A stretch of 64,000 bases of DNA, from positions 124,001 through 188,000 of the forward strand of contig JAHCHE010000003.1 of assembly GCA_026129905.1 (NCBI GenBank). The letters run 5' to 3'. The notes beneath the pieces are model-generated. The model searched no databases, had not been told where the DNA came from, and saw nothing but the letters and a program-made list of their open reading frames with translations. Position 1 is the first letter of the stretch; each line of letters begins with the position of its first letter. Below, one piece after another: positions 1-64,000 of the stretch. The stretch is from Bryobacteraceae bacterium (GTDB lineage: Bacteria; Acidobacteriota; Terriglobia; Bryobacterales; Bryobacteraceae). A program made the translations under genes and the position numbers.

Positions 1-1
1 T

Positions 2-727
2 TCGGAGCGGGTGATCATGGACCCTGACGCGGCCCGGCGGCACGGCCTCACCTCGACGACCTGCTTCCCGCGCGGGAACCTGACGCCGGGCGGTTCGGTG
101 ATCAAGAGCACGGCGATCGATCCGTCGGTGGTGGATGCCGACGGCGTCTTCCGCAAGGTAGGGCCGGCGCGCGTGTTCCTCACGGAGCGGGACGCCATCG
201 CGGCCGTCAAGAGCACCGGGCGCGACCGGATCAAGGAAGGGGACGTGATGGTGCTGATCTGCCGTGGTCCCATGGGCGCCGGGATGGAAGAGACCTTTCA
301 GCTCACCTGCGCGCTCCGCTACGTCAGCTTCGGCAGGCACGTCGCATTGCTCACCGACGCGCGCTTCAGCGGCGTTTCGGCGGGGGCATGCATCGGCCAC
401 ATCACGCCCGAGGCGCTCGCGGGAGGCCCGATCGGCCGTGTGCGCGACGGCGACCTCATCGAGATCGTCATCGACCGGGACCGTCTGGAGGGCTCGGTGA
501 ACCTGGTGGGCGCCGATGGCCGCCGGTTCACCGCGGAAGAGGGAACACGGATATTGACGGCGCGCGCGGCTCGCGAGGACCTGGCGCCCGACCCGGAGTT
601 GCCGGCCGAGACGCGGCTGTGGGCGGCGCTTCAGGAAGCGAGCGGCGGGACGTGGGGCGGCAGCGTCTTCGATGTGGACGCTATCGTCCGGCGCCTTGAC
701 GCCGGGAAAAAGGCGCTGGGAGAGTAA
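2..727 (+). CDS. IlvD/EDD family dehydratase (YjhG/YagF-like), C-terminal part
   Basis: The reading frame is open at the left edge, so this is the C-terminal ~240 residues of a longer protein (family members are usually 570-660 aa). The stretch [18 protein letters not shown], the motif [10 protein letters not shown] and the later [15 protein letters not shown] are signature blocks of the C-terminal domain of dihydroxy-acid, phosphogluconate and sugar-acid dehydratases. These enzymes are cytosolic, Fe-S or Mg dependent, and remove water from a sugar acid or dihydroxy acid. The VDADGV block resembles the YjhG/YagF (D-xylonate dehydratase) branch more than classical IlvD; this assignment is from memory of the family. 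The 3' end overlaps the convergent DUF2461 gene by 47 bp. Confidence 0.85.
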
Positions 728-1436
728 GCGCGGGATCGGGCCGCATCTCGCGCTTTCGCTTGAGCAGCGGGACGTTCAGGAAATCCACCACCGGCTGCAT
801 CGCGCGGAACCGCTTCACCAGTTCTCCGAGCAGCTTTGGCGTGGGGACCGGCGCCGGGTCGAGAACCAGGTAATAGTAGAGCTGCTTGTAGCGAAGCAGG
901 TCGACAGCGGGATGATCGGCCGGGAATCCCTTGGGCGGCCGGCTTAGTTGGTTTCCCTGCAAGTCCCCGGCGAGCGAACGCAACTTCGCCGGTCTGGTGA
1001 GGCGCCGGAACTCTTCGTACTCGCTCGCCAGGTGATTTCGGATCGCGAGCAGTTCGTCCGGTCCCGGCATGTACACGCCGCCCGCGACCTCGATGCCCTT
1101 GGAGGAAACGCTGAAGTAGTAGCCCGCGCCCGCATGCTTTTCCAGGCCGCGGCGAGGAAAGTTGGCCGCGATGTGGCTCTTGTACGGGGTCTTGTCGGCG
1201 CTGAAGCGCGTGTCGCGGTAGATGCGATAGAGCGCCTTCGCCGGTTCGGTGACGTGCTCGGGAGCAAAGGACGCGAACTCGGCATTGAGCGCGCCGACCA
1301 GTTCGATCATCGGCGCCTTCACTTTCTCCTCAAACGTCTGCTTGTGCGCCTGAAACCACTCGCGATTGTTGTTTTTCGCCAGTTGGTCGAAGAAGGTCAG
1401 GGCCTCCCGCGGAAAACCCGGGAACCGTGTGGGCAT
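681..1436 (-). CDS. DUF2461 / TIGR02453 family protein
   Basis: Predicted 251-aa cytosolic protein beginning [20 protein letters not shown]. The N-terminal F..EAL.FF..L..NN.R.WF block and the later [16 protein letters not shown] block are the hallmark of the DUF2461 family, whose biochemical function is unknown. The reading frame continues upstream across murB, but the ATG at 1436 has an AAGGAGA ribosome-binding site just before it and begins exactly where family similarity begins, so I chose it. It is divergent from murB with only 28 bp between start codons, and its last 47 bp overlap the end of the dehydratase gene. Family membership is clear; role is not. Confidence 0.85.
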
Positions 1437-1450
1437 GGACTCTCCTTGCC

Positions 1451-1456
1451 TATAAT
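1451..1456 (+). promoter_or_regulatory. Perfect -10 hexamer directly upstream of murB
   Basis: TATAAT ends 8 nt before the ATG at 1465. If it is used, transcription would start at or next to the start codon and murB would be leaderless or nearly so. I see no good -35 hexamer and no Shine-Dalgarno sequence before this ATG. Confidence 0.4.
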
Positions 1457-1464
1457 CGTTGAGA

Positions 1465-2430
1465 ATGTCGAATATGGCAGAGGCGGTTGAACGCCTGTCT
1501 GCGATCCCAAACCTTACAGTCTCCCAAAATGTCGCGCTCAGCAGGTACACCCGGTTCGGCCTCGGGGGGCCCGCTGCCGCGCTGGCGGAGGCTTCCACGC
1601 CGGAGGCGTTTGTGGCCGCCATCGAACTGGCGCGGGCATCGGGCCTGCCGTGGACCATCGTTGGCGGCGGCACCAACCTGATTGTCTCCGACCGCGGTTT
1701 CCCCGGCCTCGTGCTGCGACTGACCGCCGCGGCGATCTCCGCCGACGGAAGCCGCGTCCGCGCGGACGCGGGGGCTTCTCTCCAGGACCTGGTTGACTTC
1801 ACGATCGGCGCCGGTCTGGCCGGTCTGGAGACGATGACGGGCATTCCCGGATCGGTCGGCGCCGCGGTGTACGGCAACGCCGGCGCTTACGGCCGCTCGA
1901 TCTCGCAGTCGGCCTCGCGCGTCAGGTTCTTCGACGGCGCGGCGATTCGCGAGTTCGACAACGCCGAATGCGAATTCGCTTACAGGGAAAGCGTGTTCAA
2001 GCGGCGAAAAGAGTGCGTGATTTTCTCGGTGGAGCTGTCGTTGCAGCCGGCCGATCACGCCGAGCTCCGGCAGCGAGCCGATGAAATTCTGAGGGTTCGC
2101 AACCAGAAATATCCGCCGACGATGAAATGCGCCGGCAGCATTTTCAAGAATTTACTGCTGGACGACCTGCCGGAGGCGGTGGCGGGCCAAGTGCCTCCGG
2201 CCGTAGTTCGCGAAGGCAAAGTGCCGGCGGCCTATTTTCTCGATCAGGTGGGCGCGAAAGGGACACAGCGAGGCGATATCCACGTGGCCGACTATCACGC
2301 GAACCTGATCTACAACGCCGGCGCCGGCGCCGCGGACGATCTTGTCTCGCTCGTGGACGACCTGAAAGCGCGCGTTCGCCGGAAATTCGGGCTCGAGCTC
2401 GAGGAAGAAGTCCAGTACGTGGGTTTCTGA
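1465..2430 (+). CDS. murB: UDP-N-acetylenolpyruvoylglucosamine reductase
   Basis: MurB reduces UDP-GlcNAc-enolpyruvate to UDP-MurNAc using NADPH and FAD, the second committed step of peptidoglycan synthesis in the cytosol. The 321-aa protein has the N-terminal TRFG.GGPA FAD-binding block, the GGGTNLI phosphate-binding loop, GIPGSVGAAVYGNAGAYG, the catalytic-serine block YRESVFK (residues 173-179), and the C-terminal GAKG...HANLIYN block with a terminal EEEVQYVGF. ATG 1465 and ATG 1474 are both possible starts; 1465 fits the adjacent TATAAT. The gene stands alone rather than in a cell-division/mur cluster. Confidence 0.95.
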   Translation: MSNMAEAVERLSAIPNLTVSQNVALSRYTRFGLGGPAAALAEASTPEAFVAAIELARASGLPWTIVGGGTNLIVSDRGFPGLVLRLTAAAISADGSRVRADAGASLQDLVDFTIGAGLAGLETMTGIPGSVGAAVYGNAGAYGRSISQSASRVRFFDGAAIREFDNAECEFAYRESVFKRRKECVIFSVELSLQPADHAELRQRADEILRVRNQKYPPTMKCAGSIFKNLLLDDLPEAVAGQVPPAVVREGKVPAAYFLDQVGAKGTQRGDIHVADYHANLIYNAGAGAADDLVSLVDDLKARVRRKFGLELEEEVQYVGF

Positions 2431-2511
2431 GCGGCGGGTCGCTCTGGCCCCCAACCGTCTTCTGGAGAACGAGAGCGCAATCGGCCGTGCCCTCAATGCG
2501 AGAATGAATGC

Positions 2512-2721
2512 ATGGCTGAATTAGTGTTCGAGGTCACCCAGGAGGCGGACGGAGGCTACTGCGCCGAATGCTTGACGCTCGATATTTTCACGGAAGCCGA
2601 CGCCTGGGAAGAACTTCGGGCGAGCGTGAGGGAGGCCGTTCGGGCGTATTTCTTCGATCAAGCGGTTCCCGAAAGCGTCCGTCTACACCTGATTCGCGAC
2701 GAGGTGCTTGCGTTTCGGTGA
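2512..2721 (+). CDS. HicB-like small protein (orphan antitoxin-type)
   Basis: Encodes 69 aa, starting MAELVFEVTQEADGGYCAEC and containing the TEADAWEELRASVREAV segment, typical of the partial RNase H-like fold of HicB antitoxins. No HicA toxin (short double-stranded RNA-binding-like protein with a catalytic His) is adjacent and no C-terminal DNA-binding domain is visible, so it may be a solitary HicB-like protein rather than part of a toxin-antitoxin pair. A 45-bp piece of this gene (2633-2677) recurs at 3728-3772. Confidence 0.6.
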   Translation: MAELVFEVTQEADGGYCAECLTLDIFTEADAWEELRASVREAVRAYFFDQAVPESVRLHLIRDEVLAFR

Positions 2722-2772
2722 AGACGCCGCGAGATCGAAATCCAGATGCCGCAGCCGCGCGGTGCGTAAACG

Positions 2773-2781
2773 TGGTAGAAT
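2773..2781 (+). promoter_or_regulatory. Possible extended -10 promoter for the RRM genes
   Basis: TGG followed by TAGAAT gives an extended -10 shape. No convincing -35 is seen 17 nt upstream. If it is used, the first RRM gene would carry a leader of about 110 nt, which is the sort of long leader found on cold-induced RNA-binding protein genes. This is inference only. Confidence 0.3.
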
Positions 2782-2897
2782 AGGTCTGTATTTGACAGTT
2801 CTGCCGATTAACGCACCGTCCCACATCGTCTGGCCGCAGTCCGCCCGTGTTTGATCGTGTCTAATTTGCCGCTCTGACGAATTCAGAAAGAAGACAA

Positions 2898-3200
2898 GTG
2901 AAGAATATTTTCGTTGGAAACCTCAGTTTCAACTCGACCGAAGATTCGGTCCGTTCCATGTTCGAATCGTACGGGGCCGTTGAGCGCGTCAACATCGTCA
3001 CCGACCGGGACACCGGGCGGGCCAGGGGCTTTGCGTTTGTGGAGATGAGCGTCGATTCGGAGGGCGATTCCGCCATCAACGGCATCAACGGCAGAGATCT
3101 CGATGGAAGAACCCTGACCGTGAACGAAGCGCGTCCCAAGGGCGAACGCGGCTACCGCGACTCGAACGGCGGCGACCGCCGCCGCAACAATCGCTGGTAG
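2898..3200 (+). CDS. RRM-domain RNA-binding protein, copy 1
   Basis: A 100-aa protein consisting of one RNA recognition motif followed by a short Arg/Gly/Asn-rich tail. RNP2 is visible at the N-terminus (IFVGNL) and RNP1 in the middle (RGFAFVEM), with the aromatic residues that stack on RNA bases. Proteins of this type in cyanobacteria and other bacteria are small single-stranded-RNA binders, often cold-induced. The start is a GTG after an AGAAAGAAGA purine run. A second, diverged copy follows at 3351, with a similar sequence just upstream of its GTG start, which indicates tandem duplication. Confidence 0.9.
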   Translation: MKNIFVGNLSFNSTEDSVRSMFESYGAVERVNIVTDRDTGRARGFAFVEMSVDSEGDSAINGINGRDLDGRTLTVNEARPKGERGYRDSNGGDRRRNNRW

Positions 3201-3225
3201 GTCGTAGCGGCGTCCGATCGGGACC

Positions 3226-3247
3226 GGCGGCACTATCCGATGCCGCC
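3226..3247. repeat. Hairpin between the two RRM genes
   Basis: GGCGGCA, an 8-nt loop and TGCCGCC form a perfect 7-bp stem 26 nt after the stop of the first RRM gene. No T-run follows, so it is not an obvious intrinsic terminator; it could be a processing or attenuation hairpin. Confidence 0.4.
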
Positions 3248-3350
3248 GATCCCGTATCAGCCGATCCAAACCGGGCGTTCCGCAACCCTGGAATTTTGGG
3301 CCGCGCCGCTGTCATCCACGATGCGCCGTATTCAGAAAGGAACGAATCAA

Positions 3351-3635
3351 GTGAAGATGTTTATCGGGAACCTGAGCCATGAGGAGACGGAAAACGCGCT
3401 GCGTTCGACGTTCGCCGCATACGGTGTCGTCGAGCCCGTGACCATCGAGACGCACCGCCAGTCCGGCCTGTCCCGGGGCTTCGGATTCGTCGAGATGAGC
3501 GCGGCGGACGACGGGGAACGCGCCGTCGCGGCGCTGAACGGAAATAACCGGAATGGACGCCTGTTGACCGTATCCGTTGTGGGTCCCCACGTGACCAAGG
3601 GCGGCGTGAATAGTCAAGTCAAGCGCCGCTATTGA
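3351..3635 (+). CDS. RRM-domain RNA-binding protein, copy 2
   Basis: Predicted 94 aa from the GTG at 3351. RNP2 reads MFIGNL and RNP1 reads RGFGFVEM. The frame extends upstream, but the GTG is preceded by AAAGGA and lines up with the start of copy 1, including the shared TTCAGAAAG motif and the downstream GTGAAGA. The C-terminal tail is shorter and less Gly-rich than in copy 1 and ends in basic residues. Together with copy 1 it forms a tandem pair; divergence in the RNA-facing loops and tails suggests different targets or expression rather than simple dosage. Confidence 0.88.
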   Translation: MKMFIGNLSHEETENALRSTFAAYGVVEPVTIETHRQSGLSRGFGFVEMSAADDGERAVAALNGNNRNGRLLTVSVVGPHVTKGGVNSQVKRRY

Positions 3636-3727
3636 CACGGCGGCTCTCACGAATATACGTCGTTTGCTGGTTGGAATTCAGTGAGATCCGCAGGTAAGCT
3701 CCTTTTGCATCCACAACTGGAACCGTG

Positions 3728-3772
3728 AGGCCGTTCGGGCGTGTTTCTTTGATCAAGCGGTTCCCGAAAGCG
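3728..3772 (+). pseudogene. Copied fragment of the HicB-like gene
   Basis: These 45 bp match 2633-2677 inside the HicB-like gene at 43 of 45 positions by eye (A to G and C to T changes). The match stops abruptly at 3772, where the SDR remnant on the other strand begins. No HicB reading frame of useful length surrounds it, so it is a relic of a duplicated or recombined HicB-like gene. Confidence 0.75.
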
Positions 3773-3774
3773 CC

Positions 3775-4053
3775 TTACGCCTGCTTTACGGCCACCGGTC
3801 CGGGGTACTGGTAAAAGCGCTCCGCCGCCGGCAGCGAAAGGATGCGCTCGGAATCCCCTCGAGCCGTCGCGCGCACGATCTGCCGCGCAGCCCGCTCGGC
3901 GTCCATCGAAATGAGCGGCAGCGTGGCGCCGAGGCTGAACCAGCGGAACTCGCTGTCCTGGTCGCCCTTGAATCGAAGTTCTTCGGCTTAAAGTACGCGT
4001 TCAGGAACGAACCGGTTCGCATCAGGCCCGGCATAAGGTGAACAGTATTGGGG
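3775..4053 (-). pseudogene. 5'-truncated and frameshifted short-chain dehydrogenase
   Basis: Read on the minus strand, one frame gives VHLMPGLMRTGSFLNAYF and, after a shift near 3985-3990, another frame gives AEELRFKGDQDSEFRWFSL, continuing to GATLPLISMDAERAARQIV and a stop at 3775. Together they resemble the C-terminal ~90 residues of an NAD(P)-dependent SDR (the P-G-x-M-x-T-G substrate-loop segment, then the last helices). The Rossmann nucleotide-binding half is missing. The remnant begins within about 20 bp of the 2-oxoglutarate dehydrogenase stop codon and ends exactly where the HicB fragment starts, so this spot looks like a deletion or recombination scar. Confidence 0.7.
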
Positions 4054-7000
4054 CTAGCGCACGCGGACGCGCCGCCTGCGGACCATTTCCCCTTGCCCGA
4101 AGGCGCCCTCGATGATCTCGGTCTGCTCCTCCAGGTGGCGTTTGTGCGAGCCGGTCGCCGGGCTGGCGCTGTCGGCGCGGCCGATGTACTTCAACCCGCG
4201 CCGGGTCGGCTCCAGCAGCGGCTCCACCTTCTCGCGGATGAATCGCCACGGCCCCATGTTGCGGGGCTCCTCTTGCACCCACATCACTTCCGCCGAGTTC
4301 GGGTAGCGCTCCAGCAACTCCGCGAGCAGCCCGCCGGGGAACGGATACAACTGCTCGAGCCGGACGATGGCGACGTTTTCGGCGCGCTTCTCTTCCCGCG
4401 CGGCCAACAGCTCGTAGTAGATTTTGCCCGAGCACAGCAGAATCCGGCCCACCCGGTCCGGCGGCAGGGCGTCCGGCATCGCCTCCTGGAAGTGACCGGC
4501 CGTCAGATCCTCGATCCTGGAGACCGCCTTCGGGTGGCGCAGCAGGCTCTTCGGCGTAAACACCACCAGCGGCTTCCGCACGCCCCGGCGATCGGCGCCA
4601 CCATACATTTGCCGCCGCAGCAGGTGGAAATATTGCGCCGGCGTGGTGCAGTTGGCGAGCTGGATATTGTTCTCCGCGGTCAGGATCAGGAACCGCTCGA
4701 TGCGCGCGCTGGAGTGCTCCGGCCCCTGGCCTTCATACCCGTGCGGAAGCAGCAATACCAGACCGCTCGGCTGCCCCCATTTGCTCTCGGCGCAGGTGAT
4801 GAACTGGTCGATCATGATCTGCGCGCCGTTGGCAAAGTCGCCGAACTGGGCCTCCCATAACACCAGCGTCAGCGGGTCTCCCAGGCTGTAGCCGAACTCG
4901 AACCCCAGCACCGCGTACTCACTCAGCGAGCTGTCGAACACCTCGAACCGCGCCTGCTCCGGCGAAAGGTTCTTCAACGGAATGTACTCCCGGCCGTCCT
5001 CGCTGTCGTAGTAAGCCAGGTGGCGCTGGCTGAAGGTGCCGCGATTGGAGTCCTGGCCGCTCAGACGCACTGGGGTGCCTTCCATGGCGAGGCTGCCGAA
5101 CGCCAGCGTCTCGGCCAGGGCCCAATCCACGGCGCCGCCGTTCAGCGCCGCTTTGCGCCGCTCGATGAAGCCCCGCAGCTTCGGATGGAGGTGAAAGCCG
5201 GCCGGGAACGTCGTGATCCCCCGGATCAGCCGCGCCACCGTTTCCTGCGCGATCGCCGTGCGCGGGCAGTACGTGGAGATCGGTTCCCGGTCCACCACCG
5301 CCAGCTCCTGTACCTCGTACCGAGCTTCCTCCGCCTGCGCTTGCCGGTGGCCCTTCTGCAAGCCGTCGCGGAACCGGCGGCGCATCGCTTCGATCTTGCC
5401 CGCGTCGACAAGGCCTTCCCTCGCCAGCCGCTCCGCGTACAGCTTTGCCACCGATGGATGCGAGCGAATCTTCCGGTACATCACCGGCTGCGTGAAACTC
5501 GGGTCGTCGGCTTCGTTGTGCCCGTGCCGCCGGTAGCAGAGCATGTCGATCACGACGTCTTTCTTGAACTGCTGCCGGTAGTCGAAGGCCATCTGCACGA
5601 CGCGCGCCGCCGCTTCCGGATCGTCGCCGTTGACGTGGAACACAGGCGCCTGGACGGCCTTGGCGACGTCGGTGGAATACGGCGAGGAGCGCGATTCCTC
5701 CGGAGCGGTGGTGAAGCCGATCTGGTTGTTGATCACCAGGTGCACCGTGCCCCCGGTATGGTAGCCCGGCAGTTGCGACAGGTTCAGCGTTTCCATCACC
5801 ACGCCCTGTCCGGCGAACGCCGCGTCGCCATGCACCAGGACCGGGATGACCTTCTCCCGTTCGGCGTCGCCGCGCCGGTCCTGTTTCGGCCGGACGATGC
5901 CTTCCACCACCGGGTCCACCGCTTCCAGATGCGATGGATTGGGCGACACGGAGACGATCAGTTCCCGGCCGGACGGCGCGCGGTGACTCCCCGTCGCCCC
6001 CAGGTGGTACTTCACGTCGCCGGAGCCCTGCGTGCTCAGCGGGTCGACGTCGCCCTCGAATTCGGCGAAGATCTGAGTCAGCGGCTTGCCGACGACATTG
6101 GCCAGCACGTTCAGCCGGCCGCGGTGCGCCATGCCGATGACCGCCTCCTCCACCCCGTGGTCGGCCGCCCGGTCGAGCAACTCGTCCAGAATCACAATGG
6201 CCGCCTCGGCCCCCTCCAACGAAAAACGTTTGTGCCCGACGAAACGCGCGCCGAGGAAATGCTCAAACTCCTCCGCCTCCAGGAGCCTCTCGAGGATGCC
6301 AAGCTTGTGGTCTTTCCCAAGAGCCCAGTTGTTCGTCTCCGGCTCCATCCGATGTTGCAGCCAGCGCTTCTGCTCCGGGTGCTGGATGTTCATGTACTCG
6401 CACCCGATCTTGCCGCAGTAGGTGTTCCGCAGCGTCTCCAGAATTTCGCGCAGGGAGGCCACCTGCTGCGGAGCGCTTTCGCCGAGCGCCTCGCCGAGCG
6501 TCCCGGTCAGGAACTCGCGGTCCAGGTCCCACAGCGTCAGCCCGTAGTTAGCGGGATCCAGTTCGGGGTGATAGTGAGACTCCGATCCCAGGGGGTCCAG
6601 GTCCGCGACCAGGTGCCCGCGCACCCGGTAGGCGTTGATCAGTTGCAGGACCGCCGCCTCTTTCGCGATCTCGGCCGTGCGCCCGCCGCCCACGCCCGGC
6701 AGCGATACCGGCCGGTCCTGTTCCCATGCCACCGGCCGGTGCGGCATCTTCAGATCGACGAAGATCTTCTCGTAGAAGCCGCCGCCGCCACCGAGCAACT
6801 CCTCGAGCTTGCCGAGGAACATGCCGGATTCCGCTCCCTGGATTACGCGGTGATCGTAGGTGCAGGTGATCGTCATCACCTTGCTCAGCCCGATGTGGCT
6901 GCGCATTTCGGCGGAGACGCCGCGGTACTCGGCCGGGTAGTCGATAACGCCCGTGGCGATGATGGCGCCTTGTCCCGCCATCAGCCGGGGCACGGAGCCC

Positions 7001-7710
7001 ACGGTGCCCACCGTGCCGGGATTGGTCAGGGAAATCGTCGTTCCCTGGAAATCCTCGACGGCGAGTTTCCCCCGGCGGGCCTTGTCGATCAGGCTGTCGT
7101 AAGCCTCGAGAAATTGCGAGAACGTCATGGCCCCGGCGTTCCTGAGATTCGGGACCAGCAGCGACCGCGCGCCGTCCTTGCCCGGCACGTCCACCGCGAC
7201 GCCGAGGTTGACCCGCCGCCGGACCATGCGGGCCGGGCCGTTTTGCGTTTCGGCATAGGCGGAGTTCAGATTGGGAAACGTCTCCAGCGCGCGAACCAGC
7301 GCGTAAGCGATCAGGTGAGTAAACGAAACTTTGCTCTGGCCCATCAGCGCCCGGTGGTGATTCAGGATGCGCCGGTTTTCCTCCACCACCTTCACCGGAA
7401 TCGTCCGCTGCGAAGTGGCCAGCGGCAGCGACAGGCTGGCGTTCATGTTGTCGACGATCCGCGCCGCCGCGCCCCGCAATGGCGCCAGTTCCTCGCCGTC
7501 GCCCGGTTCCACTCGGGGCTTCCCGGCCGCCGGCTCCGCTGTGGCGGGCGCCTCGGCCCCGGAGGGCGCCGGTTTCACGGCTTCGCCGTTGGTTTCGAAG
7601 ATGCGTTTCCAGCTTGCGTCCACCGCCTGCCGGTCGTGCAGGTAGTGCTGGTATAGCTCGTCCTCGATCCAGTCGTTAATGTCGGGAATGTGGGTTTTGC
7701 TTTCGGCCAT
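4054..7710 (-). CDS. kgd: Fused 2-oxoglutarate dehydrogenase E1 with E2-type succinyltransferase domain (Kgd type)
   Basis: A 1218-aa protein close in length and layout to mycobacterial Kgd. After a short N-terminal anchor (DINDWIEDELYQHYL) and an Ala/Pro-rich linker comes an E2-like acyltransferase domain ending in the TYDHRVIQGAESG block near residue 300. The large thiamine-diphosphate E1 domain follows, with the GDAAFAGQGVVMETLNL cofactor block and HGHNEADDPSFTQP. It oxidatively decarboxylates 2-oxoglutarate in the TCA cycle in the cytosol. The canonical E2 lipoyl domain is absent, as in actinobacterial Kgd, so a separate lipoyl-bearing E2 must cooperate. The ATG at 7710 is preferred over 7764 because GGAGGGGAG lies just before it. 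Confidence 0.93.
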   Translation of the reverse strand: MAESKTHIPDINDWIEDELYQHYLHDRQAVDASWKRIFETNGEAVKPAPSGAEAPATAEPAAGKPRVEPGDGEELAPLRGAAARIVDNMNASLSLPLATSQRTIPVKVVEENRRILNHHRALMGQSKVSFTHLIAYALVRALETFPNLNSAYAETQNGPARMVRRRVNLGVAVDVPGKDGARSLLVPNLRNAGAMTFSQFLEAYDSLIDKARRGKLAVEDFQGTTISLTNPGTVGTVGSVPRLMAGQGAIIATGVIDYPAEYRGVSAEMRSHIGLSKVMTITCTYDHRVIQGAESGMFLGKLEELLGGGGGFYEKIFVDLKMPHRPVAWEQDRPVSLPGVGGGRTAEIAKEAAVLQLINAYRVRGHLVADLDPLGSESHYHPELDPANYGLTLWDLDREFLTGTLGEALGESAPQQVASLREILETLRNTYCGKIGCEYMNIQHPEQKRWLQHRMEPETNNWALGKDHKLGILERLLEAEEFEHFLGARFVGHKRFSLEGAEAAIVILDELLDRAADHGVEEAVIGMAHRGRLNVLANVVGKPLTQIFAEFEGDVDPLSTQGSGDVKYHLGATGSHRAPSGRELIVSVSPNPSHLEAVDPVVEGIVRPKQDRRGDAEREKVIPVLVHGDAAFAGQGVVMETLNLSQLPGYHTGGTVHLVINNQIGFTTAPEESRSSPYSTDVAKAVQAPVFHVNGDDPEAAARVVQMAFDYRQQFKKDVVIDMLCYRRHGHNEADDPSFTQPVMYRKIRSHPSVAKLYAERLAREGLVDAGKIEAMRRRFRDGLQKGHRQAQAEEARYEVQELAVVDREPISTYCPRTAIAQETVARLIRGITTFPAGFHLHPKLRGFIERRKAALNGGAVDWALAETLAFGSLAMEGTPVRLSGQDSNRGTFSQRHLAYYDSEDGREYIPLKNLSPEQARFEVFDSSLSEYAVLGFEFGYSLGDPLTLVLWEAQFGDFANGAQIMIDQFITCAESKWGQPSGLVLLLPHGYEGQGPEHSSARIERFLILTAENNIQLANCTTPAQYFHLLRRQMYGGADRRGVRKPLVVFTPKSLLRHPKAVSRIEDLTAGHFQEAMPDALPPDRVGRILLCSGKIYYELLAAREEKRAENVAIVRLEQLYPFPGGLLAELLERYPNSAEVMWVQEEPRNMGPWRFIREKVEPLLEPTRRGLKYIGRADSASPATGSHKRHLEEQTEIIEGAFGQGEMVRRRRVRVR

Positions 7711-7838
7711 GGGATGCCGCTCCCCTCCCGGAGGCGTGGCGATCCTCCGTTCGCTTATGTTCATGATATCGGACGCCGTTGGAGGCCGCGTGGACGGCGG
7801 GCCCTGATTCGACTGGGAAAATGCGGAAGCAGCGGACG

Positions 7839-8063
7839 CTACTTGTGCCGGTAAGTAATGCGCCCTTTGGTCAGATCGTAGGGCGACATCTCCAGCGTGA
7901 CGCGGTCGCCCGCCAGTACGCGGATCCGATTGCGCCGCAGTTTCCCGGCCAGGTGGGCGAGAATGACCCGCTCCCTATCCTGCTCGAGCTGCACGCTGAA
8001 CAGTCCGCTCGGAAATTTCTCGACAACCGTACCCTGCACTTCAATACTGTCTTCTTTGCTCAT
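7839..8063 (-). CDS. infA: Translation initiation factor IF-1
   Basis: A 74-aa protein, slightly longer than the usual 71-73 aa. It is a single S1/OB-fold domain: [20 protein letters not shown], then [17 protein letters not shown] and a C-terminal [17 protein letters not shown]-1 binds the 30S A site and cooperates with IF-2 and IF-3 in start-site selection. The frame remains open far upstream, but only this segment is IF-1. It is divergent from the downstream SDR gene and not embedded in the ribosomal protein operon where many bacteria keep it. Confidence 0.97.
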
Positions 8064-8114
8064 TGGCCTCCTGCCGAACAGTTTGCGCCGCTTCGGGGCG
8101 CCCGCAGCATTCAT

Positions 8115-8120
8115 ATTATA
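8115..8120 (-). promoter_or_regulatory. -10 hexamer upstream of infA
   Basis: TATAAT on the minus strand, about 50 nt upstream of the infA ATG. No good -35 match is visible. A TATTGT-like -10 for the divergent SDR lies about 30 bp further on. Confidence 0.4.
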
Positions 8121-8174
8121 GCGGACCGAATCCAGCGGGTCGCGAGAGGATATTGTAGGGGAGGGAGGAAACCC

Positions 8175-8996
8175 TTGCAGGCATTCAGCAACAAGGTCGT
8201 GATGGTCACCGGCGGTGGACGCGGTATCGGTAAACGGCTTGCGCTGGGCTTCGCCACCGCAGGCGCGTGCGTGGCGCTGGTTGCGCGCAGCAAGGTCGAA
8301 CTCGATCTGGCGCAGCTTGAAATCCAGCACGCCGGCGGCAGCGCCCTCCGTATCCGCGCCGACGTGCGGAACTTCGCCGAAACCGAGTCCGCCGTCAAGC
8401 GGGCCCTCGCGCACTTCGGTCAGGTGGACGTCCTGGTCTGCGCCGCCGGCGTGCAGGGGCCGATCGGACCCCTCCACGAGACGGACCCCGACCACTGGGC
8501 AGCGGCCCTCCACGTCAATCTCGCCGGCCTCTTTCATGCGGCGCGAGCCGTCCTGCCCCACATGATCGGCCGCCGCTCCGGCAAGATCATCGCGCTCGGC
8601 GGCGACGGCACCATGCGCGCGCGCCCGTTCTTCTCTTCCTACGCGGCGGCCAAGGCCGCGACCGTCCGCCTGGTGGAGACCCTGGCCGAGGAGGTGCGGG
8701 AATACAACATCCAGGTCAACTGCCTCGGCCCCGGCCATACGTACACCCACATGACCGACGAAATCCTCGCCGCGGGTGAAAAGGCGGGCTGGAAGGACAC
8801 CGAGCATGCGATTCGAACCCGCATGACGGGCGGCGTCTCTCCCCAGGAGCAGATTCAGCTCGCTCTGTTTCTCGCCTCGGAGCGCTCCAACCACATCAGC
8901 GGCAAACTGATACACGTGGCCGACGACTGGCGGCGGCTGGAGCGATCGGAAATGCACCCGGAACTCTACACGCTGCGGCGCGTGCGCAAGGTGTGA
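8175..8996 (+). CDS. SDR family NAD(P)-dependent oxidoreductase
   Basis: A classical short-chain dehydrogenase of 273 aa with the cofactor motif TGGGRGIG (about residues 12-19), a CAAG variant of the NAG motif, and the active-site pattern with Tyr156 and Lys160 in SYAAAK. The substrate cannot be told from sequence. The likely start is a TTG at 8175, preceded by a strong GGGAGGAA ribosome-binding site; the frame runs further upstream through the infA region but carries no family similarity there. Ends just ahead of the ThuA gene on the same strand. Confidence 0.88.
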
Positions 8997-9065
8997 CAAC
9001 GTGTGAGCCCAGCCTTGCGCGCCCGGCGAACCCGATGCGATGATGGCGGTCGGGAGTTTTCCGAC

Positions 9066-9887
9066 ATGCGCTCTTTTTGTTTCGTATTGGCTGCCGCGGC
9101 GGTCCTAGGACTCGGTTTGCCGGCATCGGCCCAGCGGGAGCCGCCGAAGAAGAAGAAGGTACTCGCCATCGGCCAATCCAAGGGCTGGCAGCACGACGCG
9201 GTCACGCACGGGCTTGCCACCATCTGGCGCCTGGGCCAGCAGTCCGGAATTTTCGACACTTACATCCGCACGGACACCGAGCTGATCACCAAGAGGAAGA
9301 TGGAGAGAAACGCCAAAAACCTGAACGATTTCGACGCCATCGTCTTCTACACCACCGGCGAACTCGACCTCGACGACCAGCAGAAGGCGGACCTCCTCGC
9401 TTTTGTCCGGGAAGACGGCAAGGGCTTTGTCGGCGTGCACAGCGCCATCGACACCTTCTATAAATGGCCCGAATATGGCGAAATGGTCGGCGCATATTTC
9501 GACGGCCATCCGTGGAACCAGATCGAAGCTCCGGTGATCGTGGAGGATCGCGAGTTTCCCGCCACCAGGCATTTCCCGAAAACCTTTGTGGCCCTGGACG
9601 AGATCTACCAGCCCAAGGAGTTCTCCCGCGACCGCGTCCGGGTGTTGATGCGCATGGACGAGAACAAGATCGATCTCACGGCGAAAGGCGTGAAGCGCAC
9701 CGACAAGGACTTCGCGCTCACCTGGGTCCGCGAGTACGGCAAGGGTCGCGTGTTCTATTCCACGTTCGGTCACGTCGAATCCACCTGGGACCGCCCGGAT
9801 ATTCAGAAGATGTGGCTGGAAGCGTTGAAGTGGGCGATGGGCATGACCAAGGGCGACGCCACCCCGCGCCCGCGCCCGGCCGATTGA
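9066..9887 (+). CDS. ThuA-domain secreted protein
   Basis: A 273-aa protein with a Sec signal peptide ([17 protein letters not shown], ending ASA-Q). The mature part is a ThuA domain, a glutamine-amidotransferase-like fold: [14 protein letters not shown] at the front, [14 protein letters not shown], then [15 protein letters not shown] and a final [13 protein letters not shown] block. ThuA-like proteins are common in planctomycete and acidobacterial sugar-utilisation loci; their reaction is mostly undefined. Start chosen at ATG 9066 because the signal peptide begins there and GGGAG precedes it. The next gene starts 6 nt after its stop, suggesting co-transcription. Confidence 0.88.
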
Positions 9888-9893
9888 ACCCCA

Positions 9894-12035
9894 GTGCGCC
9901 GATCGTTTCCGTCGCGGCGGTCCGTCATGGCCGGCTTTGCCGCCGCGGTCGTTCGACCCAGACGGGTGGCCGCCGCCGGCATCGAAGCCTCGCGCGGCGT
10001 GCTACCGGCGCCGGACGATCCTCGGGAATGGCCGGCCTTCCGCGATGCGCTGGTCCGCTGGCGCGAGGATACCCGGGCGGCCATCCGCTACAACGGCAGC
10101 CTGTACGCCCGCGACGACCTGCGCTGGACGGCGTCGTGCTATTCCTGCTGTTTTCTGATGATGTGCGATGAGGCCTTCTACGACCCCATCGCCGGCCGGT
10201 TCACCGTCGAATCCTTCCTTGACGGTGGCGAGCGCGATTTCGGAGGCTTCGACGCCGTCGTTCTGTGGCATGCATACCCGCGCATCGGCATCGACCCCCG
10301 CAACCAGTACGATTTCTACCGGGATATGCCGGGCGGCCTCGCCGGCCTTCGAAGCCTGTCGGACCGCTTCCACGCCCGCGGCGTGAAGGTCTTCCTCAAC
10401 TACAATCCCTGGGACACGGGGACGCGCCGCGAACGCGCCGCCGACGTCGATGTCCTTTGCGAGCTGGTCCGGGAGATCGACGCGGACGGCATCTTCCTCG
10501 ATACGTTGAAGGAGGGCGATCGCGAATTCCGTTCCAGGCTGGACGCGGCGCGCCGCGGCGTCGCGCTGGAGTCCGAACTGGCCCTGCCCGTCGAGCGCAT
10601 CGCCGATCATCACCTGTCCTGGGCGCAGTGGTTTGACGACAGCCGGACGCCGGGCGTGCTTCGCAACAAGTGGATCGAGCGCCGTCACATGCAGCGCCAG
10701 ATCCGCCGGTGGAACGACGATCACGCGGCGGAGTTGCAGGCCGCGTGGATGAACGGCAGCGGCATCCTGGTCTGGGAGAACGTGTTCGGCAGCTTTGTCG
10801 GCTGGAACGCGCGCGATCGCTCGACGCTGAAGTCGATGCTCCCGGTTCAGCGGCGTTATGCCCCGCTGTTTTCCGGCGAGGCCTGGACGCCGCTGGTAGC
10901 GGCTGAGATGCCCGGCGCGTTCGCGAGCCTCTGGGAGGGGCGCGGTCTGCGGCTGTGGACGCTGGTGAACCGGACGGACCGGGCGATCGAAGGTCCTCTG
11001 CTCCGCATCGGCGCCGCGCCCGGCGAACGCGCCTGGGATCTCATCGCCGGCCGCGAGGCTGCCTCCACCCGAGACGGCGCCCATTTGATACTCACGGGAA
11101 CCATTCCAGCGAGCGGCATCGGGGGATTCGTTTGCGGCCCGGCGGAAGCGCTCGGTCGGGACTTCGAGGCGTTTCTGGCGGCGCAAGGCCGGCCGCATTC
11201 GGCCGCTTCGCGGGACGCCGCCCCGCCGCTCCGCCAAACCAGGCTGAAGGCCGTGCCGCGAGCGCCGATCCGCGGCTTGCCCGAAGAAATGGTTCGAGTC
11301 CCCGCCGCCCGTCTTGCGCTGACAACCGAATTTCGGACGCGCGAATGCGGCTTCTATGAATCGCGCAACGAACTGGTGCGGGAACGCGGACTGGCATTGA
11401 ACAAGCCGCGCCGGATCACCCGAGAGGTGGACCTCGAGGCGTTTGCGATCGACCGGACGCCCGTCACTAACGCCGAGTTCGCCCGGTTCCTGAAAGCGTC
11501 GGGCTACCGGCCGCGTCATCCCGAGAACTTCCTCAAGCACTGGAGCGATGGCGAGCCGCCCGCCGCCGCGCTGAACCATCCCGTGACATACGTGGACCTG
11601 GACGATGCCCGGGCCTACGCGCGCTGGGCCCGGAAGCGCCTGCCTCGCGAAGAAGAATGGCAAATTGCCGCCCAGGGTTCGGACGGCCGCCGCTACCCGT
11701 GGGGTAACGAATTCCGGCCGGGATTCGCCAACGGCGGCGAGTCCGGCGGGACGACGCCGGTCAAAGCGTATCCCGAGGGCCGCTCGCCGTTCGGCTGTTA
11801 CGACATGTGCGGCAATGTGTGGGAGTGGACCGAGAGCGAGCGCGCCGATGGCCGGACGCGCTTCGCCATCGTTCGCGGCGGCTCGTTCTACAAGGCCGAA
11901 GGCTCGCATTGGTACATGGACGGCGGTCCGCAGCCGTGCGATTTCGCCGCGAAATTCCTGTTGATGTGGCCGGGGCTTGACCGCTGCGCGACAATCGGCT
12001 TCCGGTGCGCCGCCGGCCTGGCGCCGGCGGCTTAA
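9894..12035 (+). CDS. Exported TIM-barrel-like protein fused to an FGE-sulfatase-like domain
   Basis: A 713-aa protein with an Arg-rich signal (RRSFPSRRSVMAGFAAAVV, possibly Tat). Residues ~40-440 look like a glycoside-hydrolase-type barrel: FDAVVLWHAYPRIGIDPRN, VFLNYNPWDTG, then DGIFLDT near residue 200 and ALESELAL, followed by a beta-rich cap. Residues ~465-710 form a formylglycine-generating-enzyme-type domain with DRTPVTNAEFARFL, RLPREEEWQIAA, CGNVWEW and RGGSF. The two active-site cysteines that normally follow GGSF in true FGE are missing here (it reads GGSFYKAEGSHWY), so sulfatase activation is unlikely. Starts with GTG 6 nt after the ThuA stop, without its own ribosome-binding site. 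Confidence 0.75.
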   Translation: MRRSFPSRRSVMAGFAAAVVRPRRVAAAGIEASRGVLPAPDDPREWPAFRDALVRWREDTRAAIRYNGSLYARDDLRWTASCYSCCFLMMCDEAFYDPIAGRFTVESFLDGGERDFGGFDAVVLWHAYPRIGIDPRNQYDFYRDMPGGLAGLRSLSDRFHARGVKVFLNYNPWDTGTRRERAADVDVLCELVREIDADGIFLDTLKEGDREFRSRLDAARRGVALESELALPVERIADHHLSWAQWFDDSRTPGVLRNKWIERRHMQRQIRRWNDDHAAELQAAWMNGSGILVWENVFGSFVGWNARDRSTLKSMLPVQRRYAPLFSGEAWTPLVAAEMPGAFASLWEGRGLRLWTLVNRTDRAIEGPLLRIGAAPGERAWDLIAGREAASTRDGAHLILTGTIPASGIGGFVCGPAEALGRDFEAFLAAQGRPHSAASRDAAPPLRQTRLKAVPRAPIRGLPEEMVRVPAARLALTTEFRTRECGFYESRNELVRERGLALNKPRRITREVDLEAFAIDRTPVTNAEFARFLKASGYRPRHPENFLKHWSDGEPPAAALNHPVTYVDLDDARAYARWARKRLPREEEWQIAAQGSDGRRYPWGNEFRPGFANGGESGGTTPVKAYPEGRSPFGCYDMCGNVWEWTESERADGRTRFAIVRGGSFYKAEGSHWYMDGGPQPCDFAAKFLLMWPGLDRCATIGFRCAAGLAPAA

Positions 12036-12134
12036 CCCGGGGGAAGACCCGTGTAACGCGGCCGGATCGAGCAAGTCACCTAACCGAGTACGTGCTTCTA
12101 CAGGCGCCGGCGTGGCGCGCGCTCTCAGCGAGCC

Positions 12135-12156
12135 GAGTCCACACTCGTGTGGACTC
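12135..12156. repeat. Perfect 10-bp inverted repeat with 2-nt centre
   Basis: GAGTCCACAC, then TC, then GTGTGGACTC. It lies between the FGE-like gene and the Cys-rich gene, about 58 bp before the latter's start. The near-palindromic shape with almost no loop fits a dimeric-repressor operator better than an RNA terminator; no T-run follows. Confidence 0.5.
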
Positions 12157-12213
12157 TTGTGCCGCCCGCCTCGCGCAAGCCGCCTCACGAGCGGACCTTG
12201 GGAAGGAGACGAG

Positions 12214-12588
12214 ATGAATAATCTGCTTCGGGTGGCGGTTTGCCTGCTGTTCGCCGCGCTGGCTGCGCATAACCAGGAAAACCGCAATCCGCACGGCGGG
12301 ATGACCGAATGCGGACGCAAAATGATGAGCTGCATGTGCCCGAAGATCGTGGACGACATCCAGCAGTACGAAGTTGCCAAGTGCCAGAAGGCGCCGGCGG
12401 ATCAGAAGAAAGACTGCCTGAAGAGCGCATACCAGCGGACCACCCATTGCCGCGTCATGGCCGACGCCCACCGCGTCCCGGAGTGGAACCAGTTTGTCCG
12501 AAAGAACGGCATTCTCAAAATGTGCGGCACGCAGTGCCACCCGGAGAAATGCAAGTGCAACGCCGATCAGCCGTGCGCGCCCCACTAA
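12214..12588 (+). CDS. Small cysteine-rich secreted protein of unknown function
   Basis: 124 aa with a signal peptide (MNNLLRVAVCLLFAALAAH). The mature part has eleven cysteines (33, 40, 42, 57, 68, 79, 104, 108, 113, 115, 121) plus several His and Met, and many Lys. The C-terminal CGTQCHPEKCKC block could bind metal or form disulfides. I do not recognise the family. It has a clear GGAAGGAG ribosome-binding site 5 nt before ATG 12214. Its last 4 bp overlap the convergent glycosyltransferase gene. Confidence 0.75.
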   Translation: MNNLLRVAVCLLFAALAAHNQENRNPHGGMTECGRKMMSCMCPKIVDDIQQYEVAKCQKAPADQKKDCLKSAYQRTTHCRVMADAHRVPEWNQFVRKNGILKMCGTQCHPEKCKCNADQPCAPH

Positions 12589-13802
12589 TTCGGTGAAGCG
12601 CCAGCCTGGAGCCGGCGACGGAAGATCTCGGCCAGGCGCATGCCGTTCTTTTTGAGATTGAAGACCTCCACGATTCGGCCGCGGGCGGATTGTCCCAGGG
12701 AGCGGCGCAGATCCGGATCGTCGAGAAGTTGGCTGATCGCGGCGGCGAGACCCTCCTCATCGGAAGGCGGAACCAGGAGACCGTCCACGCCGTGGCGTAT
12801 CAGTTCGGGAATGCCCGCGACGTGCGTGGCCACGCAGGCGACCTCCATCGTCATAGCTTCCATCAGCACGACCGGTACGCCCTCGTCGAGGCTCGATAGC
12901 GCAAACAGGTCCGCCTGGGCGTACAAAGCGGCGACGCGGTCGTGATTGACCTTGCCGTCGAAGATCACGCGCTGGCCCAGTCCCAGGTCGGCCGCTTGCG
13001 CTTTCAGCGCGGCGGCATCCGGCCCATCGCCAACAAGCCTGAGCCTGACGCTATGGCCGTCGCGAACGACGCGGGCAATAGCATTCAGCAACACGTGGTG
13101 GGCTTTCACCGGCACGAGTTGTCCCACCGAAAGGATCTCGAAGACGGGCGGGGCGGGGCGGAAGGAGCCCGGAACGTACGCCGCCGGATCGACGCCAAGG
13201 CGGCACACCTCCACCTTCGGCTGCGCGGAAGCCCCACAGGCCAGCACGATCCGGCTCCTGGCAAAGTGGCTGATGCCGCATACGAACGAAGACGCCTGGA
13301 CCTTTTCCGCGAGACGGAACGATACGGGATCGACAAATTCGGCCCGGCCGTGGAACGTGATGGACATGGTCAGCGGGAACACCCGCGCGACCAGCATTCC
13401 CACCGTCGAGGAATAGTGGACGTGAAAGTGGGAGATGCCCCGCTCCTTGATCCAATGGCCCGCAATCACCGCTTCGCCGAAATAGAAAAGCTGCCGCAGA
13501 GCGCTCCCGGCGCCGGTACCAAGGCGAAGCGCGCAGACAAGTCCGCTGAGATAGGCGGCGGGCCGCGTGAATAGCGTCATCGCGTGAATGCGAGCGGCGG
13601 CGAGGAGCGGAGTCGATTTGACGTTGAGCGTCGTCGCGGCCAAGGCCCGCTCCGCGGGGGCCAGCTCATTGTCGGGCCGGTCCGGGGGCGAGATCGAAAC
13701 CACTAAGATATCGAAGCCGAGAGAGCGGAGCGTCTCGACTTCACGCACCAGGTATGTGTGATTCACCGCCAGATACTGACTGACGAGGTACGCGAGTTTC
13801 AT
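12585..13802 (-). CDS. Glycosyltransferase family 4
   Basis: A 405-aa GT-B fold glycosyltransferase. The N-terminal acceptor half starts MKLAYLVSQYLAVNHTYLV; the C-terminal donor half has VGQLVPVKAHHVLLNAI, VRLRLVGDGPD, LFALSSLDEGVPVVLMEAM and VPPSDEEGLAAAI, the typical nucleotide-sugar binding blocks including the E-x7-E-like EGVPVVLMEAM. It acts at the cytoplasmic face of the membrane, probably adding a sugar during exopolysaccharide or lipid-linked oligosaccharide synthesis, given the neighbouring nucleotide-sugar dehydrogenase, second glycosyltransferase and epimerase. Donor and acceptor are unknown. Confidence 0.9.
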   Translation of the reverse strand: MKLAYLVSQYLAVNHTYLVREVETLRSLGFDILVVSISPPDRPDNELAPAERALAATTLNVKSTPLLAAARIHAMTLFTRPAAYLSGLVCALRLGTGAGSALRQLFYFGEAVIAGHWIKERGISHFHVHYSSTVGMLVARVFPLTMSITFHGRAEFVDPVSFRLAEKVQASSFVCGISHFARSRIVLACGASAQPKVEVCRLGVDPAAYVPGSFRPAPPVFEILSVGQLVPVKAHHVLLNAIARVVRDGHSVRLRLVGDGPDAAALKAQAADLGLGQRVIFDGKVNHDRVAALYAQADLFALSSLDEGVPVVLMEAMTMEVACVATHVAGIPELIRHGVDGLLVPPSDEEGLAAAISQLLDDPDLRRSLGQSARGRIVEVFNLKKNGMRLAEIFRRRLQAGASPN

Positions 13803-13830
13803 CCTTCGTTATGGCTCGGCGCTTTCGGTT

Positions 13831-13924
13831 GTGGGGCAGGTTGGCCGAAGGCAACCTGCGGGCCGATCGCCGATCGGCCCGGCGGCGGTTGGGAACCGCC
13901 GCGCAGGATGAGATCCTGCCCCAC
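13831..13924. repeat. Four consecutive hairpins enclosed by a 10-bp outer stem
   Basis: Outer arms GTGGGGCAGG (13831-13840) and CCTGCCCCAC (13915-13924) are perfectly complementary. Inside are four perfect hairpins placed head to tail: 13836-13859 (8 bp), 13859-13881 (10 bp, 3-nt loop), 13882-13902 (9 bp, 3-nt loop) and 13903-13919 (7 bp, 3-nt loop). The outer stem and the first and last hairpins compete for bases, so it could fold as a cruciform-like cluster or as a closed multi-branched structure. It sits in the 163-bp spacer between the glycosyltransferase start and the end of the AlgD-type gene. Confidence 0.85.
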
Positions 13925-13965
13925 GGGTCGTGGCTGAACTGGCATGGTGATTTCCTGACCGATAC

Positions 13966-15276
13966 TTAACTCGGTTCCGTCGTTCGGGCGAGAAGCGCGG
14001 GTCGCGCCGCGTCGTCCATGGCGCCCACAAGGTCCAGCGCCGGCAATCCACGCGCGGCAATGCGACGCAGATCCTCCGGGGCCGGCTTCTGGGCAATGAT
14101 GACGTGATCGGCCCAGTCGGCGAGCGCATCGATGTCGTTCACAAGCAGGCGTTCGATGTGCGGCAACGCGGCCAGAACGAACTGGCGATTGCTGCCGTAG
14201 ATCCGATCGAGCCGGATGCGCGGATCGAAAACGCGAAGCTCGCGGCCTTTGCCGATCAGGCGCTCGATCAAGGCCACCACGGGGCTTTCGCGCAGGTCGT
14301 CCGTGTTCTCCTTGAAGGCCAGACCCAGAATGCCAATGCGGGCCGCCGGCAGTTCCATTGCCGCTTCAATCGCCCGCCGGAGGTGCTCTTCGTTGCTCGG
14401 CAAGACCGATTCCAGAATCGGGAGGTTCAAATCGAGCCTTGTGGCGCGATAGACCAGCGCGCGCAGGTCCTTTGGCAGGCAGGACCCCCCGAAGGCGAAG
14501 CCCGGCTTGAGGTAAGCCGGCGAAATGTTCAGGCGCTTGTCGCGGCACAGGATGTCCATCACTTCGGCGCCCGACACGCCGACGCTGGAGCACACCGCTC
14601 CGATCTCGTTCGCGAAGCCTACTTTCAGAGCGTGGAAACTGTTGCAGGCATACTTGATGGTTTCCGCGGTGCGCAATGAGACCATGCAGACTTCGGCGCC
14701 CAACCCGGCGTACAGCGCCGCAACGCGCCCCACCGCCACGCGGTCTTCGCCGCCGACCACCACCAAGGACGGGTCGAAGAAATCCCGAACGGCCGTGCCC
14801 TCGCGCAGGAACTCCGGATTGGAAACCACGCTGACCATCGGAGAGGCTTGAAACGCGGGAACCACCAGGTCTTCGCAGGTACCTGGAAACACGGTGCTGC
14901 GAACCGCCGCCACCAGCGGCTTCCGCCGTTGTCCGAGATGGCCGGCGATTTCCGCCGATGCCCGCTGAAGCTGCTCCAGGCTCAGGTCGCCGTTGCGCCG
15001 CGAAGGAGTTCCGACGCAGATCATGACGATGTCGGCTTCATCCAGGCTGCCGGCGATGTCTCCCGCCGCCGTCAGCCGTCCCGCGGCAACGTTCTTTCGG
15101 ACCAGCTCATCAAGCCCCGGTTCGTAGAAGGGCGACCGTCCGCCGAGAACGCTGTCCACCTTGTGCCGGTCCCGGTCCACACCGACAACATGGGCCCCCC
15201 GCTCGGCCAGACAGGCGGCCGTGACGCAGCCGACATAGCCAAGTCCGAGGACGACAATCTGCGTTTCTGACGCCAT
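13966..15276 (-). CDS. AlgD-type nucleotide-sugar dehydrogenase
   Basis: A 436-aa UDP-glucose/GDP-mannose dehydrogenase family protein, the same length as Pseudomonas AlgD. The N-terminal Rossmann motif is VVLGLGYVGCVTAACLAE; the middle helix reads NSFHALKVGFANEIG; the catalytic Cys266 sits in FGGSCLPKD. It oxidises a nucleotide hexose to the uronic acid with two NAD+. FHALK and GFAFGGSCLPKDLRAL favour the GDP-mannose branch, but UDP-sugars cannot be excluded. Transcribed towards the GT4 gene, divergent from the next glycosyltransferase, within a polysaccharide locus. Confidence 0.9.
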   Translation of the reverse strand: MASETQIVVLGLGYVGCVTAACLAERGAHVVGVDRDRHKVDSVLGGRSPFYEPGLDELVRKNVAAGRLTAAGDIAGSLDEADIVMICVGTPSRRNGDLSLEQLQRASAEIAGHLGQRRKPLVAAVRSTVFPGTCEDLVVPAFQASPMVSVVSNPEFLREGTAVRDFFDPSLVVVGGEDRVAVGRVAALYAGLGAEVCMVSLRTAETIKYACNSFHALKVGFANEIGAVCSSVGVSGAEVMDILCRDKRLNISPAYLKPGFAFGGSCLPKDLRALVYRATRLDLNLPILESVLPSNEEHLRRAIEAAMELPAARIGILGLAFKENTDDLRESPVVALIERLIGKGRELRVFDPRIRLDRIYGSNRQFVLAALPHIERLLVNDIDALADWADHVIIAQKPAPEDLRRIAARGLPALDLVGAMDDAARPALLARTTEPS

Positions 15277-15359
15277 CTCGGTTCAGTATCCCATAGTCGC
15301 CGCCGCGGCCCTTCGCGGTCTATTCAGCGTGTGTGGCCATGCCACTACACTGGTAATTT

Positions 15360-16634
15360 ATGAACCTTCGCGGCAACGCCGACAACCGAAATCTGCTGGC
15401 GATTTCCTGGGCCATGCCGCCGCTCCTGTTGCCGCGGGCGATCCAGGTGCCGCGTACGCTGAAAGCGTTAAGCTCGCTCGGCTGGCGCGCGAAAGTCTTG
15501 TGCGCGGAAACGGCGGTGATCGACCGGACTTTGCCCCACGACGACAAGCTGAAGGAGATTTCCGCCGGCGATTACGAGACCATCGTCGTCAAACCGCCCC
15601 TCCTGCTGCGCCCGGCGCACACCGCGATCGGTTACCGGTTGCTGCGGAAGGCGAGCCTGGTCGATCAAGCCTGGCAGCGCTGGGCCGCGCGCATCGCGCT
15701 CCGGTTGGCCCGCGCCGAGCGGTTCGACGCCTTGATCACATTCGCCCAACCGTGGCCGGATCATCTGATCGGATTGGATATCCGCCGCCGAACCGGCCTT
15801 CCGTGGGCGGCGCACTTCAGCGACCCGTGGGTAGATAGTCCCTACATCAATAAAAGCGATCCCCGATACCCCGAGTGGCGCCGGCAGGAAGCGGAAGTCG
15901 TGCGCGAGGCGGACGCCGTGGCGTTCACGACCGAACACGCGGCGGAACTCGTAATGCGTAAGTATCCGGTCGAATACAGGGATAAAGTCCACGTCGTTCC
16001 GCACGGTTACGATCGCGATTTTCTACGTATCATCGGAGCGCCGCCGGAAAATAAACGGCTGCGACTCGTATCGACAGGGAATTTTTATGGCGCGCGAACC
16101 CCGTTGCCTTTGTTGGCGGCGCTGGAACGGCTGAACGGCGAGCGGCCTCTCGCCGACGAACTCGAAGTGGTCCTTGTTGGCGGGAACAATCTCCCTTACG
16201 CCGGCGAGGCGGCGCGCATGGGACTCGAGCGCGTAGTCTCGTGCCGGGACTCGGTTCCTTTCCTGGAGAGCTTGCGGATAGCCGGGACGGCGGACGCGCT
16301 GCTGGTCATCGACGCGCCGAGCGACGGGGCGAGCGTATTTCTCCCTAGCAAGCTCATCGACTACCTGATGTTCGAGAAGCCGATTCTGGGAATCACGCCG
16401 CTTGAGGGAAGCTCCGCCGACCTGCTGCGGCGCGCCGGATGCCCGGTCGCCGCGCCGGAAGACACGCCCGCGATCACCGCGGCGGTAAGCGACCTCCTCG
16501 AAAGGCGGCGGGCCGGAACCCTCGGCGTCGCGGCGGACTTCACCGCCGTGGCGAGAGAATACGACATCGCCTCGACCACCCGCTTGCTCGATTGCATCCT
16601 CCGGAAGATCGGCGGCCCGGGGAGGGTTCTATAA
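15360..16634 (+). CDS. Glycosyltransferase (GT-B, family 4-like)
   Basis: A 424-aa protein starting MNLRGNADNRNLLAISWAMP. The early WAMPPLLLPRAIQVPRTLKAL segment, the internal FSDPWVDSPYI block and the C-terminal LPSKLIDYLMFEKPILGITP block resemble GT4-like sugar transferases in which the latter segment holds the donor. There is no signal peptide. It begins a two-gene unit with the UDP-GlcNAc 2-epimerase and is divergent from the AlgD-type gene. Specific substrate unknown. Confidence 0.82.
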   Translation: MNLRGNADNRNLLAISWAMPPLLLPRAIQVPRTLKALSSLGWRAKVLCAETAVIDRTLPHDDKLKEISAGDYETIVVKPPLLLRPAHTAIGYRLLRKASLVDQAWQRWAARIALRLARAERFDALITFAQPWPDHLIGLDIRRRTGLPWAAHFSDPWVDSPYINKSDPRYPEWRRQEAEVVREADAVAFTTEHAAELVMRKYPVEYRDKVHVVPHGYDRDFLRIIGAPPENKRLRLVSTGNFYGARTPLPLLAALERLNGERPLADELEVVLVGGNNLPYAGEAARMGLERVVSCRDSVPFLESLRIAGTADALLVIDAPSDGASVFLPSKLIDYLMFEKPILGITPLEGSSADLLRRAGCPVAAPEDTPAITAAVSDLLERRRAGTLGVAADFTAVAREYDIASTTRLLDCILRKIGGPGRVL

Positions 16635-16635
16635 T
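16630..16635 (+). promoter_or_regulatory. -10 hexamer overlapping the glycosyltransferase stop codon
   Basis: TATAAT lies across the TAA stop at 16632-16634 and 34 nt ahead of the epimerase ATG. It could provide a separate promoter for the epimerase inside the two-gene unit. No -35 was identified. Confidence 0.3.
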
Positions 16636-16669
16636 AGGACATTCGTCCGCCGGTCCGGCTATCATTCCT

Positions 16670-17740
16670 ATGTCCATCTGCAACGTTGTCGGGGCGCGCC
16701 CGAACTTCATGAAAATCGCCCCGATTGTGGACGAATTGCGCCGCCGCGGGCGTCCGCAGTTCCTGGTGCACACGGGCCAGCACTACGATCCGAAGGTTTC
16801 CGAGGTGTTCTTCCGCGACCTTGGATTGCCGGAGCCGGACATCTACCTGGGCGTCGGTTCCGACACGCATGGGCGGCAGACCGCCCGGATCATGATCGCG
16901 CTCGAGGAGATCTGGGAGCGTCAGCGGCCGGAACTGGCGATCGTGGTCGGCGATGTGAACTCTACGATGGCCTCGGCGCTGGTTGCGGCGAAACAGCGCA
17001 TACCGCTGGCGCACGTCGAGGCCGGACTGCGCTCGTTCGATCGTTCGATGCCGGAAGAGATCAACCGGATCGTCACCGACCAACTATCCGATCTGCTTTT
17101 CACCACCGAACAGAGCGGCAACGACAATCTGCGGGCGGAGGGGGTCGCCGCGGAGCGGATTCATTTTGTCGGCAACTGCATGATCGACACGCTGCTGAGG
17201 CATCTGGACGCCGCCGCATGCCTGGAGCCGTGGCGAGAGTTCGGTTACCGGCCCGGCGGCTATGCGTTGATCACGCTTCACCGGCCATCCAACGTGGACG
17301 ATCCGGCGACGTTGAAGGCGCTGCTGGAGACGCTCAACGACCTGTCCCGCCGCGTGCCCATGCTGTTTCCTGTCCACCCCAGGACACGGAACCGCATGGC
17401 CGATCACGGGATCGCGACGGCGCCGGCGCTCCGTCTGTGCGAACCGCTTTCGTACCTCACCTTTCTCGGCCTGATGGCCAAGGCGAAATGCGTCCTCACC
17501 GACTCCGGAGGAATTCAGGAAGAGACCACCGTGCTCGGCGTACCGTGCCTGACGCTGCGGTGGAACACGGAGCGGCCGGTCACCGTCTCGCAGGGAACCA
17601 ACCGCCTGGTCGGCTCCGATCCCGCGAGGATCCGCGCCGGATTCGAAGCGATTCTCGATGAAAATCGGACGACCGCGACGCGCCCGCCGCTGTGGGACGG
17701 ACAGGCCGCCAGGCGAATCGTCGATGTACTCGAGCGGTAG
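16670..17740 (+). CDS. wecB: UDP-N-acetylglucosamine 2-epimerase (non-hydrolysing)
   Basis: A 356-aa protein from ATG 16670, matching the usual ~370-aa WecB. VVGARPNFMKIAPI, HTGQHYD, VVGDVNSTMASALVAA, HVEAGLRSFD, PEEINRIVTDQLSD and LTDSGGIQEE are the classic blocks. It interconverts UDP-GlcNAc and UDP-ManNAc, supplying ManNAc or ManNAcA units. With an AlgD-type dehydrogenase nearby, a ManNAcA-containing polymer is one possibility, though a WecC-type dehydrogenase would be the expected partner. The frame extends upstream through the glycosyltransferase end, but similarity begins at this ATG. Confidence 0.93.
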   Translation: MSICNVVGARPNFMKIAPIVDELRRRGRPQFLVHTGQHYDPKVSEVFFRDLGLPEPDIYLGVGSDTHGRQTARIMIALEEIWERQRPELAIVVGDVNSTMASALVAAKQRIPLAHVEAGLRSFDRSMPEEINRIVTDQLSDLLFTTEQSGNDNLRAEGVAAERIHFVGNCMIDTLLRHLDAAACLEPWREFGYRPGGYALITLHRPSNVDDPATLKALLETLNDLSRRVPMLFPVHPRTRNRMADHGIATAPALRLCEPLSYLTFLGLMAKAKCVLTDSGGIQEETTVLGVPCLTLRWNTERPVTVSQGTNRLVGSDPARIRAGFEAILDENRTTATRPPLWDGQAARRIVDVLER

Positions 17741-17748
17741 CGGTCCGC

Positions 17749-18726
17749 TTACTTGGGAGAACCCAGAAACGTCTTGCGCATCTTCGCAACGACGGTGAAG
17801 TGCGGATCGACGACATTGGCGATGTCGTACTCAAGAGCGTGACCCATCAGCAGCGACGAGCCTCGTTCGTCAAATCCGTAATCGGCCATCAGCCACCGCT
17901 GCAATTCCGTCGTCGCGTGTTGCAGCGCCTGCAGCAGAGGGCGCGCGCTGCCGAGGACCATGATGTAGTCGTTATTTTCCAGGCGCGGCCAGCCGATCTT
18001 CTTCCCCTTGATCAGGTCGACCGTGAACTCGACGTTCATCGACGTCTCGAGCGCGTTGCCGACTACCTCTCCGTCCCCCTGCCGCGCGTGGCCGTCCCCG
18101 AGAAATAGGAGCGCTCCGGGTTCATAGACCGGCAACATCAGCTTCACGCCGGCGACCATGCCGCTGTAATCCATGTTGCCGCCGAACTGATCGGGCGTGC
18201 TGGTGGGAACCGCCTGCTTGCCATCCGGAGCGGTCGCCAGGCAGCCCAGCATCGGGCGGAGAGGCACCTCGATTCGGCGGGGACGGAAGGCGGCGGACTC
18301 GATCCAGGCGATGCCTTTCTGCTTGTCGATGGTCCAGGTCTCGGTCGTTTGCTCTTTGAGACCCTCGAAACGCAGGAACGCGGGATCGGCCGCGTACGGC
18401 GCCAGCAGACTGCTGGACCATCCCGTGGCGCGGTTCGGCTCGATCTTCTCGATGCGGACCACCAGGACGTCGCCGCGTTCGGCGCCTTCGACGTAGAAGG
18501 GACCGGTTTCGGGGTTCGGACCTTCGCCGACTTTTCGGTTGTTGACGTCGAACCCGCGCGCATCGATCGTCTGGGTCGCCACGCGGTCGCCCGGCTTGAT
18601 CCTGAGTACCGGCTTGTGCGCGTACGAGAACGTGTTGTGAAACTCCGTCGGCGTGAAGTGGTGCGTTTCGGCCGGCATACGCGGCGGCGCAAGCGCGAGA
18701 GCGGCGCAGATTAGAACGCAGCGCAT
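17749..18726 (-). CDS. Exported acetamidase/formamidase family protein
   Basis: A 325-aa protein with a signal peptide (MRCVLICAALALAPPRMPAE), followed by the FmdA/AmdA beta-sandwich fold: KPVLRIKPGDRVATQTIDA, GPFYVEGAERGDVLVVRI, and GVKLMLPVYEPGALLFLGDGHARQGDGEV. Cytosolic family members hydrolyse formamide or acetamide to ammonia and the acid; the signal peptide here suggests a periplasmic enzyme. The start at 18726 follows a GGAGG ribosome-binding site, whereas a longer frame lacks one. The position beside the amtB-glnB-glnD block fits ammonia release and uptake, but this is inference. Confidence 0.87.
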   Translation of the reverse strand: MRCVLICAALALAPPRMPAETHHFTPTEFHNTFSYAHKPVLRIKPGDRVATQTIDARGFDVNNRKVGEGPNPETGPFYVEGAERGDVLVVRIEKIEPNRATGWSSSLLAPYAADPAFLRFEGLKEQTTETWTIDKQKGIAWIESAAFRPRRIEVPLRPMLGCLATAPDGKQAVPTSTPDQFGGNMDYSGMVAGVKLMLPVYEPGALLFLGDGHARQGDGEVVGNALETSMNVEFTVDLIKGKKIGWPRLENNDYIMVLGSARPLLQALQHATTELQRWLMADYGFDERGSSLLMGHALEYDIANVVDPHFTVVAKMRKTFLGSPK

Positions 18727-18806
18727 CGATAACCTCCCTTCGTGCTGGATCAACGATAACCCTGGCCGTGGCGCCCGTTCAAGTCGCGTCGAAGGACCAG
18801 CGCAGC

Positions 18807-21260
18807 CTATGGCTGGCTCACGGCAACGAGCGACTGCCGAAGGGCCTCCTCCTGTTCCGGGGTGAGCTTCCGGCCGCCGACTGTGACATAGAACACGTCG
18901 ATCGCTTTGTGCGCTTCCGTGTCGACAAGGACCACCTCGATGTTGCAGCCCGCCTCCGACAGGCTCCGCGACAACTCGTACAGCAGGCCGGGACGGTCCT
19001 CGGCGACAATTTCCACCAGCGTGGCGCCCTCGGAAGCCGCGCTGTCGAACGTCACGCGGGGCTGGATGCGGCTTCCGGTGCTAGGCGGCTTCGGCTTGGG
19101 GCGGTTCTTCAGCAGGTCGCGGGCGCGAACTTTCTGGAGCGCGACGCGTTCCAGCGTGACGCAAAAGCGCTCCTCTTCGCTCGGATTCAGCTCGATGGTG
19201 CGCGCCGGGTCCTCGAACTCGAACGTATCCAGAATCACTCCGCGCTTGTTGGCGAACGCCTCGGCCCGCAGGATGTTCATGCCGAATCCTGCCAGGGCCC
19301 CTGCCAGCGAGGCGAACAGAAACGGCCGGTCGCGAGCCAGGATGGTAACCTCATACGCGCCGTTCGTCCGGACCAGATCCACCGCAACTCCCTTGTCTCG
19401 CACCAGCCGCTCCATCTGGACGTGCCTGTCGATTTCCTCCGGCGTATGCGTGCGGAGGTAACGAACGGGGAATCCCTCCATGAACTGGGCTTTTTCAGGA
19501 GGCGCCGCGGCCAGCTCGCCGATCCGGCCGGTCTCGAGTTCCTTTGTAAGTTCGCGGTAGGCGGTGGTATATACGCGCCAGAGCTGTTCCAGCCGCCACG
19601 GCGACATCGCCGAGGGATTCACGGCGCTGACGTCGGCGTACGTCAGCAGAGTCAGGTACTTCAGCCTTTCGAGCGTTTCGACGCACCCGGCCAGGAACAC
19701 GGCGGTCGAAGGATCGTCGAGGTCGCGGCCGGTCATGGCGCCGGAGAGTTCCAGGTGGCGCTCGATCAGGAAACGCACCACGGCGCGCTCTCGGAGCGGC
19801 ATCTGAATACGCTCCATCGCCTGCCCCGCCAGCTCCAGGGACGCCTCGATGTGTCCCCCGCCCGCGCCCTTTCCGCTGTCGTGGAGCAGCAGCGCCAGGT
19901 TGAGCAACTCCGGCTGTTCAATCTCGGCGAGGATCTCGGCGAAGCGCCGGCGGAGCGGGTCCGTGGTCGCGCGCAGATCTTCCAGGCTCCGGATGGCCAG
20001 CAGCGAATGCTCGTCCACGGTGTAGCGGTGATAGAAGTCGCGTACCACAAGGCATTCGATCCGCTTCCATTCCGGGAAGACGGCTTGCAGCACGCCCGTC
20101 TCGTGCATGGCGGTCAGCGCCTGCGAGGCGTTCGGCTGCTCCAGCGTTTCCACCAGCGCCGCCCAGTGCGGACCCCGGCCCGCGTAGTGCCGCTCGATGA
20201 CCGGCAGCAGTTCCTGGATCCGCCGCTCCGTCTCCAGCGCCGGCTTCAGCCCGTGCCGCCCGACGAACTGGAACAGCCGCATCACCAGTTCCGGGTCGTA
20301 GGCAAGCCGCTGCGGCGCCTTGAGGAAGACCCGCTCTCGGGAAACCGTGAAATCGGCATTGGACAGCCGCGACCGCCAGTTACGAAACTCCGAAAGCAGC
20401 GAGCTGTTCCGTCCTTCGCTGAACTCCAGCGCCCGGGTCGCCGCGCGATAGATGGCCCGCGCGTGAAAGAAGTACTCCCGCATCCAGCCCTCCGGTTCCT
20501 GCGCCGGAAGGAACGGGCTGGCGCTGATCTCTTCCTGCGCGTCGAAACTCAGCGCGTTGTCGTCCCGGCCGGAGCGGAAATGAAGGAAACAGCGGAGCGA
20601 CGCGATGAAGTTCCAGGAGCGCTCGAGGCTCTCGAGCCACTCGGAGCGGACTCCCAGGTCGCTGCGCACGCGGTCGAGCCAGTGCAGCAGGTGCAGGTCG
20701 CGCAGCCCCCCGGGAGTCTCCTTGATGTTCGGCTCCAGGTGATAAATCGTGTTCTGGTACCTGGCATGGCGCGGACGGGTGAGATTGCCCAGGCGCCGCA
20801 CCAGGATCTGGCTTTGCGCCTGCACGAAGCGCGGCAGACGTTCTTTCAGCCGCCCGTAGAGTTCGCCGTCGCCGGCCAGGAACCGCTCGTCGAGAAGACT
20901 GATATTCAGCTCGATGTTCTGCTCATGGAGTTCGCAGCACTCCCGCGGCGTGTGGACCGAGTGGCTGAGCCGCAGCCCGCCGTCCCAAAGCTCGCGCAGG
21001 AACGCCGACAGCGCTTCGCGGACTTCTCCGGACGGCTGTTTGTCCACCAGCAGCAGCACGTCCACGTCGGAATGCGGAAACAACTCGCGGCGGCCGAACC
21101 CTCCTACCGCAAGCACCGCCATCCCACGCGGGTACGCGGCGGCTAGGTGTTGGTAGTACCCGCCGATAACGATTCTTTCCGCCGCTTCCGTGCGGCCGGC
21201 CAGCGCCTCCGACGGATTCCCGGTGGTCAGAAACCGCTCTTTTATGTCTTCTCGGGTCAG
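18807..21260 (-). CDS. glnD: PII uridylyltransferase / uridylyl-removing enzyme
   Basis: Bifunctional nitrogen sensor of ~817 aa that adds or removes UMP on PII according to glutamine level. Visible parts in order: nucleotidyltransferase motif GGFGRRELFPHSDVDVLLL, the GLRDLHLLHWL helical region, an HD phosphohydrolase domain with LLHDSGKGAGGGH, and two C-terminal ACT domains (TILARDRPFLFASLAGAL and EIVAEDRPGLLYELSRSL). No ATG, GTG or TTG lies at a sensible N-terminus; a CTG at 21260 preceded by GGGAGGAG is the best candidate start. It is the third gene of amtB-glnB-glnD and lies 91 bp after glnB. Confidence 0.93.
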   Translation of the reverse strand: MTREDIKERFLTTGNPSEALAGRTEAAERIVIGGYYQHLAAAYPRGMAVLAVGGFGRRELFPHSDVDVLLLVDKQPSGEVREALSAFLRELWDGGLRLSHSVHTPRECCELHEQNIELNISLLDERFLAGDGELYGRLKERLPRFVQAQSQILVRRLGNLTRPRHARYQNTIYHLEPNIKETPGGLRDLHLLHWLDRVRSDLGVRSEWLESLERSWNFIASLRCFLHFRSGRDDNALSFDAQEEISASPFLPAQEPEGWMREYFFHARAIYRAATRALEFSEGRNSSLLSEFRNWRSRLSNADFTVSRERVFLKAPQRLAYDPELVMRLFQFVGRHGLKPALETERRIQELLPVIERHYAGRGPHWAALVETLEQPNASQALTAMHETGVLQAVFPEWKRIECLVVRDFYHRYTVDEHSLLAIRSLEDLRATTDPLRRRFAEILAEIEQPELLNLALLLHDSGKGAGGGHIEASLELAGQAMERIQMPLRERAVVRFLIERHLELSGAMTGRDLDDPSTAVFLAGCVETLERLKYLTLLTYADVSAVNPSAMSPWRLEQLWRVYTTAYRELTKELETGRIGELAAAPPEKAQFMEGFPVRYLRTHTPEEIDRHVQMERLVRDKGVAVDLVRTNGAYEVTILARDRPFLFASLAGALAGFGMNILRAEAFANKRGVILDTFEFEDPARTIELNPSEEERFCVTLERVALQKVRARDLLKNRPKPKPPSTGSRIQPRVTFDSAASEGATLVEIVAEDRPGLLYELSRSLSEAGCNIEVVLVDTEAHKAIDVFYVTVGGRKLTPEQEEALRQSLVAVSQP

Positions 21261-21351
21261 CGCACTCCTCCCACTTTGCGTAGCCGCGGCGTGCGGCAAA
21301 CCGGCCTCAAAAGGCCCGGCGGACGAAGGCCGCGGCACGCCCCCGCGCGCG

Positions 21352-21705
<354 letters not shown>

Positions 21706-23052
21706 CTACGACTCGAAGCTGTAGCCTTCCTCGCCATGCATGCTCAGGTCCAGCCCCTGGATCTCGTGTTCGCGGGTTACGCGAACGCCGACCGCCAGGT
21801 CGCAGATCTTCAGGATAATCAGCGTACCGACGATCGCCAGCGCCCACGCGATCACGCACCCGAGCGCCTGATAACCAATCTGGCCCGCGTTGCCGTCCAC
21901 CAGCCCGAACAGGCGCTCGCCGCCGGGGTCCGCCACGAGGTTCGTCGCAAAGACGCCGGTTAGCAGCGCCCCCGCCGTTCCCCCGATGCCGTGCACCCCG
22001 AACGCGTCCAGCGAGTCGTCATACCCCATTTTCTGCTTGACCACCACCACCATGAAGAAGCAGACCAGGCCCGCGGCCAGGCCGATCAGAATGGCCGGCA
22101 TCGGCCGCACAAACCCCGAGGCGGGCGTGATGGCCACCAACCCCGCCACCCCGCCGGTGATGCCGCCCAGCATGCTGGGCTTGCCGTTGCGCAGCCATTC
22201 CGCCAGCAGCCACGCGACCGTGGCGGCCGCGGCCGCGAAATGCGTCGCGACAAAGGCGCTCGAAGCCTGGCCGGAGGATGCCAGCGCGCTTCCGGCATTG
22301 AATCCGAACCAGCCGACCCAGAGCAGACAGGCCCCGATGACGCTCAGCACCAGGTTGTGCGGCTTCATCGGCTCGTGCGGATATCCGTGGCGCTTGCCCA
22401 GATACAGCGCGCAGACGAGCGCCGAAACGCCCGAACTGATGTGCACCACGGTCCCGCCCGCGAAATCGAAGCAGGGAATGGCGCCGTCGGAGTAGGCGTT
22501 GAGCAGACCGCCCGTGCCCCACACCATGTGAGCCAGCGGGTAGTAAACGATCAGCGACCATAGCACGGTGAACAGCACCATCGCGCTGAACTTCATCCGC
22601 TCCGCGAACGCGCCGGAAATCAGGGCCGGCGTGATCACCGCGAACATCAACTGATAAACCATGAACGTCAGGTGGGGGATCGAACCCTGCGGCTCCATGC
22701 CCACGCCGTTCATGAAGGCGTACTGGAAGTTGCCGATCACCGGTCCCTCCCCGCCGAAGGCGAGGCTGTAGCCGACAATCGCCCAAACCATCGTCGCGAC
22801 GGCCATCAGGATGTAGCTGTGCATCATGGTCCCCAGCACGTTCTTGCGCCGGACCAATCCTCCGTAGAACAGGGCCAGGCCGGGACCGGTCATCAACAGC
22901 ACCAGCGCCGCGCTGGTGAGCATCCACGCGTTATCGGCGGAAACTTGCGCGTTGTGAACCGCCTCTTCCAGCGCCTTGATCCGGTCGGCGTCCTGGCCGA
23001 AGGCGATGGCGGTTGCGGACAGCAGGAACAGGAGCCCCCGCGTTTTGGACAT
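21706..23052 (-). CDS. amtB: Ammonium transporter
   Basis: A 448-aa Amt/MEP/Rh channel with a leader peptide (MSKTRGLLFLLSATAIAFGQ), a long periplasmic N-terminus and eleven expected membrane segments. MTGPGLALFYGGLVRRKN, GFNAGSALASS and the conserved FDFAGGTVVHISSGVSALV and FGVHGIGGTAGALLTGVF blocks (with the twin-His pore) are present. It moves ammonium inward and is blocked by unmodified PII, encoded next to it. AAGAGGTGA precedes the ATG. Divergent from the porin gene. Confidence 0.95.
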   Translation of the reverse strand: MSKTRGLLFLLSATAIAFGQDADRIKALEEAVHNAQVSADNAWMLTSAALVLLMTGPGLALFYGGLVRRKNVLGTMMHSYILMAVATMVWAIVGYSLAFGGEGPVIGNFQYAFMNGVGMEPQGSIPHLTFMVYQLMFAVITPALISGAFAERMKFSAMVLFTVLWSLIVYYPLAHMVWGTGGLLNAYSDGAIPCFDFAGGTVVHISSGVSALVCALYLGKRHGYPHEPMKPHNLVLSVIGACLLWVGWFGFNAGSALASSGQASSAFVATHFAAAAATVAWLLAEWLRNGKPSMLGGITGGVAGLVAITPASGFVRPMPAILIGLAAGLVCFFMVVVVKQKMGYDDSLDAFGVHGIGGTAGALLTGVFATNLVADPGGERLFGLVDGNAGQIGYQALGCVIAWALAIVGTLIILKICDLAVGVRVTREHEIQGLDLSMHGEEGYSFES

Positions 23053-23225
23053 ACGTTGTCACCTCTTGGGAATGAGTAAACAGAGTTCGTCAATACCATC
23101 ATGGAGCCCTTGCCGCAAGTTGACAAACTAAACGTTTCTATCGCCTTTATTCAAATTTTTGATTGGTAATTCTGCCGGTCTCGGGTTAGTCTCGGGTAGA
23201 AATTTCTGCTGGGAGGCTATCGCCT
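23053..23225. promoter_or_regulatory. Divergent control region between amtB and the porin gene
   Basis: A relatively AT-rich 173-bp intergenic region serving both genes. On the plus strand a TTGACA lies at 23120-23125 but with no matching -10 at the usual spacing, and a GG-N10-GC pair near 23102-23115 loosely resembles a sigma-54 site (weak at the -12 half). Nothing here is strong enough to assign a promoter. Confidence 0.3.
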
Positions 23226-24371
23226 GTGAAACTCCGGAATATGCTGCTGACAACGGTGACGCTGTCGATTGGATTCAGTCCCTTGGCGGCTCAAAGCACG
23301 GATGCTGGCCAGCCGGCGCCGGACGCCGCTCCCGACGAAAGCTACTGGAAACGAACCAGGCTGTACGGACTGTTGGACACGAATTATAGCTGGAACTTCA
23401 ACGATCCAGCATCCAAACGCAACACGTTTCACGATTTCGACTTTCGCGCGAACACCGGCGATATTAATTACGGCGAATTGGCCATCGAAACGCCGGTTGA
23501 GCCCATCGGGTTCCGCGTCGATTTCGGATTCGGCCGCACCACCGAGATCGTGCATGGTTCCGAGGAGGCCGGCCGGGCGTTTCGCTACATCCAACAGGCG
23601 TATGTCAGCGCGCGGCCGCTCAAGACCGCGGGCCTGCAATTCGACTTCGGCAGGTTCGTCACCAGCGCGGGCGCGGAGGTCATCGAGACCCATGGCAACT
23701 GGAACTACTCCCGGTCGCTGCTGTTCTCGTGGGCGATCCCGTTCTATCACCTGGGCCTCCGGACGACCATTCCCGTCAGCCGGAACTACAGCGCGGGCTT
23801 CCAGGTCGTCAACGGCTGGAACAACGTGAAGGATACCAACGGAGCGAAAACCTTCGGCTTGACCGGCGCGCTGACGGCGGGCAAAGTGACCTGGTTCCAC
23901 AACTACTACGTCGGTCGCGAGAAGCCGGACGTTGACGGCCGGTCACAGCCCGGCGCGCGCCAGGTGTTTGACACGACGGTCCTGGTGGCGCCAAACACAA
24001 AGACCATCTTTTACGTCAATTTCGACGTCGGACGCGACAAGCGGGTGACCAACGGAAGCGACATGTGGTACGGCATTGCGACCGCCGCCCGCTTCTCCCT
24101 CACCAACCGGCTGGGCTTCGCTCCGCGCGTGGAGTGGTTCAAGGACCGCGACGGCTTTGCCACCGGCGCGCCTCAGACGCTGAAGGAAGTGACCTTCACC
24201 GGCGAATACCGCCTGTGGGGCTACAACGGTACCGCCTTCCTCACCCGCGCGGAATATCGCCGCGACTGGTCAAACCAGGACGCGTTCGAGCGCGCCAACG
24301 GCCTGCCGTTCCGGCGCAATCAGAACACGATGCTGGTCGGCCTGATCTTCCATTTCCATGGCGGCTTCTAA
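23226..24371 (+). CDS. Outer-membrane beta-barrel porin (OmpL-like)
   Basis: 381 aa with a signal peptide (MKLRNMLLTTVTLSIGFSPLAAQ). The mature protein is rich in alternating hydrophobic strands, starts with a LYGLLDTNYSWNFNDP strand and ends in Phe, typical of beta-barrel outer-membrane proteins recognised by BamA. It resembles the putative beta-barrel porin-2 family. GTG 23226 follows GGGAGG. Its place divergent from amtB suggests it helps small nitrogen compounds cross the outer membrane; this is inference from context. Confidence 0.82.
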   Translation: MKLRNMLLTTVTLSIGFSPLAAQSTDAGQPAPDAAPDESYWKRTRLYGLLDTNYSWNFNDPASKRNTFHDFDFRANTGDINYGELAIETPVEPIGFRVDFGFGRTTEIVHGSEEAGRAFRYIQQAYVSARPLKTAGLQFDFGRFVTSAGAEVIETHGNWNYSRSLLFSWAIPFYHLGLRTTIPVSRNYSAGFQVVNGWNNVKDTNGAKTFGLTGALTAGKVTWFHNYYVGREKPDVDGRSQPGARQVFDTTVLVAPNTKTIFYVNFDVGRDKRVTNGSDMWYGIATAARFSLTNRLGFAPRVEWFKDRDGFATGAPQTLKEVTFTGEYRLWGYNGTAFLTRAEYRRDWSNQDAFERANGLPFRRNQNTMLVGLIFHFHGGF

Positions 24372-24394
24372 TGCGCGCCGCGGCCTCGCGGCCG

Positions 24395-26515
24395 TCAGCG
24401 GCCGGCAGGCAGCGTGAACGCCACGTAGCTGCCGCCCGACGGCGCCCCGGACTTCCCGCCACCGGCCGCGATCACGACGAACTGACGCCCGTTCACCTCG
24501 TAGACGGCGGGCGTCGCGTTGCCGGCGGCGGGCAGAAGCGTTTCCCACAGGAGTTCGCCCGTCACCTTGTCGAACGCGCGGAACTTTCGGTCGTGGTTCG
24601 TTGCCCCGATGAACAACAATCCCCCGGCCGTCACGACGGGACCGCCGTAATTTTCCGTTCCCGTGTTTTTCAATCCCTTGGCCGCCAGTTCGGGAAATTC
24701 GCCGAATGGTATCTTCCAGGCGATCTCGCCCGTGTCGAGATTGATCGCGTTCAGCGTGCCCCAGGGCGGTTCCACCGCCGGATACCCGTCGGGGTCCAGG
24801 AACTTGTTATAGCCGTCGTGGGTGTACTCGAGGTCCATCGGCGAGGATTCTTCCGCCGCGCCGGCAGCCTTGTCCACGCCCGTAAGCACATAGTCCACCA
24901 TCGCTTCGACGGCTTTTTCGCCCCGGTGGGCGAACCCCGGCATGCGGCCCTTGCCCTCGCGGACGATGCGCAGCGCGTCGGCGCGGGAGAGCGTCTCGGA
25001 CGCGCGCTTCAGGCTCGGGAACTCGGGCGGCGTGCCGCTGAGATCCTCCTTGTGGCAACTGGCGCAGTTGCGGATGTACTGGGCGCGGCCCCCGCGGGCG
25101 CCGCGCTGCCTCTTCACCAGCCGTAAAATCCAAGGCATTTCGTTCGAATTCACGTAATAAAGGCCGGTTTCCGGATCGAATGCCTGGCCTCCCCACTCGG
25201 CGCCGCCGTCAAAACCGGGAAAGACAACGGTTCCTTCCAGGCTCGGCGGCGTGAACTGCGGCCCGCTGCGGATCTTCCGGAACTTCTCGAGTACGGCCCG
25301 GTGCGCCTCCGGCGTCCGCCGGGTCAGCATCTCCTCGGTAAGTTCCTGGCGCGCGAAGGGCGGTGGCTGCAGCGGAAACGGTTGCGTTTCGGCCAGGACC
25401 TCGCCTTCCACGTCCGACTTCGGGACCCGCCGGTACTCGATCGGAAACAGCGGCTTTCCGGTCTCGCGCTCGAAAACAAGCAGGTGGCCCGATTTGGTGG
25501 CCTGCGCCACCGCGTCCACCAGGCGGCCGTCCCGCCGGACGGTAACCAGCGACGGCGTCGTAGGAAAGTCCCGGTCCCAGACATCGTGCTTGATCGCCTG
25601 GAAGTGCCACACCCGCTCCCCAGTGTCCGCTTTCAGCGCCAGCAGCGTGTTCGCGAACAGGTTGTCGCCCGTCCGGTTGGCGCCGTAGAAATCGAACGCC
25701 GCCGATCCGGTCGGCGCGAAAAGGAGCCCCCGTTTCTCGTCCAGCGCCATGCCGCACCAGTTGTTGGCGCCGCCGAGGTACGAGCGGGCGCCCTTGGGCC
25801 AGGTGTCGGCGCCGTACTCGCCCGGCTTCGGCACGGTGTGAAAACTCCAGCGCAGCTTGCCCGTCTTCACATCGAAGGCGCGAATATCGCCGGGCGCCGC
25901 CGGGAGATCCTCGCTGGTGATGCTGCCGAGAATCAGCAGGTCTTTGTAGACCACCCCAGGAGTCGTTACCGAGATATTCTCGGCCGTGACATCCCGTCCA
26001 AATCCTTGCCGCAGATCCACGCGCCCGTCGTCGCCGAAGCTCTTCACCGGGGCGCCGGTCCCGGCATCGAGCGCGTAGAGATAATGCTCCGCCGCGAAAT
26101 AGATGCGCCGGTCGGAGCCGCCCGCCCAGTACGTCACGCCGCGGTTACGCTTCTTCCGGGCGACCTTTTCGCCCGCATAGGGGTCGAAGCGCCAGCGAAG
26201 CTTGCCGGTGGCCGCGTCGAGGGCGAAGATGCGCAGCTTCGGCGTCGAGCCGAACAGCACGCCGTCCACGACGATCGGATTGCATTGCATCTCCGATTCG
26301 GGAAACTCGTCGCCGGTATCGTACCGCCACGCCGCTCGCAGTTTACCGACGTTGTCGCGGTTGATCTGGTCGAGCGCCGAATAGCGGATGCGGTCCCAGC
26401 CTCCCCCGTAGATCCGCCAGTCACGATAGCCGGACGGCGGCGCGGCGCGCTTTGGCTCGGCCTGCGCGATGCAGGCGCACAGAAGGCACGCAAGGGAGGT
26501 TCCGATTCGATTCAT
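24395..26515 (-). CDS. PQQ-dependent dehydrogenase with inserted cytochrome c domain
   Basis: A 706-aa exported quinoprotein with a signal peptide ([21 protein letters not shown]). It has the eight-bladed propeller repeats of the quinoprotein family, including [38 protein letters not shown] and [20 protein letters not shown] haem-binding CASCH (484-488) with a distal Met in [10 protein letters not shown] is inserted late in the propeller, giving a quinohaemoprotein. It would oxidise an alcohol or sugar in the periplasm, passing electrons to the haem. No PQQ synthesis genes are nearby. A TATAGT on the minus strand (26536-26541) lies 20 nt upstream. Confidence 0.88.
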
Positions 26516-26536
26516 GGCCGGGGATCTTCTATATCA

Positions 26537-27628
26537 CTATAGCGGCGCGGCGCCCGGCGCAGCGGGAGCCGCCGGCAGGTCGAACAGCGCGTCCATCATT
26601 TCGGCGCAAAGTTCCTGCGCCAGGTCCAGCGCCGCGGAAAACGGCTGCTGGTCGTCGTCCTTGTACCAGAGGTAGTGCACCCATCCTCCCCACGGCCGCT
26701 GCGACTCCACAAACCAGTCGAGGATGCGCGCCGCCGTTTCTCCAAAGCGCCTCTCGCCCGTGTGGCGGTAAAGCTCCGCTCCGCCCCACATGATCTTGCA
26801 GCTCGCGTAATTTCGCCAGCGGCTCTCGCTCAGCCGGTGAAAGAAATCGAACAGCGCGACGGCGCCCGACAGATACGACGCCTCGCCGGTAGCCTCGTGC
26901 AGCCGCGCGAGGAACTTCATCGGTTTCCCGATCAGCCACACCAGTTCGCCGGACGCGTCCGCCTCGGTGCTCAGGCAGAACTGCTTCCGGCCCCGGATCG
27001 CATTCTGATCTTCCTCGCCGAACACGTCGGTCATCAGACCCTGTCCGGATTTCCAGCTCGAGAAGTAGAAGCGCTCCGGTTGCGGCTGCGCGTCCAGCAG
27101 GCGCAGCAGAAAATCGCCGGCGCGGCGCGCTTCCGCAACCTGGCCGCACGCCAGAAGCGCCAGGCCCGCCGAAGAGGTGCTCGAGCTGTCCAGCATGGAC
27201 TCATCCACGACCCCCGTCGCCGGGTCGAACCGGGAGCGGAACCCGCCAAGCTCGGGCGACTGGAACCGGCGGATGAACTCGAGTCCTCGGCCGGCCATGC
27301 CGTAGGCGCCCATCTTCTCTAGTCCGGCCACCAGCCAGCCGTTCGAGTAAATGTAGCGATTCGCCGGGCTGCACGGCAGGTGGAACCAGCCCTTGGCGTC
27401 CGGCGCCGTCCGGAAATCGCCATCCGCCTGAAGATATCGCGCCCGGATCCGATCCGCGTAGCGGCGCGAGCGCGCCGGATCGCCCGCCGCGGCGTAGAGA
27501 TAGGGCGCCTTGTAGTGCGAGCACAGGTCCGGCATCGAAGCGGACCGGCCTTCATTCTCATGGAGCCATCGAAGCGCCCGGGATATTGCCTGCGAGTAGC
27601 GCTCGACAGCGAAAGCGGCTTGCGTCAT
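26537..27628 (-). CDS. Uncharacterised (alpha/alpha)-repeat-like protein
   Basis: 363 aa without a signal peptide. Repeated paired helices with aromatic and acidic residues (AISRALRWLHENEG, NGWLVAGLEKMGAYGMAG, AVALFDFFHRLSESRW, ILDWFVESQRPWGGWVHYLW) suggest an alpha/alpha toroid like those of terpene cyclases and some glycan-processing enzymes, but I see no diagnostic active-site motif. The GGAGGAGAGG ribosome-binding site supports the ATG at 27628. It ends just upstream of the PQQ dehydrogenase start, so the two may be co-transcribed. Confidence 0.6.
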   Translation of the reverse strand: MTQAAFAVERYSQAISRALRWLHENEGRSASMPDLCSHYKAPYLYAAAGDPARSRRYADRIRARYLQADGDFRTAPDAKGWFHLPCSPANRYIYSNGWLVAGLEKMGAYGMAGRGLEFIRRFQSPELGGFRSRFDPATGVVDESMLDSSSTSSAGLALLACGQVAEARRAGDFLLRLLDAQPQPERFYFSSWKSGQGLMTDVFGEEDQNAIRGRKQFCLSTEADASGELVWLIGKPMKFLARLHEATGEASYLSGAVALFDFFHRLSESRWRNYASCKIMWGGAELYRHTGERRFGETAARILDWFVESQRPWGGWVHYLWYKDDDQQPFSAALDLAQELCAEMMDALFDLPAAPAAPGAAPL

Positions 27629-27683
27629 GTTGCCTCTCCTCCGGCATGGAACTTCATACCAGAATCCCTCGTCTTATGGCAAA

Positions 27684-28400
27684 GTGAGAGAAGTGCGCCT
27701 GTTTGTCATCCTGCTGGCAGCAACCATGTGCGCGAATGCCGCCGAGGGCGACGAAGCGGAGCGCCGCATCGTGCGCGACTGGCGCGCGCGGCTGGCGGAA
27801 CTCGATCGAATCGAGGCCGAATTTCGCGGCGGCCTGATCGGCGGCTCGCTTTCCGACCTGGGCAAAGTCGGCTTCATTTTCGAGAAAGCGGGCAGCCTGT
27901 CCCGGCAGCGGCTCCACGATGACGACCGCATCTTCGTCTACGCCGCCGTCCAGGACCAGCCGGGCGAGGAAATCGAGCGCAATCTCCCGTCGATCGTCAA
28001 CTACGTCCGGTTGAGCTCCGTCGCTCCGCTCATTGCGGCTTACGCCGAAGGACGGCAGCCCTGGATTGGCGCCGGGCACGGGATGGCCACCTTGCGGCGC
28101 GTCGAGAAAGCGGTGGCCGACTTCCGGACCGGGCAGCGCGCCCGCGTCGAAAAAGGCGAACTGTACCCCGGCCGCGTTCTCACCAAGTCCAACCTCGGCC
28201 CCCTGGGAGAGATCTCCACGTATCGCGAACTCCGGCAGGCGTTCCGGGATCGCGAGTACTACTACCGGCTCCAGAACGAGTTGACCGGGTATGGCCTCTT
28301 TGTGACCGGCTTGGCCATGCTTTCGGCGGCCACCGCCGTCATGAGGCGGAGAGCGTCCGCCGCGTTCCGCGTGCCGTCGGTCACCGCCTGCAGCCGATGA
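27684..28400 (+). CDS. Uncharacterised protein with signal and C-terminal membrane segment
   Basis: About 238 aa. An N-terminal hydrophobic leader (VRLFVILLAATMCANAAEG) is followed by a helical, acidic and basic soluble part, and a hydrophobic stretch (GYGLFVTGLAMLSAATAVM) near residue 210 with an Arg-rich tail. That pattern fits an inner-membrane-anchored periplasmic protein. Starts at 27684 or 27693 (both GTG) are possible. The stop overlaps the next gene's ATG by ATGA, so translation is probably coupled. I do not recognise the family. Confidence 0.6.
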   Translation: MREVRLFVILLAATMCANAAEGDEAERRIVRDWRARLAELDRIEAEFRGGLIGGSLSDLGKVGFIFEKAGSLSRQRLHDDDRIFVYAAVQDQPGEEIERNLPSIVNYVRLSSVAPLIAAYAEGRQPWIGAGHGMATLRRVEKAVADFRTGQRARVEKGELYPGRVLTKSNLGPLGEISTYRELRQAFRDREYYYRLQNELTGYGLFVTGLAMLSAATAVMRRRASAAFRVPSVTACSR

Positions 28401-29926
28401 GGGAATCCATGGTGACGAGGCATTGGGCTATCGCAGCCGTGATCGGCCTGCTCTCCGTCCTCAGCTACGGGCAACCCGCGCCGGAGGTGTCCGGCGCCGG
28501 CAAGGAGTACCACGTCGCGCCGGGGCAGGATCTTCAGAAAACGCTTGATCTGCTCAAGCCGGGGGACCGCGTGTTCCTCGACCCGGAGGGCGTCTGGGAA
28601 GGAACGTATACCCTTCGTCGCCAGCCGCTGGGCGCCGCGCCCATCGAAATCACCGGCTGGAAGGATGCGCCGCTCCCGCCGGGCGCCCGCGTCACCCCGG
28701 AGGCGACCCTGGCGACGTTGAAGCGGAGTTCCCCGGGGGGCCCCGTCGTGCGGACCGACCCCGAGGCGCACGGCTACGTCCTTCGCGGCCTGCGCATCCT
28801 CGGCGAAGGCATTCGCCTCTTTTCGCTGGTCGAACTCGGCGACATGACCACCAGCCGGATCGAGGACCAGCCGCAAAATCTGACGATCGACCATTGCTTT
28901 ATCAGCGGGGATCCGGCAATGGGCGCGCGGCGGGGTATCGCGCTCAACTCCGGCGCGACCGTCATACGGAATTCCTACATCACGCAAATCAAGGATGACG
29001 TCGACAACCAGGCCATTCTCGGCGTCAACGGCCCAGGGCCGTACCGGATAGAGAACAATACGCTCGAAGCCGCCTGCGAGAACATTATGTTCGGCGGCGC
29101 GCCATCGAGGATCGAGGGGCTCAATCCGACCGGCATCTTCATCAAAGGCAACCTCATTCGCAAGCCGCTCGAGTGGCGCGCCGAGCGCCGTGAGGACGGA
29201 AAACCGAAGTGGTCCTACAAGAACCTGCTGGAACTGAAGCGCGGCGTCCAGGTCGAGATCGTGAACAACCGGTTCGAGAATTCCTGGGCCGGCTCGCAGC
29301 GCGGCTTCGCCTTCGTTTTCACGGTTCGCACTGAAGGCCGCGGCAACGCGCCCGCCAACCCGTGGGCCGCCATCCGCGACGTCGTGGTTCGTGATAACGA
29401 AATCTACAATGTCGGCGCGGGCGTCAACATCCTCGGCAAAGATAACAACCGCGGTTTCTCCGGGATCGTCAAAGGCGTCACCATCGAAAACAACTTCTTC
29501 TGGATTAATCCCAGATTCGGCGCGGACGTAGTATTCCAGATCCTGACCGGCGCCGAAGACATCGCGATCCGCGGCAACACGGCGGTGTTTCTCGAGGAGT
29601 CGAAAGCCCCTCGCGCCATCGTCCTTGACGGCCCCCCGCAGACGCCCCCGCGCAATCCGTCGTTCGAGTGCACGGAACCGATCCGGAAACTGATCGTCGA
29701 AAGGAACATCCTCGCCGGCGACGTGTTCGCGCGCGGCCTTCCGCCGGGCGACCGTCCGTTGCAGGTCTTCAGCCGCGATTCCGAAGTCCGGGACAACGTC
29801 TTCATTCCCGGCGCGGGCGCGCCCGCTCGCAACCGAAAAGCGAAGCTCGATCGCGTCGGCTTCGCCAACTTTCCCGAGGACCTCCGCGTTCCCGAAGGCG
29901 CGTTTAAGGATTACGGAGCGAAATAG
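28397..29926 (+). CDS. Secreted right-handed parallel beta-helix protein
   Basis: 509 aa with a signal peptide (SMVTRHWAIAAVIGLLSVLSYG). The body shows pectate-lyase-type beta-helix coils: GKEYHVAPGQDLQKTLDLLK at the front, then repeats such as LTIDHCFISG, YRIENNTLEAACENIMFGG, VQIVNNRFENSW-like and VTIENNFFWINP, each with Asn-rich turns. Such folds cleave or bind acidic polysaccharides at the cell surface; no specific catalytic set is identified. ATG 28397 overlaps the previous stop; ATG 28409 after GAGGGAA is an alternative start. Confidence 0.8.
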   Translation: MRESMVTRHWAIAAVIGLLSVLSYGQPAPEVSGAGKEYHVAPGQDLQKTLDLLKPGDRVFLDPEGVWEGTYTLRRQPLGAAPIEITGWKDAPLPPGARVTPEATLATLKRSSPGGPVVRTDPEAHGYVLRGLRILGEGIRLFSLVELGDMTTSRIEDQPQNLTIDHCFISGDPAMGARRGIALNSGATVIRNSYITQIKDDVDNQAILGVNGPGPYRIENNTLEAACENIMFGGAPSRIEGLNPTGIFIKGNLIRKPLEWRAERREDGKPKWSYKNLLELKRGVQVEIVNNRFENSWAGSQRGFAFVFTVRTEGRGNAPANPWAAIRDVVVRDNEIYNVGAGVNILGKDNNRGFSGIVKGVTIENNFFWINPRFGADVVFQILTGAEDIAIRGNTAVFLEESKAPRAIVLDGPPQTPPRNPSFECTEPIRKLIVERNILAGDVFARGLPPGDRPLQVFSRDSEVRDNVFIPGAGAPARNRKAKLDRVGFANFPEDLRVPEGAFKDYGAK

Positions 29927-30044
29927 GCGCGGCGCCCGACTCGCTCCGGCCGGGGCGGGGCGCGCGGATGGCGCCGAATGTAGTATTCTTTTTTGGGTTC
30001 GACGCATCTAACCCGGAAGAGGGATTGCTATCCCTACTCGTACA

Positions 30045-31028
30045 ATGGGGGACAACTTTCGAAACATCCAACTGCACGTGGCGCCGCGGCGCTTCACGAG
30101 TTGGGCTGACTTCATCAGCAGCACGCCGGAATACTCGATCGGGCTCGAGGTGGTAGACGACACGCCCGGCCACCGCGGGCACTGGGTCCACTTCGACCAC
30201 CACAAGGGCGTTGTCCGCGAAGCTACCATGAGCGCCGCGATGCAAGCCTACATCGCCGTCCGGGGCGGGCGGCTGATGGAGAAGTGGCTGAAGCGCACCA
30301 AACCGATTCACGTCTGGGTCTGGAACGCGGACCAGGATGTCTGCCTCGCTACCTTTGTGCTGGAGTATCACCAACTGCTGGAGCGGGCAGGAGGCGATCC
30401 GCTGCTGCGTTGGATCGTGCAGTACAACAACAAAATCGACGTCTGCGGCGGATTATACCCGGTGAATCTTCAGGAACTGGTGAACAACCACTTCACGTGG
30501 GTCTTCGAGCCGTACCGGGAACAGCGGATGCGCGGCAAGGCGTACGGCGATGAAGCGATCATCAAGAGCACGATCCGGGAAGTGTGCAACCGGCTGCTCG
30601 CCCTGCTGGAAGGCAACCCGGGTACCGCGCCGATCCTGGCGCAGCCGGAGGTCCTTTACAAGTCGCCGTACGATTTCGTGATCGCCGACGAAAAGGGCGA
30701 CCCGAACTCGCGGCTCGTTCTCGCGTCGCAGGGACACACCAACCTCATCAGCCTGATCTGCGCGCGACCCACCGGGCGGTACACCTACAGCATCATCCGC
30801 GGATCGCCCTTTGACGAAGACATCTTCCGGGTGATGGTGCTGATCAACGCGTTTCAGGCGGCCGAGGACCTGCCGAACGAAAAGATCTGGGGCGGCTCGG
30901 GACTGGCGGCGGGCTCCGACAGCGAGTTGGGCAGCAGCCTGGACTGGACGCAGCTTCGAGACATCGCCGAGCCGATTGTCCGGGAGGCGTATCTCCGGGC
31001 GTACCCGCAGCCGGTCGGCGTTACCTGA
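30045..31028 (+). CDS. DHH-motif protein of unknown function
   Basis: 327 aa, no signal peptide. An early FDHHKGVV block (DHH at 51-53) is followed by VWNADQDVCLATFVLEYHQ (NADQD at 94-98). DHH is the manganese-binding signature of RecJ/NrnA-type phosphoesterases and NADxD resembles another metal-ligand block, but in canonical members the DxD block precedes DHH, so the order here is unusual. The rest (VIADEKGDPNSRLVLASQG, RYTYSIIRGSPF) shows no known domain to me. The start is supported only by frame position. No operon partner. Confidence 0.5.
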   Translation: MGDNFRNIQLHVAPRRFTSWADFISSTPEYSIGLEVVDDTPGHRGHWVHFDHHKGVVREATMSAAMQAYIAVRGGRLMEKWLKRTKPIHVWVWNADQDVCLATFVLEYHQLLERAGGDPLLRWIVQYNNKIDVCGGLYPVNLQELVNNHFTWVFEPYREQRMRGKAYGDEAIIKSTIREVCNRLLALLEGNPGTAPILAQPEVLYKSPYDFVIADEKGDPNSRLVLASQGHTNLISLICARPTGRYTYSIIRGSPFDEDIFRVMVLINAFQAAEDLPNEKIWGGSGLAAGSDSELGSSLDWTQLRDIAEPIVREAYLRAYPQPVGVT

Positions 31029-31037
31029 GGCGGCCGC

Positions 31038-31868
31038 TTACCAGAACTCGGCGGCGTGCCGGCGGACCCGGTCTCCATGGGCGCGCAGGCGCTGGAGCTC
31101 TTCCGCGGAGGGGAGCGTCCAATCATCGAGCAGCGTCAGGGCGTGGTCCAGTTCACTTCGAATCGCGGGGGCGGCCAGGGCCACTGCTACGTGCGGGTTG
31201 GCCAGGCAGAAGCGGTAGCACTCGGCGGCAGTGGGCGGCCGGAATGCGGGCTGGGCTTCCGGGGTGGGTTCGAGTAGCGCTTTCCAGCGCAGGCCGGTGA
31301 ACGTGACCACCGGCATTCCGAGCGCCGCGGTCACCGGGAAGACGTCCCGCTCCGCTCCGCGGTGCGCGGCATTGTAGCGGATCATGAGCATGTCGAGCCG
31401 GCCGGCGCCGGCCCAACCGGCCGCCAGCTTCCGCTGGTGCGACGTGAGGCCGATTAACCGCAGCGCGCCCTCCCTTTTGCGCTCGTCGAGAAAATCCAGA
31501 ACGCCGCCCGGCGCCGCGAGCGCGTCCCATTCGGCTTGCGACTCGACGTAGTAGAGCGTCAAGGCATTGATGTAGTCCGTCCGGAGTTGCCGCAGGAAGC
31601 GCTTCCATTCCGTCTCGGCCTCGCGGCGGCAGCGCGCCTGGAACTGCGCCGCCACCGCCACGCGTTCGCGCCCGGCGCCCAGAGCGGCGACCGCCTGGCT
31701 TAAGGCGTCCGGATTCCCGCACCAGTTCAGGTAATTGAGGCCCCGGCCGATCGCGTGCTCGACATCCTCCACCTTCAACCGGGAATTGCCCCGCGTGGCA
31801 AGTCCAAGCCGGCAGACGCGCGGCAAATCGTGGCCCAGTACGGCCCATCGAGCCAAGGAGTCCCCCAT
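31038..31868 (-). CDS. Aldo/keto-reductase-like protein lacking the catalytic tetrad
   Basis: 276 aa with an AKR barrel outline: EDVEHAIGRGLNYLNWCGNP, RERVAVAAQFQARC, LRTDYINALTLYYVES and LDERKREGALRLIGLTSHQ align with the usual strands. The four catalytic residues appear to be replaced: the Asp of the NYxD motif is Asn, the Tyr is absent, the Lys (usually ATK) is Gln in AAQ, and the His (usually LLH) is Tyr in TLY. It is therefore probably a non-catalytic or altered member. A TATAAT on the minus strand (31882-31887) lies 13 nt upstream of the ATG. Convergent with the DHH gene. Confidence 0.7.
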   Translation of the reverse strand: MGDSLARWAVLGHDLPRVCRLGLATRGNSRLKVEDVEHAIGRGLNYLNWCGNPDALSQAVAALGAGRERVAVAAQFQARCRREAETEWKRFLRQLRTDYINALTLYYVESQAEWDALAAPGGVLDFLDERKREGALRLIGLTSHQRKLAAGWAGAGRLDMLMIRYNAAHRGAERDVFPVTAALGMPVVTFTGLRWKALLEPTPEAQPAFRPPTAAECYRFCLANPHVAVALAAPAIRSELDHALTLLDDWTLPSAEELQRLRAHGDRVRRHAAEFW

Positions 31869-31881
31869 GCGGCGTTTTTCG

Positions 31882-31887
31882 ATTATA
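31882..31887 (-). promoter_or_regulatory. -10 hexamer close to the aldo/keto-reductase-like start
   Basis: TATAAT on the minus strand, ending 13 nt before the ATG at 31868. The implied transcript would have a 5' leader of only about six nucleotides. Confidence 0.35.
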
Positions 31888-31921
31888 CGGGCGCCGGCGG
31901 GCTCGGGGTGAAGAGTTTAGC

Positions 31922-31951
31922 CACCGATGAACACCGACAGACACCGATTGA
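31922..31951. repeat. Three 10-nt tandem repeats
   Basis: CACCGATGAA, CACCGACAGA and CACCGATTGA follow each other without spacers. The CACCGA core is invariant. Such CACCGATGAA-like runs are found as short intergenic repeats in many bacteria. Too short and too few for CRISPR. Confidence 0.7.
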
Positions 31952-32048
31952 AGAAAGAAGTCAATCTGTGGCTGACATCGATTCGTTCACAGCTTCTCGG
32001 GGAGCGGCGTACGCGGTAACATCTGAGGGGCGAGCCGCGGCGGACAGG

Positions 32049-32609
32049 ATGCGCATCATCGGGGGCGAGTTTCGGAGCCGGAGGATCAAGTCGCTGCCTG
32101 GACTGGACGTGCGGCCCACACCGGACCGGCTGCGGGAAGCGCTGTTCAACGTGCTGGCGCCGCGGATCGGCGGATCGGTGTTCATCGACGCTTTCGCCGG
32201 GTCGGGGGCGGTGGGGCTGGAAGCGATCAGCCGGGGCGCCGCTCGCGTCGTCTTCGTCGAAAAGAAGCGGGCGGCGGTGCTGGCGATCCGCGAGAACCTG
32301 CTTTCCCTTGGGGTAGCATCGGGTTACGAGATCCGGCAGGCCAGCGCCTCGGCGGCGCTCGCGAAGCTGACTGGGGATATCGTTTTTCTCGATCCGCCCT
32401 ACGAGGCGGACCGCGAGTATGAGACCTGCCTCCGGGCGCTGGGCACGAATCCTCCGCCGCTGGCAATCGTGCAGCACGCGGCTCGGCGCGTCCTGGAGGA
32501 GCGGTACGGGGATATCCACCGGAAGCGAGTGGTGACCCACGGGGATAACGCGCTGAGTTTCTACGAACCGGCGGAAAAACCGCGAACCGAAGCGCCCGGT
32601 AAGCCGTAA
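32049..32609 (+). CDS. rsmD: 16S rRNA (guanine966-N2)-methyltransferase
   Basis: 186 aa. Starts MRIIGGEFRSRRIKSLPG and carries RPTPDRLREALFNVL, the SAM-binding DAFAGSGAVGLEAISRGA and the catalytic DPPY (115-118, LDPPY). RsmD methylates G966 of 16S rRNA in the assembled small subunit. A longer open frame runs upstream without similarity, so the ATG at 32049 is chosen. About 33 bp separate it from the peptidase gene. Confidence 0.95.
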   Translation: MRIIGGEFRSRRIKSLPGLDVRPTPDRLREALFNVLAPRIGGSVFIDAFAGSGAVGLEAISRGAARVVFVEKKRAAVLAIRENLLSLGVASGYEIRQASASAALAKLTGDIVFLDPPYEADREYETCLRALGTNPPPLAIVQHAARRVLEERYGDIHRKRVVTHGDNALSFYEPAEKPRTEAPGKP

Positions 32610-32642
32610 TATCAAGGAAGACCCGCAAGGAGGAGGTTCGAA

Positions 32643-35312
32643 GTGTTTCGATTTTCCCGGCTGCTTTTGGTTTGTCTGATTCTGGCTGCGCTGGCCGCGG
32701 CCCAATCCACGCCGCCCCCGCTGATTGATCGCGAGCTGTTCTTCGGGGATCCGGAGATTTCCGGCGCGCGGCTCTCGCCCGACGGCAAGTACATCGCGTT
32801 CATGAAGCCGTGGAACGACACGCGCAACATCTGGGTGAAGAAGACCGAAGAGCCGTTCGACGCGGCCCGGCGGGTGACGGCGGAGACGAAGCGGCCGATC
32901 CCCGCGTTTTTCTGGAGTTGGGACAGCAAGTACCTGCTGTATGTGCAGGATAAGGACGGCGACGAGAACTACAACATCTGGTCCGTCAGCCCGTCAGCCG
33001 CGCCTCCGGCGGGCGCCGAAGTTCCGGAAGCCCGGAACCTCACCAACGTCCAAGGGGTGCGGGCGCAGATCTACGCTCAGCCGCGAAGCGACGCCGACCT
33101 GCTGTACATCGGGCTCAACGACCGGGACAAGGCCTGGCACGACCTGTACAAGCTGAAGATTTCCACCGGCGAGACCACGCTGCTGCGCCGGAATACGGAG
33201 CGTCTGATGGGCTGGGTTTTCGACAACAAGGACCAGCTCCGGCTGGCTGTCCGCTCGGCGGACAATGGCGACATTGAGACGCTGCGCGTCGATCCGGCCG
33301 GATTCCAGAAAATTTACTCGTGCGATGTGCTCGAACAGTGTTTCCCGGCGCGCTTTTCGAAGGACAACAGCAAGGTGTACATGATGACGAACCGGGGCGA
33401 GCGCAACCTTGCGGGGCTGACGCTGCTGGACCCGGCGACGGGCAAGGAAGAGCTGGTGGAGGAAGATCCGCAGAAGCGCGTCGATTTGGGGTTTCCGATG
33501 TTCTCCGAGAAGACGGACGAGCTGGTGGCGACGTTCTATGAAGACGACAGGACGCGCATCTACTGGAAGAACAAGGATTTCGAGAAGGACTACGAGTGGC
33601 TGATCAAACGGCTGCCGGGCAAGGAGGTGAGGGCCGGGTCGTCGTCGCGGGACGAGAACCTCTGGCTGGTCAGCGCGTTCGCGGACACGGAGCCGGGCGA
33701 GAGCTACCTGTTCGACCGCAAAGCGAAGAAGCTGACCCTCCAGTACCGCGTTCGGGAGGGCATCAACCGGGACCATCTGTCCAAAATGGAGCCGATCCGA
33801 TACGAATCGTCGGACGGCATGGAGATCCCCGGTTTTCTCACGCTGCCGAAAGGCTATCCGGCGAAGGACCTGCCGGTGATCGTGAACCCGCACGGCGGGC
33901 CGTGGGCGCGCAGCAACTGGGGCTATAACGGGATGGCTCAGTTTCTGGCGAACCGCGGCTACGCGGTGCTTCAGCCGAATTTCAGGGCCTCGACCGGATA
34001 CGGCAAGAAGTTCCTGAACGCCGGCAACCGGCAGTGGGGCGACAAGATGCAGGACGACATCACGTGGGGCGTGAAGTACCTGGCGCAAAAGGGCATTGCG
34101 GACCCGAAGCGAATCGGCATCATGGGCGGCTCCTACGGAGGGTACGCGACGCTGGCCGGCGTGGCCTTCACGCCGGATCTCTACGCGGCGGGCGTGGCGA
34201 TCGTGGCGCCGTCGAACCTGATCACGCTGATGGCCTCGATCCCGCCGTATTGGGAGGCGGGGCGAAAGATGTTCCACCAACGGATGGGCGATCCGAACAC
34301 CGAAGAAGGCAAGGCGCAGCTTGTGCGGCAGTCGCCGCTGACGTCGGCGGGAAAGATCAAGACGCCGCTGCTGGTGGCGCAGGGCGCCAACGACCCGCGG
34401 GTGAACCAGGCGGAGTCCGACCAGATCGTCATCGCGCTGCGCGACCGGGATTTCCCGGTAGAGTACCTGGTGGCCCCGGACGAGGGACATGGGTTCGCGC
34501 GGCCTGTAAATAACATGGCGCTGATGATGTCGGCCGAGAAATTTCTGGCAAAGCACCTAGGCGGGCGGTTCCAGGAAGGAGGCAAGCCGGAAGTGGTCGC
34601 GCGACTGAAGGAGATCACGGTGGATCCGAAGACCGTGGTGCTGGCGGCGAAGGTGGATCCGTCTTCGGTCAGCGCGCCGAAGCCGGCGCGGGAGCTGGCG
34701 GCGGGCGTCTCGAAGTACCAGGCGAAGCTCTCGATGGGTCCAAACGAGATGAAGCTGAGCCTGTCGACGGAAATCAAGGAGGAAAACGGCGCCTGGAAGG
34801 TGACCGACACCATGGCCGGGCCGATGGGCGAGGCGACCGACGTCGCCGTAATCGAGAAGGGCACCCTGGTGTTGCGGAACCGCACGCTGAAACAGGGGCC
34901 GGCGACGGTGAACCTGGATTACCGGAACGGGAAGGCGACGGGTTCGATGTCGATGAACGGGCAGGAAAAGCCGATTGACGTAGAACTCGGCGGCCCGGTA
35001 TTCGCCGACTCGGCCGGTTCGGGCCAGAGCATCGCCGCGCTGCCTCTCAAAGACGGCTACACGGTCACGTTTCGCAACTTCGACATCATGTCGCAGAAGC
35101 CGAAGCTGATGCAGTTGAAGGTGACCGGCTCGGAGTCGGTCACGGTGCCGGCCGGGAGCTTCGACGCGTACAAAGTGGAAATCACCAACGCCGAAGGAGG
35201 GCCGGAGAAGATCACGTTCTGGATCGCGAAAGACGCGCCGAAGCCGGTGAAGATGGCGGCGGTGATGCCGCAGATGGGCGGCGCGACGATGAGCGCCGAA
35301 CTGGAGCCGTAG
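32643..35312 (+). CDS. Secreted S9 family (prolyl oligopeptidase-type) peptidase with C-terminal extension
   Basis: 889 aa, signal peptide (MFRFSRLLLVCLILAALAAAQ). An N-terminal beta-propeller (about 30-400) is followed by an alpha/beta hydrolase domain with the catalytic triad Ser497 (GGSYGG), Asp584 (GANDPR) and His616 (DEGHGF). The usual S9 enzyme would end near residue 640; here a further ~240 residues form a beta-rich domain with VTGSESVTVPAGSFDAYKVE, resembling DUF3108-like domains. GTG start with a very strong AGGAGGAGG site. Acts on short peptides in the periplasm or outside the cell. Confidence 0.9.
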   Translation: MFRFSRLLLVCLILAALAAAQSTPPPLIDRELFFGDPEISGARLSPDGKYIAFMKPWNDTRNIWVKKTEEPFDAARRVTAETKRPIPAFFWSWDSKYLLYVQDKDGDENYNIWSVSPSAAPPAGAEVPEARNLTNVQGVRAQIYAQPRSDADLLYIGLNDRDKAWHDLYKLKISTGETTLLRRNTERLMGWVFDNKDQLRLAVRSADNGDIETLRVDPAGFQKIYSCDVLEQCFPARFSKDNSKVYMMTNRGERNLAGLTLLDPATGKEELVEEDPQKRVDLGFPMFSEKTDELVATFYEDDRTRIYWKNKDFEKDYEWLIKRLPGKEVRAGSSSRDENLWLVSAFADTEPGESYLFDRKAKKLTLQYRVREGINRDHLSKMEPIRYESSDGMEIPGFLTLPKGYPAKDLPVIVNPHGGPWARSNWGYNGMAQFLANRGYAVLQPNFRASTGYGKKFLNAGNRQWGDKMQDDITWGVKYLAQKGIADPKRIGIMGGSYGGYATLAGVAFTPDLYAAGVAIVAPSNLITLMASIPPYWEAGRKMFHQRMGDPNTEEGKAQLVRQSPLTSAGKIKTPLLVAQGANDPRVNQAESDQIVIALRDRDFPVEYLVAPDEGHGFARPVNNMALMMSAEKFLAKHLGGRFQEGGKPEVVARLKEITVDPKTVVLAAKVDPSSVSAPKPARELAAGVSKYQAKLSMGPNEMKLSLSTEIKEENGAWKVTDTMAGPMGEATDVAVIEKGTLVLRNRTLKQGPATVNLDYRNGKATGSMSMNGQEKPIDVELGGPVFADSAGSGQSIAALPLKDGYTVTFRNFDIMSQKPKLMQLKVTGSESVTVPAGSFDAYKVEITNAEGGPEKITFWIAKDAPKPVKMAAVMPQMGGATMSAELEP

Positions 35313-35343
35313 AGCGGGGGAAGGGCCGGCGGCGTATGTTAGC

Positions 35344-35559
35344 ATGGAATTTATGGGGATTCCTAACGTAAAGCGATTCCGGATCCAGAGTCCGGACGGC
35401 AAACATACCGCGACTCTGATGGCCGTGCTGCCGAAGGGGACGGACGTGGACTCGTACGTTTCCGAGGCGGCGCAGCGGTTCGACTGGACCGCTCACGAGG
35501 AATCCCAGAAGCAGCACTTCAAGATTCGCGTGGGCCAGCAGAAGCAGAAGAAGCGCTAA
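35344..35559 (+). CDS. Small basic protein of unknown function
   Basis: 71 aa: MEFMGIPNVKRFRIQSPDG at the front and a Lys/Gln-rich tail (QQKQKKR). No domain recognised and no clear ribosome-binding site (ATG 35344 or 35353). Downstream of the peptidase and followed by hairpins. Confidence 0.45.
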   Translation: MEFMGIPNVKRFRIQSPDGKHTATLMAVLPKGTDVDSYVSEAAQRFDWTAHEESQKQHFKIRVGQQKQKKR

Positions 35560-35563
35560 AACA

Positions 35564-35615
35564 AGGGCTGCGCCCTCCAGGCAAGGGCTGCGCCCTTGAT
35601 GTCCCTTCGGGACAT
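35564..35615. repeat. Three consecutive 3-nt-loop hairpins
   Basis: 35564-35576 (AGGGC, TGC, GCCCT), 35582-35598 (CAAGGGC, TGC, GCCCTTG) and 35599-35615 (ATGTCCC, TTC, GGGACAT). All stems are perfect and all loops are three nucleotides. The first two share a core. They lie between convergent genes, so they could serve as a bidirectional terminator, but no T-run is present. GCCGGAA occurs twice just after. Confidence 0.8.
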
Positions 35616-35650
35616 GGAAGTCAGAAGCCGGAAGCCGGAAGAGGTGGTCG

Positions 35651-36943
35651 CTAGAGGCGACCGCGAAGCGCTCGCAGGGCGCCGGCTGCCTGCAAGGCCA
35701 CTTCCGAGTCCGCATCACGGCTGAGTTGCTCGAGGTGCGGAATGCTCTCGGCGTCTCCGCTGCGCGCCAGCACGCGCGCCAGGCCAATTTTCTCATCGCG
35801 GGTACCGGAAGGAAGGGCCTGGTAGAGGCTTGTGCGGACGGCCGGCTCGCGCGCGAGTTCGATCAGGAAGGGCTCGGCAACTCCGTTATACGAAGACGAG
35901 TTGAGCGTGTTCACCAGGTACTGCAGAGGGCTGAACTCGCTGAGTTCCACCTTTCCCAACATCACGAGGGCGAAGGCGAGCGACAGGCGCGGGTTCATCT
36001 TGGTTTCCGCCTGGAAGAGGCTTTCGAGCCTGGGCAGATCGGCGGGATTGCGAAGGCGCGCGATCCCTTCGAACGCGGCCGCGCGGGTGAGCCCGTCCTT
36101 GTCGGTGAGGTAGCGATCGTATAGGGTCAGGTTCTGAGGGTCGGGAAGCATCGCGATGGCCGTCAAGGCGGCGCGCCTGACTTCCTTGTTCCGCGCGTTA
36201 TCAAGCGCGTCGCGGAGCTGGGGGAGGGCCTCGCGGTTGCCGAGAAGGCCAGTGGTTTCGATGGCGGCGATCTGAACCTTGTTATCCAGGTCGCGCAAGA
36301 GAAACGAGATTCGGGGCGCCGCACTGGGGTCGCGGATCTTCTGGATTGCGATAAGCGATTCGTAGATCAATCGAGAGTCCTTGGAGCGGACGGCATCGAG
36401 GAGGTCCGGCATGGCGGCCTGTCCTCGCAGGACGCCGATGGCGCGGGCGGCGTTGGCGCGAGCCATCATCGTGGAACCGCCGCGGGCGAGCTTGCCGAGG
36501 GCTTCAACGACATCCGTCCTCACCTCGATGCCGAGGGGGATCACCTGGTCGTTCACATCGGTGAACTGGCCTTTGAGAGACGTCTTCAGCCTGCTGAGCG
36601 AGCCGGAGAGGCCTGTCTTGACATAACCGGGATAGTAGAAGTCCACCAGCCCGTCGGTGGCGCGGATCTGAATCTCAGGATCGGCGTCGAGCGTGGCTTC
36701 GATCAGGGGGGACAAGCTGTGCTGGGTGCCGATTTTGACGATCGACTTGACGGCTTCCAGCCGGACGCCGGAGTCTGAATCCTTCAACATCGCCTGTAGG
36801 GCGGGGAGCGCGGTGGAGCCTTGTTCACCTAGAGCCTGCGCGCGGCGCGAGCGATCTTTTGGCGTTTCGCCAGCGACGTCCTGCGCGTAGGCGACCAGCG
36901 TCAGGGGCGCGAACAGAAGTATGGCTTTAGGTAGGAACGCCAT
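35651..36943 (-). CDS. HEAT-repeat protein with signal peptide
   Basis: 430 aa with a leader (MAFLPKAILLFAPLTLVAYAQ). The rest is built of ~30-residue helix pairs such as LQAMLKDSDSGVRLEAVKSI, PDLLDAVRSKDSRLIYESLI and SIPHLEQLSRDADSEVALQA, i.e. HEAT or PBS-lyase-type repeats that scaffold protein contacts, probably in the periplasm. A GATAAT (minus, 36950-36955) followed by GGAAGT sits directly before the ATG. Convergent with the small protein gene. Confidence 0.8.
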   Translation of the reverse strand: MAFLPKAILLFAPLTLVAYAQDVAGETPKDRSRRAQALGEQGSTALPALQAMLKDSDSGVRLEAVKSIVKIGTQHSLSPLIEATLDADPEIQIRATDGLVDFYYPGYVKTGLSGSLSRLKTSLKGQFTDVNDQVIPLGIEVRTDVVEALGKLARGGSTMMARANAARAIGVLRGQAAMPDLLDAVRSKDSRLIYESLIAIQKIRDPSAAPRISFLLRDLDNKVQIAAIETTGLLGNREALPQLRDALDNARNKEVRRAALTAIAMLPDPQNLTLYDRYLTDKDGLTRAAAFEGIARLRNPADLPRLESLFQAETKMNPRLSLAFALVMLGKVELSEFSPLQYLVNTLNSSSYNGVAEPFLIELAREPAVRTSLYQALPSGTRDEKIGLARVLARSGDAESIPHLEQLSRDADSEVALQAAGALRALRGRL

Positions 36944-36996
36944 ACTTCCATTATCAAGGATGAGGACAGCGCGCCGCGTTTTCTCGGGCGAAGCGT

Positions 36997-37845
36997 TCAG
37001 CGGATGAATTCGACCGTTACGCGGTTGGGGATGATGCCGGCTTCATGGCCCATGTCGAGCATCTTCTGCGCCGCCTCTTGGACGGCCGGGCCGCCGTCGA
37101 GCGTATAGTCGTTGACGTACATGCCGACGAACTTCTCGGCCTGCTGCGGTTCCATGTCGCGGGCGAACTGTAGAGCGTAATTGAGCGCCTCTTCCGGATG
37201 GTCGAGCGCATACTGGATGGACGCTTTCATCAGGCGGCAGCACTCGCGCTGGATCTCGGGAGGCAACGAGCGCCGTAGGACGTTGGCGCCAAGCGGGAGC
37301 GGCAAGCCGTAGCGTTCCTTCCACCAGCGCCCAAGGTCGAGGACGTGATGGAAACCGCTCTTGGCGTAGGTAAGTTGGGCTTCGTGGATCACCAGTCCCA
37401 CGTCCACTACGCGATCGTCGACCGCGTCCGGAATTTGATCGAACGGCAGCTCCACCGCCTGAAAATCCGGCTGCATCAGCTTGAGCACCAGGTACGCCGT
37501 GGTGGTCCGGCCCGGGATCCCAATCCGTTTTCCTTTCAGCTCGCGAGGATCGAGGGGGCTGGCGGAGATGAGCGTAGGCCCGTAGCCGTCTCCCACGCTG
37601 GAACCGCTGGCCATCAGGGCGTACTGGGGCGCCACGTAGGCATAGGCGTGATAGGAGACGGCAGTGAGGTCGTAGGCGCCTTCGGAAGCCTTGCGGTTCA
37701 GAGATTCGATGTCCTCGAGGACGTGGTGGAACGTAACGAGGTTGGAGCGGATCTTGCGCGTGGCGAGCGCGTAGAACATGTAAGCATCGTCGGAATCCGG
37801 GCTGTGGGCACAGACAAGGTCAGTCGGCTTCCCTGCTTCTGGCAT
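36997..37845 (-). CDS. mqnD: 1,4-dihydroxy-6-naphthoate synthase-like protein (futalosine menaquinone pathway)
   Basis: 282 aa periplasmic-binding-protein fold without a signal peptide, as in MqnA and MqnD. AHSPDSDDAYMFYAL, the GKRIGIPGRTTTAYLVLKL block and GLVIHEAQLTYAKSG favour MqnD over MqnA. MqnD cleaves cyclic de-hypoxanthine futalosine in menaquinone synthesis. No other mqn gene is in the window. TATAGT (minus, 37858-37863) ends 12 nt before the start. Confidence 0.85.
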   Translation of the reverse strand: MPEAGKPTDLVCAHSPDSDDAYMFYALATRKIRSNLVTFHHVLEDIESLNRKASEGAYDLTAVSYHAYAYVAPQYALMASGSSVGDGYGPTLISASPLDPRELKGKRIGIPGRTTTAYLVLKLMQPDFQAVELPFDQIPDAVDDRVVDVGLVIHEAQLTYAKSGFHHVLDLGRWWKERYGLPLPLGANVLRRSLPPEIQRECCRLMKASIQYALDHPEEALNYALQFARDMEPQQAEKFVGMYVNDYTLDGGPAVQEAAQKMLDMGHEAGIIPNRVTVEFIR

Positions 37846-37921
37846 AGAGAGATATTCACTATAGCAGAGTCCATCCCGACGGAAGCCGAGATTTTTGCGG
37901 TGGTCCGGCGCCGGTTGGCGA

Positions 37922-38380
37922 CTACGGAGACTCGGATATCATGAGCGCCAGTCCGGCGACGACGGCCGAAAGCGCCCTCTCCAACTCGGAAAACATTCCG
38001 CCGGCCTCGTCAATCCGGCCCTGCCGCGCAAGCTGTTCGATCGCAAGAGCGGCAGAAAAAGCGGCGCCTGTTCCGAAGTTTCCGACCGCGCCTTTCAAGG
38101 AGTGCGCCGAAAACTCAAGACTCTCCGGGTCCCGGTCCCGCAGCGCCTGTCGAACGCCGTCGATGAGCCCGGGGGATTCCTTAAGAAAAATCTGAGCGAC
38201 CTCTCGCAATAGATCCTCGTCGCCGCCGACCCGCCCGAGGGCGGCTTCAAGGTCGATGCCGAACCCGTTTGTAGGCTTCAATGAACACACCTTAATTTCG
38301 CCATCCGCTAATCCATCGGACGCGCGGGGGTGTTCCCTTAGATCTATTTTCACGCCAATCGTCCTCCGCAGGGTAGACAA
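37922..38380 (-). CDS. HPt-domain phosphotransfer protein
   Basis: Up to 152 aa with one histidine phosphotransfer domain: EDLLREVAQIFLKESPGLID, then SAHSLKGAVGNFG with the phospho-accepting His93. It would relay phosphate between a hybrid kinase and a response regulator, but neither is adjacent. The N-terminal ~35 residues look low in structure; internal GTG starts (38353 or further in) are possible. Convergence or linkage with neighbours gives no clue to its partner. Confidence 0.85.
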   Translation of the reverse strand: MSTLRRTIGVKIDLREHPRASDGLADGEIKVCSLKPTNGFGIDLEAALGRVGGDEDLLREVAQIFLKESPGLIDGVRQALRDRDPESLEFSAHSLKGAVGNFGTGAAFSAALAIEQLARQGRIDEAGGMFSELERALSAVVAGLALMISESP

Positions 38381-38431
38381 GAGACGCGGCGCGGCGGCTC
38401 GCGCAGGTTCCGGAACGCGGACGATGGCGGC

Positions 38432-39106
38432 TCAGGGTAGTTTTTTGACTCGAAGGTTGCGGAATTCGACCCGCGTGCCGTGTCCGAGGAAGCCGATGCG
38501 GCCGGTTGTGCGGGCGAGTCCTGGATGTTTCTTAAGAACCTCGGGGTCCTTGATCGTGTCCAGGTCGGCATCGAGAATCACGGTTCCGTTGAGTTTCACG
38601 GCGATACGGCGGCCGTTGGCGGTAATCTCCTCGTCGTTCCACTCGCCGGCCGGTTTCAGGAAACCCGTTTTCGCCGGGACGACGTCGTAGATGGAGCCGT
38701 GCCGTTGGACGGGCTTGATCCAATCCTTGTACTTGGGGTGGTCGTGATCGAGGATCTGGATTTCCATGCCGCTGTAGGCTATGTCCCCGGCGAGGGGCGC
38801 CCGGATACCGATCCCGTTGTTGCCGCCCGGCTCCATCTTGAATTCAAACCGGAAGACGAAGTTCGCGAACTCCTCCCGGGTCAGCAGGTTTCCGCCTCCG
38901 TCGGCGGGGCAGACGATGCTGCCGTTTTCGACGATGTAGCCCCGGCCGGAGTGCTTGCCGTAGACGAGCATCCACCCGTCGAGCGATTCGCCGTCGAACA
39001 GGGGGGTGAATCCCTCCTCGACGCCAAGGGCCGGCGTTAACACGCCGAGCAGGAGTATCGACGGGAGAGCGGCCGTCAATCCGAGTGATGCGCGCCTGGT
39101 CCGCAT
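38432..39106 (-). CDS. DUF1080 / 3-keto-disaccharide hydrolase-like protein
   Basis: 224 aa from ATG 39106 with signal peptide ([19 protein letters not shown]). The concanavalin-like domain has [51 protein letters not shown] and [19 protein letters not shown], all standard DUF1080 blocks. Recent work links some members to 3-keto-glycoside hydrolysis; others may only bind sugars. Start is chosen by signal peptide because no ribosome-binding site is seen. A second DUF1080 gene lies at 54249. Confidence 0.88.
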
Positions 39107-39185
39107 GTCGTCAGGAGGTTCGATAAGATGAATCTCCCACAGTCCGGCGCCGGGAGGCAAGCTCTCGGGTTCTGGTGAATTCGAC

Positions 39186-39936
39186 TTACGGCGCCGCCGT
39201 CACCACGACGTCGTCGAAGTCCGAGCCGGTGTTGCACCAGGTGTACAGCGCGATGCGGCCGTTGGCGTGGCTCGCGTCGTTCACCGTGAACAGCGGCTGG
39301 CCGTTGAAGGCGATCCGGATCTGCCCGTTGGCCATCGTCGCTTCCACCGCGTACCACTGATTCTGCGCGTAGGCGAAGGCGTCTTCGGCCAGCTTGGTCC
39401 ACATCCCGTTCACCACCTTCACCAACCGGCGGTAGTTCCGCGAGGTGTCCATCGAGAAGCGGTAGTAGTTGTTGGCGTCCTTGTAGCCGAACATCAGCCC
39501 GATGGCGTCGTTGTCGGCCGAACGCATCTTCGCGCTGAAGGCGTAGTTGGTCCAGGCGCTCTGCCCGGCGTAGGCGAACGTTCCCGGCAAGGGCAGCGCG
39601 CCGACCGTGCCGCCCCAGATGTTGCTGGTCTGATGCAACATGCCGTTGCTGACGCTCCATTTCGACGGCTTGTCGGTAGTGCCCTGGTCCACCTTGGTCC
39701 AGGCGGCGGGCAGCGGGCCGGCGGTGGAGAACGCGTCGGTGAACAGCGGAGGCTGCGCGCCGCCGGCGGTCTGGTTGACGGTAAACGTCTGGCCGGCGAT
39801 GGCGGCGGTGGCCTGGCGGGCGGCGGTATCGACGTTGGCCTCCACGGCGTAGTTCACTGTTCCCGAGCCCGTGCCGCTGGCGCCGGAAGTGATGCTCAGC
39901 TAGGTGGTGTTGGAGACGGCGGAGGTGCGACTGCTT
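39186..39936 (-). pseudogene. C-terminal remnant of a BACON/LamG-like surface protein
   Basis: The longest intact frame (39186-39857) begins inside a BACON-like domain (NYAVEANVDTAARQATAAI, then GQTFTVNQ) and ends with a concanavalin-like domain (WTNYAFSAKMRSADNDAIGL, NNYYRFSMDTSRNYRRLVKV). Reading further upstream in the same frame gives AVSNTT, a TAG at 39901-39903, then LSITSGASGTGSGT. In BACON domains a Trp usually stands at the stop position, so TGG to TAG is likely. There is no start, signal peptide or ribosome-binding site, and the rest of the protein is missing. It lies about 60 bp beyond the 3' end of tRNA-fMet. Confidence 0.65.
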
Positions 39937-39994
39937 CCAGAAGAGCTGGAGGCGCAGATCAAGTTTCGGTTCCCCGAAACAGTTATGAATGGCT

Positions 39995-40071
<77 letters not shown>

Positions 40072-40184
40072 CTTTTATCCTATCGCAGGGGCGCCGCGCG
40101 GTCAACCGGTGGAGGCAAAAATCGGAGAACAAGGCGCGAATCGCGGATTGCATGGCCTGGGCCCGCGGGTATATGCTTTCCGGC

Positions 40185-41531
40185 ATGCGTACAATGACGC
40201 GGAGACTCGCGGGTATTCCGGCCTTGGCTTGCCTGGCCGCGCTGGGCGCCCCGCTTTCTCTTGACGCCGGCGCCGTACGGGCCGGCTATGCCAAGACCGA
40301 GATCACGCCCCGTGAACCGATCGAGATGGCCGGTTACGATCTGCGCGGCGCGCCGTCAGACGGCGTGCACCCAGGCGAGAAGCTGTACGTCCGGGCCGTG
40401 GTCTTCTCCGACGGCGTCCAAACCGTCGCCTTTGTCTCCGCCGACGTGATCGGCATTCGGGACACCGACGAGTTTCGGAAGCGGATCTCGGCCGCCACCG
40501 GCATTCCCTTCGGCAACATCCTGCTCGGCGACGCCCACAATCACGCTTCCCCTTCGCCAAGCGCCAAAGGCGAGAACGAGTGGGAGCGCCGGTTTGCCAC
40601 CGGGCTCGTCGCCACGGTCAAGACCGCGCAGGCGGGACTGCAACCGGTACGGATTGCGGCCGGCGCGGGACATTCACGAATTGCGATGAACCGCCGGCAG
40701 GTGAAGCCGCAAGACGCCGACTCATTTCTCACGTTCGACGAAAACGCCCGCAGTCAGTCGTTCGGCAAGTTCAAGACGGACCAGCCGGCGAAGGTCTATG
40801 AATTCGGGGGCGTGATGCGGATTGGCGCCAACCCGGCCGGCCCTATCGACGACGCGGTGCAGGTTGTGCGGATCGACGCGGCGGGCGGCAAGCCGCTGGC
40901 GGTCATGATTCACTACGCCTGCCACGGCACGTCGCTCGGCGGGCGGAACAGCAAGATCTCGGGCGAATGGATGGGCCGGATGCAGGAGTACCTCGAACAG
41001 CAGATACCGGGCGCCGGCGCGATCTACTTACAGGGCGCCGCGGGCGACATCAACCCGCGCGTGGTCGGCGGACTGGACGGCTACCAGGACAACATCAACG
41101 TGACGCGCGCGTTAGGCGAGGAGATCGGCCGCGAGGCGGTGCGGGTCTACCGCACGTTGGCGCCGGAACCGCTGGAAGCAACGATTCAGGTCGAGTCCGA
41201 GGATATCCGGCTGCCGCGCGCCTACCGGGAACTGTTCGACGATTTCAAGGACACCGCCGTCATCGCGCCGACCAGCGCCGTCCGCGTCGGCGACCTGATG
41301 TGGGTGACTTTCCCGGGCGAGATGTTCCACGCCATCGGCAAGCGCGTGAAAGCGGCCTGCCCGGCGCCGCACGCCCACCTGTTCGGCTACGTCAACGGCT
41401 ATATCGGCTACTTCACGGAGCGGGAGGCATACGCCGAGGGCGGGTACGAACCGGCCACCAGCCACCTGGACCCTGCCGCCGAGGAAATCTACATGCGCCA
41501 GGTCGGCGAATTCCTGAAGCGCTTTCACTAA
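40185..41531 (+). CDS. Neutral/alkaline ceramidase-like secreted protein
   Basis: 448 aa with a leader (MRTMTRRLAGIPALACLAALG). The blocks VRAGYAKTEITPREPIEMAGYD, FVSADVIGIRD, LGDAHNHASPSP (metal-binding His), IHYACHGTSLGG and YLQGAAGDINP match the neutral ceramidase N-terminal domain used also by many uncharacterised bacterial amidases. It lacks the ceramidase C-terminal immunoglobulin-like domain (~650 aa in ceramidases), so its substrate may not be ceramide. ATG 40173 or 40194 are alternative starts. Four bp before the next gene. Confidence 0.82.
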   Translation: MRTMTRRLAGIPALACLAALGAPLSLDAGAVRAGYAKTEITPREPIEMAGYDLRGAPSDGVHPGEKLYVRAVVFSDGVQTVAFVSADVIGIRDTDEFRKRISAATGIPFGNILLGDAHNHASPSPSAKGENEWERRFATGLVATVKTAQAGLQPVRIAAGAGHSRIAMNRRQVKPQDADSFLTFDENARSQSFGKFKTDQPAKVYEFGGVMRIGANPAGPIDDAVQVVRIDAAGGKPLAVMIHYACHGTSLGGRNSKISGEWMGRMQEYLEQQIPGAGAIYLQGAAGDINPRVVGGLDGYQDNINVTRALGEEIGREAVRVYRTLAPEPLEATIQVESEDIRLPRAYRELFDDFKDTAVIAPTSAVRVGDLMWVTFPGEMFHAIGKRVKAACPAPHAHLFGYVNGYIGYFTEREAYAEGGYEPATSHLDPAAEEIYMRQVGEFLKRFH

Positions 41532-41535
41532 AACC

Positions 41536-42921
41536 ATGAGGCCTACTCCAATCATCCTCACCCTCGCGGCGGTCTGCGCCGCGCAGGACTCCGTCGTGAT
41601 CCGCCCGAAGGAGATCGACGACATCCTGGTGAACCCCGGCAGGGGCATCCAGACCTTCCAGCGCTTCCGGCAGCAGGCGATCTACCCGGGCCTTCGCTGG
41701 TCCGAGGTCGGCCCCACCGAGCCGGTTCCCGATGCCGCGGGCAAGGTGGACTTTCCCGAATCCTCGATGGCGTACCTGCGGTGGTTCTGGTGGCAGCTCG
41801 AGCCTGAGCAGGGCAAGTACCGGTGGGACATCATCGATTCGGCGCTGGAGGAAGCGCGCAAGCACGGCCAGACGGTGATGTTCCGGATCATGCCTTACGA
41901 CCAGGGCAATCCCCTCCCCGAGTGGTACCGCAACTCCGGGGCGCGCCGGGCCAACAAGCCGGAAGACGCCGACGGCAAGGTCTGGTCGCCGGACGCCGAC
42001 GATCCGCTCTACATGAAGCATTGGGGCGAGCTGGTCAGGCAGGCGGGCCTCCGTTACGACGGCCACCCATTCCTGGACAGCGTCGACATCTCAACGGTTG
42101 GTTACTGGGGCGAAGGCTGGGGACCGCACCTGCCGAGCCGCGCCATGCAGCAGGCGCTCATCGACCTTTACTTCGACTCGTTCAAGCGGACGCCCCTGTT
42201 GATGAACTTCGACGAGCCGGCGGCGCTCGCCTATGGAACCGAACGCGGCGCGGGCTGGCGGCTGGACTGTTGGGGCGACCTCGGCGGACGAGGCAAGAAG
42301 ATGATGCACATGCTCGATCTCTACCCGCAGCAGGTTGTAAGAACCGGGATTCAGGACGTATGGCAGCGGCGCCCGGTCTCGCTCGAGACCTGCGGCACGC
42401 CCGCTTCGTGGAAAAAGTGGGGCTACAGCGACGCCGACCTCGACGACATCTTCGCGCAGGCCCTCCGCTGGCACGCCAGCACCATCAACGTCAAGTCCAC
42501 CGCCATTCCGCCGGAGTGGAAATCGCGCTTCACGGAATTTGAGAAGCGGATCGGCTATCGCTTCATTCTCCGCCGCATCGAGTACCCCGCCCGGGCGCAA
42601 ATCGGAAGGATGATGCCGCTCCACATGTGGTGGCTCAACGCGGGCGTCTCGCCTGTCTATCACGAGTTCGAACTTGCCGTGGAACTGCGATCGCCCCAGC
42701 GGGCTTCCGTCGCGCGCCTGTCCGTTGACCTGAAGAAGTGGCTGCCTGGCGACGCCGTCTACGACGGAAGCATCTACGTCGACGATGCGCTAGCGCCGGG
42801 AGAGTACCGCGTGCGGGTGGCGATCCTCGATCCGCGGACGAACCGGCCGGCCATCCGGCTCGCGATGGAAGGCTTGCAGGACGACGGCTGGTACGACCTG
42901 GGAAAAGTGGTCCTGGAATAG
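41536..42921 (+). CDS. DUF4832-type TIM-barrel glycoside-hydrolase-like protein
   Basis: 461 aa with a short signal (MRPTPIILTLAAVCAAQ). The barrel part reads ILVNPGRGIQTFQRFRQQ, YLRWFWWQLEPEQGKYRWD, VMFRIMPYDQGNPLPEWY and SVDISTVGYWGEGWG; the C-terminal half is a beta-sandwich (WWLNAGVSPVYHEFELAVEL, GEYRVRVAILDPRTNRPAI). This resembles proteins with a GH42-like barrel plus DUF4832. It starts 4 bp after the ceramidase-like stop, so both are probably one transcript. Confidence 0.78.
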   Translation: MRPTPIILTLAAVCAAQDSVVIRPKEIDDILVNPGRGIQTFQRFRQQAIYPGLRWSEVGPTEPVPDAAGKVDFPESSMAYLRWFWWQLEPEQGKYRWDIIDSALEEARKHGQTVMFRIMPYDQGNPLPEWYRNSGARRANKPEDADGKVWSPDADDPLYMKHWGELVRQAGLRYDGHPFLDSVDISTVGYWGEGWGPHLPSRAMQQALIDLYFDSFKRTPLLMNFDEPAALAYGTERGAGWRLDCWGDLGGRGKKMMHMLDLYPQQVVRTGIQDVWQRRPVSLETCGTPASWKKWGYSDADLDDIFAQALRWHASTINVKSTAIPPEWKSRFTEFEKRIGYRFILRRIEYPARAQIGRMMPLHMWWLNAGVSPVYHEFELAVELRSPQRASVARLSVDLKKWLPGDAVYDGSIYVDDALAPGEYRVRVAILDPRTNRPAIRLAMEGLQDDGWYDLGKVVLE

Positions 42922-42925
42922 CCGC

Positions 42926-43579
42926 TCAGCTTCGCACGCCGAGCAGCGCGTCGACCAACTCCTGCATGTTGTCCACCAGCATGTCGGGGGGATCTTCCAG
43001 AAATCCTTCCGGCTGAAACCCGTAGCTGACGCCGCATACGCGGATGCCGGCGTTGCGGCCCGTCTGCACGTCCACAGCGCTGTCTCCCACAATCATCGAC
43101 TCTTCCCTGCGGGCGCCGCTTTCTTCGAGAAGCTTGTCCACGCCTATCGGGTCCGGCTTCTTGCGTTCGAAGCTGTTGCCGCCGTAGACCCTCAAGAAGT
43201 GCCCGCCGACGCCCAGGCCCTCCACCAACGCCTGACTGAACCGCACGGGCTTGTTGGTCAGCACGGCCATCGCGATTCTCTCGTCGTGGAACCGGTCGAG
43301 CGCTTCCCGCACGCCCGGATACAGACGCGTGTTGTCCAGCATGTGCTCGCGGTAGTAGGTGAGGAAGTACTCGAGCGCGTGGGCGCACTCCGCTTCCGTG
43401 GCCTCCGGGCCAAGGGCGCGGCGAATAAGCACGGGAGCGCCGTTGCCGACGTAGGAATAGACGATTTCGTTCTCGATCCGTCCCAGCCCAAGGTTCGCGC
43501 GGGCCGCGTTCACCGAATTGGCCAAGTCCAGCTTGGAATCGATAAGCGTCCCGTCGAGGTCAAAGATGAGCAAATCCAT
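42926..43579 (-). CDS. gph: HAD-family phosphoglycolate phosphatase-like protein
   Basis: 217 aa from ATG 43579 with HAD motif I DLDGTL, motif II VLTNKP, motif III KKPDP and motif IV GDSAVDVQTGRNAG; the cap domain after motif I is the helical type of Gph/PGP enzymes. It would hydrolyse 2-phosphoglycolate or another small phosphate ester in the cytosol. A longer frame starts at 43621, but the conserved core begins at MDLLIFDLDGTL. Downstream of cvpA on the same strand. Confidence 0.88.
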   Translation of the reverse strand: MDLLIFDLDGTLIDSKLDLANSVNAARANLGLGRIENEIVYSYVGNGAPVLIRRALGPEATEAECAHALEYFLTYYREHMLDNTRLYPGVREALDRFHDERIAMAVLTNKPVRFSQALVEGLGVGGHFLRVYGGNSFERKKPDPIGVDKLLEESGARREESMIVGDSAVDVQTGRNAGIRVCGVSYGFQPEGFLEDPPDMLVDNMQELVDALLGVRS

Positions 43580-43649
43580 CCGATGCGCCGCCGGGCGATC
43601 TCCCCGGCCCGAAAACTTCATTTTATCGTGCGGGGGCGCATCGGCGGCC

Positions 43650-44213
43650 TCACAGCTCGTGCTCCGGCAGGCGCCGATGCCGCACCTGTTCCCAGACCTG
43701 TTTCACTTTTTCGTAGCTGTCGTGGAAGGCGTCCTTGAGTTCTTTCGGCGCCATCGCCGCGCAGACGTTGGCGGCCTCGACGAAGTACGGCGCATATTGG
43801 GAATTCACCACGGCTCGAGGGGGAGGCTTCGGGGAGAATGCGACCAGCGCCAACACCAGCGCGACGCCCGCCACCAGGCCCCGCACAAGGCCAAAGGCGC
43901 CGCCCAGCGTGCGGTCGAACCAGCTCAGTCCCGCCCACCTGAACAACGCGGCCAGCCCCTTTCCCAGCAGCCCGCCCAGGACAAGGCACGCCACGAAGAC
44001 GATGACAAAACCGAGAAAGTCCGAGACGGCCTTGGAACTGACAAAGGGCGACAGAAACGCGCCGGCCGCACCGTAAAACCAGATGCCCATGGTCACGCCG
44101 GCGATGGCCGCCGCGATCCCGATGCCCACACGCGCGAATCCCGCCATGAGTCCGGCGATCGCCGACAGGCCCACCAGCAGTATTAAGACGAGGTCAAGCC
44201 AGTTCACGGTCAC
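43650..44213 (-). CDS. cvpA: CvpA family inner-membrane protein
   Basis: 187 aa with four hydrophobic segments in the first ~125 residues (WLDLVLILLVGLSAIAGLMA, IGIAAAIAGVTMGIWFYGAA, FLGFVIVFVACLVLGGLLG, LVRGLVAGVALVLALVAF) and a soluble helical tail. FARVGIGIA and WFDRTLGGAFGLVRG are family-typical. CvpA proteins are linked to colicin V production, envelope stress and purine-gene neighbourhoods; here purC lies upstream on the same strand, consistent with that old association. Confidence 0.85.
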   Translation of the reverse strand: MTVNWLDLVLILLVGLSAIAGLMAGFARVGIGIAAAIAGVTMGIWFYGAAGAFLSPFVSSKAVSDFLGFVIVFVACLVLGGLLGKGLAALFRWAGLSWFDRTLGGAFGLVRGLVAGVALVLALVAFSPKPPPRAVVNSQYAPYFVEAANVCAAMAPKELKDAFHDSYEKVKQVWEQVRHRRLPEHEL

Positions 44214-44251
44214 AACGCTCCGCCCGCGGCGCTCGCGGCGAGGCCGCCGCG

Positions 44252-45184
44252 CTAATCGGACGCCGCTCGCTCCACCGTGGGCGCCCGCTCCGCAAGAGAC
44301 CTCCCGCTGAGCCGCTCGTACGCCTCAACATATTTCTTACTGGTATTACGCGCGACGTCGGCCGGCAGTGCCGGAGCGGGCGGCTGTTTGTTCCAGTGAA
44401 TCGATTCCAGGTAGTCGCGGACGTACTGCTTGTCGAAAGAAGGCTGCGGACCGCCCGGACGGTACGTCGCGGCGGGCCAGAACCGGGACGAATCCGGCGT
44501 CAGGGCCTCGTCGGCGAGCAAGAGTTCCCCGTCAATGAAGCCGAACTCGAACTTGGTGTCCGCGATGATGATCCCCCGCTCCCGCGCGTACGCTGCCGCG
44601 CGGCTGTAAATATCGAGCGTCAGATCGCGGACCTTCTTCGCCACGTCCCCCCCGACGATCGCCGCAGCCTCCTCAAAGGAAATGTTCTCGTCGTGTCCGG
44701 ACTGGGCTTTGGTGGCCGGAGTGAAGATCGGCTCCGGAAGCTGCGCGCTCTCCGTCAGGCCCGCCGGAAGCGGAATGCCGCACACCGCGCCGGTCTTCTG
44801 GTAGTCTTTCCAGCCGGAACCGGACAGGTACCCTCGGGCGACGCACTCGATCTCCAGCATCTTCGCGCGGCGGACGAGCATCGACCGTCCCTCGAGCTGC
44901 CCGGCGTACCGCGGCAGCGGCGCCGGGTAAGCCTCGACGTCGGCCGTGACGATGTGGTTCGGCAGCGCGTCTTTCAGGTAATCGAACCAGAACAGGGAGA
45001 GCTGCGTGAGCACCCGTCCCTTGTCCGGGATGCCCGTGGCCAGGATGTAATCGAACGCGGAGATCCGGTCCGTCGCGACGATCAGCAGATCGCCGCCAAT
45101 CTCGTAAATGTCCCGGACTTTGCCTCGCGAGTGCAGCGGCACGCCGGGAAGATTCGTTTCAAGCAGGACACCGTTTTCGCTCAT
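44252..45184 (-). CDS. purC: Phosphoribosylaminoimidazole-succinocarboxamide synthase
   Basis: 310 aa, the longer eukaryote-like SAICAR synthase form. RGKVRDIYEIGGDLLIVATDR, SAFDYIL, ECVARGYLSGSGWKDYQ, TPATKAQSGHDENIS and DTKFEFGF are the standard ATP, CAIR and aspartate-binding blocks. It joins aspartate to CAIR in purine biosynthesis. The ATG at 45184 overlaps the hemerythrin stop by 4 bp, so translation of the two may be coupled. Confidence 0.95.
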   Translation of the reverse strand: MSENGVLLETNLPGVPLHSRGKVRDIYEIGGDLLIVATDRISAFDYILATGIPDKGRVLTQLSLFWFDYLKDALPNHIVTADVEAYPAPLPRYAGQLEGRSMLVRRAKMLEIECVARGYLSGSGWKDYQKTGAVCGIPLPAGLTESAQLPEPIFTPATKAQSGHDENISFEEAAAIVGGDVAKKVRDLTLDIYSRAAAYARERGIIIADTKFEFGFIDGELLLADEALTPDSSRFWPAATYRPGGPQPSFDKQYVRDYLESIHWNKQPPAPALPADVARNTSKKYVEAYERLSGRSLAERAPTVERAASD

Positions 45185-45618
45185 AGACAAATTCGTACGA
45201 CGCTCGCGTCGATCTTGCGCCCGAGGTCCTCCAGCCGCTCGCGCGGGAGCGCCTTCTGAATCTCTTCAAAGAGGGCTTCTTCCTCGCGCCGGATGTGACG
45301 GTGGAGCAGGTCCGTGAATTCGCGCAGCCGCTCGGGCGAGGGCGCGGCGCGAAGCGACTCCACCAGCGACTCGATTTCCCGGTGCTCGCGGATCAGGTCC
45401 TCGGTAAGCTCCGAGGGGCAGGCCGGGAAAAGAATCCGTTCCTCCACCTCGAAGTGGTTAACCAGCTCCACTTCGTAGCGGTCGATGATCCGGCGCGCTT
45501 GCCGGGCAACGTTCTGCGGACTTTCGTCCTCCTGGAGGGAGCGGTTGACCAGCACGCACAACGCAAGTCCATTGTGGTGCTGGTGGGAAAGCGGAATCAG
45601 GCTCTTATCCCTGAGCAC
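45181..45618 (-). CDS. Hemerythrin HHE-domain protein
   Basis: 145 aa four-helix protein with metal ligands spread along it: SHQHHNGL, VNHFEVEERILFP, IREHREIESL and HRHIRREEEALFEE. Such di-iron proteins sense or bind oxygen or nitric oxide, or store iron. It is directly upstream of purC with a 4-bp overlap, an unusual pairing for which I can offer no established explanation. Confidence 0.88.
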   Translation of the reverse strand: MLRDKSLIPLSHQHHNGLALCVLVNRSLQEDESPQNVARQARRIIDRYEVELVNHFEVEERILFPACPSELTEDLIREHREIESLVESLRAAPSPERLREFTDLLHRHIRREEEALFEEIQKALPRERLEDLGRKIDASVVRICL

Positions 45619-45638
45619 GCTTCCGTCTTCTCCTCATG

Positions 45639-46763
45639 CTAGGCCTCGGACATCTCCTCCCAGGTTACCTCGCGGCCGGAGGCGCACGCCGTGAGCGCCA
45701 TCACGGCCGTCAGCGTGCTTTCCGCGGCCGAGACGCCCATGTTTTCGATCCGGCCATTGCGGACGCCGTCGACAAAATCGTTCACGGCGTCGGCCGTGAT
45801 GTCGTACTTCGTCTGAACGCGCTCTTCCGGCTGTTTGCCGCGCCAGATCGTGTAGCCGCGCCGCGAGACGTTCACGGCGCCGTAGTCGCACATGAACGTT
45901 TCGGAAACGTCCTGAAATCCCGGCGTGCCGAATTGGTTCGCCGAGTAGCTGAACACGCGGCCGTCGGCGAACTGAAACGTGCAGGCGACATTGTCGAAAA
46001 TATCGCCGTACTGGCGAAGCCGCCGGCTGCCGTAGCCGGAGGCTTTCACCGGGTGCATGCCCATGAACCAATTCACGACGTCGACGTTGTGGCAATCCTG
46101 TTCCACCAGGATGTCGCCCGAAAGCTCGCGGTAGAAGAACCAGTTCCGGACTTTCTCCTCGTCGGCGGGATGGCCGGACTTGATGGCCGGACCGCCGCCG
46201 AGCCAGGCCGCCCGGACCATCTGGATCGCGCCCAGTTCGCCGGACCGCACCACGTCGTATGCCCGCCGGTACTCCGTTCCGTACCGCTGCTGGTAGTCCA
46301 CCGTGATGCGCTTGGTTGGGTCGGCCCGCAGCGCCGCCGCCTTCACCCGCCGGCAGCCCGCGGCGTCGACTCCCGCCGGCTTCTCCATAAAAATGTGCTT
46401 GCGGGCGTTCACCGCCGCCTCGAAGTGCTCCGGGTGCAGATAGGCGGGCGTGGCGATCAGCACGGCGTCCACGTTGGAGTTCAGCAGTTCCTTGTAGTCG
46501 GTGAAAACCTGGGCGCCCGAGTACTTCTTCCGCGCTTCCTCGATTCGGTCCTTATAGATATCGCAGACGGCCGCCACGCGCGCGAACTCGTTCTTGGCGA
46601 ACAAGCCGCTGACGTACATGCCGCGATTCCCGCAGCCGATCAGGCCCAGCGTGATGGCCGAGTTGGCCTGCGAACCGCGAGCCGCCCGGCTTTGCGCTAT
46701 CATCAATCCCGTAGCCGCTCCCACGTTCGTCATGAAGCCGCGGCGGCTGCCGTTGTTTTCCAT
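45639..46763 (-). CDS. Gfo/Idh/MocA family oxidoreductase with Tat signal
   Basis: 374 aa starting with SRRGFMTNVGAATG, a Tat-type leader. The Rossmann domain has GLIGCGNRGMYV; EKPAG is the conserved Lys-Pro motif, and the C-terminal alpha/beta domain follows (VEQDCHNVDVVNWFMGMHPV). Members oxidise or reduce sugars and cyclitols with bound NAD(P); exported forms such as glucose-fructose oxidoreductase carry their cofactor across by Tat. ATG 46763 follows GGAGGTC. Upstream of hemerythrin on the same strand, 20 bp apart. Confidence 0.9.
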   Translation of the reverse strand: MENNGSRRGFMTNVGAATGLMIAQSRAARGSQANSAITLGLIGCGNRGMYVSGLFAKNEFARVAAVCDIYKDRIEEARKKYSGAQVFTDYKELLNSNVDAVLIATPAYLHPEHFEAAVNARKHIFMEKPAGVDAAGCRRVKAAALRADPTKRITVDYQQRYGTEYRRAYDVVRSGELGAIQMVRAAWLGGGPAIKSGHPADEEKVRNWFFYRELSGDILVEQDCHNVDVVNWFMGMHPVKASGYGSRRLRQYGDIFDNVACTFQFADGRVFSYSANQFGTPGFQDVSETFMCDYGAVNVSRRGYTIWRGKQPEERVQTKYDITADAVNDFVDGVRNGRIENMGVSAAESTLTAVMALTACASGREVTWEEMSEA

Positions 46764-46826
46764 GTGAGACCTCCAATCAAGCGTACCGGATGGGGGGAAT
46801 TTCGGTTCGTTTGATCCGTGTTTCAT

Positions 46827-46832
46827 TATACT
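46827..46832 (+). promoter_or_regulatory. -10-like hexamer of the GT2-methyltransferase gene
   Basis: TATACT followed after 11 nt (GAGGAAATCCG) by the ATG at 46844. The ribosome-binding site therefore falls at the very 5' end of the expected transcript. Confidence 0.35.
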
Positions 46833-46843
46833 GAGGAAATCCG

Positions 46844-48313
46844 ATGAAGCTCTCGATCCTGGCGCCCGTGTTTAACGAGCGCACCGTTGTCGAGCGGAGC
46901 TTGAGCAAGGTGATCGCGGCGCATCTGCCGGAACAGATGGAGCGGGAAGTCATCATCGTGGACGACTGCTCCACCGACGGCACCGCCGCCATCCTGGAAC
47001 GAATCGCCGGCGCCAACGACTGTGTGCGCCTGTTCCGCCATCCCGAAAACCGCGGCAAGGGCGCGGCGGTGCGCACGGCGATCCAGCATGCCACCGGCGA
47101 CTTCTGCATTATTCAGGACGCCGACCTGGAGTACGATCCGGACGAATATCCCAGCCTGCTGCGGCCGCTGCTGGACGGGCACGCCGACGCGGTGTTCGGT
47201 TCGCGCTACATGGTGAGCGCGCAGCGCCGCGCCCTGCCGTTCTGGCACTCCATGATCAACAAGGGGCTCACGCTGCTGTGCAACATGTTCTGCAACCTGA
47301 ACCTCACCGACATGGAGACGGGTTACAAGGCGTTCCGCACGGACCTGCTGAAGAGCATTCCCATTCGCTCCAACCGGTTCGGCATCGAGCCGGAGATCAC
47401 CATGAAGTGCGCCAAGCGCAAGCTGCGCGTGTACGAGGTTCCGATCAGCTATCACGGACGAAGCTACGAGGAAGGGAAGAAGATCGGCTGGCGCGATGGC
47501 GTCAAGGCGCTCGTCGTGGTCCTCAAGTTCTGGCTCATCGACGATCTGTACGTCGAACCGTATGGCCGCGGCGTGCTCAACAACATCACCGGCACGCCCC
47601 AGTACGTGAGCTGGATGACGCGGCTTCTTCGGCCCTATCTCGGCGACCGCGTACTCGAGATCGGCGCCGGCCTCGGCACCTTCAGCGGGCGGCTGATGGC
47701 CCGGCGGCTGCGCTACGTCGCCGCCGAGGCGGACCACCTCTATCTCCACGCGCTGAATAACCGGTTTCTCCGGACCCCGAACGTATCGGTGATCCCGCTC
47801 GACCCGTCGGACCCGGCGCAGATCGCCGCCATCCCGGAGGCCTTCGATACCGCGCTCTGCCTCAATGTTCTCGAGTATATGGAACGCCCTTGCGACACTT
47901 TGGTCAGCCTCGCCAGGGTAGTGGCCGCGGGCGGCAGGCTCATCGTGCTCGTGCCGCAGGGCCCCTGGCTCTACGGCACGGTCGACCGTAACATGGGACA
48001 TAAACGGCGGTTCCGTGTCCACGATCTCCGGGGCATGATCGAGCGCGCGGGCCTGGAGGTGGAGCGCGTCCATCACATCAACAAGATTTCCATCATGGCC
48101 TGGCTCCCGGGAAAGCTGCTGCGGCGCAAGCGCATCAGCAAACCCGTCCTGAAGATCTTCGACAAAACCGTCTGGCTGTGGAAGCTTCTCGACCCGCTGC
48201 TGCCCTGGCCGGGGCTTTCGCTCATTGTGGTAGCGCGCAAGTCGGCGGCGGGCGCCCCTTCGCCTTCCGGCCTTGAAGAAACCGCCACCCCGGCGGGCGC
48301 GAGGACCGGCTAG
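46844..48313 (+). CDS. GT2 glycosyltransferase fused to a SAM methyltransferase
   Basis: 489 aa in two halves. Residues 1-~245 are a DPM1-like GT-A domain: MKLSILAPVFNERTVVERSL, VIIVDDCSTDGT, NRGKGAAVRTAI, the QDADLEYDP metal site and DMETGYKAFR. Residues ~255-470 are a class I methyltransferase: RVLEIGAGLGTFSGRLM, ALCLNVLEYMERPCDTL and GGRLIVLVPQGPWLYGTVDR, with a C-terminal hydrophobic segment. It may transfer a sugar to a lipid carrier and methylate the product. Its last base overlaps the GTG of the dehydrogenase gene. Confidence 0.9.
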   Translation: MKLSILAPVFNERTVVERSLSKVIAAHLPEQMEREVIIVDDCSTDGTAAILERIAGANDCVRLFRHPENRGKGAAVRTAIQHATGDFCIIQDADLEYDPDEYPSLLRPLLDGHADAVFGSRYMVSAQRRALPFWHSMINKGLTLLCNMFCNLNLTDMETGYKAFRTDLLKSIPIRSNRFGIEPEITMKCAKRKLRVYEVPISYHGRSYEEGKKIGWRDGVKALVVVLKFWLIDDLYVEPYGRGVLNNITGTPQYVSWMTRLLRPYLGDRVLEIGAGLGTFSGRLMARRLRYVAAEADHLYLHALNNRFLRTPNVSVIPLDPSDPAQIAAIPEAFDTALCLNVLEYMERPCDTLVSLARVVAAGGRLIVLVPQGPWLYGTVDRNMGHKRRFRVHDLRGMIERAGLEVERVHHINKISIMAWLPGKLLRRKRISKPVLKIFDKTVWLWKLLDPLLPWPGLSLIVVARKSAAGAPSPSGLEETATPAGARTG

Positions 48314-49329
48314 TGCGCGCCGTCGGCCTCGATTATCGCGAGCGCAGGCTCATCACGAGGGATGTGGCGGAGCCCGAGTCCCCGGCCGGCTCACAGGTCC
48401 TGCTGCGCGTCCGGGAAATCGGCGTGTGCGGCACGGACCGCGAATTGGCCGGATTCCGCCTCGGCTTTCCTCCTGAAGGAGCGGACTTCCTGGTGATCGG
48501 ACATGAAGCGCTCGCCCAAGTAGTGGAAACCGGTCCCGCGGTCAAGCATCTCCGGCCGGGCGATTGGGTGGCGCCGATGATCCGGCGTCCCTGCCATCCG
48601 CCGTGTCCTTCCTGCGCCCGTGGCCGCCCCGACCTCTGTTTCGCTCCCGTCCTCAAAGAACGAGGCATCTTCGGCCTGGATGGCTATTTCGCCGAGTACG
48701 CGGTTGACGAGGAGGCCGACCTCGCTCGAGTCCCGGAGGAGCTGGTGGATTATGCCGTGCTCATGGAACCTTTGAGCGTCGTGGAGAAGGCGGTGGCTAC
48801 GGCTTTGCGCGTGCACGAGCCGGGCTGCGAGACGGCGCTCGTCCTCGGCGCTGGTCCGATCGGACTCTTATCGGCGCTGGCGCTCCAGGCGCGCGGCCTG
48901 CGCGTCTGGCTGCATTCGGCCGAACCCGCCGGGCACCCCCGGGCGCAACTGGCTCGAGCCGCGGGCGTGGAGTATCTAACCGTTCTCGCGGAACGGCTGG
49001 CGGACGTCGTGATCGAAGCCACCGGCTCGGGCGATGCCGCGCTCGCCGGGCTCCGCTGCCTGGCGCCGCTGGGCGTCATGGTCGTGCTCGGCGCCGACAA
49101 CGCTTACGGAGAGATCCCGTTCCGGGACCTGATCGTGCACAACAGGACGGTGTTCGGCAGCGTCAACGCCAGCCCGAAGGCGTTTGTCAACGCCGCCTCG
49201 GATCTTGGCCACTTCGATAAGGAAATCCTCGGTCGGCTCATTCACCGTTTGCCGTTCGGTTCTTTTCACGAGAGTATTCTCGGCCCTCCGGGCCGCTATT
49301 CGAAGCTGACGCACGTGATCTGGGACTGA
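48313..49329 (+). CDS. Zinc-type glucose/alcohol dehydrogenase
   Basis: 338 aa medium-chain dehydrogenase. EIGVCGTDRELAGFRLGFPP and VIGHEALAQV carry the catalytic zinc ligands; CHPPCPSCARGRPDLC is the structural zinc lobe with Cys residues; VLGAGPIGLLSALALQARG is the NAD(P) site. The layout resembles archaeal-type glucose 1-dehydrogenases. Its GTG overlaps the preceding stop by one base (TAGTG), implying translational coupling with the GT2-methyltransferase, so it may modify a sugar in that pathway. Confidence 0.87.
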   Translation: MRAVGLDYRERRLITRDVAEPESPAGSQVLLRVREIGVCGTDRELAGFRLGFPPEGADFLVIGHEALAQVVETGPAVKHLRPGDWVAPMIRRPCHPPCPSCARGRPDLCFAPVLKERGIFGLDGYFAEYAVDEEADLARVPEELVDYAVLMEPLSVVEKAVATALRVHEPGCETALVLGAGPIGLLSALALQARGLRVWLHSAEPAGHPRAQLARAAGVEYLTVLAERLADVVIEATGSGDAALAGLRCLAPLGVMVVLGADNAYGEIPFRDLIVHNRTVFGSVNASPKAFVNAASDLGHFDKEILGRLIHRLPFGSFHESILGPPGRYSKLTHVIWD

Positions 49330-49648
49330 GGCCGTCTGACCGCCGGGTCTGCGGAATTCCAACACAGCTTCCAGCAGGGCTGAGGTCAGAACCGGCTGTT
49401 AAGCCTAAAGTCCGCCCATTTTTCCGGTAGCGGAGGCTGGCGGTGCGGAATGCCCGCAAATTTTCTTGCGTCAAGGCCGCCGCCATGCTAATTTCGTCTT
49501 GTAACACATAACAGGGTCGTAGCGTCTTTCTGACGAACATAGAAGTGAGGTCACGTTTTAGGGGCCGAATGCTTGGCCGCGCGTCCGCCGGACCAGCGCT
49601 GCTTCGTGATAGATCGCTGGGTTAGCTTCTTCGGGAGGTTCGTCTCGG
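49330..49648 (+). promoter_or_regulatory. 319-bp intergenic region with one good promoter
   Basis: No gene is seen. TTGCGT (49466-49471), a 17-nt spacer and TAATTT (49489-49494) make the best -35/-10 pair in the window, pointing at the membrane glycosyltransferase. This would give a leader of ~150 nt before the GTG at 49649. Confidence 0.5.
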
Positions 49649-51343
49649 GTGCCAGGCGTTTGCGAATCCACTCGTCTTTCGGGCAACGGCGTTCCGGCGC
49701 GGGGAGTCGTCCCGCGCGAAGTTGCCCTCTGGGTGCTTGCGGCGGTGGTCCTGCTGGCGCTGGGGCTGCATTTCCACGGCCTGCGCGTGTTCAACGACAG
49801 TTATCATTATCTCAGCGAAGCGGAGAACATTCGCGCCGGCAACGGCTTTACCACCTCTATCATTCACTACGACGTCGAGCGCCGCACCGGCCGGGTTCCC
49901 GCGCCGATGACGACGTATCCGTTCGGATACCCGCTGCTGATCGCCGCCGCCAACGTCGCGGGCTTGCCGTTTGAGACGGGAGCGGTTCTGTGGTCGGGCC
50001 TCGCGTACCTCGGCCTGGTCCTTTTGGTCTGGACGGGCGCTCGCTTGCTGGAATTCGGCCCCGTCTCTACCCGCATCGCCTTGGCGGCCACCGTTCTCAG
50101 TTCGTGGGGGCTGTTGTGGGGCGTATCGATGATGACGGAAGCGCTCTTCACCGCCGTATCCACCGCGGCGGTTCTGCTGATCGTCCGGCACGAGAAGGCA
50201 GCGCTGTCCAGTCCTCCCCGCTACCGTCCCGGTCTGCTGCTGGCGGCAAACCTGCTTGTGGTGGCGGCCTATACAATTCGGTACGCCGGGCTATTTCTAT
50301 TCCTGGCGCTTCTGCTCTATTTCGGCGCGCGTTATCTGTTCGCCCGCACCGCCGACAATCTGCGGTCCATTGCGCTCGCCGGGGTTTCCGGCGCGATCAT
50401 CGGCGCCTTGATCTGGCGGAACATACTGATCACCGGCACGTGGAGAGGCGGAAACGACAAGGAAATCTACGAAGGCGTGGCGTTCATGGCATCGCGGCTT
50501 GTCGTGTCCCTGTACGGCCTGCTCGTTGGCGGAGCGACCTCGACGCTCATCCAGGCGGCTGTCGCCGCGAGCGGGTTGCTGCTGCTCGTCGCCGTTGCCC
50601 TGTTGTGGCGTTCCCGGTCGTCGCTCGGGGCGCCCCGCCTGCTTTTCTTTCCATGCCTGTACCTGGCCGTTTATTCCGCTGCGATGGTCTACACTGGCGC
50701 CTTCACGGTGATTCAGCTCAATCCGCGCTATTTGTACCCACTGCTGCCGCTGCTTGCGCTGGTTGGGGTGAAACTGGCCGCAACCGCGTGGCCGGGACTG
50801 CCGTCAAAGCCGGCCCGCCTCGCCTTCACCGCGGCCGTGGCGCTGTTTCTCGCCGCCTGTGGCTCGGGCAACCTTTTGCGCATGTTTCAGCCGTATTTCA
50901 AACCGTTCCACGTGCAGATCGCACCCTGGATGGACGAGCCAACGCCTTCGGGAGAGTCCATGCGGGAGTGGATTGAGCGTCACGCCGATCCCGGGGAGAT
51001 TCTCGCCGCCACCAGGGGCAACGCGACCAGCTATCTTCTTCGCCGACCCATTCTTAGCCTCGCCTCCCAGAGCACCAGCAGCCAGGTATGGGACGAGGAG
51101 GCCGTCCGTTCCGCCATGGACGCTTATGGGGCTCGCTTCCTGATCCTGTACCCAACTCTCTATCAGATCGAGTACGAGCAGGCGCCGTTGTTCAGCGAAG
51201 TGCTTGCCGGGCGCGTCCCCGCATGGCTAGGCGTCGCGACGCGCACGCCCAACATCGTCGTGCTTGAGGTCCGAACGCCTTCAAGCGGTCCTCAACGTCA
51301 GTCGAGCGCCCGGCCGCCCGGTTTCGCCGGCCTCGGCCGCTGA
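49649..51343 (+). CDS. Polytopic membrane glycosyltransferase-like protein (GT39/ArnT-like)
   Basis: 564 aa. About ten hydrophobic segments begin with REVALWVLAAVVLLALGLHF, followed by a first loop with FNDSYHYLSEAENIRAGNGF, where an acidic residue after the first helix is typical of GT-C enzymes that use polyprenyl-phosphate sugars. The C-terminal ~140 residues are a soluble periplasmic domain (EWIERHADPGEILAATRGN). Together with the GT2 fusion upstream this suggests a dolichyl- or undecaprenyl-phosphate-sugar pathway; the family is inferred from topology. GTG preceded by GGGAGG. Confidence 0.75.
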   Translation: MPGVCESTRLSGNGVPARGVVPREVALWVLAAVVLLALGLHFHGLRVFNDSYHYLSEAENIRAGNGFTTSIIHYDVERRTGRVPAPMTTYPFGYPLLIAAANVAGLPFETGAVLWSGLAYLGLVLLVWTGARLLEFGPVSTRIALAATVLSSWGLLWGVSMMTEALFTAVSTAAVLLIVRHEKAALSSPPRYRPGLLLAANLLVVAAYTIRYAGLFLFLALLLYFGARYLFARTADNLRSIALAGVSGAIIGALIWRNILITGTWRGGNDKEIYEGVAFMASRLVVSLYGLLVGGATSTLIQAAVAASGLLLLVAVALLWRSRSSLGAPRLLFFPCLYLAVYSAAMVYTGAFTVIQLNPRYLYPLLPLLALVGVKLAATAWPGLPSKPARLAFTAAVALFLAACGSGNLLRMFQPYFKPFHVQIAPWMDEPTPSGESMREWIERHADPGEILAATRGNATSYLLRRPILSLASQSTSSQVWDEEAVRSAMDAYGARFLILYPTLYQIEYEQAPLFSEVLAGRVPAWLGVATRTPNIVVLEVRTPSSGPQRQSSARPPGFAGLGR

Positions 51344-51717
51344 AGACGCTGCCCCAAAACCCTTGCGAGCAAAACAGTTTCGACGCTTCGACCCGCGTTG
51401 CCGAAAGAGAGTCCGAGAGCGCCGCGATGCCGGTCACAGGCGATTTCACGAAAACATACCCAATATATTCAATAAGTTCCAAAAAAACTTGCCTCGTCTG
51501 CTTTGGGCCCCGCGCTATCATGGAAACAAAGGATGCCGCGCGCGATGGCGCGGAGCGACAGGCGGAACGCTCCGCGAGGCGCGGCGGCGAACGTCGCTAA
51601 AAAGCGTTTGGCTCCAATCCGATTACCTGTGGGAGAAAGGGTATCCGGAACGAGGCGGCCGGTATTGAAGGGACCGGTCGGGCGCGGCTTGCTACAAGCG
51701 CCGCCGCTCGGACGCTT

Positions 51718-51749
51718 GCATGGCTCTCTCTGACAGGAGAGGGCCATGC
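51718..51749. repeat. 13-bp hairpin in the gene-free region
   Basis: GCATGGCTCTCTC, loop TGACAG, GAGAGGGCCATGC. Twelve Watson-Crick pairs plus one U-G wobble in RNA, the longest near-perfect stem of the array. Confidence 0.8.
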
Positions 51750-51998
51750 CGCGGCGCGATCCTTCGGATGTGCATTGTTGGTTTGCGGCTGCCATCCTTC
51801 GGGAGACAGGATGGCTTACCAGGGACGCCTTCCGGCGTGCCGCGAAGCTTTTAGCGGAACTGCTCAGCGCGAACAGATCCGACATGCTTTCGTCTTTCGG
51901 TGCGCCATTTCATGCCCGCGCCTCGTTTTGGCGGGCGAGGTCTGCGACGGCGTGAAACGGCGACCCGTCGGGAGTGGGCGCTCCCGACCGCACGCTTG

Positions 51999-52053
51999 GC
52001 GCATGGTTCCTAACCGGGGGGTGGGGACCATGCGCGGCGTCCCTGGCTTTTTT
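51999..52053 (+). terminator. Possible intrinsic terminator at the end of the hairpin array
   Basis: GCGCATGGT and ACCATGCGC form a 9-bp stem (51999-52035) and a run of six T lies at 52048-52053, 12 nt after the stem. The distance is longer than ideal, so this is a weak call. Confidence 0.35.
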
Positions 52054-52536
52054 AGAATCGGCTTTGCTACTCCCCTCCTTTACTTTCCAATCAATCCTGA
52101 TAATCACCAACGTCACTTCTGCATCGGAGCGGCCTGCCCGGCGTCCGGCTCTCCGGCTCTGCAGCGGCAAAACCCAGACGCGCTTCGAGTTCGCTCGCAA
52201 AGCGGCGCCGTAAGACGCCTGCTGTCAGAGACTTGACACGCGGCCAAGCCCGAACCGTTTCGGAACGGCCGGTTCAAAATGGCACGGGGAATGTTCCGGA
52301 TATGCAATTTGTTCACGGCGCGCATACCGGATAATCGCTGGGCCCGCTTGATCTTCTGTGCTCTCGATTTGGCATGGGGATTGCACCTGTATCGGGCGGA
52401 TGAGACAAGGGAAGGGCTCAAGGAATCAAAGGTTGCTCCCCGTTTGCGACCCCTTAACGCCTGCCTCAAGACTTGTATCCCTTTCGAGACCCTCTTTAAC
52501 CCTTCCCAACCTGCTTCCTTGAGTCCCTTTAACCTT

Positions 52537-52559
52537 GGACTGGCGCCCGGCGCCAGTCC
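52537..52559. repeat. Perfect 10-bp hairpin with 3-nt loop before the Kelch gene
   Basis: GGACTGGCGC, CCG, GCGCCAGTCC, ending 42 bp ahead of the ATG. Same shape as the 3-nt-loop hairpins at 13859-13919 and 35564-35615. Confidence 0.8.
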
Positions 52560-52601
52560 TGCTCACCCGTCCGCGCTTTCCCCTTAGATTAGACTTGGGA
52601 A

Positions 52602-54248
52602 ATGTGGGGATTGCATTTCAGCCTGGCCTTCCTTTCCGTCGGAATCGCGTGCGCTCAAGGTCTCTGGGAGCCTCGGGCTCCCTTTCCGATCGAAGCCACC
52701 GAGGTCTCCGCCGCTGTTATTGACGGCAGGGTTTACGTCGTCTGCGGCGTCACCGAGACCGGCTCCATCAACCACCTGTATATCTACGACCCGCGAATCG
52801 ATTCCTGGGCCGCCGGCCCACCCGCCCCCATTGAGGGCGGCGCCGACCACTGCAATGTAGCCGCGGCCGGCGGGCATCTCTACATCCTCGGGGCCATTCG
52901 GGTCGGCTCCAGCTTTGTCGACGGCAATACCTACGAGTACGATCCGGTGACAAGAAATTGGCAGACCGTCGCGCAGATGAACGTTCCCCGGGGCGCCAGC
53001 GGCGTCGCTGCCATCGGCGATCGCATCTACGTAGCTGGCGGTCTCGGCGCCTCCGGCAGCGTCGCCTCCTTCGAGGTCTTCAACATCTCCAACGGGGAGT
53101 GGACGGTCCTGCCGGACATGCCCACCGCGCGGGATCATCTGACTGCGCAGGCGGTGGATGGTAAGTTTTACGCGATCGCCGGCCGCGCCGGCAGCGAGTT
53201 CACTGTCAACGAGGAGTTCGACCCCGCCACCAACGCCTGGCGCGCTCGGGCGCCGATACCGACCGCCCGAGGCGGCCTGGGCAGCGGCGTCATCAATCGC
53301 CGCATCGTGGTGATGGGCGGCGAGGGCGCCAGCGGTACGCCGGAAGGCACGTTCCGCGAGAACGAGGAGTACGATCCCGAAACGGATAGCTGGCGCAGTC
53401 TCGATCCGATGCCAACGCCGCGCCACGGATTCTATGGCGCCTCCCACGACGGCCGCATTTTCACCCCCGGGGGAGGCCCGGTTGCCGGCGCTTTCTTCTC
53501 CAGCGTCCACGATGTCTTCTACCTGCCCCCCGAACAGCCGCCCTCGGTCACCGAGGGCGGAATGCGCCATGCGGCGAGCTTCGAGGAGGCGTTCGCCCCG
53601 GGCGCTCTCGTCAGTCTGTTCGGTGACGGGCTGTCGCAAGGCGAGCAGTTGGCGGTCGAACTCCCGCTGCCCATGCGAATGAACGCCGTCGAGGTGTCCG
53701 TCAATGGCCTGCCGGCCCCGCTGTTCTACGTCAGCGACGGTCAGATCAACCTGCAACTGCCCTATGATCTGGAGCCCGGCCCCTTCGATTTGCGGGTGAA
53801 CAACGTCGGCGTGGAATGCTCGCGCTGCGCCTCGGGCGTTCTGCTGGACTCCGCCCCCGGCATCTTCACGCTCTCGCAATCCGGCGAGGGACAGGGCGCC
53901 GTGCTGATTGCCGGGACCGGAATCCTGGCCGGGGCCGAAGGAAGGCCGGCCGGCAAAGGCGAGGTCATCGAGATCTACTGTTCCGGTTTGGGAACCGTCG
54001 AGGCGCCGCCCGGCCCAGGGGAACCCGCTCAGGGGCCGGTGGCCACTCTCGCCGAGGCGCAGGTGACCATCGCAGGCATGCCCGCTGAGGTGCTCTATGC
54101 CGGCCTCACGCCCGGCGCCGTCGGGCTATACCAGGTCAACGCCCGCATCCCGATGGATACGGAAGCCGGCTCTGCCGTGCCGGTTGTCCTCCGTATGGGC
54201 GAGTCCGGACGCGACAGCAATACCGTCACAATCGCCGTGGCCGAGTAG
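52602..54248 (+). CDS. Secreted Kelch-repeat protein with TIGR03437-like C-terminal domain
   Basis: 548 aa with a signal peptide (MWGLHFSLAFLSVGIACAQG). Residues ~15-310 hold about six Kelch blades such as GRVYVVCGVTETGSINHLYI, GHLYILGAIRVGSS and DRIYVAGGLGASGSVASFEV. Residues ~320-548 match the pattern of the Solibacter C-terminal domain: LFYVSDGQINLQLPYDLEPG, GVLLDSAPGIFTLSQSGEG, VIEIYCSGLGTVEAPPGPGE and VGLYQVNARIP. That domain is largely restricted to this acidobacterial lineage and probably anchors or displays the protein; function is unproven. Confidence 0.88.
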   Translation: MWGLHFSLAFLSVGIACAQGLWEPRAPFPIEATEVSAAVIDGRVYVVCGVTETGSINHLYIYDPRIDSWAAGPPAPIEGGADHCNVAAAGGHLYILGAIRVGSSFVDGNTYEYDPVTRNWQTVAQMNVPRGASGVAAIGDRIYVAGGLGASGSVASFEVFNISNGEWTVLPDMPTARDHLTAQAVDGKFYAIAGRAGSEFTVNEEFDPATNAWRARAPIPTARGGLGSGVINRRIVVMGGEGASGTPEGTFRENEEYDPETDSWRSLDPMPTPRHGFYGASHDGRIFTPGGGPVAGAFFSSVHDVFYLPPEQPPSVTEGGMRHAASFEEAFAPGALVSLFGDGLSQGEQLAVELPLPMRMNAVEVSVNGLPAPLFYVSDGQINLQLPYDLEPGPFDLRVNNVGVECSRCASGVLLDSAPGIFTLSQSGEGQGAVLIAGTGILAGAEGRPAGKGEVIEIYCSGLGTVEAPPGPGEPAQGPVATLAEAQVTIAGMPAEVLYAGLTPGAVGLYQVNARIPMDTEAGSAVPVVLRMGESGRDSNTVTIAVAE

Positions 54249-54932
54249 TCAGTCCAGTTCCTGGATCCGGAGGTTTCGCCAGCGCACCTCGTACGGCTTG
54301 TACTTCTCCTTCGGAACGGCATGCACCTGGAGTCCGATGATGCCCCGCCGGGTCATCGAGTCCTTGAAATCCGCGCACGCAATGCCGTTTACCCACGTCT
54401 TGATCGAGTCGCCCCGGCATTCGACGCGGTACTTGTTCCACTCGCCTGGCTTGAAGGCCTTTCGGGCTTTCGGCCGGTCCGCAAAGCTATCCAGGAATAC
54501 GGCGCGCCGCGCTTCATCGTACACGTTGCCGGCGTGCTCGCTTTCGGCGATCTCCACCTGGTATCCGTAGACCCGGTCCACCGGCAGTTTTTCCTCCACC
54601 GTCTTTCCATCGCGCTCGCGAGTCACGGTGGTTCCATCCTTGGCGATCTGGCTGCGGAACTGAACGCCGGAATTCAGCTCGGAATCCACCTTCACCTCGA
54701 ACTCCAGTATGAAATCGCCATATTCCTTGTTGGTGCACAAGAAGGTATTCGGACTACCCAGCGCGGTCTTGCCGACAATCACGCCGTTCTCCACCTCGTA
54801 CGTGGCCGTCCCGCTATGAACGGACCAGCCGTCGAGCGTCTTCCCATCGAACAGCTTCACCCACCCTGCCGCCAGGCAAACCGCCCCGGCGAGCAGCGCC
54901 AGGGGTATAACGAAACGCGCTCTCGACATCAT
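54249..54932 (-). CDS. DUF1080 / 3-keto-disaccharide hydrolase-like protein
   Basis: 227 aa, starting MMSRARFVIPLALLAGAV (signal peptide) after a strong GGAGGA site. GWVKLFDGKTLDGWSVHSG, FILEFEVKVDSELNSGVQFR, YGYQVEIAESEHAGNVYDE and GEWNKYRVECRGDSIKTWVNG are the DUF1080 blocks. Second member in the window, only distantly similar to that at 38432. Reading continues openly upstream but without similarity. Confidence 0.9.
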   Translation of the reverse strand: MMSRARFVIPLALLAGAVCLAAGWVKLFDGKTLDGWSVHSGTATYEVENGVIVGKTALGSPNTFLCTNKEYGDFILEFEVKVDSELNSGVQFRSQIAKDGTTVTRERDGKTVEEKLPVDRVYGYQVEIAESEHAGNVYDEARRAVFLDSFADRPKARKAFKPGEWNKYRVECRGDSIKTWVNGIACADFKDSMTRRGIIGLQVHAVPKEKYKPYEVRWRNLRIQELD

Positions 54933-55006
54933 GAAATCCTCCACGGAATCCTCAGTAATAACACAGCCTGGAGTCCGAAATTCGATCCGGCCGCGTCGCG
55001 CCCCGT

Positions 55007-56278
55007 TCAGCTCAGCGCCGCCCGCCGCACCGTCATCATCGCATCCCCCTGGAGCTTGCGCGCATACAGCGTTGCTTCGTGCGCATCCACCTGGGCCGAC
55101 GGATAGTTTCGGTGGATATCCAGCAGTCGCTCCGCGATCTCGTTGCCCGAGGTCTCCTCCACCTCGAAGTACCACCTCGGCAGCCCGATGTCTTTCCACA
55201 TCTGCCCCTTGATGCCGTCCTCGGGCTGATGAACGTAGAGGCACGGCGTGTCGTTCACCACGGCCAGAATCGGCGAATGGCATTCGAAGCTCGCCACCAC
55301 CGCCGCCCTCCGGTAGACCGACGCCGCCTCGTCGGGCAACCAGTACGCGGTTCGCCGCACAACCTGCTTCTTTACGTCCGCCGGCAGGGGATCGAACAGC
55401 AGCGGCGCGACGATATCGAGCTGATACGTCATCTCCGGACACAGCAGCGCCTTGTGGCCCGTTTCCCGGACCCACGCCGTAATCGCCTCCCGCAGCTTGG
55501 CGTGATCCTCCTCCTTGCGTTTCTCGTTTACTCCGGTGCGCCGTTCGATTTCCTCGGCCGTCCAGTCCACCTTGCGCATCTTGTGATACGGCGTGTAGCG
55601 GAGGCGCGGCACAACGGCGATGAATTCTTTCGCCTTCAGACCGCTCTTGGCCAGAAACGCCTTCCCGGCCTCTTCGTCCTCCAATGCGAAGCTGAACGTG
55701 CCGTCGGGCGCGAAGGCCACGGAAGGACCCGACAGGCCCGCCTGCCGCACGTTGCCGAGTGAAGCCGTTTCGCGGGTGAAGACGAATGCCGCATCCTTCA
55801 GCAGCGCCGCATCCTCCTGGGACGATACCGTGATGCCAAGCGCGCCGTACGGCTTCCCGGTCTTCTCGCGCCATGCCGCCACGTGCGACCGCGCCACCAG
55901 AGACGGTCCCGACCCGTGCAGGAAGAACTCGGCTTCTTCAAACGCTTTCTGCACGGACTCGTCGGAAGGATCGCCGCTGACGATCCGCAGCCCGGGAAAG
56001 TTGCGGCGCAGCATCTCCTCCACCCCGCGATCGAGCGCGTTCGACCACAGGATCACCTTCGCTTCCGGCACGTAGCGCCCCAGCAGCCGCAACACGCCCG
56101 GCGTGTGCGCAATGTCGCCGATGTTCTCGGTCTGCCAGCCCGAACGCAGCAGAACGACCGCCGAGTCTCGCAGCGGAGGGCGCTTTTCCTCGGGAGACGG
56201 CGAAAAACGGCGGCAGGCGCCGGCCACAACGCCCGCCGACGCGGCCAGAAGTGCCCTGCGGCTGAAGGTAGTTCTCAT
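55007..56278 (-). CDS. Exported polysaccharide pyruvyl transferase-like protein
   Basis: 423 aa. The N-terminus (FSRRALLAASAGVVAGAC) combines a twin-arginine motif with a lipobox-like AGAC ending at Cys22, so it may be a Tat-exported lipoprotein. The body has SGWQTENIGDIAHTPGVLRLL, KVILWSNALDRGVEEMLR, FFLHGSGPSLVA and ASFECHSPILAV, the outline of the polysaccharide pyruvyl transferase family. Known members use cytosolic PEP, so export is puzzling; it may have another donor or none. Divergent from the DUF4965 gene. Confidence 0.75.
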   Translation of the reverse strand: MRTTFSRRALLAASAGVVAGACRRFSPSPEEKRPPLRDSAVVLLRSGWQTENIGDIAHTPGVLRLLGRYVPEAKVILWSNALDRGVEEMLRRNFPGLRIVSGDPSDESVQKAFEEAEFFLHGSGPSLVARSHVAAWREKTGKPYGALGITVSSQEDAALLKDAAFVFTRETASLGNVRQAGLSGPSVAFAPDGTFSFALEDEEAGKAFLAKSGLKAKEFIAVVPRLRYTPYHKMRKVDWTAEEIERRTGVNEKRKEEDHAKLREAITAWVRETGHKALLCPEMTYQLDIVAPLLFDPLPADVKKQVVRRTAYWLPDEAASVYRRAAVVASFECHSPILAVVNDTPCLYVHQPEDGIKGQMWKDIGLPRWYFEVEETSGNEIAERLLDIHRNYPSAQVDAHEATLYARKLQGDAMMTVRRAALS

Positions 56279-56293
56279 GGAGGCCTGCTGTCT

Positions 56294-56299
56294 TATAGT
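56294..56299 (+). promoter_or_regulatory. -10-like hexamer before the DUF4965 gene
   Basis: TATAGT ends 8 nt before the GTG at 56308. Transcription from here would begin about at the start codon, giving a leaderless message; no Shine-Dalgarno sequence is present. Confidence 0.35.
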
Positions 56300-56307
56300 A
56301 GTTGGTC

Positions 56308-58383
56308 GTGAAGCTGTTCATCGCCTCCCTGGCGCTCCTTCTGTCGCTGGCGCAGTCGTTCGCGCAGAGCTTCCGCCCGCCGGCCGCGCCGCTGGTGGCG
56401 CACGACCCTTATTTCAGCGTGTGGTCTTTCTCGGACGATCTTGCCGGCTCGGAGACCCGGCATTGGACCGGAGCGCCCCATCCGCTGCACGCCGCCGTCC
56501 GCGTCGATGGCAAGACGTATCGCCTGATGGGCGCCGATTCGCGGCGTTCCGGCGGCCCGGCGCCGCTCGTCCAGAAACGCCTCCAGGTTCTGCCAACGCG
56601 CACCATTTACGACTTCGAAGGCGCCGGCCTTCATCTCACCTTCACCTTCCTCACGCCGGCGCTGCCGGAGGATCTCGATGTCGCCGCCCGCCCCGCGACG
56701 TACCTCGTTTGGGAGGTTCGGTCCGCCGACGCCGTGGAGCGTCAGGTTGAGCTTTACTTCGATGCGACCTCCAGCCTGGTAGTGGACAATCCTTACCAGC
56801 CCGTCGTCTGGTCGCGCTTCAAACTGGGCGATATGGAGGCGGTCCGGATGGGAAGCCGCGATCAACCGGTGCTCGAGAAACGCGGCGACGACCTCCGCAT
56901 CGACTGGGGCTACCTGTACCTCACCGTTCCGCCTGATAGCAGCGCGTCGCTCATCGCCGCGGACCGCGATGAAGCCTGGCAAGCGTTCCAGGAGGACGGA
57001 CGCCTGCCCCTCAACGATGAACTGGAAACGCACGCGCCCGCGCGCTTCCGCTCGCCCGCGCTGGCGGCAGCCTTCGATCTGGGGAAAGTGGGCGCCGCTC
57101 CCGTCTCGCGATACGCCGTCCTGGCGTACGACGACATCTTTTCCATCGAGTACTTCCACCGGAAGCTGCGGCCTTACTGGCGCAGGAAAGGCGCGACCGC
57201 GGCCGATCTGCTGGCTTCGGCCGTCAGGGACTACCCGGCCCTCGCCGGTCGCTGCCGCCGCTTCGACGAAGAGCTGATGGCAGACCTGCGGCGCGCCGGC
57301 GGCGACGAGTACGCGCTGCTTGCCGCGCTCGCTTTCCGCCAGACGCTGGCCGCCCACAAGTTGACCGCGGACGCCGACGGGACGCCGCTGCTCTTCTCGA
57401 AGGAGAACTTCAGCAACGGCTGCATCGCCACCGTGGACGTCAGCTACCCGAGTTCGCCGCTCTTCCTCCTGTTCAACACGCGCCTGCTGAAGGCGATGGT
57501 TCAGCCGATCCTCGATTACGCCGGAATGCAGCGGTGGCCGTTTCCGTTCGCTCCCCACGACCTCGGGACGTACCCGCAGGCCAACGGCCAGGTCTACGGC
57601 GGCGGCGAGAAATCCGAAGATCGCCAGATGCCGGTGGAGGAGAGCGGGAATATGCTGATCATGATCGCGGCCGCGGCCCATGCCGACGGGGACGCCTCCT
57701 TCGCCGACAGGTATTGGCCGACGCTCGCCCGGTGGGCCGCGTATCTCGAGGAGAAGGGCTTCGACCCGGAAAACCAGCTTTGCACCGACGATTTCGCCGG
57801 CCACCTGGCGCGCAATGCGAACCTCTCGCTGAAGGCCATCGCCGGCCTCGCTTCCTTTGCCCGGTTGTGCGATTTGACCGGCCGCGCCGCCGAGGGAGAA
57901 CGCTACCGCCGGAGAGCCCGCGAGTTCGCCCGCCGGTGGATGGACGCGGCGGATGACGGGGATCGCTACGCCCTGGCTTTCGGCGCCCCGGGAACCTGGA
58001 GCCAGAAGTACAACCTCGTCTGGGACCGGCTGCTCGGCTTCAACCTTTTCCCTCCCGCCGTTGCCCAAAAGGAAATCGCTTTCTACAAAACGAAGATGAA
58101 TCCCTACGGCCTGCCGCTCGACAATCGCGAGCGATATACCAAGCTCGACTGGATCGTATGGACCGCGACGCTCGCCCAACATGACGCGGATTTTAAGGCC
58201 ATGATCGCGCCGGCGTACCGTTTTGCGCACGAAACGCCGGATCGCGTTCCGCTTTCCGATTGGTATTGGACGCACGACGGCAGGCGCCGAGGCTTCCAGG
58301 CCCGCTCCGTGGTCGGAGGCGTGTTCATCAGGATGCTGGCCGATCCCGATCTCTGGACGAAGTGGGCGGCCCGGGGGAAATAA
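56308..58383 (+). CDS. Secreted DUF4965 / glutaminase A-like protein
   Basis: About 691 aa with a signal peptide (VKLFIASLALLLSLAQSFA). The parts follow the GtaA layout: an N-terminal beta-sandwich (PPAAPLVAHDPYFSVWSFSD, TRHWTGAPHPLHAAVRVDGK), a middle DUF4965 domain (YAVLAYDDIFSIEYF, LFSKENFSNGCIATVDVSYP) and a C-terminal (alpha/alpha)6 DUF1793-like barrel (HDLGTYPQANGQVYGGGE, MPVEESGNMLIMIAAAA). Fungal members are glutaminases; bacterial ones are uncharacterised and could be glycosidases. Start GTG 56308 or TTG 56302. Confidence 0.87.
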   Translation: MKLFIASLALLLSLAQSFAQSFRPPAAPLVAHDPYFSVWSFSDDLAGSETRHWTGAPHPLHAAVRVDGKTYRLMGADSRRSGGPAPLVQKRLQVLPTRTIYDFEGAGLHLTFTFLTPALPEDLDVAARPATYLVWEVRSADAVERQVELYFDATSSLVVDNPYQPVVWSRFKLGDMEAVRMGSRDQPVLEKRGDDLRIDWGYLYLTVPPDSSASLIAADRDEAWQAFQEDGRLPLNDELETHAPARFRSPALAAAFDLGKVGAAPVSRYAVLAYDDIFSIEYFHRKLRPYWRRKGATAADLLASAVRDYPALAGRCRRFDEELMADLRRAGGDEYALLAALAFRQTLAAHKLTADADGTPLLFSKENFSNGCIATVDVSYPSSPLFLLFNTRLLKAMVQPILDYAGMQRWPFPFAPHDLGTYPQANGQVYGGGEKSEDRQMPVEESGNMLIMIAAAAHADGDASFADRYWPTLARWAAYLEEKGFDPENQLCTDDFAGHLARNANLSLKAIAGLASFARLCDLTGRAAEGERYRRRAREFARRWMDAADDGDRYALAFGAPGTWSQKYNLVWDRLLGFNLFPPAVAQKEIAFYKTKMNPYGLPLDNRERYTKLDWIVWTATLAQHDADFKAMIAPAYRFAHETPDRVPLSDWYWTHDGRRRGFQARSVVGGVFIRMLADPDLWTKWAARGK

Positions 58384-58387
58384 GCCG

Positions 58388-58879
58388 ATGGAACCGCAAT
58401 CCATGCCGGAACGCAAGGTCCCAAGCTGGGACGCCTACTACCTGAACATCTGCCGCGACGTGGCCGCCCGGAGCAAGGACCCGAACACCCAGATCGGCTG
58501 CGTGATCGTGGGTCCCGCCCACGAGATCCGCTCCACCGGCTACAATTCGTTCCCTCGCGGAATTCGCGACGATATTCCCGAGCGGCGCATGCGGCCCACC
58601 AAGTATCTGTGGATGGAGCACGCCGAGCGTAACGCCATTTACAACGCCGCGCGCGCCGGCACGTCCACGGATAACTGCTCAATTTACATCGAGATCATGC
58701 CCTGCATGGACTGCGCCCGCGCCATCGTGCAGGCCGGCATCAAGCGCGTGATCATCTCGCGCGAGCGCATGCGGCAGTATTCGAGCGAATTCTACGACGA
58801 GCACTTCCGGAACGTCGAGACGCTGTTCGCCGAGGCCGGCGTCGACATCCGCCAGGTTCCCATCGGCGAGACCGAATAG
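58388..58879 (+). CDS. Deoxycytidylate (dCMP) deaminase
   Basis: 163 aa zinc deaminase. WDAYYLNICRDVAARSKDPN, the zinc motif EHAERNAIYNAA (His plus catalytic Glu) and MPCMDCARAIVQAGI (two Cys ligands) are visible, along with GYNSFPRGI. It converts dCMP to dUMP for thymidylate synthesis. ATG 58388 follows the previous stop by 4 bp; ATG 58403 is an alternative. The pairing with DUF4965 is probably incidental. Confidence 0.92.
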   Translation: MEPQSMPERKVPSWDAYYLNICRDVAARSKDPNTQIGCVIVGPAHEIRSTGYNSFPRGIRDDIPERRMRPTKYLWMEHAERNAIYNAARAGTSTDNCSIYIEIMPCMDCARAIVQAGIKRVIISRERMRQYSSEFYDEHFRNVETLFAEAGVDIRQVPIGETE

Positions 58880-58940
58880 ACCGCGGTTGAGTCTGCCGCC
58901 AGGATGGAAGTCCGCGCGCGCCGAGGAGGCGGTTGCCAAA

Positions 58941-59366
58941 TCACCTGATCGATTGTACGATCCCTTTCGCCGCCTGGTTGTACTTGTCTATGAGCTGGCG
59001 CATCATGTCGAACAATTCCGTCTGCTGCTGCGCCAGCGACTGCAATTTCTCGGTATCGCCGTTTGACTGACTCTGCCGGATCCTGGATAGCTTCGTCCAC
59101 AGATCGTTGATGTGGGTTTCCATGTTGAAGTGTTGGGACTCGGTTGCCTTCTGGATGGCCGCCCGCAGAACGGTCAGGTACAGAATCTTTTCCACCACCC
59201 CCTGCATGCCGCTTAGTCCCGTCTGGCTGCCCAACCCCTTCAACATCCCCGCCGACGTCTGTTGAAACGACTTCTGCAACATCGCCGCGATAGAATTGCT
59301 CAAGCCGGAGCCCTGCTCCGCCGACGCCAGAACTCTCCCCAACTCGGATGAAATCGATCCTAGCAT
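58941..59366 (-). CDS. Uncharacterised 141-aa protein
   Basis: Starts MLGSISSELGRVLASAEQGS after a strong GGAGG site. The second half is polar and helical (HINDLWTKLSRIRQSQSNGD, LQSLAQQQTELFDMMRQLID) and could form a coiled coil; the middle has a hydrophobic segment (GVVEKILYLTVLRAAI). No signal peptide or known domain. Isolated between dCMP deaminase and the glycoside hydrolase cluster. Confidence 0.6.
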   Translation of the reverse strand: MLGSISSELGRVLASAEQGSGLSNSIAAMLQKSFQQTSAGMLKGLGSQTGLSGMQGVVEKILYLTVLRAAIQKATESQHFNMETHINDLWTKLSRIRQSQSNGDTEKLQSLAQQQTELFDMMRQLIDKYNQAAKGIVQSIR

Positions 59367-59458
59367 CCAACCTCCTGCCGCCGATTCTACGCGATCCGGC
59401 CTTTCCCGCGCGCGCCGCGGGGAGCGAGGGATGCGCCGGGCGCGCCCGCGGGTTCCAC

Positions 59459-61053
59459 TTACGGCAAGCGGCCGCTGATCCGGCCGAGTTCGTCGGAGTG
59501 AGCGATCTCTGTCCCATCGGCGAGCACGCGCAGGCCGGCGCCGCGGCCGTATTTTTTCCCGGTCTTGTCCCAGAGAATCGTCAGCAGGCGATTGTGGTAC
59601 TTCACCCGATCCAGGCAGAACCAATCCCACTCCCCGGCTGGAACCAGCGGGTTAACGACCACCACGTCGTCCGGCTGTGGGCGCAGCCCGACCAAACCGC
59701 TGATCACGAGATCGCAGTAGGTGGAGTGGTTGTAGTCTTTGCCGCGCTCTTTGTATTGCTGTCCCTTCGGGTCCGCGGCGAGGATCGTCCTGGCCAGCCA
59801 TTCACCCGTGAACGGATTGAGGTTTTCGTCGATCCACGAAACAACCGTCCCGTCTTCCTTCTTCCGGTAGTGCGAGCTGGCGTAGCTTTTCAGGGCCGTG
59901 AAGTAGTCTCGGACCGACAGCGCGTCCTGCTGGTAGTTGTTCAGCAGGTTGGCTGCGGCGGTGAGCGTCTGGGCCGTGGCAAACGGCCAGCTTGGACCGT
60001 TCCATTGACACGCATGGCCCTGGTAGCTCACCTTGAAGTCCGGATGCCGCTGTTCGGCGGTCGTCGGGCCGAACGGCGCGTGGAAGCCCTTGGGATCCGT
60101 CAACTGCTTCCAGGCCACCGCATGGCGGGCCTCCGGCAAGTTGAAATACCACGGCGCGTAACCGTGCAGTTCGCGGACATCCACCTGCGCTTCGCCCTCC
60201 CGCTTGCGCGTCTGAAAGAATTGGGCGCCGTCATTCCAGAGTTTTGACAGGACAAGCTGCCGGATGCGGGCCGCTTTCGACCGGTATTCCTCGGCCAACT
60301 CCTTTTTTCCGGCTAATTCGGCGATTTTCGCGATTGCGACCGCATCGCCGTACATGTACGAGTTGATGGTGGCGCGGTATCCGGAGCCGCCAACGGAGAC
60401 TTCCATTCCGTCCCGGTCGTCAATCTGCCAGAACAACCCGTTCTTGTCCAGCCGCGACGCTTCCCAGCCCTTGTAGTTCTCCACCAGGTCCGGAAGCAGA
60501 TCGATGAGCCACTCCCGGTCCAGCGTCACCAGGTAGCGCGCCCAATAAGCGTCGGCCGCCCAGAAACTGTAGGAGCGGGGACTGGCGCCCTTTCGAAACC
60601 AGAAGACGGAATAATCGTTCAGGAGCCTGTCATCGCGCAGCCAGCGTCCCTCGTAGAAATGGTGTCCGGCCGGACAACTGATCGTGTTCTCCTTGCCGGC
60701 CCAGGATACCGACGGAAGAAACTCGGTAATGACGAATCCGTCGGCCGTCTCCTTCACGTGCTTGCGAAACGTCCACCAGCGGAAATAGTACGTCTCCTCC
60801 ACCTGCCGGTCCGGGCATTCGAACAAAGGAATATTCGCTTCCAGAAAGCCGAGCGCTTCGGCGTTAGGCACATGCTGGACGTAGAGTTCTTCGTCGTTCG
60901 CGTTGAAACGTTCGACGTACGCGCGCAGCGCGTTCGTGTTCAGCACGGAGCGGCCGGCCGGGGCGGGCGCTCCGCAATCGGCGCACAGCAGCGCCGCCAG
61001 GACGGCCGGGAGCGGCGCGACGGGAACGCGTGCCCGGCAGGGCAGCCAAAGGT

Positions 61054-61057
<4 letters not shown>
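59459..61057 (-). CDS. Secreted MGH1-like / trehalase-like glycoside hydrolase
   Basis: 532 aa with a signal (VPVAPLPAVLAALLCADCGAP, possibly lipid-modified). The (alpha/alpha)6 barrel contains YFRWWTFRKHVKE, LRDDRLLNDYSVFWFRKGAS, SYRATINSYMYG-like and WNGPSWPFATAQTLTAAANL, resembling the MGH1-type and GH37/63-related enzymes that act on alpha-linked glucosides or mannosides. Its ATG overlaps the stop of the GH127 gene by 4 bp, so they form one unit with probable coupled translation. Confidence 0.8.
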
Positions 61058-63078
<2,021 letters not shown>

Positions 63079-63149
63079 TTTGTATCACTCCTTGTTGCTT
63101 GCCGCAGCGACATCCTGGCGTCGCAACGCATCGCGCGATTAAGGGGCGT

Positions 63150-63166
63150 GCCTGGCGCGGCCAGGC
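63150..63166. repeat. 7-bp hairpin with 3-nt loop
   Basis: GCCTGGC, GCG, GCCAGGC, between the TonB receptor stop and the GH127 start. Possibly a processing or termination hairpin for the receptor; no T-run. Confidence 0.5.
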
Positions 63167-63188
63167 CCGATTCCGATGATACTTGCTC

Positions 63189-64000
63189 TTAGAAACTGAG
63201 ACGAGCTCCGAGCTGGATCACGCGGGGCCGGAACTGCGACGTCGACCGGCCGAAATTGCTGTTGTTCATATCGCCAGTGACATTCCGCAAGTTCACGCGG
63301 TTGAGCACGTTGAAGAACTCGAAGCGAAGCTGGAGGTTCACCTGTTCCGTCAGCGGGAACCTCTTGAGGACCCCGACGTCGCCGTTGATCATTCCCGGAC
63401 CTCGATAGTACATGCGCGGCAGGTTCCCGAGCGTTCCGGGAGTGGGCAACGGAAAGTCGCTAACCCGGAACAGACCATTCAGGTACTGCTGCCGGCTGTG
63501 CGAACCGGTGAAATCCGTCGACGGCATATTCGGGATATCCCAATTCACGCCGTCGGCGTTGAAATCGCCGCTGTTGGGCAGCAGGCCGGTTACTTTGCCG
63601 TCGGCGTCGCGCACCGGACGGAACGGCGCGGTCGAGATGACGTTGAACGGAGGGCCGCTCTGCACCATCCAAAGAGTGCTGAGCTGCCAGCCGCCCAGAG
63701 GCATTCGCAGGGCGCCCGATTTCGGTCCCGGCAGATCGAAGACGCCGCTCAGGGAGAACCGATGCCGGAAGTCCCAGTCGGCCGCCGCCTTGAACTGCTC
63801 CAGGTTGTGTTGTGACGGCGTAGCGTAGCCGGGATCGCGGTTGACCCGGGAGCCGGCCTGCCCGAAGTCTTCCGTCTTCGAAAAGGTGTACGAACTCTGG
63901 AAATTGGCGCCCCGCCACCGGCTGCGTAAGCTCAAGATCATCGCATTGTAGGTGATCTCGTTCAGATTGGATTCAAAAAAGATCGTCCCGAAACTGCTGT
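63189..64000 (-). CDS. TonB-dependent receptor, Oar-like (C-terminal part)
   Basis: The frame is open at the right edge, so only the last ~270 residues are here. The sequence is beta-barrel with YTFSKTEDFGQAGSRVN, WDFRHRFSLSGVFDLP, GGWQLSTLWMVQSGPPFNVI, MYYRGPGMINGDVGVLKRFP, LQLRFEFFNVLNRVNL and a terminal Phe (IQLGARLSF), the signature of acidobacterial Oar/CarboxypepD_reg-type receptors. It would import glycans or peptides across the outer membrane, upstream of and co-oriented with GH127 and the MGH1-like gene, so the three form a candidate glycan-use locus. Confidence 0.9.
   Translation of the reverse strand, partial: SSFGTIFFESNLNEITYNAMILSLRSRWRGANFQSSYTFSKTEDFGQAGSRVNRDPGYATPSQHNLEQFKAAADWDFRHRFSLSGVFDLPGPKSGALRMPLGGWQLSTLWMVQSGPPFNVISTAPFRPVRDADGKVTGLLPNSGDFNADGVNWDIPNMPSTDFTGSHSRQQYLNGLFRVSDFPLPTPGTLGNLPRMYYRGPGMINGDVGVLKRFPLTEQVNLQLRFEFFNVLNRVNLRNVTGDMNNSNFGRSTSQFRPRVIQLGARLSF

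Follow-up and report, generated by a model that had tools for sequence, protein, structure and literature searches.

A dispersed REPIN-like repeat with double-hairpin ends in the Bryobacteraceae

How REP sequences originate and how they spread is still an open question. The published REPIN is described as a single long hairpin formed by end-to-end pairing (Bertels and Rainey 2011, PMC3116915). GTAG-tagged repeats are recorded as short palindromes of 20-40 bp in Proteobacteria, Cyanobacteria, Chloroflexi, and the PVC group (Di Nocera 2013, PMC3733652), and GTGG variants of the tag are also on record (PMC3733652, PMC6006769). TnpAREP has been called domesticated (PMC8266576). For the class 3 TnpAY1 proteins, about 600 associated structures are reported in Solibacter usitatus (Quentin 2018, PMC6006769). 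In the openly readable main texts of this literature, we found no description of a four-hairpin cassette, of an acidobacterial REPIN, or of GTGG-tagged repeats of such a kind in Acidobacteria. The element described here appears to be a new form of the known REP/REPIN repeats, one with double-hairpin ends.

The window, by which we mean the whole 64-kb stretch of DNA that was analysed, carries a REPIN-like cassette of four hairpins at 13831-13924 on the plus strand, probably a RAYT-type element that lacks its transposase; it was delimited from sequence, fold, BLAST, covariation, and a covariance model. The 5' tag GTGGG (13831-13835, plus strand) is a GTRG-type foot that pairs with 13920-13924, and a similar tag stands 5' of RAYT end hairpins. 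Four plus-strand hairpins follow, each defined by its arms and by covariation. On the left are the terminal hairpin H1 (13836-13859; GCAGGTTG..CAACCTGC, 8 bp, 8-nt loop) and the subterminal hairpin H2 (13860-13880; GGGCCGATC..GATCGGCCC, of the GGCCGATNG type, 9 bp, 3-nt loop). Beyond the single base at 13881, which forms the junction between the left and right ends, are the right subterminal hairpin H3 (13882-13902; GCGGCGGTT..AACCGCCGC, 9 bp, 3-nt loop) and the right terminal hairpin H4 (13903-13919; GCAGGAT..ATCCTGC, 7 bp, 3-nt loop). H2 can also be listed as 11-nt arms with 1 nt between them, a loop too tight for full closure. The 3' tag CCCAC (13920-13924, plus strand) is the inverse of the 5' tag.

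An earlier sequence-only reading had described the block as four head-to-tail perfect hairpins inside a 10-bp outer stem, and both the sequence and the arm listing bear this out: the outer arms GTGGGGCAGG (13831-13840) and CCTGCCCCAC (13915-13924) form 10 of 10 pairs. It had also placed every base in or next to a stem, with three loops of 3 nt; three of the four loops indeed have this length, and 13881 is the only base between stems. Five of the outer stem's pairs, the inner ones, are in competition with H1 and H4. Folded together with 10 nt on each side (13821-13934), the block reaches -73 kcal/mol, compared with -54.1 +/- 4.2 in shuffles (z -4.45). When hairpin runs are defined by a stem of at least 7, a loop of 3-8, and a gap of at most 1, the longest run in the window is four, and ten dinucleotide shuffles yield a maximum of one.

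The block occupies a 163-nt gap between two minus-strand genes identified from ORFs and Pfam, a group 1 glycosyltransferase (12585-13802) and a UDP-glucose/GDP-mannose dehydrogenase (13966-15276), neighbours that agree with the polysaccharide locus proposed earlier. The repeat extends past 13924, and the right-hand sequence that it has in common with other copies in the same genome reaches about 13969. This stretch (13925-13969, plus strand) is the right arm of a larger unit and contains a terminal inverted repeat at 13947-13966 and CTTAA at 13965-13969; within the latter, the dehydrogenase gene on the minus strand has its stop codon (13966-13968). Judged against other copies of this genome, only the remnant CGGTT (13826-13830, plus strand) is left of the larger unit's left arm, the remainder being absent. 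Elsewhere in the window, the top-ranked inverted repeat lies at 10904-11043, with 21-nt arms that are 90% complementary and 98 nt apart.

BLAST of 13826-13929 against the genome (8,571,077 bases in 71 contigs) returned 59 matches, which fall at 40 distinct places when the window copy is counted; these 40 places were scored among 106 first-look candidates. Identity in the longest of the other copies is 95-96%, over 99-100 bases of the query. A search with the outer arm, which had been proposed as a check, was less informative. The bare arm GTGGGGCAGG has 67 matches in the genome versus 42 for its reversed control, which is poor discrimination, but both perfect arms do recur about 95 bp apart at two places. 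The family is made visible by whole-block BLAST and by the covariance model, and the bare-arm search is a weak test of it.

Relatives also carry the repeat. A first BLAST with one copy (L044) gave matches in 8 of 61 genomes, the window's own included. A covariance model (R1), built from 18 copies of six genera (alignment A2), detects the cassette in 41 of 150 genomes of the same family and in 28 of 76 genera, again with the window's own counted; at most 28 candidates were scored per genome and both strands of a palindrome count, and the per-genome numbers are not copy numbers. Under stricter filters, by which weak matches can be lost, a phylum-wide draw gave matches in 2 of 199 genomes, the window's own and one other of its family. 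With 40 places in its own genome and matches in 41 of 150 family genomes, the block is neither single-copy nor without relatives, and the suggestion of a palindromic repeat family stands. The accompanying suggestion that the family is intergenic applies to the window copy, the one copy whose position between two genes was checked. The spacer between the left and right halves is one base in the window copy, a few nucleotides in genome G163, up to about 25 nt in G001, G015, and G020, and about 55 nt in G082 (L239).

The 18 copies in alignment A2 were hand-picked from six genera by a pattern that required the outer tags, so tag conservation in A2 is not independent evidence. Tested against this alignment, a structure of four hairpins plus a 5-bp outer stem pairs in 96.8% of cells versus 91.8 in shuffles, with 31 double-change cells versus 9.9. 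Sliding the partners by one to three columns lowers pairing to 32.5-51.3%. Two further measures are weak ones: the number of pairs with a double change (8 versus 4.9 in shuffles, a value reached by 5 of 500 shuffles) and the number of further pair types (15 versus 15.6). Alignment column 10 takes part in both competing structures. Its long-stem pair 10-110, the tenth pair, is broken in 9 of 18 copies, whereas its H1 pair 10-26 is kept in all 18, nine of them with both bases changed. It follows that the hairpins are kept and the long outer stem is not; the failure of the tenth pair in half of the copies rules out the long stem as the kept form. The long-stem structure nevertheless scores well overall, because H2 and H3 are common to both structures. 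The alternative fold noted in the sequence-only reading, with the outer stem in place of the first and last hairpins, is therefore possible in the window copy but is not the conserved part across the 18 copies. The compensatory changes fit DNA hairpins as well as RNA.

Potential partners of such a repeat were sought among tyrosine transposases. Pfam Y1_Tnp has two matches in the window's genome and 48 in seven relatives. The survey returned 32 loci, 13 of which, belonging to one RAYT subgroup, were read closely. A script detected a 10-nt inverted seed between the flanks in 10 of the 13, and one locus that it missed (L119) shows the seed by eye. Clear GTGGGGCRG hairpins in inverted orientation are present at L119, L124, L126, L133, and L142. 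Nine of the proteins from this subgroup (set A1) all match Y1_Tnp (PF01797) and also NCBIfam REP_Tyr_transpos (NF047646), where member 1 scores 59.3 bits, below the curated 80. Their best solved structure is TnpArep 4er8 (E 2.5e-10), and the motif YIExNP is invariant among them. Other Y1 proteins, at L132 (G001) and L137 (G036), have a YVVxxQ motif and resemble the published class 3 group.

When named genomes were scanned with A1, 472 loci were identified. Among the best 80 of these, most are acidobacterial (Bryobacterales, Solibacteraceae, and other Acidobacteria), which points to an acidobacterium of the Bryobacterales as the host of the block; some belong to Hymenobacter, Spirosoma, Planctomycetes, and Chloroflexi. 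In 52 of the 73 loci with enough flank on both sides, the two 300-nt flanks are linked by an inverted repeat of 12 nt or more, versus 8 of 217 mismatched flank pairs. A GTRG tag with a hairpin is found on both sides in 36 of 71 named loci, upstream in 52 of 71, and downstream in 44 of 71. The same test applied 400, 700, and 1000 nt further out gives 1/62, 0/61, and 0/61 for both sides, 8/62, 10/61, and 7/61 upstream, and 3/62, 3/61, and 5/61 downstream. A strict automatic test for a tag with two hairpins finds them upstream in 16 of 71 loci (controls 0/62, 4/61, and 2/61), downstream in 13 of 71, and on both sides in 6 of 71, the controls for the last two being 0. Separately, about a dozen of the 30 loci L252-L281 show by eye a TGAGAANTT-like motif soon after the second upstream hairpin and before the gene start; it could be a candidate promoter or binding site.

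One group of these transposases has end hairpins of the cassette's own type. RAYTs were searched for in 17 genomes; 16 of these gave matches, 84 in total, and 30 of the loci were read. GGTTG-type terminal hairpins were identified in six of the 30, in six genomes, all of which also carry the cassette. Two hairpins are present on both sides at L270 (G001), L259 (G162), and L264 (G147). The left subterminal hairpin is degenerate at L262 (G144), as is the right end at L255 (G015), and L261 (G020) is without its right end. Subterminal hairpins of the GGTTG-type loci are of the CCGATTG type, with CCGGTTG in the right end of L259, and H2-type hairpins adjoin the RAYT genes at L270, L255, L259, and L264. 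The RAYT gene of L270 has an in-frame stop codon.

In a 97-row RAYT tree, the eight rows with GGTTG-type ends, which represent six distinct genes, two of them present in both collections, require one change; the fork has an SH-aLRT of 84 and is not starred. With nine dropped rows restored, including two hand-labelled GGTTG (L157 and L186), the GGTTG label needs three changes versus a shuffled mean of 9.7, and a restored-row tree that keeps all ten GGTTG rows together is not rejected (AU 0.549). At the two loci read in the window's genome assembly (L112/L256 and L111/L279; a third, partial match lies on contig C32), we found no intact RAYT with GGTTG-type ends. L112/L256 has GTGGCG-type ends, and L111/L279, which is cut by a contig end, has related hairpins of different sequence. 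At about 1845-2020 of L112 (G000:C71), a tandem array with a CCCAGCACGA-like unit crosses the 3' end of the RAYT ORF.

Overall, the block is probably a small mobile element of the REP/RAYT kind, a non-autonomous, REPIN-like miniature without a transposase. REP-type Y1 HUH transposase genes of this bacterial family are enclosed by two inverted ends, and at the best-preserved loci each end combines a GTGG tag with two hairpins, one terminal and one subterminal. The block would then correspond to a left end (tag-H1-H2) followed by a right end (H3-H4-tag), the transposase gene between them having been lost. Two double-hairpin ends joined in this way give four hairpins enclosed by inverted tags, and full-length elements would carry the RAYT gene at the position of junction 13881. 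The block is dispersed, is conserved as hairpins, and is in its architecture like the ends of one RAYT group; that a RAYT acts on the cassette, and in what manner, we infer. The hairpins would fold when the DNA is single-stranded, for example on the lagging-strand template. The RAYT would recognise the tag and terminal hairpin and nick near the tag, and the nicked piece could be copied, or transferred, to a new site. If the analogy with IS608 and the TnpAREP of E. coli, Stenotrophomonas, and Marinomonas, as presented in PMC8266576, holds, the tag would direct the nicking of folded single-stranded DNA to one strand. The genomes compared revealed no insertion event, excision product, or empty site.

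Other explanations have to be weighed against this reading. Chance palindromes in G+C-rich DNA have base composition alone in their favour, and the z of -4.45, the shuffles that never place more than one hairpin in a row, and above all the copy number, which refutes the idea, leave it with practically no probability. Alternatively, the block might be a structured RNA whose fold is under selection in mRNA, for example as a terminator, a processing signal, or a cis-regulatory element. The very stable fold, the compensatory changes, and the position between two co-directional genes are all consistent with this. However, DNA hairpins that serve as recognition sites of a transposase should show the same compensatory pattern, many of the similar copies have unrelated flanks, transposase genes are bordered by hairpins of the block's type, and Rfam at the gathering threshold gives only a tRNA in the window. 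We regard a structured RNA as very improbable, but the block may have a secondary effect on host mRNA.

MITEs are short, non-coding, and present in multiple copies. The block could be the interior of such an element, moved by a classical TIR transposon with CTNAG-like ends in the window's genome, the hairpins being passengers and the RAYTs uninvolved. Among 30 oriented copies (of the 40 places) in this genome, the left arm of the larger unit, with consensus AGCGACTGTCAGAAAATAACAATTCCAAACCGCGGTT, is present in 15 after three of 18 left matches were discarded by eye, the right arm, ATGTCGTGGCTGAACTGGCATGGTTATTTCCTAACGGACGCT, in 13, and both arms, with terminal inverted repeats, in 7. The outer parts of the arms are imperfect inverted repeats ending near CTNAG, and the shared flanks end at such sites on both sides; by eye, only some of the seven copies that keep both ends agree in the variable base. 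Fuller copies of the unit are about 190 bp long, and its terminal bases are still visible by eye in the internally deleted copies L045, L055, and L057. Flanks are also shared in other genomes: 8 of 20 copies in G036 lie in a unit with CTAG ends and two more share some flank, 17 of 20 in G020 share another flank, and 4 of 19 in G163 share a short one-sided flank. Yet ten of the 20 G036 copies share none, and 15 of the 19 cassettes fetched from G163 have flanks unlike any other copy's above the shuffle control, though the cassettes are alike. In G163, T precedes the tag in 17 of 19 copies and A follows it in 15 of 19. The enclosing flanks change from genus to genus, yet the cassette persists, and hairpins of the same type are carried by RAYT genes. 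Within 1.4 or 3.2 kb of the examined matches in the window's genome and G036, we saw no full-length element with CTNAG-like TIRs; a limited search near these matches, short of a systematic ORF scan, brought up neither a transposase nor a second inverted end at transposon distance. Because half of the G036 copies and most of those in G163 have no shared flank, a MITE is not the sole explanation. We judge it unlikely as an account of the block, and as a main reading we place it below the RAYT one, keeping it as a rival and for the larger unit.

What spreads is often a unit that extends beyond the cassette, and its spread need not be driven by a RAYT. Given its CTNAG-like inverted ends, a second transposase may have spread the copies in the window's genome, where the block also lies inside this unit. 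We hold that a RAYT-type cassette has been carried by other units in several lineages; the window copy may last have been moved by a RAYT or by another enzyme. More speculatively, a family of single-stranded DNA transposons, with RAYT genes inside two-hairpin inverted ends, may still move whole in these acidobacteria, in contrast to the domestication stated for TnpAREP (PMC8266576), the four-hairpin cassette being its miniature, captured more than once into unrelated TIR-type miniature elements; one repeat would then use two transposition chemistries. This extended scenario is possible, but we hold it only tentatively.

Several observations concern the makeup of the larger units. They look mosaic, since in the window's genome TIR-type ends like those around the cassette stand beside other hairpins, for example AAGCCGGTTGGAAACCGGCTT (L099 and L098, G000). 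In three copies from G036 (L351-L353), the palindrome GGGCCGGGCATGCCCGGCCC is fused to a CTAG-type end similar to the TIR, and a similar palindrome lies beside the RAYT at L268. At 645-1480 of L049 (G000:C17), two opposite cassettes bracket a BrnT-like toxin frame (below the Pfam cut-off) and a CopG-type antitoxin gene, with TIR-like ends outermost; the whole is possibly a composite unit. This 1.2-kb stretch with a cassette on each side was rejected as a transposase element, as it encodes the toxin-antitoxin-like pair and no transposase.

Full-length forms, with a transposase between hairpin ends, and miniatures, with joined ends, coexist in one bacterial family, so that the transition from an IS200-like transposon to a REPIN becomes open to direct testing. 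The similar hairpin sequences and the gene tree allow both forms to be followed. In addition, the occurrence of the cassette in different flanking units across genera is a case of one small repeat using two carriers.

Among known systems, MITEs are resembled most by the outer inverted-end unit that encloses many copies in the window's genome, but the cassette differs in that no target duplication is shown for it and no classical transposase is linked to it by the TIR matches examined. Class 3 TnpAY1 proteins, as reported in PMC6006769, are likewise linked to high-copy, unusual hairpin structures in related bacteria; their foot is CnGA and their motif Y----Q, whereas here we find GTGG and YIExNP. 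The TIRYT/TIRtron systems of PMC3733652, which include an acidobacterial group, resemble the full-length loci in having a tyrosine transposase flanked by inverted repeats, but the GGGGWSAS motif of some, not all, of the published TIRs does not fit the block's GGGGCAGG. Class 3 Y1 proteins and TIRYTs were both rejected as the partner of the cassette, their feet and motifs, as published, being different.

The GTAG-tagged REPs and REPtrons described by Di Nocera (2013, PMC3733652) are closer, having a GTRG-type foot directly 5' of a perfect palindrome and copies that flank tyrosine transposase genes; the cassette differs from them in its GTGG foot and in having two hairpins per end. As in REP sequences, GTGG at 13831 is followed by a hairpin, H1, with the inverse arrangement at the 3' end, and the repeat is dispersed in many copies (the 40 scored places). 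In relatives, repeats flank a REP-type transposase gene (36 of 71 loci, with block-type hairpins in six genomes), and in the window's own genome such flanking is limited to the related, truncated case L111. With the REPINs of Bertels and Rainey (2011, PMC3116915), the block shares two inverted, tagged palindromes, dispersal, a link to RAYTs, and possible end-to-end pairing. It differs from the REPINs described there in its two hairpins per half, four in total, which are kept as separate hairpins rather than as one long hairpin, in a spacer of 1 to about 55 nt, and in its acidobacterial host. As the cassette keeps a 5-bp outer stem and four hairpins in place of the long end-to-end hairpin, we call it REPIN-like rather than a REPIN.
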